Made by a program: the position numbers and the translations under genes. Below, one piece after another: positions 1 to 33,212 of a stretch of 33,212 nucleotides of DNA. The stretch is from an uncultured Prochlorococcus sp. (lineage in GTDB: Bacteria; Cyanobacteriota; Cyanobacteriia; PCC-6307; Cyanobiaceae). The stretch lies in the NCBI GenBank assembly GCA_902534685.1, contig CACAQP010000008.1, forward strand, positions 1-33,212. Direction: 5' to 3'. Each line of letters starts with the position of its first letter. Positions within the stretch are counted from its first letter, which is position 1. The notes below the pieces were generated by a model. The model worked only from the letters and a program-made list of their open reading frames with translations. It did no database searches and was not told the DNA's origin.

Positions 1-340
1 ACAAGTTTTGACAGAAGCTAATGAAAAATCATTTGATGATTCTATCCTTTTGAATACTTCAGGTGAACTTTGTTGTGGAAGTACATTTAATCTTCTAATT
101 AAAAGAAATAATCAATGGATAACTCCTAGAAAAGAGAGCGGCTGTTTAGAGGGGATTATGATTTCTAAGGCTTTAAAATTGAAAATTGTAAAAGAAAAAT
201 TAATTCCTCCAGAATTTCAAAATGATGACATAATAATTGCAATTAATAGCTTATCTTGCAGACAAATTAATCAAGTTAATGATTTAAAGCTTAAACCTAA
301 ATTCGATCCAATTTATTTTTGGGATTTATTGTATAGTTGA
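1..340 (+). CDS. Class IV aminotransferase, aminodeoxychorismate lyase-like (5'-truncated)
   Basis: The reading frame is open from the left edge (codons in phase with base 2) and stops at 338-340, so only the C-terminal ~112 residues are present. The visible part has the fold-type IV PLP-enzyme core: NTSGELCCGSTFNLLI, where the GSTFNL strand normally binds the PLP phosphate, followed by WITPRKESGCLEGIM, matching the 'TPPL..GCL.GI.R' block of PabC/IlvE proteins. PabC releases pyruvate from 4-amino-4-deoxychorismate to give p-aminobenzoate for folate. A branched-chain or D-amino-acid aminotransferase cannot be excluded from the C-terminus alone, but the short length and the lineage favour the PabC-like assignment. 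The end overlaps convergent cobA by 28 bp. The TTG at base 8 is an internal Leu codon, not a start. Confidence 0.75.
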   Translation, partial: QVLTEANEKSFDDSILLNTSGELCCGSTFNLLIKRNNQWITPRKESGCLEGIMISKALKLKIVKEKLIPPEFQNDDIIIAINSLSCRQINQVNDLKLKPKFDPIYFWDLLYS

Positions 341-1128
341 ACTTTATTAATATCTGGTAAATAGACATCAGATACTTTAGTTATATTGTTATTAACCTTA
401 AATTCAACAATTTTTCCAATAATGATAATTGAGGGAGCTGAAAATTCTTTATCTTTGATTTTATGTGGAAGATTATATAAGTTCTCTATCAAACATTTTT
501 GATTTTTTAAAGTAGCTTCTTGAATCACAGCGCATTTCGTATTCTTATCTAAACCACCTAGAATTAATTCTTCAACAATATATTCAATATTTTTTATACC
601 CATAAAAATTACTAAGCTATCTGATGATTTAGCTAAATCTCTCCAATTCACTGTCTTTTTTTCCTTATCTACACGCTCATGTCCAGTGACAAAAGTTACG
701 GAACTAGCAGCATCTCTATGGGTTAATGGAATACCAAAATATGTGGGGGCAGCTATCCCAGAAGTAATACCAGGAACGATTTCAACTGAAATTCCATTTT
801 TTTCTAAAATCGATACCTCTTCACCACCTCTAGAAAAAACGAATGGATCTCCCCCTTTAAGCCTTACGACATTTTTGCCTTCTTTTGCCAATTTCAAAAT
901 AAGAGCATTAGTTTCAGCCTGAGGTACAGAACACTTCCCAGCTCTTTTACCTACATGGAAAATTTCTGTATTTTTTCCTGCCTCTTTAGTTATTTCATCA
1001 GGAATTAAAGCATCATGAACTAATGCATCACAATTTTTTATTAGGCGCAAAGCTTTAAGAGTTAAAAGCTCAGGGTCACCAGGACCTGCTCCAACTAAAT
1101 AAACAATGCCGGGCACAATAATCTCCAT
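313..1128 (-). CDS. cobA: Uroporphyrinogen-III C-methyltransferase
   Basis: This is the single-domain SUMT that methylates uroporphyrinogen III at C2 and C7 with SAM to give precorrin-2, the branch point to sirohaem and cobalamin. All family blocks are present in order: VGAGPGDPELLT (residues 12-23), VVRLKGGDPFVFSRGGEE (87-104), VPGITSG (118-124), PLTHRDAASS (134-143) and a downstream FMGIKN segment. At 271 residues it has the usual length of the free-standing CobA, with no fused CysG dehydrogenase or HemD domain. I chose the ATG at 1126-1128; the frame can be opened two codons earlier at a TTG (1134), but ATG puts the glycine-rich loop at the normal distance. Its 3' end overlaps the aminotransferase convergently; an MFS gene starts divergently about 45 bp away. 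Confidence 0.93.
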   Translation of the reverse strand: MEIIVPGIVYLVGAGPGDPELLTLKALRLIKNCDALVHDALIPDEITKEAGKNTEIFHVGKRAGKCSVPQAETNALILKLAKEGKNVVRLKGGDPFVFSRGGEEVSILEKNGISVEIVPGITSGIAAPTYFGIPLTHRDAASSVTFVTGHERVDKEKKTVNWRDLAKSSDSLVIFMGIKNIEYIVEELILGGLDKNTKCAVIQEATLKNQKCLIENLYNLPHKIKDKEFSAPSIIIIGKIVEFKVNNNITKVSDVYLPDINKVQLYNKSQK

Positions 1129-1173
1129 TAACAAGTATGGTAGTAAAAGTGAATTGCAATGAAGGTAAATATT

Positions 1174-2442
1174 ATGAAAGAAAGTTTATTAAAACCAAAT
1201 AAAAAATTTATTCTCCTTAGTGCGTTTATCACTCTTCTAAATGATCGTTTAAGTGAAAGTATACTGTTACCTATTTTACCCTCTTTTGTTTTACTTTTTG
1301 ATTCTAAAGCAAGTACATATGGTTTATTATCCTGCACTTATCAATTAGCTCAATTTACAGCTTCTCCTTTTATAGGACTTATGAGTGATAGATATGGAAG
1401 AAGACCTGTCACTCTTTTTTGTATCACTGGTTCAGTAATAGGTATATCAATTTTATCTTTTACAGTTCTTTTTAATTGGTCAAATTCAATAGCCTCTATC
1501 CCGTTATTTTTATTGTTTTTAGCGAGACTAATTGACGGTTTAAGTGGAGGGACTGCAGCTACTGCAACAACAATTCTTGCAGATATTTCAAGCCCTGAAA
1601 AAAGAGCAAAAACATTTGGACTTATTGGTGTAGCTTTTGGTTTAAGTTTTTTCTTAGGAAATATTTTTGTTGTAATTTTTGCAAGAAATACAAATAATAA
1701 TTTTATTATTCCAGTTTTGATAGCCTCAATCATTCCAATAATAAATTTTCTCCTTGTATTTTTTTACTTACCAGAAACCAAGCCCAATAGTGAATCAAAT
1801 AAATCAAAAACTATTTTTAAAAACCCTTTAAAAGCTCTATTTACAGTTTTCAAAGAAGAAAAGATTAAAAAATTATCATTAGCTTTTTTTATTTACTTTA
1901 TTGCTTTTACTGGATTGACCAATATCCTGATATTTTTCCTTCAAGAATCTTTAAACTGGACGACCAAAGCATCAAGTGGAACTCTTGTTGTAGTAGGAAT
2001 CATTGCAATTATCGTTCAGGGAGGATTAATTGGGCCTCTGGTAAAGAAATTTGGCGAAATGCGATTAACACTCATCGGGTCAGGCTTTATTCTTGTGGCA
2101 TGTGCTCTTTTAATAACTGCTCCAAAAGCAAATGCGACAATTAATATTTATTCAGCTGTTTCATTTTTAGCCGTTGGGGCAGGTTTAATTACGCCCACGT
2201 TAAGAGCACTAATATCTAAGAAATTAAACGTTGATGAACAAGGGTCAATTTTAAGTAACCTTCAGGGTCTTCAGAGTCTTGGAGGAGTTTTAGGAATTGC
2301 AATGGCCGGAAGGGTTTATGATAGTTTTGGTCCTAAATCGCCTTTTATAGCTGGTTCCGTTATTTTACTTTTCATGATATATCTTATTGCAGAGGGTAAA
2401 AATAATAATTCTTTTAAAAATCAAAAATTAAAAGTTTTTTAA
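1174..2442 (+). CDS. Major facilitator superfamily transporter (drug/metabolite exporter-like)
   Basis: An integral membrane protein of ~422 residues with about a dozen hydrophobic segments. The cytoplasmic loop between helices 2 and 3 carries the MFS signature GLMSDRYGRRP (residues 68-78 from this start), and the first helix region has the N-D-R charges often seen in DHA1-type (TetA-like) antiporters. A central loop rich in Lys/Asn separates two six-helix halves. The substrate cannot be read from sequence; proton-driven export is an inference from family. Two ATGs are possible: 1159 and 1174. I chose 1174 because GAAGG (1161-1165) lies 8 bp upstream, a fair Shine-Dalgarno site. The stop and the ppk start share one base (TAATG, 2440-2444), so translation of the two is probably coupled. 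Confidence 0.85.
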   Translation: MKESLLKPNKKFILLSAFITLLNDRLSESILLPILPSFVLLFDSKASTYGLLSCTYQLAQFTASPFIGLMSDRYGRRPVTLFCITGSVIGISILSFTVLFNWSNSIASIPLFLLFLARLIDGLSGGTAATATTILADISSPEKRAKTFGLIGVAFGLSFFLGNIFVVIFARNTNNNFIIPVLIASIIPIINFLLVFFYLPETKPNSESNKSKTIFKNPLKALFTVFKEEKIKKLSLAFFIYFIAFTGLTNILIFFLQESLNWTTKASSGTLVVVGIIAIIVQGGLIGPLVKKFGEMRLTLIGSGFILVACALLITAPKANATINIYSAVSFLAVGAGLITPTLRALISKKLNVDEQGSILSNLQGLQSLGGVLGIAMAGRVYDSFGPKSPFIAGSVILLFMIYLIAEGKNNNSFKNQKLKVF

Positions 2443-4520
2443 TGAAAAGCCAGACTGATGTTTTTATTAATAGAGAATTAAGTTGGATTGAATTCAATAA
2501 AAGAGTTCTCCTTACTGGTATGGAAAAGGAGTACAAAATTCTAGATAAAGTGAAATTTTGTTCCATTTTCAGTAATAATCTTGATGAGTTTTTTATGGTA
2601 AGAGTAGCTTCATTAAAGGCTCAAGTTGAAGCAGAAATTACTAAAAAAAGTATAGACGGACTTACCCCTAAAGAGCAGTTAAAAAAAATCAATAATGAAA
2701 TAAAAAAGTTAACTATTCTCCAAGAAAACTATGTAAATAATGAATTAAAAAATGAATTAAAAGAAAAAGGTGTAATTTTAAAAAAATATAAGGACCTAAG
2801 TGAAAATCAGAGAAATTGGTGTAATAACTTCTATACAACATCTATTTTCCCTTTATTAACTCCATTAGTTGTTGATCCAGCACATCCATTTCCTTTTATA
2901 AGTAATTTAAGTCTAAATTTAGCAGCTTTAATAAAGGATGAGGAGGATTCTAAAAATCAGTTTGTAAGAGTAAAAATACCAACAAAAAATATACACCGAT
3001 TTATACGAATTCCCAATGAAATTAATCAACTTAGTGATGAAAGTTCTCACTATTTCATAAGTGTTGAAGATTTAATTGGGAATAATATAAATACTTTATT
3101 TAACGGAATGGAATGTATAAATTACTCTTTTTTTAGAGTGACAAGAGATGCAGATTTAGAATTAAAAGAACTTGAAGCTGATGATCTACTTTTAGCTGTT
3201 GAACAAAGTTTGCAAAAAAGAAGATTAGGTGGAGACGTAGTTAGATTAGAAGTGGAGTCAGATATGCCAAAAAATATTCTAAAGTTACTTATTGAAAGTA
3301 TCTCAATACATAAAGAATATATATACTTTTGCAAAAGTTTATTAGGCCTAGATGATTTAAATCAGCTTACAAAAATTGATAGAGATGATTTAAAAGAAAA
3401 TCTACTAATTGGAAAAACTCATCCAGAATTAAAACATTTAGATTTGCCTTCAAACAAAAACCTTAATTCTATTTTCAAGATACTTAGAAAAAAAAATATT
3501 CTGCTACATCATCCCTATGACTTATTTAAAACTTCAGTTGAAGAATTTATAAACAGAGCAGCTGATGATCCACTTGTAATGGCTATAAAAATTACTTTAT
3601 ATCGAGTTTCCCAAGATTCCCCTATCATTGCAGCTTTAATAAGAGCTGCAGAGAATGGGAAAGAAGTAATGACTCTTGTTGAACTAAAAGCAAGATTTGA
3701 TGAAGACAATAATATTCAATGGGCAAAACAACTTGAACAAGCTGGAGTACATGTTGTATATGGAATCATCGGATTAAAAACACATACAAAAATTGCCATT
3801 GTAGTAAGAAAGGAGAAAGGACGATTAAGGAATTACTTCCATATTGGAACAGGAAATTATAACTCTAATACTTCAAAGTTTTATACAGATTTAGGATTAC
3901 TTTCAACGGATCCTGATATTGCATCTGATTTACTTGAGTTATTTAACTACTTATCTGGTTTTTCTAAACAAAAAAGTTATCAAAAGTTATTAGTTTCTCC
4001 CTCATCGATGAGAGAGAAATTTATATTTCTGATAAAGAGAGAAATTAAAAATGCAGAGGAAGGCAAAAAAGCCGAAATAATCGCAAAAATGAATTCTTTA
4101 GTAGACCCAGAAATAATTAAACTTCTTTATTTAGCTTCTGACTCAGGTGTAAAAATTAGCCTCATCATAAGAGGTATTTGTTGCCTATATCCCCAAAGAA
4201 AAAATTTAAGTGAAAATATTAAAGTTATAAGCATTATTGGCCATTTTCTTGAACACTCAAGAATTTTTTGGTTTTGTAATAACGGGGATAATGAGATTTT
4301 TATAGGGAGTGCAGATTGGATGAGAAGAAATCTTGATAGAAGAATAGAAGCTATTACTCCTGTAGAGGATTATGAATTGAAATCTAAAATATACTCGCTT
4401 TTGCAAACCTACCTCAAAGATAATTACTTTTCTTGGATAATGAAAGAGGATGGTTCTTATGAAAAATATCCATTAGATTCGACAAAAAATCGTTCACAAA
4501 TTGATTTGATAGAAAAATAA
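2442..4520 (+). CDS. ppk: Polyphosphate kinase 1
   Basis: PPK1 reversibly transfers the ATP gamma-phosphate to inorganic polyphosphate. The 692 residues match the family length (~690). The N-terminal domain begins NRELSWIEFNKRVL (residues 6-19), with the usual NNLDEFFMVRVASLKAQV helix and DPAHPFPFISNLSLNLA. The two phospholipase-D-like C-terminal domains carry the catalytic histidines: His448 in KTHTKIAIVVR, the expected autophosphorylated residue, and His605 in FLEHSRIFWF; HIGTGNYN, the SADWMRRNLDRRIE motif and the Arg of KARFDEDNN are also intact. It is read from the last base of the MFS gene. Polyphosphate is an energy and phosphate store in oligotrophic picocyanobacteria; no pho-box-like operator is evident because the gene has no upstream gap of its own. 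Confidence 0.97.
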   Translation: MKSQTDVFINRELSWIEFNKRVLLTGMEKEYKILDKVKFCSIFSNNLDEFFMVRVASLKAQVEAEITKKSIDGLTPKEQLKKINNEIKKLTILQENYVNNELKNELKEKGVILKKYKDLSENQRNWCNNFYTTSIFPLLTPLVVDPAHPFPFISNLSLNLAALIKDEEDSKNQFVRVKIPTKNIHRFIRIPNEINQLSDESSHYFISVEDLIGNNINTLFNGMECINYSFFRVTRDADLELKELEADDLLLAVEQSLQKRRLGGDVVRLEVESDMPKNILKLLIESISIHKEYIYFCKSLLGLDDLNQLTKIDRDDLKENLLIGKTHPELKHLDLPSNKNLNSIFKILRKKNILLHHPYDLFKTSVEEFINRAADDPLVMAIKITLYRVSQDSPIIAALIRAAENGKEVMTLVELKARFDEDNNIQWAKQLEQAGVHVVYGIIGLKTHTKIAIVVRKEKGRLRNYFHIGTGNYNSNTSKFYTDLGLLSTDPDIASDLLELFNYLSGFSKQKSYQKLLVSPSSMREKFIFLIKREIKNAEEGKKAEIIAKMNSLVDPEIIKLLYLASDSGVKISLIIRGICCLYPQRKNLSENIKVISIIGHFLEHSRIFWFCNNGDNEIFIGSADWMRRNLDRRIEAITPVEDYELKSKIYSLLQTYLKDNYFSWIMKEDGSYEKYPLDSTKNRSQIDLIEK

Positions 4521-4622
4521 AAAGAATATTGATTTTTATAACATTTAAAAAAAATACTTAATATTTTAAAATTTTTTTTATTTTTTTAAAAGGCTTTCAT
4601 ATCAATAGATTTCAAGAAATTG

Positions 4623-4646
4623 AGACAAAATAATAGTTTTTTGTCT
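4623..4646 (+). other. Inverted repeat between ppk and the sigma factor gene
   Basis: AGACAAAA (4623-4630) and TTTTGTCT (4639-4646) form a perfect 8-bp stem around an 8-base loop, followed by TTAAAG rather than a true T-run. It lies about 100 bp after the ppk stop and 84 bp before the sigma start. It could be a weak terminator for ppk or a hairpin in the sigma mRNA leader. The rest of 4521-4729 is A/T homopolymer-rich with no ORF or RNA gene that I can see. Confidence 0.3.
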
Positions 4647-4715
4647 TTAAAGTTTCAACGTAAAAGTAGTTTTTATTTCGATTTCAGTGCTAGCTTTTTA
4701 AAAAATCCACTATTT

Positions 4716-4721
4716 AGGAGG
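4716..4721 (+). promoter_or_regulatory. Strong Shine-Dalgarno site for the sigma factor
   Basis: AGGAGG, an exact anti-SD match, sits 8 bases before the ATG at 4730 (5 bases before a GTG at 4727). It decides the start in favour of ATG 4730 and is unusually strong among the genes here, most of which have weak or no SD. Confidence 0.7.
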
Positions 4722-4729
4722 CCAGGGTG

Positions 4730-5749
4730 ATGGGGATCCCTCTGGAATCTGCAAAGAGCTCTTCAGATAATAATTTTGATGAGCCAAGATTACCAAACAC
4801 TGCGGGCAAATCTCGCAAATCGAAATCCAGTCTAACTGCAAAACAACGCCAAAAAAAATCTGGGAGACTCGCTTCAGATTCTATTGGTTATTACTTAAGT
4901 AGCATTGGTAGAGTACCTCTTTTGACTCCAGCAGAGGAAATAGAGCTAGCTCATCATGTTCAAAACATGAAAAAGCTACTACAAATTCCTGAAACCGATA
5001 GAACTCAACGAAATCTTTATCAAATTAAGATTGGTAAAAGATCCAGAGATAGAATGATGGCAGCTAATTTAAGACTAGTTGTCTCCGTCGCAAAAAAATA
5101 CCAAAACCAAGGTCTTGAATTGTTGGACCTTGTCCAGGAAGGTGCTATTGGCCTTGAAAGAGCTGTAGATAAATTTGATCCTGCAATGGGATATAAATTC
5201 TCAACTTATGCTTATTGGTGGATTAGGCAAGGAATGACAAGAGCCATTGATAACAGTGCAAGAACAATCCGCTTGCCTATTCATATAAGTGAAAAACTAT
5301 CCAAAATGCGAAGAGTATCTAGAGAATTGTCACATAAATTTGGTAGACAACCAACCAGATTGGAAATGGCAACTGAGATGGGAATTGATCAAAAAGATTT
5401 AGAAGATTTAATTTCGCAAAGTGCTCCCTGCGCCTCCCTAGATGCTCATGCAAGAGGAGAAGAAGACAGAAGTACTCTTGGTGAACTAATACCTGATCCA
5501 AATTGCGAAGAACCTATGGAAGGTATGGATAGAACAATTCAAAAAGAGCATTTGGGAACTTGGCTGTCTCAATTAAATGAAAGAGAACAAAAAATCATGA
5601 AACTAAGATTTGGCCTAGATGGAGAAGAACCATTAACGCTAGCTGAAATAGGGAGACAAATTAATGTTTCACGAGAAAGAGTAAGGCAACTAGAAGCCAA
5701 AGCAATATTAAAGCTTAGAGTAATGACAACTCATCAAAAAGCAGCTTAA
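4730..5749 (+). CDS. RNA polymerase sigma factor, group 2 sigma-70 (RpoD/SigA family)
   Basis: Directs core RNA polymerase to promoters. Regions run in order: a Ser/Lys-rich N-terminus, region 1.2 (DSIGYYLSSIGRVPLLTPAE, about residues 50-69), region 2 with AANLRLVVSVAKKYQNQGLE, DLVQEGAIGLERAVDKFDP and the -10 melting/recognition helix FSTYAYWWIRQGMTRAI, region 3 (RLPIHISEKLSKMRR) and region 4.2 with the -35 helix-turn-helix LAEIGRQINVSRERVRQLE near the C-terminus. At 339 residues it lacks the long acidic region 1.1 of the principal sigma and has the size of cyanobacterial group 2 factors, which are used for stress, diel or nutrient responses. Which numbered paralogue it is cannot be told from this window. 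The strong SD fixes the start. A kinase gene follows after 5 bp. Confidence 0.93.
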   Translation: MGIPLESAKSSSDNNFDEPRLPNTAGKSRKSKSSLTAKQRQKKSGRLASDSIGYYLSSIGRVPLLTPAEEIELAHHVQNMKKLLQIPETDRTQRNLYQIKIGKRSRDRMMAANLRLVVSVAKKYQNQGLELLDLVQEGAIGLERAVDKFDPAMGYKFSTYAYWWIRQGMTRAIDNSARTIRLPIHISEKLSKMRRVSRELSHKFGRQPTRLEMATEMGIDQKDLEDLISQSAPCASLDAHARGEEDRSTLGELIPDPNCEEPMEGMDRTIQKEHLGTWLSQLNEREQKIMKLRFGLDGEEPLTLAEIGRQINVSRERVRQLEAKAILKLRVMTTHQKAA

Positions 5750-5754
5750 GAAAA

Positions 5755-6396
5755 TTGATAAAATTTAGCGGAATTTTATTTTATTTATTTTCAATTTTTT
5801 TAATATCAATAGTTTTTAAAAGATTTAAAGAAAATAGCAGCGAAATTGTCAGAAAAATAATACATATTGGAGTAGGACCATTAATTCCGATTGCAAAATT
5901 TTTAAAGATTGATCAAGATGCAGCTCTTATTTTTACAGGAATTGTTTCGTTAATAGTTTTCATCAATTATGCTTATAGACTATTTCCAACAATCGAAGAT
6001 GTTGAGAGAAAGAGTTATGGAACATTATTTTACTGTCTAAGTTTATTTTGTTTGATTTATCTATTCTGGGATAAAGATCCTTATGCATTAATTACTGGAT
6101 TTTTTGTAATGACTTTTGGTGATGGATTAGCTGGTTTAATAGGAAAAAGCTTTAACTCAAAGAGTTGGATTTTTTTTAAACAAAAAAAATCTTTATTTGG
6201 GACTATGACAATGTTTTTAACAAGCTTAGTAGTTGTTTGCTCAATTGGATACGCCCAACAAAATAGTTTAAATTTAAATTATTTTACAATAGCTTTTTTT
6301 GCTACTTTGCTCGAACAATTTAGTGTTTTAGGAATAGATAATTTTATCGTTCCAATTGCTTCTGCATTATTTTTTAATTTTTTCATAACTAACTAA
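5755..6396 (+). CDS. Phytol/polyprenol kinase family membrane protein (VTE5-like)
   Basis: A 213-residue polytopic membrane protein with about six or seven hydrophobic segments. The family signatures are visible: RKIIHIGVGPLIPIAKF near residues 30-46 (the 'RK.vHi..G' block of dolichol/phytol kinases), SYGTLFYCLS, and TFGDGLAGLIGKSFNSKSW then KKSLFGTMTMFL (the CTP-binding 'GD..A...G...K..kS..G' block). These enzymes phosphorylate phytol or polyprenols with CTP; in cyanobacteria the Slr1652-type protein salvages phytol from chlorophyll for tocopherol. That role is inferred from the family. The start is a TTG 6 bp after the sigma stop, with no good SD and no in-frame ATG nearby, so translation may rely on coupling to the sigma gene. 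The 3' end overlaps convergent aroG by 8 bp. Confidence 0.8.
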   Translation: MIKFSGILFYLFSIFLISIVFKRFKENSSEIVRKIIHIGVGPLIPIAKFLKIDQDAALIFTGIVSLIVFINYAYRLFPTIEDVERKSYGTLFYCLSLFCLIYLFWDKDPYALITGFFVMTFGDGLAGLIGKSFNSKSWIFFKQKKSLFGTMTMFLTSLVVVCSIGYAQQNSLNLNYFTIAFFATLLEQFSVLGIDNFIVPIASALFFNFFITN

Positions 6397-7456
6397 TTGA
6401 ATTGTATAAAATAGCGAGTAATTCTTTTGTTGTTTCGATATTTATACATGCATCTGTAATGCTTCTGCCAAACTCAAGATCGTCTTTTTTTAAAAGTTTC
6501 TGATTACCTTCTTTTAAATGACTTTCAAGCATAACTCCTAAAATATTTTTTTCACCATTACTAATTTGCGAAGCTATGTTTTTTAACACTTCAGACTGTT
6601 TTCGAAAATCTTTGTTGGAATTCCCATGACTACAATCAATCATAACTTTATAAGGAAGGTTACATTGCTTTAATTCAGTTGAAATTCTTTGAACATGATG
6701 ATTTTCAAAATTTGGGCCTTTTGAGCCGCCTCTTAAAACTATATGGCCATCTGGATTTCCAGTAGTATTAACAATAGAAGCCATTCCATTTTCATTTACA
6801 CCCAAGAAATGATGAGATTTTGAAGCTGACTGCATTGCATTTATTGCAGTAGTAAAAGAACCATCAGTTCCATTTTTAAAGCCTATTGGCATTGATAATC
6901 CTGATGCCATTTCCCTATGAGTTTGACTTTCAGTCGTCCTCGCGCCTATTGCTGTCCAACTGATCAAATCAGCAATATATTGAGGAACAATTGGATCCAA
7001 TAATTCAGTAGCAGAGGGGATTCCACGAGTTGCAAGATATGAAAGCAAACTTCTTGCGCTTCTTAAACCAGTATTAATATCATAAGAATCATCGAGATGA
7101 GGATCATTTATAAGTCCTTTCCAACCAATAGTAGTTCTTGGTTTCTCAAAATATACTCTCATGATTATTTCTAATTTATCTTTATAAATTTCTCGAAAGT
7201 TTTGAATATAGTTTGAATATTCCTTTGCAGCATCTAGATCATGAATTGAACATGGACCAACAATGACTAAAAGCTTCTGATCATCATGATGCAAAATATT
7301 TTGTATCGATCTTCTTGTTTTAGATACTGTATTAGCAGAGGCGTGGTCTAAGGGTATATCATTATGTAATCTGCTAGGAGGTATTAATGGACGTGTTTCA
7401 ACAACATGTAAATCTGATGTCTTTTCTAAAGCTGAATTATTTGATGATGTCGTCAT
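6389..7456 (-). CDS. aroG: 3-Deoxy-7-phosphoheptulonate synthase (DAHP synthase, class I)
   Basis: Catalyses the first committed step to chorismate: phosphoenolpyruvate plus erythrose 4-phosphate. The 355 residues match AroF/G/H enzymes (~350). Visible motifs are LLVIVGPCSIHD with the metal-ligand Cys (about residues 62-73), MRVYFEKPRTTIGWKGLINDP with substrate-binding Arg/Lys, TELLDPIVPQYIADLISW, GARTTESQTHREMASGLSMPIGFKNGTDG, HIVLRGG, and MIDCSHGNSNKD and GVMLESHLKEG with metal His/Glu. A feedback-sensitive type is likely, but which amino acid inhibits it cannot be read. It converges on the phytol-kinase gene with an 8-bp overlap and starts 97 bp from divergent acnB. Together with aroE in the same window it covers two shikimate-pathway steps, though in separate transcription units. 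Confidence 0.95.
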   Translation of the reverse strand: MTTSSNNSALEKTSDLHVVETRPLIPPSRLHNDIPLDHASANTVSKTRRSIQNILHHDDQKLLVIVGPCSIHDLDAAKEYSNYIQNFREIYKDKLEIIMRVYFEKPRTTIGWKGLINDPHLDDSYDINTGLRSARSLLSYLATRGIPSATELLDPIVPQYIADLISWTAIGARTTESQTHREMASGLSMPIGFKNGTDGSFTTAINAMQSASKSHHFLGVNENGMASIVNTTGNPDGHIVLRGGSKGPNFENHHVQRISTELKQCNLPYKVMIDCSHGNSNKDFRKQSEVLKNIASQISNGEKNILGVMLESHLKEGNQKLLKKDDLEFGRSITDACINIETTKELLAILYNSIS

Positions 7457-7494
7457 TGATTAATTAAGAAGTTTGAATATTTAAAAAAGCATTT

Positions 7495-7554
7495 ATGAAT
7501 ACTCTCCTTTTCAATATTAAAAATAACAATAGATTAGGCATTAAACCTTACTAA
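7495..7554 (+). CDS. Possible 19-codon leader ORF overlapping the acnB start
   Basis: ATG at 7495 opens MNTLLFNIKNNNRLGIKPY and stops at TAA 7552-7554, whose last A is the first base of the acnB ATG (TAATG). It fills most of the acnB leader, and acnB itself has no SD. No SD is seen for the leader ORF either. It could couple translation or be a chance reading frame in AT-rich DNA; the latter is quite possible. Confidence 0.2.
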   Translation: MNTLLFNIKNNNRLGIKPY

Positions 7555-10130
7555 TGAAGAATTTGGAAACATTGCTAAAAGATTATGCAGATCACGTAGC
7601 TGAAAGAGCTGCCAAAGGTATACCTCCTTTACCTTTAAATGCTGAGCAAACCAATTATGTTACAAAATTATTGGAAGAAGGTAGTACTTATGATTCATCT
7701 TATTTACTTGATTTACTAATAAATAGAGTACCACCAGGAGTTGATGAGGCTGCCTATGTAAAAGCAAGCTGGCTTACGGCTATTGTTAATTCCGAAACAT
7801 CTTGCAAATCAATTAACCCCGAAAAGGCAATTGAAATCCTAGGAACAATGATAGGCGGATATAATGTAAATTCTTTGGTTGCAATACTTAAAGGAAAAAA
7901 TACTTTACTTGCTAAAAAAGCGGCAGAAGTTTTAAAAAATATTATTCTTGTTTACGACTCAGCTAATGAAATTTATGAATTATCTCAAAATAATATTTAT
8001 GCAAAAGAAGTTGTAAATAGTTGGGCAAATGCAGAATGGTTCAAAAATAAAAAAGTTCTTGAAAAAGAGATTACTTGTTTAGTATTTAAAGTTGACGGGG
8101 AGACGAATACAGACGACTTATCTCCCGCTGTACATGCAACCACACGCCCTGATATTCCATTGCACGCATTGGCTATGTTGGAATTCAAAAAACCGGATGG
8201 ACTAAAGATTCTTGATAATTTAAAAAAGCAAAATTTGCCAATAGCTTATGTTGGAGATGTTGTTGGGACAGGGAGTTCAAGAAAATCTGCTATTAACTCG
8301 CTCATTTGGCATATAGGCGAAGAAATCGCTTTTGTTCCAAACAAAAAAACAGGTGGAATAATAATTGGTAGCAAAATAGCTCCTATTTTCTTTAATACTG
8401 CACAAGATTCAGGAGCTTTACCCATTGAAGCTGATGTATCTAATATGAAAACAGGAGATATTATTAAAATATACCCTTATGAAGGTATTATTAAAAAAAT
8501 TGAAAAGAATTCAAATACTGAAGAATTAATAATAAGCAAATTCTGCTTGAATCCATCAACTCTTACTGATGAAATTCAAGCAGGCGGAAGAATTAATCTT
8601 ATGATTGGAAGATCTCTTACGGACAAAATTAGAAACAAATTAGATTATCAACCGAGTGAAATATTTGTCCGACCACAAAATCCAACCGAAAGTAATACGG
8701 GCTTTACTCAAGCTCAAAAAATAGTCGGCAAAGCATGCGGTTTAGATGGGGTAAGACCAGGAACGACCTGCGAGCCAATTATGACAACAGTTGGCAGTCA
8801 AGATACTACTGGCCCCATGACTAGAGATGAACTAAAAGAACTAGCTTGTTTAGGATTCACTGCAGATTTAGTGATGCAAAGTTTTTGTCATACAGCTGCG
8901 TATCCTAAACCAGTAGATCTAGTTACCCATAAAGAATTACCTGATTTTATATCTCAAAGAGGTGGAGTAGCTCTTAAGCCTGGAGACGGAATAATTCATA
9001 GCTGGCTTAACAGAATGCTTCTTCCTGATACTGTTGGCACAGGTGGAGATAGTCATACAAGATTTCCTCTTGGCATTTCATTTCCTGGAGGTTCTGGCAT
9101 TGTTGCCTTTGCAGCTGCAATAGGATCAATGCCACTAAATATGCCAGAATCTGTGCTGATTAGATTTAAAGGAGAATTATTGCCAGGAATCACTCTTAGA
9201 GATTTAGTAAATGCGATCCCTCTCTTCGCAATTAAAAAAGGACTTTTAACTGTAGAGAAAACAAATAAGAAAAATATATTTAACGGAAAAATTATGGAAA
9301 TTGAAGGATTACCAAACTTAAAACTTGAACAAGCTTTTGAACTCACTGATGCTACTGCAGAACGGTCATGCGCTGGTAGCACAATACTCTTATCCCAAGA
9401 AACTGTTCAAGAATACTTAAGAAGTAATATATGCCTACTAGAAAAAATGATTGAAAGCAATTATGAAGACACAAAATCTATTTCAAGAAGAATAAATGAT
9501 ATGAAAAATTGGCTACAAAAACCTTCATTAATCCAACCAGATACAAACGCTCAGTATGAAGAAATCATTGAAATTGATTTAGCAAAAGTAACACAACCTA
9601 TAGTTGCATGCCCTAATGATCCAGATAATGTAAAAGAAATCACTGATGTGGCAAATACAAATATTGACGAGGTTTTTATAGGTTCTTGCATGACAAATAT
9701 TGGCCATTACAGAGCAGCTGCAAAAGTTCTCGAGGGTGTAAAAAATTTAAAAGCAAAATTATGGATTTGTCCACCAACAAAAATGGATGAAGACACTCTA
9801 AAAGCTGAAGGCTACTATAAAATATTTGAAGATTGCGGTGCAAGATTAGAGTTGCCAGGCTGTTCTTTATGTATGGGGAATCAAGCTAGAGTAGATGAAG
9901 GATCTGTCGTATTTTCAACTAGTACAAGGAATTTTGACAATAGACTTGGTAAGAATGCGCAAGTATTTTTAGGTAGCGCTGAATTAGCGGCAGTTTGCGC
10001 ACTCCTTGGGAAAATACCTCAAGTAGAAGAATATCAGGATATTACTAAAAATAAAATTAAACCATATTCAGATGAACTTTATCGTTATCTTCAATTTGAT
10101 GAAATACACGATTTCAGTCTGTCAAAGTGA
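7554..10130 (+). CDS. acnB: Aconitate hydratase B
   Basis: Interconverts citrate and isocitrate through a [4Fe-4S] cluster. It is the AcnB architecture (swivel domain placed N-terminally after a HEAT-like domain), 858 residues against about 865 in E. coli. The HEAT-like region covers about residues 1-160, the swivel domain contains DGETNTDDLSPA and VGDVVGTGSSRKSAINSL, and the catalytic domains carry GTVGTGGDSHTRFPLGISFP-like and DATAERSCAGS blocks. Cluster ligands are Cys712 (GSCMTNIGH) and Cys770/Cys773 (GCSLCMGN), in register with E. coli C710/C769/C772. In picocyanobacteria, aconitase feeds isocitrate dehydrogenase to make 2-oxoglutarate for ammonium assimilation. AcnB apo-proteins can bind mRNA in enterobacteria; nothing here shows that. 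A ClC gene follows after 9 bp. Confidence 0.97.
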   Translation: MKNLETLLKDYADHVAERAAKGIPPLPLNAEQTNYVTKLLEEGSTYDSSYLLDLLINRVPPGVDEAAYVKASWLTAIVNSETSCKSINPEKAIEILGTMIGGYNVNSLVAILKGKNTLLAKKAAEVLKNIILVYDSANEIYELSQNNIYAKEVVNSWANAEWFKNKKVLEKEITCLVFKVDGETNTDDLSPAVHATTRPDIPLHALAMLEFKKPDGLKILDNLKKQNLPIAYVGDVVGTGSSRKSAINSLIWHIGEEIAFVPNKKTGGIIIGSKIAPIFFNTAQDSGALPIEADVSNMKTGDIIKIYPYEGIIKKIEKNSNTEELIISKFCLNPSTLTDEIQAGGRINLMIGRSLTDKIRNKLDYQPSEIFVRPQNPTESNTGFTQAQKIVGKACGLDGVRPGTTCEPIMTTVGSQDTTGPMTRDELKELACLGFTADLVMQSFCHTAAYPKPVDLVTHKELPDFISQRGGVALKPGDGIIHSWLNRMLLPDTVGTGGDSHTRFPLGISFPGGSGIVAFAAAIGSMPLNMPESVLIRFKGELLPGITLRDLVNAIPLFAIKKGLLTVEKTNKKNIFNGKIMEIEGLPNLKLEQAFELTDATAERSCAGSTILLSQETVQEYLRSNICLLEKMIESNYEDTKSISRRINDMKNWLQKPSLIQPDTNAQYEEIIEIDLAKVTQPIVACPNDPDNVKEITDVANTNIDEVFIGSCMTNIGHYRAAAKVLEGVKNLKAKLWICPPTKMDEDTLKAEGYYKIFEDCGARLELPGCSLCMGNQARVDEGSVVFSTSTRNFDNRLGKNAQVFLGSAELAAVCALLGKIPQVEEYQDITKNKIKPYSDELYRYLQFDEIHDFSLSK

Positions 10131-10139
10131 TCATGGATT

Positions 10140-11498
10140 ATGCCAAACAACATAAAAGAAAATATTCAAAAAACAAGCAATAATACTTCACGCAGCATCA
10201 AAAAACTATTAAAACAAAGATCTCTAGTCGTTGCATTATCTCTGTTATTAACTGGTTTAGGGGCTTCAATTACAAGCATCTTTTTTAAAACTGGAATCTA
10301 CTTTATTAACAATTGGAGATTGGCACTATTAGACCAATTCCCATCTATAGCAGTATTACCAATTTTTGGAGCCACAGGAGGAGCCATTGCGGGGTATTTG
10401 ATCAAAAATTTTGCGCCAGCTGCAAAAGGTTCAGGTGTTAGTCAAATTATGGGTTTCTTAAGACATAAAAAAGTGCCAATGAATATAAAAGTAGGATTAG
10501 TAAAGCTCATATCCGGAATTATTGCAATTGGCAGTGGATTCCCTTTAGGTCCAGAAGGTCCGTCGGTTCAAATGGGAGGATCAGTTGCGTGGCAAATGGC
10601 TAAATGGCTCAAAGCTCCTACAGCCTTTAGAAGAATAATAGTTGCAGCAGGTGGTGGTGCTGGAATAGCTGCAGTTTTTAGTGCTCCATTAGGAGGCTTT
10701 GTTTACGCAATAGAGGAGTTATTAAACTCTGCTAGACCAGTCATTTTGCTATTAGTAGTAATTACAACTTTCATAGCAGATTCGTCTGCTGATATTATTC
10801 AAGCCCTAGGTTTAGATCCTAAAGCAGGTGGCTTTGATTTTAACATGGGATTTTTGATTCAAAAAGAATATGACCCATCAGTTTTTTTCTTACCTGTAGA
10901 TTTTATTTACCTAGTTTTACTAGGAATAATTATTGGGGTTTTCGCAGAATTATACAGTAGGTATGTTTTGTTAATGCAAAATCTTGGGAAAAAGTGGTAT
11001 AAAAATAAATTTGTTTTAAAAATGAGTATTTGTGGACTTGTTTTAGGAAGTATTTATTCTTTTTTGCCCGGTACTTTTCATAATTTAGATGAATTACAGA
11101 AAATAATAGCTGAGAAAAATACCAGTATTGGAATTGCATTATTAGCAGTTCTAGTATTATTTATAACTACAGGTTTAGCCGCAGCATCTGGAGCTCCAGG
11201 AGGATTGTTCTATCCAATGCTTACTTTAGGAGGTTCAATCGGACTAATAATGGGTAGCTGGGTAGAAATTGCAACAGGACATGCACCTAGTACATACATT
11301 TTTGCTGGGATGGGGGCTTTCGTTGCAGGATGTTCGAGAACTCCTATAACAGCAATGTTTTTAGCTTTTGCCTTAACAAAAAATTTATTAATAATGAAAC
11401 CTGTCTTAATAAGTTGCATCGCCAGTTTTTTGATAGCAAGAGCTTTTAATGAAGAATCAATATATGAAAGACAAATACAAATAGAATTAGAAGACTAA
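10140..11498 (+). CDS. ClC-family Cl-/H+ antiporter
   Basis: A 452-residue polytopic membrane protein of the ClC family. The ion-pathway motifs are present: GSGVSQIMGFL (the GSGIP-like block, about residues 98-108), GSGFPLGPEGPSVQMGG with the gating glutamate at position 139, and GAPGGLFYPMLTLGG near residue 350. The internal proton glutamate of exchangers is conserved in YAIEELL (Glu192-Glu193, the second matching E. coli Glu203), so a coupled antiporter is more likely than a passive channel. There is no cytoplasmic CBS domain pair, which fits bacterial exchangers. It starts 9 bp after acnB and is probably co-transcribed with it, though no functional link is obvious. Its end faces purU, 10 bp away. 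Confidence 0.92.
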   Translation: MPNNIKENIQKTSNNTSRSIKKLLKQRSLVVALSLLLTGLGASITSIFFKTGIYFINNWRLALLDQFPSIAVLPIFGATGGAIAGYLIKNFAPAAKGSGVSQIMGFLRHKKVPMNIKVGLVKLISGIIAIGSGFPLGPEGPSVQMGGSVAWQMAKWLKAPTAFRRIIVAAGGGAGIAAVFSAPLGGFVYAIEELLNSARPVILLLVVITTFIADSSADIIQALGLDPKAGGFDFNMGFLIQKEYDPSVFFLPVDFIYLVLLGIIIGVFAELYSRYVLLMQNLGKKWYKNKFVLKMSICGLVLGSIYSFLPGTFHNLDELQKIIAEKNTSIGIALLAVLVLFITTGLAAASGAPGGLFYPMLTLGGSIGLIMGSWVEIATGHAPSTYIFAGMGAFVAGCSRTPITAMFLAFALTKNLLIMKPVLISCIASFLIARAFNEESIYERQIQIELED

Positions 11499-11508
11499 GA
11501 AATTATTT

Positions 11509-12363
11509 TCAATCAAAAACAGCAGTTTTGCTGTTATAAACAAATACTTGATGATTTAAATGTAATCTAACTGCTCTTGCAAGAGCAATTCTCTCAATAT
11601 CTCTTCCTTTTCTAATCAAATCATCAACTTCATCCCTATGACTTACATTAACTGTGCATTGCTCTATTATCGGACCTTCATCAAGATCCGCAGTAACATA
11701 ATGGGCAGTGGCACCAATTAATTTTACGCCCCTTTTCCAAGCGCGATGATATGGTTGCGCCCCCTTAAATGCAGGTAAGAAAGAATGATGAATATTTATT
11801 ATTGAAGAAAACTGTTTTAAAAAAGAATCACTTAAAATTTGCATATATTTAGCTAATATAACTAGATCAATTTGATATTCTTTAAGTAAATTTAAAAATT
11901 GATTTTCAACATCAGATTTATCAATACTAAAAGTATCAATATGGACAAATTTTGCATTAAAATCGGTTGCAATATTTTCAAGATCAGAATGATTTGAGAT
12001 TATCAAAGGCACTTTCATTTTGAGTTCACCATTTCTTACTCGCCAGAGTAAATCAATCAAACAATGATTTTGTTTGCTAACAAAAATAGCAACATTTGGA
12101 ATCTCATCAGAATAATTTACACTAAATTTTCCATTTACTTTATCTGCAATTTTTTCAAATTCGTTATAAATTTTATCTCTATTAAAAAATGAATTTTTAC
12201 TATTCCATTCAATGCGACTAAGAAACAAACCCGCATCTTGATCTGTATGATGGTCAGAATGCTTTATATTGCCACCATAATTTGAAATCCAACTTGTAAG
12301 TAAACTTACAAGACCAGGACGATCGGGGCAAACAATTTTGAATATAATTGAAGGATGTTCCAA
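11509..12363 (-). CDS. purU: Formyltetrahydrofolate deformylase
   Basis: Hydrolyses 10-formyl-THF to formate and THF, supplying formate to purine synthesis and balancing one-carbon pools. The 284 residues contain an N-terminal ACT domain (IIFKIVCPDRPGLVSLLTSWI, residues 6-26; NIKHSDHHTDQDAGLFLSRIEW) and a C-terminal formyltransferase-fold hydrolase with the catalytic Asn-His-Asp set: INIHHSFLPAFKGAQPYHRAW (Asn and His) and ATAHYVTADLDEGPIIEQ (Asp). PurU in E. coli is regulated by Met/Gly through the ACT domain; the ACT domain here is consistent with that. It converges on the ClC gene and is divergent from an FAD oxidase gene 49 bp away. Confidence 0.94.
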   Translation of the reverse strand: MEHPSIIFKIVCPDRPGLVSLLTSWISNYGGNIKHSDHHTDQDAGLFLSRIEWNSKNSFFNRDKIYNEFEKIADKVNGKFSVNYSDEIPNVAIFVSKQNHCLIDLLWRVRNGELKMKVPLIISNHSDLENIATDFNAKFVHIDTFSIDKSDVENQFLNLLKEYQIDLVILAKYMQILSDSFLKQFSSIINIHHSFLPAFKGAQPYHRAWKRGVKLIGATAHYVTADLDEGPIIEQCTVNVSHRDEVDDLIRKGRDIERIALARAVRLHLNHQVFVYNSKTAVFD

Positions 12364-12412
12364 AAAATCTTTAAACTATTAAGTCAAATAAGCAAGTATA
12401 TCTAATATATCA

Positions 12413-13495
12413 ATGAAAAGCTTAAAAGAAAATTTTCAAAAAGCACACATAGTTATAATTGGATCAGGGATTATTGGAAAATTTAACGCCTTAGAATTAT
12501 CAGAATTAGGATTCCAAGTAACGATAATAGATCCATTTGCACTCCAAAATAGTAGCTATGCAGCTTTAGGCTTACTAATGGGTAATATGTATCAAAAAAG
12601 AAAAGGTAGAAGTTGGGATCTCAGGAAACAAAGCATTGAATTATGGCCACAATGGATTACATTCCTACAAAAATTTAATAGTGAATTATATATCGAAAAA
12701 CCATTAATACAACTAACTACTAATGAAGAAAAATTTAAAAAATTAGAGAAATTTATTTATAAAATTAATGATCAAAACTTACAAATTTTAGAAAAAGAGT
12801 CAATATTTATCAAGAATATAAATAAAGTCTTCCAAACACAAAATATAAAAGGAATTATCTCATTCAAAGATGGAAGAATAAATGCTAAATCGTTACTCGA
12901 GACATTAAATAAATATCTAAAAAGTAAAAAAATAAATTTTTTAGATGAAGAAATAATAAAAATCAGAAAATCAAACAATCAATGGATTTCTACAACAAGA
13001 AATAACGAAAACATCAAATCTGATATGGTTATTATGTGCAATTCACTTAAAGCATTTGATTTAATAGATGGCATATCTCACAACATCACATTAAGGCCTG
13101 TTTTGGGTCAAGCGATGGAAATTGATATAAATGATGAAGAGGTTGATTTATTATCGCTTCCTAAACAATTCAGTATAAATGGTAAAAATATAATTCTAAA
13201 ATCAAAACATAAGCTAATTATTGGATCAACTGACGAATATAGTACCAAGCCGGGAGAAAATACATTCGAAAAACTCACAAATTTTCTAGATAAAAAACCA
13301 AATTGGCTTTCAAATAGTCGAGTCACAAAAAAGTGGTTTGGAGTAAGGTCTAGGCCTGAAGGTGAACCGTCACCAATAATGAAACATTTGAGAGATGGTC
13401 TAATTATATGTACAGGTTTTTATAAAAATGGTATTTTGCTTGCGCCAGCATGTTCAAAATGGGTTGCTAATGAAATTAAAAATTACTTTTCCTAA
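12413..13495 (+). CDS. FAD-dependent amine oxidase of the DAO family (ThiO/glycine oxidase-like)
   Basis: A 360-residue single-domain flavoprotein. The N-terminal Rossmann fold is clear: [22 protein letters not shown] (about residues 12-33, GxGxxG) ending in the acidic TIID that binds the FAD adenosine ribose. The C-terminal [13 protein letters not shown] and [20 protein letters not shown] match the second FAD-binding block of DAO-family proteins. Size and pattern best fit ThiO glycine oxidase, which makes dehydroglycine for the thiamine thiazole ring, but no other thiamine gene lies nearby, and a D-amino-acid dehydrogenase-like role is possible. It is divergent from purU, and its TAA overlaps the convergent dnaK stop by 4 bp. 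Codon use is the same AT-rich style as its neighbours. Confidence 0.78.
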
Positions 13496-15399
13496 TCCTT
13501 TGATTCAGTAAAGTCTGCATCAATCACATCATCTCCACCTTTATCCTTTGATTCAGTCTGATCAGACCCACTCTCTGAACCAGGTGCTGGAGGCTGATTA
13601 CCTGGTTGCTGATAAACAGATGAACCGACTGCATAGAGTTCTTGTTGAAGCTCTTCAAGAAGTTTTTTCATTGATTCATAGTCTTCTTTTGAGGTTGCCT
13701 CTTTTAAAGCATTGCTTTTTTCTTCAACCTTAGACTTTGCTGCAGCGTCAATTTTATCTCCCAATTCACCAAGTTGCTTTTCTGTCTGATATACAAGTGT
13801 CTCAGCTTGGTTCTTTAAATCAATTTTTTCTCTTTTTTCTTTATCTGCTGATGCATTTGATTCTGCATCTTTAACCATTTTTTCAACCTCATTATCAGAT
13901 AAAGTAGAAGCGCCAGTGATAGAGATACTTTGCTCTTTACCACTACCTTTATCTTTAGCTGTAACACTAAGGATACCGTTTGCATCTATATCAAATGTCA
14001 CTTCAATTTGAGGCACTCCTCTTGGTGCTGATGGAATACCATCTAATCTAAAAGTTCCTAAACTTTTATTATCAGATGCCATTTCTCTTTCACCCTGTAA
14101 TACATGTATTTCTACGTTGGTTTGTCCGTCTACTGCAGTTGAATATGTCTCAGATTTCTTCGTAGGAACTGTAGTATTTCTATTTATCATTTTTGTCATA
14201 ACCCCACCTAAAGTTTCTACACCTAAAGAAAGTGGAGTAACATCAAGCAACAATATATCCTTAACTTCACCTGCTAGAACCCCTCCTTGAATAGCTGCTC
14301 CAACCGCGACTACTTCATCAGGATTAACAGTTTGATTTGGTTCCTTACCTATTATTTTTTTAACTAAATCTAAAACTGCAGGTATCCTGGATGAACCTCC
14401 TACCATAACAACTTCATCAATTTCACTAGTTGAAATTTTTGCATCACTTATAGCTCTCTCAACTGGGGTTTTGCACCTATCAATTAAAGAAGCTGCTAAT
14501 TCCTCAAATTTTGCTCTAGTTAGGTTTAAATCCAAATGTTTTGGACCTTCTGGAGTCGCCGTGATAAATGGCAAATTGATTTCACTTTGCGTAGCATTTG
14601 AAAGCTCAATTTTTGCTTTTTCTGCTGCTTCAGTAAGTCGTTGTAAAGCCTGCTTATCTTGTCTAAGGTCAATTCCCTCATTTGCTTTAAAAATACTTGC
14701 TAAATGATCTACGATACATCTATCAAAATCATCACCACCTAAGTGTGTATCTCCAGATGTAGATAGAACTTCAGTTACTCCATCACCAGCTTCAATAACT
14801 GAGACATCAAATGTTCCTCCCCCTAAATCAAATACAAGAATTTTTTCATTTTCTTTATCCAAACCATATGCTAAAGCTGCAGCGGTTGGTTCATTGACAA
14901 TTCTGAGAACTTCTAAACCTGCAATCTTTCCTGCATCTTTAGTGGCCTGTCTCTGAGAATCATTAAAATAAGCTGGAACAGTAATTACAGCCTGCATAAC
15001 TTTTTCACCAAGATATTTTCCCGCATCATCTGCTAACTTCCTCAAAACTTGAGAACTTACCTCTTCAGGAGAAAATTGCTTATCTAAAATAGGACATTTT
15101 AATTTGACACTAGAACCAGATTTTTCAACAGAATAACTAACTTCTTTAGATTCTTCATTAACTTCATCAACTCTTCTACCAACAAAACGCTTTGCAGAAT
15201 AAAAAGTGTTTTCAGGATTCATAACAGCTTGTCTTTTTGCGATTTGTCCAACAAGCTGATCTTGATTTTTTGTATATGCAACAACTGATGGAGTAGTTCT
15301 GAAACCCTCAGCATTTGCTATTACAGTAGGTTTACCACCTTCCATTACAGCGACACAACTATTAGTTGTTCCTAAATCGATTCCTACAACCTTACCCAT
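13492..15399 (-). CDS. dnaK: Molecular chaperone DnaK (Hsp70)
   Basis: The 635-residue chaperone has the ATPase domain ([18 protein letters not shown] at residues 4-21, [56 protein letters not shown]), the linker [13 protein letters not shown], the peptide-binding domain and a helical lid. The C-terminus ends in an acidic tail with DDVIDADF followed by TESKD, unlike the plain EEVD-like end of other types. I start it at ATG 15397-15399 ([10 protein letters not shown]), the family's normal N-terminus; an in-frame ATG at 15427-15429 would add ten residues ([10 protein letters not shown]) and cannot be excluded. Neither dnaJ nor grpE is adjacent, and no CIRCE element is visible upstream, so this is a stand-alone dnaK. 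Confidence 0.96.
13495..13557. repeat. 15-bp direct repeat in the dnaK tail
   Basis: ATCCTTTGATTCAGT occurs at 13495-13509 and 13543-13557, encoding TESKD twice on the minus strand, once at the very end of DnaK and once before [11 protein letters not shown]. The outer copy begins at the last base of the FAD-oxidase stop codon. It looks like a small duplication that extended the disordered tail. Confidence 0.6.
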
Positions 15400-15515
15400 G
15401 GGTAAATTCTCATATTTGATATTCTCCATAATCGGTCATCGGCGTCATTATTGTTACTTAAAGACGGGGTGTGGTTCCCGAACAGATTTTTATTTTTTAA
15501 GGAAAAATTCTAAAC

Positions 15516-16376
15516 ATGATTTCAAGTAAGACATCTTTTATTGCATTAATCGGCGATCCAGTAAGCCATTCCTTGTCACCAATTATGCAAAATGCTGCCC
15601 TGCAATATTTAGGCCTAGATTTAATTTATATTGCTATACCTTGCAAAGATAAAGATCTAGAATTAGTTTTGAATTCTTTGAAAAAAATTAATTGCAAAGG
15701 TTTAAATATTACAATCCCCCATAAAGAAAAAGTATTTAAACTATGTAGTGAAATTTCACCTATTGCAAGCAAACTGAAAGCAATTAATACTCTAAAATTA
15801 AATTCTGAAAAAGAATGGAGCGCAACTAATACAGATGTGGAAGGATTTATTTATCCGTTAAAAAAATTAAACTTAACAAAAAAGCAAGCGATAGTCCTTG
15901 GCTCCGGTGGTGCAGCAAGATCTGTAATTCAAGGATTAATAAATTTAAATCTTTCAAGGATTACAGTAATATCAAGGAATAAATCGTCACTAGATGAATT
16001 AATAAAAAATTTTAAAAATCAAATTGGACTTCAAGCTTTATTAAATAATGATAATCAAGCTCAAAATTTAATTGAAGAAGCAGATTTAATTGTAAATACA
16101 ACCCCGGTAGGGATGAAAATTGCTAAAGATGAAATCAATGTATTGCCATATGGAGAATCTTTTTGGAGGTCTCTTAACTCAAAAACAATTGTTTATGATT
16201 TAATTTACAATCCTGCTCCAACTCGTCTATTAAAATTAAGCGCCAATAAAGGATGCATGACTATCGATGGATTGCAAATGCTTGTTGCTCAAGGATTAAA
16301 ATCATTATCATTTTGGACTAATGGCTTAGAAGTACCTTTTCATATTATGAATGATGCACTCAAAAATTATCTTTAA
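15516..16376 (+). CDS. aroE: Shikimate dehydrogenase (NADP+)
   Basis: Reduces 3-dehydroshikimate to shikimate. The 286 residues have the standard AroE form: substrate domain with IGDPVSHSLSPIMQN (residues 12-26) and GLNITIPHKE containing catalytic Lys70, then TNTDVEGF with the paired Asp107, then an NADP Rossmann domain with VLGSGGAARSVIQGL (about 127-141) and an SRN strand end where the 2'-phosphate binds, VNTTPVGM, and the C-terminal DGLQMLVAQGLKSLSFWTN. The start ATG is preceded by AAGGA about a dozen bases upstream, a weak SD. It lies divergent to dnaK across 116 bp that include an unusually GC-rich patch (about 15461-15482). rpsF follows after 105 bp. Confidence 0.95.
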   Translation: MISSKTSFIALIGDPVSHSLSPIMQNAALQYLGLDLIYIAIPCKDKDLELVLNSLKKINCKGLNITIPHKEKVFKLCSEISPIASKLKAINTLKLNSEKEWSATNTDVEGFIYPLKKLNLTKKQAIVLGSGGAARSVIQGLINLNLSRITVISRNKSSLDELIKNFKNQIGLQALLNNDNQAQNLIEEADLIVNTTPVGMKIAKDEINVLPYGESFWRSLNSKTIVYDLIYNPAPTRLLKLSANKGCMTIDGLQMLVAQGLKSLSFWTNGLEVPFHIMNDALKNYL

Positions 16377-16406
16377 AATAGAAAATGCTTATTTTCAAGG
16401 AAATAC

Positions 16407-16418
16407 ACATCATGATGT
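16407..16418. repeat. Perfect 12-bp palindrome upstream of rpsF
   Basis: ACATCATGATGT is a perfect dyad 63 bp before the rpsF ATG and 30 bp after the aroE stop. It could be an operator half-site pair or part of the leader; no matching second copy was noticed in the window. A 12-bp palindrome can also occur by chance. Confidence 0.3.
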
Positions 16419-16428
16419 ATCGTTAAAT

Positions 16429-16485
16429 ATGAACAGACGCTCATCACATCAATTTATGAGCCAAAGACCTCGTCTGAAATTATGA
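16429..16485 (+). CDS. Possible 18-codon Arg-rich leader ORF overlapping the rpsF start
   Basis: ATG 16429-16431 opens [18 protein letters not shown], and its TGA (16483-16485) overlaps the rpsF ATG in an ATGA junction. There is no SD before either start. The ORF also spans an inverted-repeat structure. Four of 18 residues are Arg. It may be a translated leader that couples to rpsF or a chance frame; conservation would decide. Confidence 0.25.
16434..16476 (+). promoter_or_regulatory. rpsF: Predicted stem structure in the rpsF 5' leader
   Basis: CAGACG (16434-16439) pairs with CGTCTG (16471-16476), closing 5 bases before the rpsF ATG. Inside it CTCAT (16440-16444) pairs with ATGAG (16456-16460), leaving an 11-base loop and an asymmetric 3' bulge CCAAAGACCT. 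Leader RNAs bound by the S6:S18 complex in other bacteria are hairpins with a 3' bulge bearing CCG; here the bulge reads CCA, so the match is only in layout. Autoregulation of rpsF is an inference. Confidence 0.35.
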
Positions 16486-16943
16486 ACGATCAACAATCTT
16501 ATTACGAAACCATGTACATCCTTCGCCCAGATATTGCGGAAGATGAAGTAACTAACCACATTGATAAATACAACAAGCTCTTAGAAGAATTTGGCGGTAC
16601 CATCCTCGATAGTCAAATGAGGGGCAAAAGAAGATTAGCCTACCAAATATCAAAACATAGAGAAGGTATTTACGTCCAACTCAGTCATCAAGGGGATGGA
16701 CAACATATTTTCAAAATTGAAAAAGCAATGAGACTTGGTGAAGATGTTATAAGATATATGACCGTTAAACAGGAAGGACCTTTGCCAACTCCAAGACCTT
16801 CTACTAAAAGGTCAACTCAAGAAGATGCTAAAGAGAATCCAGAAACTAAAGTTGAATCTAAGGAAAAAAAACCACTAGTGATCGAAGATGATTCAACTTC
16901 GAGAAAAGATGATACTGCAAGAAAAGAAAATGCAGAATCTTAA
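16482..16943 (+). CDS. rpsF: 30S ribosomal protein S6
   Basis: S6 binds S18 and 16S rRNA in the platform of the small subunit. The core is typical: [17 protein letters not shown] (residues 7-23), [36 protein letters not shown] and [15 protein letters not shown]-like strand ([15 protein letters not shown]). The core ends near residue 100; about 50 further residues form a low-complexity Lys/Glu/Ser/Thr tail, making it longer (153) than the ~100-residue core. No SD is seen. In many bacteria rpsF is followed by ssb and rpsR; here it stands alone and ends one base before the convergent argG stop. Confidence 0.95.
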
Positions 16944-18161
16944 CTATTTATCTTTTGTCTTTAAATTTAACTCAGCCCAAATTTTATTGGACATACCCCA
17001 CATATAAATAAAACCCTCTGCTAAAGAATGATTAAAAACATCATCTTTACTATAAGTTGCCAAATCTTCCCTATAAAGTGAATTATTTTCCGACATTCTC
17101 CCAATTACTATTGCATTCCCCTTATGAAGTCTTATCTTTACTCTTCCATTTACTGAAGTTTGAGTCGATGATATAAATGCATCTAAACTTTCTTTAAGAG
17201 GTCCAAACCAAAAACCTTGATAAACTAATTGACCCCATTTTTTTTCCACTATTCCTTTAAAATCTACAACATCTGGATTTAATGTAATGCTCTCTAATTC
17301 TTTGTGAGCTTTGATTAAAAGTAAAAGGCCAGGTGTTTCATAAATCTCTCTACTTTTAATTCCAACTACTCGGTCTTCAATCATATCTATTCTTCCAAAA
17401 CCATGAGCACCTGAAAGATCATTAGCTTTTTGAATAATCTCTACTGGAGTTAAAAATTCATCATTAATTCCAACTGGAAACCCATTTTTAAAAACAATTT
17501 CTATATCTTGAGGGAAATCAGGTGCATCTTCAATTGATGATGTCATCGAAAATATATCTTCAGGTGCTTCTTGCATTGGGTCTTCTAATATGCCCGCTTC
17601 AATACTTCTACCAAGCAAGTTAACGTCTATTGAATATGGAGATTTTTTTGATACTGGTGCAGGAATACCAAATTTTTCTCCATATACTATTGCCTCTTCC
17701 CTACTCATATTCCATTCTCTTGCAGGAGTAATTATTTTCAAATCAGGGCCTAAAGCATTAATTGCTAGATCAAATCGAACTTGATCATTCCCTTTACCAG
17801 TGCATCCATGAGCTACGGCATCAGCATTAATCTCTCGTGCAAGAGTTACTAAATTTTCGGCGATTAAAGGCCTAGCAAGAGCTGTAGACAAAGGATATTT
17901 ATCTAAATATAATGCGTTTGCTCTAATGGCTGGAAAAGCATATTTCTCAACAAAACTATTAACTAAATTGCCAATAAATGATTTAGATGCCCCAGAATTT
18001 AAAGCTTTTTGCCTAATATTTTCTAAATCCTCTCCTTGCCCAAGATCTGCCACAAAAGTAACAACTTCTGAAATTCCATATTCATTTTTTAAATATGGAA
18101 TACAAACGCTTGTATCAACCCCGCCAGAATAAGCTAGTACAACTTTTTTTACCTGCTCCAT
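16944..18161 (-). CDS. argG: Argininosuccinate synthase
   Basis: Condenses citrulline with aspartate using ATP, the penultimate step of arginine synthesis. The 405 residues match the family. [18 protein letters not shown] (residues 7-24) is the PP-loop ATP pyrophosphatase motif; [55 protein letters not shown] and the [25 protein letters not shown] segment are characteristic. A GGAG sits 9 bases before the start codon. A two-helix membrane protein lies 35 bp upstream on the same strand, and the gene ends flush against rpsF with no room for a conventional terminator. Confidence 0.97.
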
Positions 18162-18170
18162 CTAAATTTG

Positions 18171-18174
18171 CTCC
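18171..18174 (-). promoter_or_regulatory. argG: Shine-Dalgarno site for argG
   Basis: GGAG on the minus strand is 9 bases before the argG ATG. It sits inside a tiny ORF (ATGGAGCAAATTTAG, four codons) whose first eight bases ATGGAGCA repeat the start of argG itself, so the ribosome site may have come from a local duplication. Confidence 0.5.
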
Positions 18175-18196
18175 ATAAATTTAAATTTTGATGTAA

Positions 18197-18391
18197 TTAA
18201 GAATTAGAAAACTTATTTAAAACTAATATTATTGTAACTAAAAGAGCTGGACCAAAAACTAGTAACAAAATAAGAAAGTTATTAATTATTAAAACATTAG
18301 AATTCAAAGATCCAATAAGTTTCAATAATCCAGACAGCAATAATGAAATTAGCCAGACAAAAAAGTATTTTAAATTTGCTTTATCAAACAA
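18197..18391 (-). CDS. Small two-helix membrane protein, unknown function
   Basis: A 64-residue hydrophobic protein with two predicted transmembrane segments: about residues 8-27 (KYFFVWLISLLLSGLLKLIG) and 36-58 (IINNFLILLLVFGPALLVTIILV), joined by a short polar SLNSN loop, with Asp/Lys near the N-terminus and Lys/Asn at the end. No catalytic motif or named family is recognised. It is transcribed towards argG with a 35-bp gap, so co-transcription is likely, and it starts 53 bp from the divergent DUF3134-like gene. A hydrophobic pattern this regular, filling the gap between two genes, supports a real gene, but it could be a chance ORF in AT-rich DNA. Confidence 0.6.
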   Translation of the reverse strand: MFDKANLKYFFVWLISLLLSGLLKLIGSLNSNVLIINNFLILLLVFGPALLVTIILVLNKFSNS

Positions 18392-18444
18392 AGTTTTTCG
18401 TGTGCATCATTATGTATTATCTTATATATAGAACATAATTTCTA

Positions 18445-18723
18445 ATGGACTTAAATAAACTAAAGCTTAGATTAGACGATATTTCTGAAGTCAACCCTGC
18501 TTTAACTTGCTATCACAGAAATGATCCATCTCCTGTTTTGCCATTAAGAGATGAACCTGATCTACTCTCCTGGCTTGAAAATAGTGGGAGACTTATTGCT
18601 GAAAAAGAAGGGGATCAACAAGAGATTAGTACAATAGAAGAGGAAGAATTATCAGCACTCATGGGAGAAAAGGAAGATTATAAAACTGAAGAAGATCTCT
18701 CAGATGAAGATTGGGAAGATTAA
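18445..18723 (+). CDS. Small acidic protein, DUF3134-like
   Basis: A 92-residue acidic protein. The N-terminal part NPALTCYHRNDPSPVLPLRDEPDLLSWLENSGRLIA (about residues 17-52) resembles the cyanobacterial DUF3134 pattern (NPAL...P.P.VIPL....LL.WLE.SGR.IA); the C-terminal 40 residues are almost all Glu/Asp/Ser and probably disordered. Function is unknown. The frame runs 20 bp into mraY, so the acidic end (SDEDWED) shares DNA with the basic N-terminus of MraY (MKIGKIK). The overlap suggests coupled translation. Family assignment is from memory of the pattern and is moderately sure. Confidence 0.75.
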   Translation: MDLNKLKLRLDDISEVNPALTCYHRNDPSPVLPLRDEPDLLSWLENSGRLIAEKEGDQQEISTIEEEELSALMGEKEDYKTEEDLSDEDWED

Positions 18724-19783
18724 AAAATTTGACTTTAAGTCATTATTAATACTAAATACTTTTGCTTTAATAGTAACCTCCTACTTTTTTAATAATATTT
18801 TTTTTATAGGAGTATTTGCACTATTTTTTTTTATTTCTTTATGCACAACAAAAAGTGGTCTGGAAAAAATCAAAAAATTAAATTTACTCCAAAATATTAG
18901 GACTGAAGGTCCAACTGATCACTATAAAAAAAGTAAAACTCCAACAATGGGTGGGATTTTTATGATGTTCCCATTTTTAATTTTTCTTTTGATAATAACT
19001 ATATATTTAGGTTCTTTAAAATTATTGCTTTTATTTCTGACTATTTTTGGTTTTTTTATTATAGGATTTCTAGATGATTATTTAAGCATTAAACATAAAG
19101 AAAATACAGGGTTAAAAACAAAAGAAAAATTTTTGCTACAAAGCATCATCTCTATAATTTTCATATTTTTAGCTTATGAAAAAAATTTAATAAATCCATT
19201 AATAACTATATCCAACTCCTGGGAAATAAATGTGAATATTTTTATATTACCAATTTCTTTTTTAGTACTTGTCGGCTTAAGTAATTCATTAAATTTAACT
19301 GATGGATTAGATGGCTTAGCAGCAGGATGCAGTGGAATTGTCTTTTATGGATTAGGAACAGAAATATTATTGAAAGAACAACAAGAGCTTTTTGTTTTTA
19401 GTATTTTATGTTATTCAATGTCCGGCATATGTCTAGGATTTCTAAAGTTTAATAGTTATCCTGCAAAAATATTTATGGGTGACACAGGATCTCTAAGTAT
19501 TGGTGCAATTATGGGTTCAATAGCGTTATTAACCGATAGCATTTTTACTTTATCTATCTTCTCAGGAATATTCATTGTCGAATCATTATCAGTAATGATT
19601 CAAGTAGGGTTTTTTAAAATTACAAAAAAATTATTTCACAAAGGTAAACGCATATTCTTAATGGCTCCACTGCACCATCATTTTGAACTTAAAGGAGTTA
19701 AAGAACAAAACATAGTTGACAATTTCTGGAAAATCAACATTCTACTCGTAATTTTAGGTATAGTTTTAAAAATAAATCTTTAA
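18704..19783 (+). CDS. mraY: Phospho-N-acetylmuramoyl-pentapeptide transferase
   Basis: Transfers phospho-MurNAc-pentapeptide from UDP to undecaprenyl phosphate, forming lipid I in the plasma membrane. A 359-residue protein with about ten transmembrane helices. Family motifs are intact: KTPTMGGIFMM (residues 78-88), GFLDDYLSIKHKENTGLKTKEK with the Mg-binding Asp pair (124-125), LNLTDGLDGLAAG with the nucleophile/Mg Asp, FMGDTGSLSIGA, and the MAPLHHHFELKG histidine loop. The start overlaps the DUF3134-like gene by 20 bp. It is separated from the usual dcw cluster here, which is common in cyanobacteria. An 81-residue conserved protein follows after 11 bp. Confidence 0.97.
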   Translation: MKIGKIKKFDFKSLLILNTFALIVTSYFFNNIFFIGVFALFFFISLCTTKSGLEKIKKLNLLQNIRTEGPTDHYKKSKTPTMGGIFMMFPFLIFLLIITIYLGSLKLLLLFLTIFGFFIIGFLDDYLSIKHKENTGLKTKEKFLLQSIISIIFIFLAYEKNLINPLITISNSWEINVNIFILPISFLVLVGLSNSLNLTDGLDGLAAGCSGIVFYGLGTEILLKEQQELFVFSILCYSMSGICLGFLKFNSYPAKIFMGDTGSLSIGAIMGSIALLTDSIFTLSIFSGIFIVESLSVMIQVGFFKITKKLFHKGKRIFLMAPLHHHFELKGVKEQNIVDNFWKINILLVILGIVLKINL

Positions 19784-19794
19784 AAAATTTTATT

Positions 19795-20040
19795 ATGAGT
19801 TTTTTTACATGGAAAGATAATGGATTAACAAGTGACTGCTCAAGTCTTGATGCAATGGCATCAAGATTTGAAGAAACCGCTAACTTAATGAAAAAACTTT
19901 CTAAGAAGGGCTTCAAACTAAAGAAAACTAATAATAATCAACTAATTCTTCACCCTGATCCTAAAGTATTTGATCAATGGGGTTTTATAAGTGAAGAACT
20001 TCCTTTTAAACAACTCTGTTTAATTTCAGATGAAGAGTAA
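19795..20040 (+). CDS. Conserved cyanobacterial small protein, unknown function
   Basis: An 81-residue soluble protein. The pattern SSLDAMASRFEETANLMKKLSKKGF (about residues 16-40) predicts an amphipathic helix, followed by a strand-like KLKKTNNNQLILHPDP and WGFISEELPFKQLCLI. It resembles a short hypothetical protein I associate with marine picocyanobacteria, but I cannot name a family or function. It begins 11 bp after mraY, so it is probably in the same transcript. Its last 67 bp overlap the end of spsA on the other strand, an unusually long convergent overlap for this window. The internal composition is less hydrophobic than random AT-rich ORFs, supporting a real gene. Confidence 0.75.
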   Translation: MSFFTWKDNGLTSDCSSLDAMASRFEETANLMKKLSKKGFKLKKTNNNQLILHPDPKVFDQWGFISEELPFKQLCLISDEE

Positions 20041-21383
20041 TTATTTAACCTTGAAAACTTTTCAGTGAGTATTGATAAATAATGGCGTACATGAGTATCC
20101 CAACTGAAGTGCCTGTTAACACCCTCAATTCCATTTCTACTCCATAATTTCCATTGATCATTATTAGATATTCCTTGTTCAAGAATAAATTTCAACTCAT
20201 TAACATCAGAAACATCCACTAGAAGTCCATTTTCACATTTTGATCGAATTTCTTTTGGTCCACCATCATTTGTAGATATTATTGGTAATCCACATGAAGA
20301 AGCTTCAAGAAGGGTTAGGCCAAATGGCTCTGTTAAAGCAGGATTTACAAATAAACCCCCTCTGCTAGCAGCCCACCTATATAAAGCAGGAATCTGACTT
20401 GGCTGATGCTTTTTTGGATAAGCTACCTTTCCGTATAAATTATATTTATCAATCATTTCAAAAATATTATGAAATACGTCTTTTTGTTGAGGGTCAAGTT
20501 TTGAAGTATTATCTCGGCAACCTAAAATCAAAATTAAATTAGTTTTTCTCTTTAATTTTTCAGATCTTCCATATGCCTCAATCAAAGAAGGAATATTTTT
20601 TCTTCGTACAGCTCTAGAAATAGTCAATAATGGAGGTTTAGTAGAGTCCTTCAGAAAAGGTTTCATCATATTATCAATCTCAGCTGTCTCTGTTGTCGAA
20701 TGAGTATGGTGAAACTTATTATGATCAACCCCAGGAGGAATTACTCTAGCTTTGTGAGGTGAAAAGGAAGAATATTGGGAATATTGATAAATGGACTCTT
20801 GTTTAGTGCTCGTAACAACAACATCTGCTGACTTTAATACTTTTTCTTCTGCCTCAATTCTTTTACTTATAAAATAAATCTTTTCTATTTGATTAGTTGT
20901 TAAACCTGTATCAAGCAATTTCCTCTTTTTTTCTCTTCCTAAAGAATGACCAGTAAAAATAAGTGGTACATTTAAAGATTTACTTAGTTTAACTCCTACA
21001 TATCCAGCATCTGCATAATGTGCATGAATAAAATTAGGCTTTGTATTTTTTTTATAGTAATAGATAAGGCTTTCAGTTAAATCGTCTAAATAAGGCCAAA
21101 GTAATTCCTTTCTTAAATATTTATTAGGTCCAAATTTAAATCTTAAAATTTTAACTCCAGGTTCTACAAATTCTTCTCCTCGAGAATATTCATTATCAAC
21201 TTTAGAATCTTTTATTAAACGAGTAACTAAATCTACCTGGTCAACCTCTGAAATATTAGCCAAACTTTTAACTAACTCTAAAACGTATTGTGTTTGACCT
21301 CCTGTATCTGCGTCCCTGCCTAATTCAAGATTTTTTGAACGTATAAGTCCATGTAAGTGTAAATGTAAAAATTTAAACCTCAT
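19974..21383 (-). CDS. spsA: Sucrose-phosphate synthase, glucosyltransferase domain only
   Basis: Makes sucrose 6-phosphate from UDP- or ADP-glucose and fructose 6-phosphate, for the osmolyte sucrose. N-terminal FLHLHLHGLIRSKNLELGRD (residues 4-23) and DTGGQTQYVLELVKSLA are the SPS-specific sugar-phosphate block; HAHYADAGYVGVKLS, GHSLGREKKRKLL, RVIPPGVDHNKF and the GT4 E-x7-E motif in EPFGLTLLEASSCGLPII are present. At 469 residues it contains only the GT4 domain, without the phosphatase-like domain of the ~700-residue bidomain SPS found in other cyanobacteria; no phosphatase gene is nearby. The last ~22 residues (SSSEIKQSCLKGSSSLIKPH) are unlike the family and are encoded antisense to the 81-residue gene. 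A GGAG lies 10 bases before the start. Confidence 0.9.
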   Translation of the reverse strand: MRFKFLHLHLHGLIRSKNLELGRDADTGGQTQYVLELVKSLANISEVDQVDLVTRLIKDSKVDNEYSRGEEFVEPGVKILRFKFGPNKYLRKELLWPYLDDLTESLIYYYKKNTKPNFIHAHYADAGYVGVKLSKSLNVPLIFTGHSLGREKKRKLLDTGLTTNQIEKIYFISKRIEAEEKVLKSADVVVTSTKQESIYQYSQYSSFSPHKARVIPPGVDHNKFHHTHSTTETAEIDNMMKPFLKDSTKPPLLTISRAVRRKNIPSLIEAYGRSEKLKRKTNLILILGCRDNTSKLDPQQKDVFHNIFEMIDKYNLYGKVAYPKKHQPSQIPALYRWAASRGGLFVNPALTEPFGLTLLEASSCGLPIISTNDGGPKEIRSKCENGLLVDVSDVNELKFILEQGISNNDQWKLWSRNGIEGVNRHFSWDTHVRHYLSILTEKFSRLNNYSSSEIKQSCLKGSSSLIKPH

Positions 21384-21426
21384 TCAGCAGATTCTCCGGT
21401 CAACACTTTTAATACAAATAAGCTGA

Positions 21427-21441
21427 ATTTCCAAAGGAAAT
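21427..21441. repeat. Short dyad upstream of spsA
   Basis: ATTTCC-AAA-GGAAAT, a perfect 6-bp inverted repeat with a 3-base centre, lies 44-58 bp upstream of the spsA ATG (transcribed leftward). Position fits an operator or leader hairpin for this osmolyte gene. The evidence is geometric only. The rest of 21384-21583 shows no ORF or RNA gene I can support. Confidence 0.3.
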
Positions 21442-21539
21442 ATTAAGAAAGCATTATGATTTGAAAAGTTTTTAATTCAAAAGTTATTAAAAAGGCAGCG
21501 CTAGACTGACATTAACTCACTATAAACAAAAACTTCTTG

Positions 21540-21555
21540 TTGCTTAAATAAGCAA
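21540..21555 (-). terminator. Weak hairpin downstream of uvrA
   Basis: TTGCTTAAATAAGCAA is a perfect dyad (stem TTGCTT/AAGCAA), 29 bp beyond the uvrA stop. On the minus strand it is followed by CAAGAAG and then GTTTTTGTTT rather than an immediate T-run, so it is at best a weak intrinsic terminator. Confidence 0.3.
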
Positions 21556-21583
21556 AAACACGAAGAAATACAACAAAGATTTT

Positions 21584-24487
21584 TTATTTAAGAACTTTTT
21601 TAAGATATTTTGCTGTATGACTTGTAGGATGTTTTGCTACATCTTCAGGAATACCTTCTACAATGATCTCACCGCCTTTATCTCCTCCATCAGGCCCTAA
21701 ATCAATAATCCAGTCAGAACATCTAATTACATCTAAGTTATGTTCGATAACAATAACAGAATTCCCTTTATCTACCAAACGTTGTATCACATCCATTAGT
21801 TTATGAACGTCGTAAAAACTTAGACCTGTAGTTGGTTCATCAATCAAATATAAAGTTTTTCCAGTAGCCCTTTTAGACAATTCTGTAGCTAACTTAACTC
21901 TTTGAGCCTCTCCACCAGATAATGTAGGGGCTGGTTGGCCTAATTTGACATATCCTAAGCCTACATCTACTAAAGTAGATAATCTATCCGAAGCTTGAGG
22001 GATAGCAGAAAAAGTTTCGGCAGCCTGTTCAACCGTCATCTCTAAGACGTCGGATATATTGTAACCTTTGTATTTAACTTGAAGAGTTTCCCTATTAAAC
22101 CGAGCCCCTTTACATACTTCACATTGAACATACACATCAGGTAAAAAATTCATCTCGATTACATTAACTCCCTGACCTTTGCACGCTTCGCATCTTCCCC
22201 CTTTTACATTAAAACTAAACTGGCCAGCCTGATAGCCTCTTGCCTTGGCCTCCACTGTAGCTGTAAATATCTGCCTTATTGGATCAAAAGCACCTGTATA
22301 AGTAGCAGGATTTGATCTTGGAGTTCTCCCAATTGGAGATTGATCAATTACGATAACTTTATCGATTGCTTTTATACCTTTTAACTCATCAACGCCTTGC
22401 GGAAAAGGAACTTTTAATCCTAAAGAATGACATAATGCAGGGTGAAGCAATTCATTAATCAAGGTACTTTTCCCACTTCCGCTCACACCAGTTACAGAGA
22501 CTAATCTTCCTAATGGGAATTCTACAGATACATTTTTTAAATTATTTTTAGAACAATTATTTAAAATTAAACTTTTTTTTACAGCTGATCTACGTTCTTT
22601 TGGCGTAGGAATCGACTTTCTACCGCTGAGATAGGCCCCAGTTAATGACCTCTCTGATTTCAACACATCTTGATATGAACCCTTAGCAATAATTTCCCCG
22701 CCATAAACCCCTGCCCCTGGACCAATATCTACTAAATAATCTGCTGATTTCATAGTGTCCTCGTCATGTTCAACAACTACTAAAGTATTTCCAAGGTCTC
22801 TTAAGCTTTTTAATGTTTCTAATAATCTGTCATTATCTCTCTGATGTAAACCAATGCTTGGTTCATCTAGCACATATAAAACACCAGTAAGGCCTGCACC
22901 TATTTGCGTCGCCAATCTAATACGCTGAGCCTCTCCGCCAGACAAAGTCATAGCTGGTCTATCTAAAGTTAAATAATCTAAACCAACATTAATTAAAAAC
23001 TTCAAACGCAAACGAATCTCTTTTAAAACCAATTCACCTATCTGCTTTTGTTTTTCGGATAAAGATATATTTTCGTTCTGAGTCTTACTTAATCCCATAA
23101 TACGCTCTATGTGGAATAAAGTTTCAGAGACACTTATTGAAGTTAAGTCTGTAATATTGTAAGGACCAAGTTTAACGGCCAAAGCCTCAGGTCTTAATCT
23201 TTTTCCAGAACAGGTCTTACAAGGAACTAACTCTTGGTACTTTTCTAATTTTTGTTTAACTGATTCTCCATTAGCTTCATTAAATTGTCTTTCTAATATT
23301 GGTAAAATTCCCTCAAAAGGTCTTTCAAAACCACTAGAAGTTTTAAAACGACTATCAGCTTGAATTAATATTGGTTTATCTGATCCCAAAAGTAAAACTT
23401 TTTTTTGCAAATCACTTAAATCTTTCCAAGAAGTTTTTAATTCAAAACCATAAGCTTGTCCAACAGAATAAAGTAAGGAGAAGTAATAAGTATTATCTTT
23501 TTCACTCCAAGGGGCTATTGCAGCATAAACAGGTAAATTTTTATCTGGTATGACTCTATCGGCAGTAAATTTTTTCAAGTAACCAATTCCATGGCAATCG
23601 GGACAAGCCCCATATGGACTGTTAAAGGAAAATAATCTAGGAGAAAGTTCCTCTACAATAGAACCATGAACAGGACAAGCATAATTTTCTGAATAAAGTT
23701 TTTCTCTCTCTAAATTTGGAGGTAGGTCCTCTCCTTTTTTTGGAACAACTTCTACTATTGCCAAACCATCACCTCTTTTCAGACAGGTCTGTAATGAATC
23801 ATTCAATCTTTCCTGTATACCATCTCTTGCAATTAATCTGTCTACTACTACTTCAATGTTATGAATGTGATTTTTATCTAACTCTATACTATCAGCAAGT
23901 TCTCTAACCTCTCCGTTAATTCTTACCCTAGCAAAGCCTTCAGCAGCTAATCCATTTATTAATTTACTATGAGTTCCTTTCTTTCCCCTTACTACAGGCG
24001 CCAACAATTGGTACCTTGTGCCTTCTGGTAATATTAGAATTTGATCAACCATTTCATCAATTGTTTGTGGTGCAATTGGGATTCCACAATGATGACAATG
24101 CGGTTCACCAGCACGGCCAAACAATAATCTTAAATAATCTTGTATCTCTGTTACTGTTCCAACTGTTGATCGAGGATTATGACTTGTTGATTTTTGATCA
24201 ATGGAAATAGCAGGCGATAGACCCTCGATATTATCAACATCAGGTTTATCTACTTGACCCAAAAATTGTCTTGCGTAAGCGGAAAGGCTCTCAACATACC
24301 TTCTTTGACCTTCAGCAAAAATCGTATCGAACGCTAAAGAACTTTTACCGCTGCCACTTACACCTGTAAAGACAATAAATTTATTTCTAGGTAAAGATAG
24401 GTCAATATTTTTTAAATTATGCTGACGAGCTCCTCTGATATGGATAGAATTATCTTTTTCAAAATTATTATCAGTTTTTTTAACCAT
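21584..24487 (-). CDS. uvrA: Excinuclease ABC subunit A
   Basis: Damage-recognition ATPase of nucleotide excision repair; loads UvrB on lesions. The 967 residues carry two ABC modules: Walker A FTGVSGSGKSSLAFDTI (residues 39-55) with its signature LSGGEAQRIRLATQIG, and VTGVSGSGKSTLINELL with LSGGEAQRVKLATELS. Two zinc modules are complete: CHHCG paired with CPDCHGIG, and CEACKGQGVNVIEM paired with CEVCKGARF. The N-terminal IRGARQHNLKNIDLSLPRNK and VLDEPSIGLHQRDN / LIDEPTTGLSFYD motifs are typical. It lies 52 bp behind recN on the same strand, so two DNA-repair genes read together, with a -10-like box in the gap that could give uvrA its own promoter. Confidence 0.98.
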   Translation of the reverse strand: MVKKTDNNFEKDNSIHIRGARQHNLKNIDLSLPRNKFIVFTGVSGSGKSSLAFDTIFAEGQRRYVESLSAYARQFLGQVDKPDVDNIEGLSPAISIDQKSTSHNPRSTVGTVTEIQDYLRLLFGRAGEPHCHHCGIPIAPQTIDEMVDQILILPEGTRYQLLAPVVRGKKGTHSKLINGLAAEGFARVRINGEVRELADSIELDKNHIHNIEVVVDRLIARDGIQERLNDSLQTCLKRGDGLAIVEVVPKKGEDLPPNLEREKLYSENYACPVHGSIVEELSPRLFSFNSPYGACPDCHGIGYLKKFTADRVIPDKNLPVYAAIAPWSEKDNTYYFSLLYSVGQAYGFELKTSWKDLSDLQKKVLLLGSDKPILIQADSRFKTSSGFERPFEGILPILERQFNEANGESVKQKLEKYQELVPCKTCSGKRLRPEALAVKLGPYNITDLTSISVSETLFHIERIMGLSKTQNENISLSEKQKQIGELVLKEIRLRLKFLINVGLDYLTLDRPAMTLSGGEAQRIRLATQIGAGLTGVLYVLDEPSIGLHQRDNDRLLETLKSLRDLGNTLVVVEHDEDTMKSADYLVDIGPGAGVYGGEIIAKGSYQDVLKSERSLTGAYLSGRKSIPTPKERRSAVKKSLILNNCSKNNLKNVSVEFPLGRLVSVTGVSGSGKSTLINELLHPALCHSLGLKVPFPQGVDELKGIKAIDKVIVIDQSPIGRTPRSNPATYTGAFDPIRQIFTATVEAKARGYQAGQFSFNVKGGRCEACKGQGVNVIEMNFLPDVYVQCEVCKGARFNRETLQVKYKGYNISDVLEMTVEQAAETFSAIPQASDRLSTLVDVGLGYVKLGQPAPTLSGGEAQRVKLATELSKRATGKTLYLIDEPTTGLSFYDVHKLMDVIQRLVDKGNSVIVIEHNLDVIRCSDWIIDLGPDGGDKGGEIIVEGIPEDVAKHPTSHTAKYLKKVLK

Positions 24488-24517
24488 GTATAAATCTAAC
24501 TATGATTTAAAAAAACT

Positions 24518-24523
24518 ATTATA
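24518..24523 (-). promoter_or_regulatory. uvrA: Candidate -10 box for uvrA
   Basis: TATAAT on the minus strand, within TTACACTATAATAG, 31-36 bp before the uvrA ATG in the 52-bp recN-uvrA gap. It is an exact sigma-70 -10 consensus. No convincing -35 was found, which is usual in this lineage, and A/T-rich DNA gives such matches by chance. Confidence 0.4.
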
Positions 24524-24539
24524 GTGTAATTTTTCTGTT

Positions 24540-26219
24540 TTATGCGGCAGCTTGATCAAGAAGTCTAGAAGCATATTCATTCACTTCTGAAGACACTCCA
24601 CCAATAAGTTCTATTAATTCATGTTTTCTTTGTTGTTTTGTAGTAAGTTTTGATATTGAAGTAAAGGTTATGCCATCAATAACGTTTTTATTAACTTTAA
24701 AATGAGCTAATCCTCCAGCAGCCAAGAAAGGCTGATGCGTAATACACAAAACCTGTTGATCTTTAGAAATTTCTTTTATAAGCTCAACCAAAGAAAGTAA
24801 AGATTTACCACTTAAACCACTATCAATTTCATCTAAAAAGAAAGTATTTGGTTTTTTAGAAATACTAGATTTAATAGATAATAAGAATCTTGACATTTCT
24901 CCACCTGAAATTACATTTGATAGTGGAGCAAGCTTTTGATCAGGATTAGCAGAAAACAAAAAATTTATATTGTCAATTCCATCACCAGAAGGTTTACAGT
25001 CTGAAAATTGAATTAAAAAATTTGCATTTTCTAATCCTAAATCCCTCAAAATGGAGACTACTGAATGTTGTAATTGTTTAGAAATTTTTTTTCTTTCAGC
25101 AGATTGAATAAGAAATAAAGAATTTAAATTACTTTCTAAGCTTTTAATTTGCTCTTCTAAATTACGAATTTCATTATCTTTATAATTTTTTTGAAAATAT
25201 GTCCTTAATTGATCTCGCTTTTCAATTAATTGAGGTAGTTCCAATGAAAACGTTCTCTCCAAATTTTTTAAAAAAAATAATCTTTTTTGTATTTCTGAAA
25301 GATTAGATTCATTATGATCTAAATCTTGTATATATGAAGTTAAAGAGAAAATTAAATCTTCAATATAAGTTTGAATATCTAATAAATTTTCTCTAAACTT
25401 ATGAATTTTTAAATCAAAATCTGCTGTTCTGTTTAAATTTTTTATTACCTGATTTATCAAAGACGTTACTGATGGTTCATCATGACTGAAATTATTTAAT
25501 TTATCTAAAGATGATTGAATTGAATTATTTATTTCGAGATTATTTACAAGTTTATTTTCTAGCAACTCTAATTCTAAGATTTCCTGACTTGATTCTAAAT
25601 TAGCTTCCTCAAGAGTTTTCAATATTTGTTTAGTTATTAAGCTATTTTCTTCTTCCTTCTTAGAGGATTCTATTTTTTCATGCAGTAATCTTTTTAAAAC
25701 CAGACTTTCTTCCCATATATTTTTAATCTTTGTACTTTTGTCTCTCAATTCTTGTGAACATAGATCATCAATAATTAATCTTCTCTTATCTTGAGAATCA
25801 AATATAAAAGTATCTGATTGACCTGCAAAATCAATTAACAAATGTCCCAGTTCTTCTAAAGATTTTTTATTAATTGGTGAATCATTAAGGCTATATTTGG
25901 ATAAAACTTTTTCATTTTTTTTATAAGATTTTCTTTTAATTTTTAATTCAGAGCAACTGCTTTTAAAACCTTTACTAATTAACCATTTGTTAATTTCAAA
26001 AGAAGATGAAAATATTGCCTCGATAGCACAATGATTTTTTCCTGGACGTATTAAATGCTTTAAAGGTATATTAGTTCCACCAAATAAAACATTTAAGGAG
26101 TCAAGAATTAATGATTTACCTGAACCTGAATCTCCAGTAATGATATTCAAACCTTTTTCGAAATTAATTTCTATAATTTCAATTAAAGCTATGTTTTCTA
26201 TTTTTAAGTGTATTAACAT
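24540..26219 (-). CDS. recN: DNA repair protein RecN
   Basis: SMC-like ATPase acting early in double-strand-break repair and cohesion of broken ends. The 559 residues match the family. The N-terminal globular half has MLIHLKIENIALIEIIEINF and a Walker A loop GDSGSGKSLILDSL (about residues 29-42; many RecN proteins read GETGAGKS here, still a valid P-loop). About residues 150-370 are a long Glu/Leu/Ile/Lys-rich coiled coil. The C-terminal half carries the ABC signature VISGGEMSRFLLSIK, Walker B TFFLDEIDSGLSG and the H-loop CITHQPFLAAGG. It is divergent from the UbiB-family kinase gene (56-bp gap) and upstream of uvrA. No SOS operator is evident in the 56-bp gap. Confidence 0.95.
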   Translation of the reverse strand: MLIHLKIENIALIEIIEINFEKGLNIITGDSGSGKSLILDSLNVLFGGTNIPLKHLIRPGKNHCAIEAIFSSSFEINKWLISKGFKSSCSELKIKRKSYKKNEKVLSKYSLNDSPINKKSLEELGHLLIDFAGQSDTFIFDSQDKRRLIIDDLCSQELRDKSTKIKNIWEESLVLKRLLHEKIESSKKEEENSLITKQILKTLEEANLESSQEILELELLENKLVNNLEINNSIQSSLDKLNNFSHDEPSVTSLINQVIKNLNRTADFDLKIHKFRENLLDIQTYIEDLIFSLTSYIQDLDHNESNLSEIQKRLFFLKNLERTFSLELPQLIEKRDQLRTYFQKNYKDNEIRNLEEQIKSLESNLNSLFLIQSAERKKISKQLQHSVVSILRDLGLENANFLIQFSDCKPSGDGIDNINFLFSANPDQKLAPLSNVISGGEMSRFLLSIKSSISKKPNTFFLDEIDSGLSGKSLLSLVELIKEISKDQQVLCITHQPFLAAGGLAHFKVNKNVIDGITFTSISKLTTKQQRKHELIELIGGVSSEVNEYASRLLDQAAA

Positions 26220-26275
26220 GATAAATCTTCTATATAAAAAAATTAACTTCTTTTTTAAAAAAATAAAGGTTTTAA

Positions 26276-28144
26276 GTGTATAAAGTTATGAAAGAAGATT
26301 TTACTGATTTTATAGAAATTTCTGGACTATTGGAATATGACCCAGAAACCATTGCTAAAATTTACAAAAAAAATCCTAAAAGACTTCTAAAAAGACTTTG
26401 GCAGACACTACTCCCTATTTTTGCGTATATCTTTTCAATTGGTTGGGATAAGTTAACTGGTAGATTAAAAAAAGAATCTCATGCAAGATTTAGAGCAAGA
26501 GAATTAACAAATTTATTAGTACAATTAGGGCCTGCATTTGTTAAAGCAGGTCAAGCTTTATCAACAAGGCCAGATATTATTCCAGGAATTCTCCTAGAGG
26601 AATTATCCGAACTACAAGATCAATTACCAGGATTTGATGGGAATAAAGCCATGGAATTAATAGAAGAAGATTTAGATTCCAAAATAGATGAAATATTTTT
26701 AGAAATTGATAGAGATCCAATTTCTGCTGCATCTTTAGGACAAGTTCACAAAGCTAAATTAAAAAATGAGGAAATTGTTGCAGTTAAAGTCCAACGCCCA
26801 GGTTTAAGAGAACAAATAACTTTAGATCTTTATATAGTTAGAAATATTGCATATTGGCTAAAAAATAATATCGGGTTGATAAGAAGTGACCTAGTGGCAT
26901 TGATAGATGAATTAGGGAAAAGAGTTTTTGAAGAAATGGATTATTTAAATGAGGCTGATAATGCTGAAAAGTTCAGAGATATGCATAAACACAACGAAAT
27001 GATTGCTGTCCCAAAAATTTATAAAGAAATTACTTCAAGGAGAGTTTTAACAATGGAATGGATCGATGGTACAAAATTAACGAATTTAGAAGATGTCAAA
27101 AAATTAGGGATCGACCCCGACAAAATGATCGATATAGGAGTGCAGTGCAGTTTAGAACAACTGTTAGAACATGGTTTTTTTCACGCTGACCCACACCCAG
27201 GAAATTTATTAGCTTTAAAAGATGGCAGATTATGTTATCTAGATTTTGGCATGATGAGTGAAGTTTCTAGAGACTCTAGATCTGGTTTAATACAAGCAGT
27301 TGTTCATCTAGTGAATAAAAACTTCGATAAATTATCTCAAGATTTTGTAAAATTAGGATTTTTATCAGAAGAAGTAAATCTCGAACCTATAGTTCCGGCA
27401 TTTCAAGATGTTTTTATTGAAGCTGTTGAACAAGGAGTTTCAAAAATGGATTTTAAGAGTGTTACAGACGACATGTCTGGTGTTATGTATAAATTTCCTT
27501 TCAAATTACCTCCATATTATGCACTTATAATTAGATCTTTACTGACATTAGAAGGAATTGCTTTAAGTGTAGACCCAAATTTCAAAATTTTAGGTGCTGC
27601 TTATCCATATTTTGCTAGACGATTAATGGAAGATCCTGATCCACAATTAAGAGAAAGTTTGAAAGAAATGCTTTTTGATAATAAAAAATTTAATTGGAGT
27701 CGTTTAGAAGATTTACTTTCTAACGCTGCAAAGCAGACGAATCTTGATTTAGAAAAACTCTTAGATGAAGTAATAAATCTTCTTTTTTCTCAAAAAGGAG
27801 GATTTCTTAGAAATGAAATAGTCGAAGGTTTAACAAATCAAATAGATTTATTTAACCTAAAATTATTAAAAAATTTAAATAATTATCTTCCAAACTCAAT
27901 TAAATTAAACATAACAGATCAAAACAACAATTTAAGTAGCCTTATAATATCTGTTGAGCCTTTTAGAAATTTTTTAGAGATTTTACAAAAAGTTCCAGGA
28001 TATTCTATTGATATTTTTCTAAAAAGAGTTCCTAGACTTATAAATGACCCTTATACAAAAGATATGGGTATTAAAATTGCTAAGAAAGTTACGGAAAAGG
28101 GAGTTGTTAGACTTGTAAAGATCGCTGCTGGTGCGAATATCTAA
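26276..28144 (+). CDS. UbiB/ABC1-family atypical kinase
   Basis: A 622-residue protein of the ABC1/ADCK/UbiB family, atypical kinases or ATPases tied to quinone and isoprenoid lipid metabolism in membranes. The signature elements are visible: KxGQ in FVKAGQALSTRPDIIP, SLGQVHKAKL following an Ala-rich loop (SAASLGQ), VAVKVQRPG with the ATP Lys, EEMDYLNEADNAEKF (ExD), HGFFHADPHPGN and the DFG motif YLDFGMMSE. A C-terminal segment (about residues 420-622) is family-extended with an amphipathic region. The GTG at 26276 has AAAGG 6 bases upstream and is favoured; ATG 26288 would lose four residues. A DUF1400-like gene starts 1 bp after its stop, and thrC follows. Confidence 0.9.
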   Translation: MYKVMKEDFTDFIEISGLLEYDPETIAKIYKKNPKRLLKRLWQTLLPIFAYIFSIGWDKLTGRLKKESHARFRARELTNLLVQLGPAFVKAGQALSTRPDIIPGILLEELSELQDQLPGFDGNKAMELIEEDLDSKIDEIFLEIDRDPISAASLGQVHKAKLKNEEIVAVKVQRPGLREQITLDLYIVRNIAYWLKNNIGLIRSDLVALIDELGKRVFEEMDYLNEADNAEKFRDMHKHNEMIAVPKIYKEITSRRVLTMEWIDGTKLTNLEDVKKLGIDPDKMIDIGVQCSLEQLLEHGFFHADPHPGNLLALKDGRLCYLDFGMMSEVSRDSRSGLIQAVVHLVNKNFDKLSQDFVKLGFLSEEVNLEPIVPAFQDVFIEAVEQGVSKMDFKSVTDDMSGVMYKFPFKLPPYYALIIRSLLTLEGIALSVDPNFKILGAAYPYFARRLMEDPDPQLRESLKEMLFDNKKFNWSRLEDLLSNAAKQTNLDLEKLLDEVINLLFSQKGGFLRNEIVEGLTNQIDLFNLKLLKNLNNYLPNSIKLNITDQNNNLSSLIISVEPFRNFLEILQKVPGYSIDIFLKRVPRLINDPYTKDMGIKIAKKVTEKGVVRLVKIAAGANI

Positions 28145-28145
28145 G

Positions 28146-28718
28146 ATGAAGTTTAGTAAATTTTTAAAATTTAAAATATTTTTTGTTTTATTAATCGCTC
28201 AATTATTTTTTAATGTTTCAAAAGTTAATGCTGCTGAAGAAATTAAAATCATATATAGCATCTTTTCTAGAACGATTAAATTAAATTCATTAAAAACTTT
28301 TGCTGAAGAAGGGAATTCAACAAGGCAATTAACAAGAATTTTTAAAGCAACTGGTTCCCCCGACAAAGAAATTAGATCAGTACTAAATAAAGAATTTGAA
28401 ATACCAATTACGATTGCAAGCAAGTTAGTCTATTCAGAGATAGGAAATGTTTTTTTAACAAGACTTTCATCTATTATTCATCCACCAAGAGCAGATGATG
28501 AAAGAACTGGAATGTTAGCTCTTAGATCCAGTGTGATTCAAGGTATAAAAATAGGAGATGGAAAAATAAATCTGATAAGATTTTTTGAAGGATATCCAAC
28601 TAAAACTATTATTTTGGATGTTAATGCTTTGAGCAAAGTTATGAATAAAGTAGAATCAATTTCAGAATTATTAGACTTTTTTACAAACTCTCCTTTGGAA
28701 AAAATTAAAACCGATTAA
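28146..28718 (+). CDS. Secreted DUF1400-like protein lacking the hydrolase domain
   Basis: A 190-residue protein. Residues 1-30 are a signal peptide (basic FKIFF region, hydrophobic VLLIAQLFF core, cleavage near VNA-AEE). The mature part matches the DUF1400 pattern of cyanobacterial alpha/beta-hydrolases: a beta-strand like [24 protein letters not shown], a middle helix [22 protein letters not shown], then [34 protein letters not shown]. In those proteins a hydrolase domain follows; here the protein ends and no catalytic Ser-Asp-His set is present. So it probably acts as a binding or adaptor domain. ATG 28146 is chosen, as it begins the signal peptide cleanly; GTG 28131 would add five residues. 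It lies between UbiB and thrC in one direction. Confidence 0.75.
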
Positions 28719-28723
28719 AAATT

Positions 28724-29827
28724 ATGGCGTTATTTAATAAACTCAAAAATAAACTACGTATCAACTATAGAAAAAAAAGATGGCCTGGTCTTATAGAAGC
28801 TTACAAACAATATCTTCCAGTCACAAAGAACACTCCTATTGTCACTCTAAATGAAGGAAATACACCTTTAATTCTAAGTGACTCAATTAGCAATTTAATT
28901 GGTAACGGAACAAAAGTTTTTTTAAAATATGATGGACTAAATCCCACGGGTTCCTTTAAAGATCGTGGAATGACTATGGCTATTAGCAAAGCAAAAGAAG
29001 AAGGCCGTGAAGCTGTGATATGTGCAAGTACAGGAAACACTTCTGCTGCTGCTGCTGCTTATGCTTCTAGAGGTGGATTAAAGCCTTATGTTTTAATCCC
29101 CGAAGGATTTGTTGCACAAGGAAAACTTGCACAAGCTTTAATGTATGGTGCCGAGATAATATCAATTAATGGAAACTTTGATAAAGCTCTAGAAATTGTT
29201 AGAGATTTATCCTCAGAACACCCAATAGAACTTGTTAATTCAGTAAATCCATATCGAATACAAGGACAAAAAACGGCAGCTTTTGAAATTATTGATGATT
29301 TAGGCGTTGCTCCTGATTGGCTTTGTATTCCAATGGGGAATGCAGGAAATATAACAGCTTATTGGTTAGGATTTAAAGAATATTCAAAGATGAAAAAGAA
29401 TTTAAAATTACCAATCATGATGGGCTTTCAATCTGAAGGATCAGCTCCATTAGTGCAAAATATAATAGTTAAAAATCCGGAAACAATCGCAACTGCAATA
29501 AGAATTGGGAATCCTGTCAATAGAGAAAAAGCCAAAAAAGTTAAAAAAGAAAGTAATGGAGACTTTCAATCAGTAACAGATAATGAGATAATCAATGCCT
29601 ATAAAATCCTCGCTAAAGAAGGTGTATTTTGTGAACCTGCAAGTGCAGCATCAGTTGCAGGACTGATTAAAAATAAAAATAGAATTCAAAAAGAATCAAC
29701 TATTGTTTGTGTTCTTACCGGAAATGGATTAAAAGACCCGGATTGCGCTATTGACAATAATGAAGCTGTTTTTAGAAGGAATATTGAACCATCATTAAAA
29801 AATATTACTAAAATTTTAGGATATTGA
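28724..29827 (+). CDS. thrC: Threonine synthase
   Basis: PLP enzyme converting O-phosphohomoserine to threonine. The 367 residues have the fold-type II core: GNTPLILSD near residue 45, [16 protein letters not shown] with the Schiff-base Lys79, [19 protein letters not shown] (the phosphate-cradle 'STGN' block), and [28 protein letters not shown], and C-terminal TGNGLKDPD. Only the bacterial/plant-type domain without an N-terminal ACT-like extension is present, and length is typical of the short cyanobacterial form. It starts 5 bp after the DUF1400-like gene, so the UbiB, DUF1400-like and thrC genes probably form one transcription unit. The stop is followed by the 347-bp region argued here to be the replication origin. 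Confidence 0.96.
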
Positions 29828-29847
29828 AATCCAAAATAATTAGTGTC

Positions 29848-29856
29848 TGTGGAAAT
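29848..29856 (-). promoter_or_regulatory. DnaA box-like site 1
   Basis: TGTGGAAAT on + reads ATTTCCACA on -, one mismatch from the cyanobacterial-type TTTTCCACA box. It is the only box here in the reverse orientation and lies 21 bp after the thrC stop. Confidence 0.5.
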
Positions 29857-29922
29857 CAGATAAAACCAATTTTCTTTTGTTAAAAAATATATAAAAATAA
29901 ATTAAATTTGTTTAATAAATAA

Positions 29923-29943
29923 TTTAAATTTCAAAAATTTAAA
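29923..29943. repeat. AT-only inverted repeat in the origin region
   Basis: TTTAAATTT-CAA-AAATTTAAA, perfect 9-bp arms with a 3-base centre. It may help melting or form a cruciform; it could also be chance in such AT-rich DNA. Confidence 0.35.
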
Positions 29944-29966
29944 ATTATCTAACAAAAAGAATTTTT

Positions 29967-29975
29967 TTTTCCACC
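29967..29975 (+). promoter_or_regulatory. DnaA box-like site 2
   Basis: TTTTCCACC, one mismatch from TTTTCCACA, at the end of a nine-T run. It is immediately followed by an inverted repeat (29976-29995). Confidence 0.4.
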
Positions 29976-29995
29976 AGTTTAATTCTTCTTAAACT
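29976..29995. repeat. Inverted repeat in the origin region
   Basis: AGTTTAA-TTCTTC-TTAAACT, perfect 7-bp arms and a 6-base loop, located between DnaA box 2 and boxes 3/4. It might be a structural spacer or a terminator-like hairpin protecting the origin from thrC transcripts; no T-run follows. Confidence 0.35.
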
Positions 29996-30020
29996 AAGTT
30001 AGAAAGTAATTAAAGTGCAA

Positions 30021-30038
30021 TAATCCACAGTTTCCACA
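30021..30038 (+). promoter_or_regulatory. Two abutting DnaA box-like sites (3 and 4)
   Basis: TAATCCACA (30021-30029) is one mismatch from TTATCCACA, and GTTTCCACA (30030-30038) is one mismatch from TTTTCCACA. They are directly adjacent, with no spacer, in the same orientation and point toward the trio repeats. Two adjacent co-oriented boxes next to trios is the layout expected of a basal origin-unwinding module. Confidence 0.6.
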
Positions 30039-30039
30039 G

Positions 30040-30054
30040 TTACTATTACTACTA
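30040..30054 (+). promoter_or_regulatory. DnaA-trio-type repeat
   Basis: TTA-CTA-TTA-CTA-CTA: five consecutive triplets whose complement, read 3'-5', is AAT or GAT, fitting the DnaA-trio rule 3'-[G/A]A[T/A]-5'. The run starts one base after DnaA box 4 and leads straight into TTTTTTT-AATATATATATA. In bacteria where it is characterised, a DnaA filament grows from the boxes onto these triplets and opens the strands. Confidence 0.6.
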
Positions 30055-30174
30055 ATTTTTTTAATATATATATACTAAATAATTAGAATTAGAAATTAAA
30101 ATCATTTCTTGAATTTAATTTACGAAAAAAGTATATTGTGTATATAAAGTTCAAGTATTAAATCCCAAGTCCCA

Positions 30175-31335
30175 ATGGAGATTATTTGTAATCAAAATGA
30201 ATTAAATAATGCTATACAACTAGTAAGTAAAGCAGTAGCATCAAGACCAACTCATCCCATTCTTGCGAATATACTTTTAACTGCCGATGAAGGAACTAAT
30301 AAAATTAGTTTGACAGGTTTTGATCTGAATTTAGGTATTCAAACTTCTTTCGATGGAACTGTAAAAAACAGTGGCGCTATTACGGTACCTTCAAAACTTT
30401 TATCTGAAATAGTAAATAAATTACCTAACGAAACGCCCGTCTTACTAGTAGTAGATGGCGATTCAGATAATGTTTTAATCAAAAGTGATAGAGGTTCTTT
30501 TAATCTAAAAGGAATACCCTCTGATGATTATCCTAATTTGCCATTTGTTGAAAGCGGAACTTCTTTAAATATTGAGCCTAGTTCTTTTTTAAAAGCTTTG
30601 AAGTTTACTATTTTTGCTAGTAGTAATGACGAGTCCAAGCAATTACTTACAGGGGTCAATTTTACTTTTAAACAAAATTATTTAGAGTCTGCGTCTACAG
30701 ATGGCCATAGATTGGCGGTTGCTTTAATTGGTAACGAAGAAAATATAGGAAATAAAGATAACATATCTCAAAGTGAGGGTGATAATTTATCAGTTACTAT
30801 TCCAACTAGGTCATTAAGAGAAATTGAAAAACTAGTAACTTTAAAAAGCACAGAAAATTCAATAAAGCTTTTTTATGACAAAGGTCAAGTCGTTTTTATA
30901 TCTTCTAATCAAATAATTACAACAAGAACTCTTGAAGGCACCTATCCTAATTATTCACAATTAATTCCAGATACTTTTTCGAAAATTTTTAATTTTAATA
31001 CTAAAAAGTTAATTGATGCATTAGAAAGAATTGCTATTTTGGCTGATCAGCAGAGTAGTGTAGTTAAATTTGCATTAGATGATTCAGATTTGGCTTCAAT
31101 AAGTGCAGATGCACAAGATATAGGTAATGCAAATGAATCTATTCCTGTTTCCTATTCTGGAGAAAATTTTGATATTGCATTTAATGTTAGATACCTCTTG
31201 GAAGGTTTAAAAGTTATTGCTAGTGAAAATGTACTTTTAAAGTGTAATATTGCAACTACTCCAGCTGTTTTTGTTCCAGAAGACAATCTTAATTCTTTTA
31301 CTTATCTCGTAATGCCTGTTCAGGTTCGTTCTTAA
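30175..31335 (+). CDS. dnaN: DNA polymerase III beta subunit (sliding clamp)
   Basis: Ring-shaped dimer that tethers polymerase III to DNA. The 386 residues (E. coli 366) span three clamp domains. The N-terminal domain has MEIICNQNELNNAIQLVSKAVASRPTHPILANILL with the conserved PTHPIL, and FDLNLGI; the middle contains STDGHRLAVALI and IPTRSLREIEKL; the C-terminal domain contains LEGTYPNY, ILADQQSSVVKF, NVRYLLEGLKVI and ends in TYLVMPVQVRS, equivalent to the VMPMR(L) end that lines the protein-binding pocket. Compared with E. coli it has an acidic/Asn insert (ENIGNKDNISQSEGDN). It starts 120 bp after the trio repeats, with no SD, and is followed after 1 bp by the PRC-barrel gene. Confidence 0.97.
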   Translation: MEIICNQNELNNAIQLVSKAVASRPTHPILANILLTADEGTNKISLTGFDLNLGIQTSFDGTVKNSGAITVPSKLLSEIVNKLPNETPVLLVVDGDSDNVLIKSDRGSFNLKGIPSDDYPNLPFVESGTSLNIEPSSFLKALKFTIFASSNDESKQLLTGVNFTFKQNYLESASTDGHRLAVALIGNEENIGNKDNISQSEGDNLSVTIPTRSLREIEKLVTLKSTENSIKLFYDKGQVVFISSNQIITTRTLEGTYPNYSQLIPDTFSKIFNFNTKKLIDALERIAILADQQSSVVKFALDDSDLASISADAQDIGNANESIPVSYSGENFDIAFNVRYLLEGLKVIASENVLLKCNIATTPAVFVPEDNLNSFTYLVMPVQVRS

Positions 31336-31336
31336 G

Positions 31337-32044
31337 TTGAAACTACCTCACACAATTTTATTAAGTGAATTACTAAATTATAATGTTAAGGGTAATAAGG
31401 CCTTAAATTATGGGAATGGTGAAAGTGTTTGGATGCATCCTCCCGTTCATCGTATTTTAGGATGGTACTCTCGTCCTTCAAATTTTGATTTAAAGCGAAA
31501 TGTTTGGAGACTAAATCAAATTAGTCAAATAATAGATAATGAAATTTATGTTCAAGGTGATCCTGCAATTTCTGATTTAGCAACTTTAAATAGGTTTCCA
31601 ACTTTAATAGAAGCTAATTTGATTAATATAAAAGGCTCCAAAATTGGAGTGATAGCAGATTTTTTGTTTGAAATGAGAACTGGTCAAATTAAATATTATT
31701 TAGTTTCTCGAGCGAATCCTAAGATTCCAGGTTCTAGTAGATGGAAATTAAATATTGAAAATATAAATGATCAACAACCTGGTCTAGTTTTCTGTGATAA
31801 AAACTCTTTAGAAGATTTAATTTTAGTAAAGTCAAGTATTAAAAATGAATTTTTACAAAAAGGACAAAAAATTATTGATAAATTTGATCAAATGAAAAAT
31901 ATAGCTTCAAATAGACTAGAGGATTGGCTTGAAGAAGATGAAGATATAAACCAAAACTTAGATTTTCAACAAAAAAGTTTTTATAATGATAAAAGAATAT
32001 CAAGATCTTCTACTGACAAAAGAGAAGATGACCCTTGGATTTAA
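31337..32044 (+). CDS. PRC-barrel domain protein, unknown role
   Basis: A 235-residue protein of unknown function. A central PRC-barrel-like segment is recognisable: NIKGSKIGVIADFLFEMRTGQIKYYLVSRANP (about residues 98-129), the 'G..iG.v.dl..d..tG.i.y..v' pattern. The N-terminal part has WMHPPVHRILGWYSRPSNFDLKRNVWRLNQI; an upstream repeat-like PAISDLATLNRFP could be a second, degenerate barrel. The C-terminal 60 residues are acidic and Lys-rich and end EDDPWI. In other proteins PRC barrels bind RNA (RimM) or sit in photosystem/membrane proteins; neither can be claimed here. The start is a TTG with no SD, one base after dnaN, and purL starts 3 bp after the stop, so translation is probably coupled across the three genes. 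Confidence 0.75.
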   Translation: MKLPHTILLSELLNYNVKGNKALNYGNGESVWMHPPVHRILGWYSRPSNFDLKRNVWRLNQISQIIDNEIYVQGDPAISDLATLNRFPTLIEANLINIKGSKIGVIADFLFEMRTGQIKYYLVSRANPKIPGSSRWKLNIENINDQQPGLVFCDKNSLEDLILVKSSIKNEFLQKGQKIIDKFDQMKNIASNRLEDWLEEDEDINQNLDFQQKSFYNDKRISRSSTDKREDDPWI

Positions 32045-32047
32045 AGA

Positions 32048-33212
32048 ATGATCAATCCGGATAATAATGATCTATATGATCTTAATGAAGCACTCAAAGT
32101 TGAAAATTTAACAATTGAAGATTACGAAGAAATATGCAAAAGATTAAAAAGAAAACCAAACAGGACTGAATTAGGAATGTTTGGAGTTATGTGGTCAGAA
32201 CATTGTTGCTATAGAAATTCAAAACTTTTATTATCTAAGTTTCCCACTAAAGGAAAGAATGTTTTGATAGGCCCTGGAGAAAATGCCGGTGTTATTGATG
32301 TTGGGAATGATCAAAAACTAGTCTTTAAAATAGAAAGTCATAATCATCCTTCTGCAATTGAACCTTTTCAAGGAGCTGCAACCGGGGTGGGAGGAATATT
32401 AAGAGATATTTTTACAATGGGTGCAAGGCCAATAGCAGTATTGAATTCTTTACGCTTTGGAAATCTCGATAAATCATCAAATGTCGATTTGCTTCAAGGA
32501 GTTGTATCTGGAATTGCACATTACGGTAATTGCGTAGGTGTACCTACTGTAGGAGGTGAAATTGATTTTGATGATAGTTATTCTGGGAATCCTTTAGTTA
32601 ATGTAATGGCTTTAGGCCTTTTGGAGACTAATGAAATTGTTTGCTCTGGAGCTAAAAATGTAGGGTCTCCTGTTCTATATGTAGGAAATACGACTGGGAG
32701 AGATGGTGTAGGTGGAGCTAGTTTTGCTAGTTCAGAATTAACTTCTTCTTCATTAGATGACAGACCTGCAGTGCAGGTAGGTGATCCATTTATTGAAAAA
32801 AGTCTTATAGAAGCCTGTTTGGATTCTTTTAAGTCAGGAGATGTAATTGCAGCTCAAGATATGGGTGCAGCAGGTTTAACATGTAGCAGTGCAGAAATGG
32901 CTGCAAATGGAAATTTAGGAATATCTATTGATTTAGATTTGGTTCCCTCAAGAGAAGAAAATATGTCTTCTTACCAATATTTATTATCAGAATCGCAAGA
33001 GAGAATGTTGTTTGTTGTTAAAGAAGAAAAAATTGATTTTCTAATTGAAAAATTTAATAAATGGGGACTATTTGCCAATGTAATTGGTAAGGTAATTAAT
33101 ACTAATGAGGTCATAATTTCACATAAAGGTAAAGTTGTTGCTCAAATTCCTACTTCTGCTTTATCTGAAGATACTCCTATAAATATTCGTAATATAATTA
33201 AAAATCCTCCTG
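32048..33212 (+). CDS. purL: Phosphoribosylformylglycinamidine synthase subunit II (3'-truncated)
   Basis: Catalyses ATP-dependent amidation of FGAR in the fourth step of purine synthesis. The window holds the first 388 codons; the C-terminus is beyond the edge. The N-terminal small PurL form (no fused glutaminase) is shown by the start [20 protein letters not shown] and early motifs: [15 protein letters not shown] with the catalytic His, GPGENAGVI, the ATP/phosphate loop [62 protein letters not shown], and [17 protein letters not shown]. It follows the PRC-barrel gene by 3 bp in the dnaN cluster, an arrangement linking the clamp to a purine-synthesis gene in this lineage. Confidence 0.96.

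Follow-up and report, generated by a model that had tools for sequence, protein, structure and literature searches.

In bacterial origins with a basal unwinding system (BUS), a DnaA filament starts at the DnaA boxes and forms on 3'-GAT-5' trios, and such modules have been predicted in 1755 of 2070 origins (PMC8287927). The rule used in that work accepts a box with at most two mismatches, or a pair of boxes (with two and four), followed by a spacer of 0-16 nt whose lengths peak at 10-13 nt. The same study describes in vitro unwinding by S. elongatus DnaA of the box-trio scaffold of that species, for which both the boxes and the trios are required. In cryo-EM, neighboring DnaA proteins hold two bases of every trio between them, with Asn187 reading the central A; in B. 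subtilis trios, C can replace this A in vitro, and in vivo C is the best of the three substitutes, G and T being worse (PMC10721633). Loss of Asn187, Ile190, Ile193, Arg202, or Glu228 cripples the strand-capture site of B. subtilis DnaA (PMC8287927; PMC10721633). Most of the 68 cyanobacterial origins listed in one survey adjoin dnaN (PMC4674748), and oriC of Prochlorococcus has been described as flanked by dnaN and the threonine synthase gene, as judged from GC skew, gene neighbors, and DnaA boxes (PMC2836286). Both the position of this origin (PMC2836286) and the module type (PMC8287927) are already in print; what the sequence comparison presented here appears to add is the exact register, its conservation across the class, the natural occurrence of trios with a central C (C-trios), and an element on the far side of the A/T tract.

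The probable opening module in the thrC-dnaN gap

The stretch of DNA that we analyzed (33,212 nucleotides, hereafter the window) makes up contig 8 of a Prochlorococcus-type draft genome that comprises 918,560 bases in 63 contigs and is 55.5% complete. Its closest named relatives are Prochlorococcus, with dnaN sequences 80-92% identical among the best 80 of 565 confirmed loci; these 80 are titled Prochlorococcus or, in a few cases, uncultured Synechococcaceae, and include no named marine Synechococcus origins. Two open reading frames, one beside dnaN (31337-32044, 235 aa) and one beside thrC (28131-28718, 195 aa), had no match in NCBIfam. A preliminary description of the locus had remarked on the absence of dnaA, and this gene indeed lies on a different contig from dnaN in the draft genome. 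In two complete relatives, G050 (chromosome of 1.78 Mb) and G108 (1.67 Mb), the distance between dnaA and dnaN is approximately 533 and 542 kb, respectively.

Table 1. Features in and around the thrC-dnaN gap (positions are those of the window)
Feature	Position	Strand	Basis or conservation
thrC (threonine synthase), upstream of origin	28724-29827	+	NCBIfam TIGR00260, 321 bits (cut-off 167.1)
thrC-dnaN gap, 347 bp, probable oriC	29828-30174		Gene ends; conserved boxes and trios; skew turn in relatives
Upstream DnaA box, ATTTCCACA	29848-29856	-	173 nt before box 1; at most one mismatch in 97/100 genus genomes
Upstream box-like site, TTTTTAACA	29878-29886	-	143 nt before box 1; at most one mismatch in 83/100 genus genomes
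Upstream DnaA box, TTTTCCACC	29967-29975	+	54 nt before box 1; at most one mismatch in 94/100 genus genomes
Tandem DnaA box 1, TAATCCACA	30021-30029	+	Last six bases 98-100% conserved, 103 genus genomes
Tandem DnaA box 2, GTTTCCACA	30030-30038	+	Last five bases 96-100% conserved, 103 genus genomes
Spacer, GTTA	30039-30042		Length fixed at 4 nt; letters vary among relatives
Four DnaA-trios, CTA TTA CTA CTA	30043-30054	+	Genus alignment
A/T tract, presumed unwinding element	30055-30080		Sequence; A/T only at 30053-30074
Conserved island, AATTAGAAT (genus consensus TATTAGAAA)	30081-30089	-	Columns 30081-30088 89-98% conserved
Putative dnaN promoter, TTGAAT-17-TATATT	30109-30137	+	Consensus match; hexamer columns 83-100% conserved in genus
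dnaN (DNA polymerase III beta clamp)	30175-31335	+	NCBIfam TIGR00663, 330 bits (cut-off 137.65)

The features of the locus are collected in Table 1. The letters and coordinates of the preliminary description were correct throughout: two abutting boxes at 30021-30038, a G at 30039, the triplets TTA CTA TTA CTA CTA at 30040-30054, an A/T-only tract behind them (which extends to 30074), and further boxes at 29848 and 29967, both of which proved to be conserved in the genus. A third conserved upstream site, at 29878-29886, was missing from its list. Its register, a single spacer base followed by five trios, did not hold: across 103 relatives, the first TTA (30040-30042) falls in a spacer of constant length and variable letters, and we therefore read 30039-30042 as a 4-nt spacer followed by four trios, a register that starts three bases later in the same frame. 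The trio strand is the minus strand, with the sequence 3'-GAT AAT GAT GAT-5'. Among relatives in the genus, the A/T tract is T-rich and its conservation is lower. Conservation of the upstream sites was scored in 100 genus genomes as a box with at most one mismatch, at the same position with a tolerance of 8 nt either way; these sites, at -54, -143, and -173, are probably accessory DnaA sites.

In its sequence features, the module agrees with the published BUS type. Each box has one mismatch to TTWTNCACA (relative to TTATCCACA, box 1 has one and box 2 has two); the first trio lies 4 nt from box 2 and 13 nt from box 1; the conserved register offers four trios with a central A on the trio strand, where at least three are asked for; and A/T-only sequence continues beyond them. 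The tandem pair and the three conserved upstream sites form a box cluster of the oriC type, and the location at an origin comes from the skew of relatives (below) and the literature. When aligned with the B. subtilis DnaA whose structure has been solved (411 bits), the DnaA protein of the same draft genome retains Asn187, Ile190, Ile193, Arg202, and Glu228, i.e., the equivalents of all the strand-capture residues, as well as the arginine finger, Arg264 (B. subtilis numbering).

As this DnaA keeps the capture residues, we infer from the BUS literature, with high confidence, that the same mechanism applies to the window. Judging from the homologous systems of B. subtilis and S. elongatus, (i) two DnaA molecules would dock on the abutting boxes; (ii) a filament would grow from there across the fixed 4-nt spacer onto the minus strand; (iii) neighboring protomers would capture the first two bases (of the 3'-GA-5' type) of each trio; and (iv) this capture would stretch the strand, so that the A/T tract opens and helicase can be loaded. 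Two forks would then depart in opposite directions, with dnaN as the first gene on one side, and the opened region may end, on its far side, at the inverted island at 30081-30089.

The whole-genome skew proposed as a check was read in 20 sampled stretches per chromosome of two complete relatives. GC skew switched from negative values before dnaN to positive ones after it, and the cumulative GC skew, whether raw or detrended, reached its minimum at dnaN in both; the detrended maximum fell near mid-chromosome, and the signs were mixed in the middle of both chromosomes. Purine skew, which had been suggested alongside, showed no turn at dnaN in these stretches, and local skew within the window was noisy. 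Conservation, the GC skew of relatives, and the published position of oriC all support the original reading of the locus as an origin-unwinding module: the thrC-dnaN gap is very probably the chromosomal origin, and 30021-30080 very probably its DnaA-driven opening site, of the BUS kind. Since the place of oriC is in print and BUS unwinding has been shown with S. elongatus DnaA, the module is to be regarded as a further case of a known type.

Conservation of the arrangement and alternative readings

A search of 151 genomes of the genus yielded 118 with dnaN and 107 upstream regions that could be read, the others having a contig that starts at dnaN (seven) or a partial dnaN (four); 104 of these regions were long enough (at least 160 nt upstream of dnaN), and three were too short. 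The order box-box-4 nt-CTA triplets was found in 103 of the 104, G080 being the sole genome that lacks the module; in G124, the boxes are displaced by one base relative to each other. Trio 1 was CTA in all 103 genomes, trio 2 was CTA in 101 and TTA in two (the window among them), trio 3 was CTA in 94, ATA in four, and TTA in two, with the central A lost on the trio strand in three, and trio 4 was CTA in 94, TTA in eight, and ATA in one, counts whose conservation is somewhat inflated because the script that locates the module rewards CTA.

For cyanobacteria outside the genus, we combined 81 genomes of the family and 60 of the class (the two sets overlap), scanned 94, and excluded four of the same genus. 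Of the remaining 90, 78 exceeded the 99.5% point of shuffled sequence for the box-box-4-CTA score, namely 42 of the same family and 36 of other families (with G275 having boxes without CTA trios). The box-box-4-trio spacing was kept even where dnaN is 200-640 nt distant, and in G264 and G234, in which dnaA is directly upstream of dnaN, the module lies between the two genes. Among the 12 genomes below the threshold, G192 is truncated, G258 has a misplaced start, and G153, G180, and G200 carry degraded versions; nothing clear was seen in the others. Named loci gave a similar picture, with 78 of 79 usable ones passing the module score, in a set that overlaps the other scanned genomes; in the one that failed, L270, the boxes are shifted by one base. 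An alignment of relatives had been called for as a check on the boxes and the trio register, and both are kept. The presence of the arrangement in the genus and in other families suggests that it is old in cyanobacteria.

Three genomes of one family group (G168, G214, and G225, with loci L123, L125, and L121) retain only two canonical trios, CTACTACGGCTG; in these, an inverted repeat, GGCTGTTTT/AAAACAGCC, flanks the A/T tract upstream of dnaN.

Two readings would deny the module its role in unwinding. According to one, the arrangement is a chance product of AT-rich intergenic DNA, and some of the counts point that way: single boxes with at most one mismatch were as frequent in the window (115) as in shuffled sequence (122), and a lenient rule patterned on the published one (a box with at most two mismatches and, no more than 16 nt away, three NTN triplets) gave 124 matches, as compared to 122 in shuffles, and is thus without weight in DNA this rich in A and T. 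The boxes of the window are not perfect copies of TTWTCCACA, of which 21 occur elsewhere in the draft genome (26 for the reversed control). The full arrangement (two abutting boxes, a spacer of at most 6 nt, and four [CT]T[AT] triplets), however, occurred once in the window and in none of 60 dinucleotide shuffles, and the core pattern matched once in the 918,560 bases of the genome, its reversed control not at all. In the genus, the strict pattern was found exactly once in 71 of 88 genomes and was absent from the other 17, the reversed control giving 0 of 88; of the five misses inspected, four (G039, G136, G025, and G094) have degenerate boxes and one (G072) is at a contig end. The uniqueness of the arrangement in its own genome and its absence from the shuffles rule out a chance origin, and the conservation of letters and spacing across relatives counts as its refutation; we give this reading practically no credence. 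The other reading holds that the dnaN promoter is regulated through these boxes and triplets, on which DnaA acts as a transcription factor, with no unwinding site. The promoter-like match of Table 1, with its conserved columns, would fit this, but such matches were no commoner in the region than in shuffles, and the constant internal spacing of the module at distant dnaN genes speaks against a plain dnaN promoter region. The turn of GC skew at dnaN in two relatives and a pattern of trio variation largely consistent with nucleobase capture (see below) point in the same direction, making the purely regulatory reading very improbable. Regulation and unwinding are compatible, and the two roles can coexist at one site.

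Natural variation in the trios and in DnaA

All 42 family genomes (Cyanobiaceae) from outside the genus keep the 3' G at each of the four trios. The central base in the 24 family genomes with GC-rich flanks was A in 59 trios, C in 33, G in three, and T in one (n = 96), counts that, the genomes being related, do not represent independent events; in the flanks of these 24 genomes, G and C were alike on the top strand (396 vs. 346). Two observations speak against a simple reading in terms of base capture. Outside the family, trio 4 had a central G in three and a central C in three of 35 cyanobacteria. The third base of the trio, which is free in the capture model, was also conserved: it was T at every trio in 103 of 103 genus genomes and, in the family, at trios 1-3 in 40, 39, and 35 of 42 genomes, with trio 4 drifting (C in 29 of 42).

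Of 250 family genomes, 38, distributed over nine of 37 genera, matched a pattern with a central C in trio 2 (13 of 250 for the reversed control). In the 17 of these 38 for which the place of dnaN is known, all matches were at most 200 nt upstream of that gene. Top-strand CGA or CGG triplets alternate with CTA in G160, G170, G193, G201, and G215 (loci L177, L182, L175, L184, and L178, respectively). The trio-reading Asn of DnaA was kept in eight C-trio genomes (G160, G170, G201, G215, G193, G158, G177, and G167), a count that excludes G264, G234, G261, and G235 and includes G167 by virtue of the C in its trio 2. GC-rich picocyanobacteria carry trios in which C stands in place of the central A, an exchange that is functional in B. 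subtilis. A literature search covering titles and the beginnings of abstracts found no description of natural C-trios in cyanobacteria, and the observation appears to be new. Given these natural C-trios, origins of GC-rich lineages can escape search rules that insist on a central A.

Within Prochlorococcus, the reader of the trio itself varies. In 18 of 32 DnaA proteins, Ser replaces the trio-reading Asn, such that these proteins read FSSD instead of FTND (L329, L330, and L358-L373); the protein belonging to the window has Asn. A trio without the central A was present in four of the 18 Ser genomes, as compared to none of the 14 Asn genomes (Fisher p = 0.11, 32 read; for one Ser genome, G299, the trios were taken from the strict-pattern scan). 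When the 103 aligned genomes were divided into 19 hand-listed divergent ones and 84 others, such trios occurred in three of the former and none of the latter (p = 0.005). DnaA was read in 18 of the divergent set (17 with Ser and one, G107, with Asn; G123 had no DnaA match) and in a minority of the 84. Because the divergent set follows phylogeny, the possible link between Ser-type DnaA and trios lacking the central A should be taken as no more than a lead.

The far side of the A/T tract and comparison with known systems

The conserved island beyond the A/T tract (Table 1), whose flanks are mostly less conserved in the genus alignment, reads on its complement as an inverted trio facing the tract, and 30077-30086 pairs imperfectly with 30052-30061. 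Of the 103 genus genomes, 94 have the motif [AT]TAGA 15-65 nt beyond trio 4; the most divergent rows, e.g., G107 and G134, have TATTGAAAA aligned at the island. The 60 nt that follow trio 4 hold an excess of inverted trio-type runs (z = 9.3 in 82 class and family genomes and 12.9 in the genus), z values inflated by the relatedness of the genomes and obtained with motif weights selected after viewing the sequences. Controls gave, for the same two sets, -0.2 and -4.8 with the motif read backwards, 2.7 and 1.9 in the trio orientation, 2.4 and 2.7 for the complement, and 0.1 and -4.0 in the following 60 nt. A conserved inverted element of the TTAGA/TAGAAG type delimits the far side of the tract; we found no report of it in print, and it may be new.

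In many cyanobacteria outside the genus, the corresponding site and the trios form a dyad. Defining the left arm as the trios plus the next bases and the right arm as the far-side element, we found higher complementarity within than between genomes (7.78 vs. 6.74; 0 of 5000 permutations, 78 non-genus genomes); the family alone likewise gave 0 of 5000, and the 36 other cyanobacteria gave p = 0.029. Relative to shuffled right arms, z was 8.7 in the family (12 of 42 genomes above the 95% point) and 6.4 in the others (six of 36), and letters in the two arms change in pairs, e.g., CTACGGGT/ACCCGTAG. Within Prochlorococcus, the dyad gave no signal (permutation p = 0.99; z = 0.0 for shuffled arms). 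In a search for a possible complete second, inverted box-trio module on the far side, inverted DnaA boxes 20-90 nt after trio 4 were not clearly enriched in the family (z = 0.6) or the genus (z = 0.8), and in the other cyanobacteria z was 2.1, with eight of 35 above the 95% point; at 90-160 nt, z was 5.4 in the family, from the only seven genomes that are long enough, and -0.3 in the others (n = 19).

The sequence GCTTCCACA, which resembles an inverted DnaA box, lies between the module and dnaN in, e.g., G193 (L175) and G224 (L169); it stands 74-117 nt beyond trio 4 in 13 of the 42 family genomes and in none of the 36 others. Upstream of dnaN in G271 (L203), the CTA trios have opposite them, beyond a short A/T tract, five perfect TAG repeats in inverted orientation; the arms are 15 bp long and contain one mismatch.

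These patterns raise the possibility that opening is two-sided, the far-side element working as an inverted trio, as a hairpin or dyad arm in the opened top strand, or as a site for a second protein. Enrichment of the inverted runs would be expected in that case, as would arms that co-vary and that are complementary within genomes beyond both mismatched pairs and shuffled arms. The evidence from the arms comes from outside the genus, however; in Prochlorococcus only the TATTAGAAA island is conserved, with no dyad signal. The enrichment rests on post hoc weights and related genomes, with two control motifs at z = 1.9-2.7, a GC content shared by both arms can raise the within-genome excess, inverted boxes 20-90 nt after trio 4 show no clear enrichment, and in the window a promoter-like TTAATA-17-TAGAAT overlaps the island. 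On balance we consider two-sided opening possible, if somewhat unlikely. Combining the above, one may speculate that cyanobacterial origins are two-sided, with the box-trio filament opening them from the left, that a far-edge inverted trio or dyad arm (TATTAGAAA in Prochlorococcus; of the TAGAAG/TAGTAG or CAGCC type elsewhere) provides the other strand with a docking signal so that two helicases can be loaded without a DnaD-type protein, that C-trios are a natural working code in GC-rich picocyanobacteria, and that the Ser clade tolerates trios lacking the central A; we regard this joint proposal as doubtful.

The probable opening site brings a predicted Prochlorococcus origin to base-level resolution and makes it accessible to a small in vitro assay. 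The natural variants in relatives agree with much of what is known about the grip of DnaA on DNA, and the picocyanobacterial pattern (3' G fixed, central A or C) lets the cryo-EM model of trio capture be checked independently. Should the far-side element prove functional, it would bear on two-strand helicase loading in bacteria other than B. subtilis.

Compared with the BUS of B. subtilis (boxes 6/7 plus trios), the module has the same order and orientation, tandem boxes, 3'-GAT-5' trios, an A/T tract beyond them, and a DnaA whose base-capturing residues are conserved; unlike it, the conserved register holds four trios rather than six, dnaA is elsewhere in the genome, and an inverted island lies on the far side. 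The S. elongatus module, set beside it by description, is from the same phylum, and the box-trio unwinding demonstrated in vitro is that of S. elongatus DnaA (PMC8287927). Like other cyanobacterial origins, e.g., that of Cyanothece, the locus is next to dnaN (PMC4674748); the cyanobacterial consensus box given there is TTTTCCACA, whereas box 1 is AATTCCACA in 70 of 103 genus genomes. The published Prochlorococcus oriC is at the same place, in a passage that does not extend to trios, spacing, or a far-side element (PMC2836286). In oriC of Thermotoga maritima, the modular unwinding element includes TAG repeats (eTrio) that are essential; these sit on the trio strand, with the annotated trios on one side and a TTATT motif on the other, and are not an inverted far-side arm (PMC10316083). 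Among the literature searched, the idea closest to the far-side element is the B. subtilis DnaD Recognition Element, likewise a second-strand signal in the unwinding region and proposed to serve loading of the second helicase (PMC10201434); that element is the strand opposite the trios, whereas the one described here lies beyond the A/T tract, in inverted orientation.
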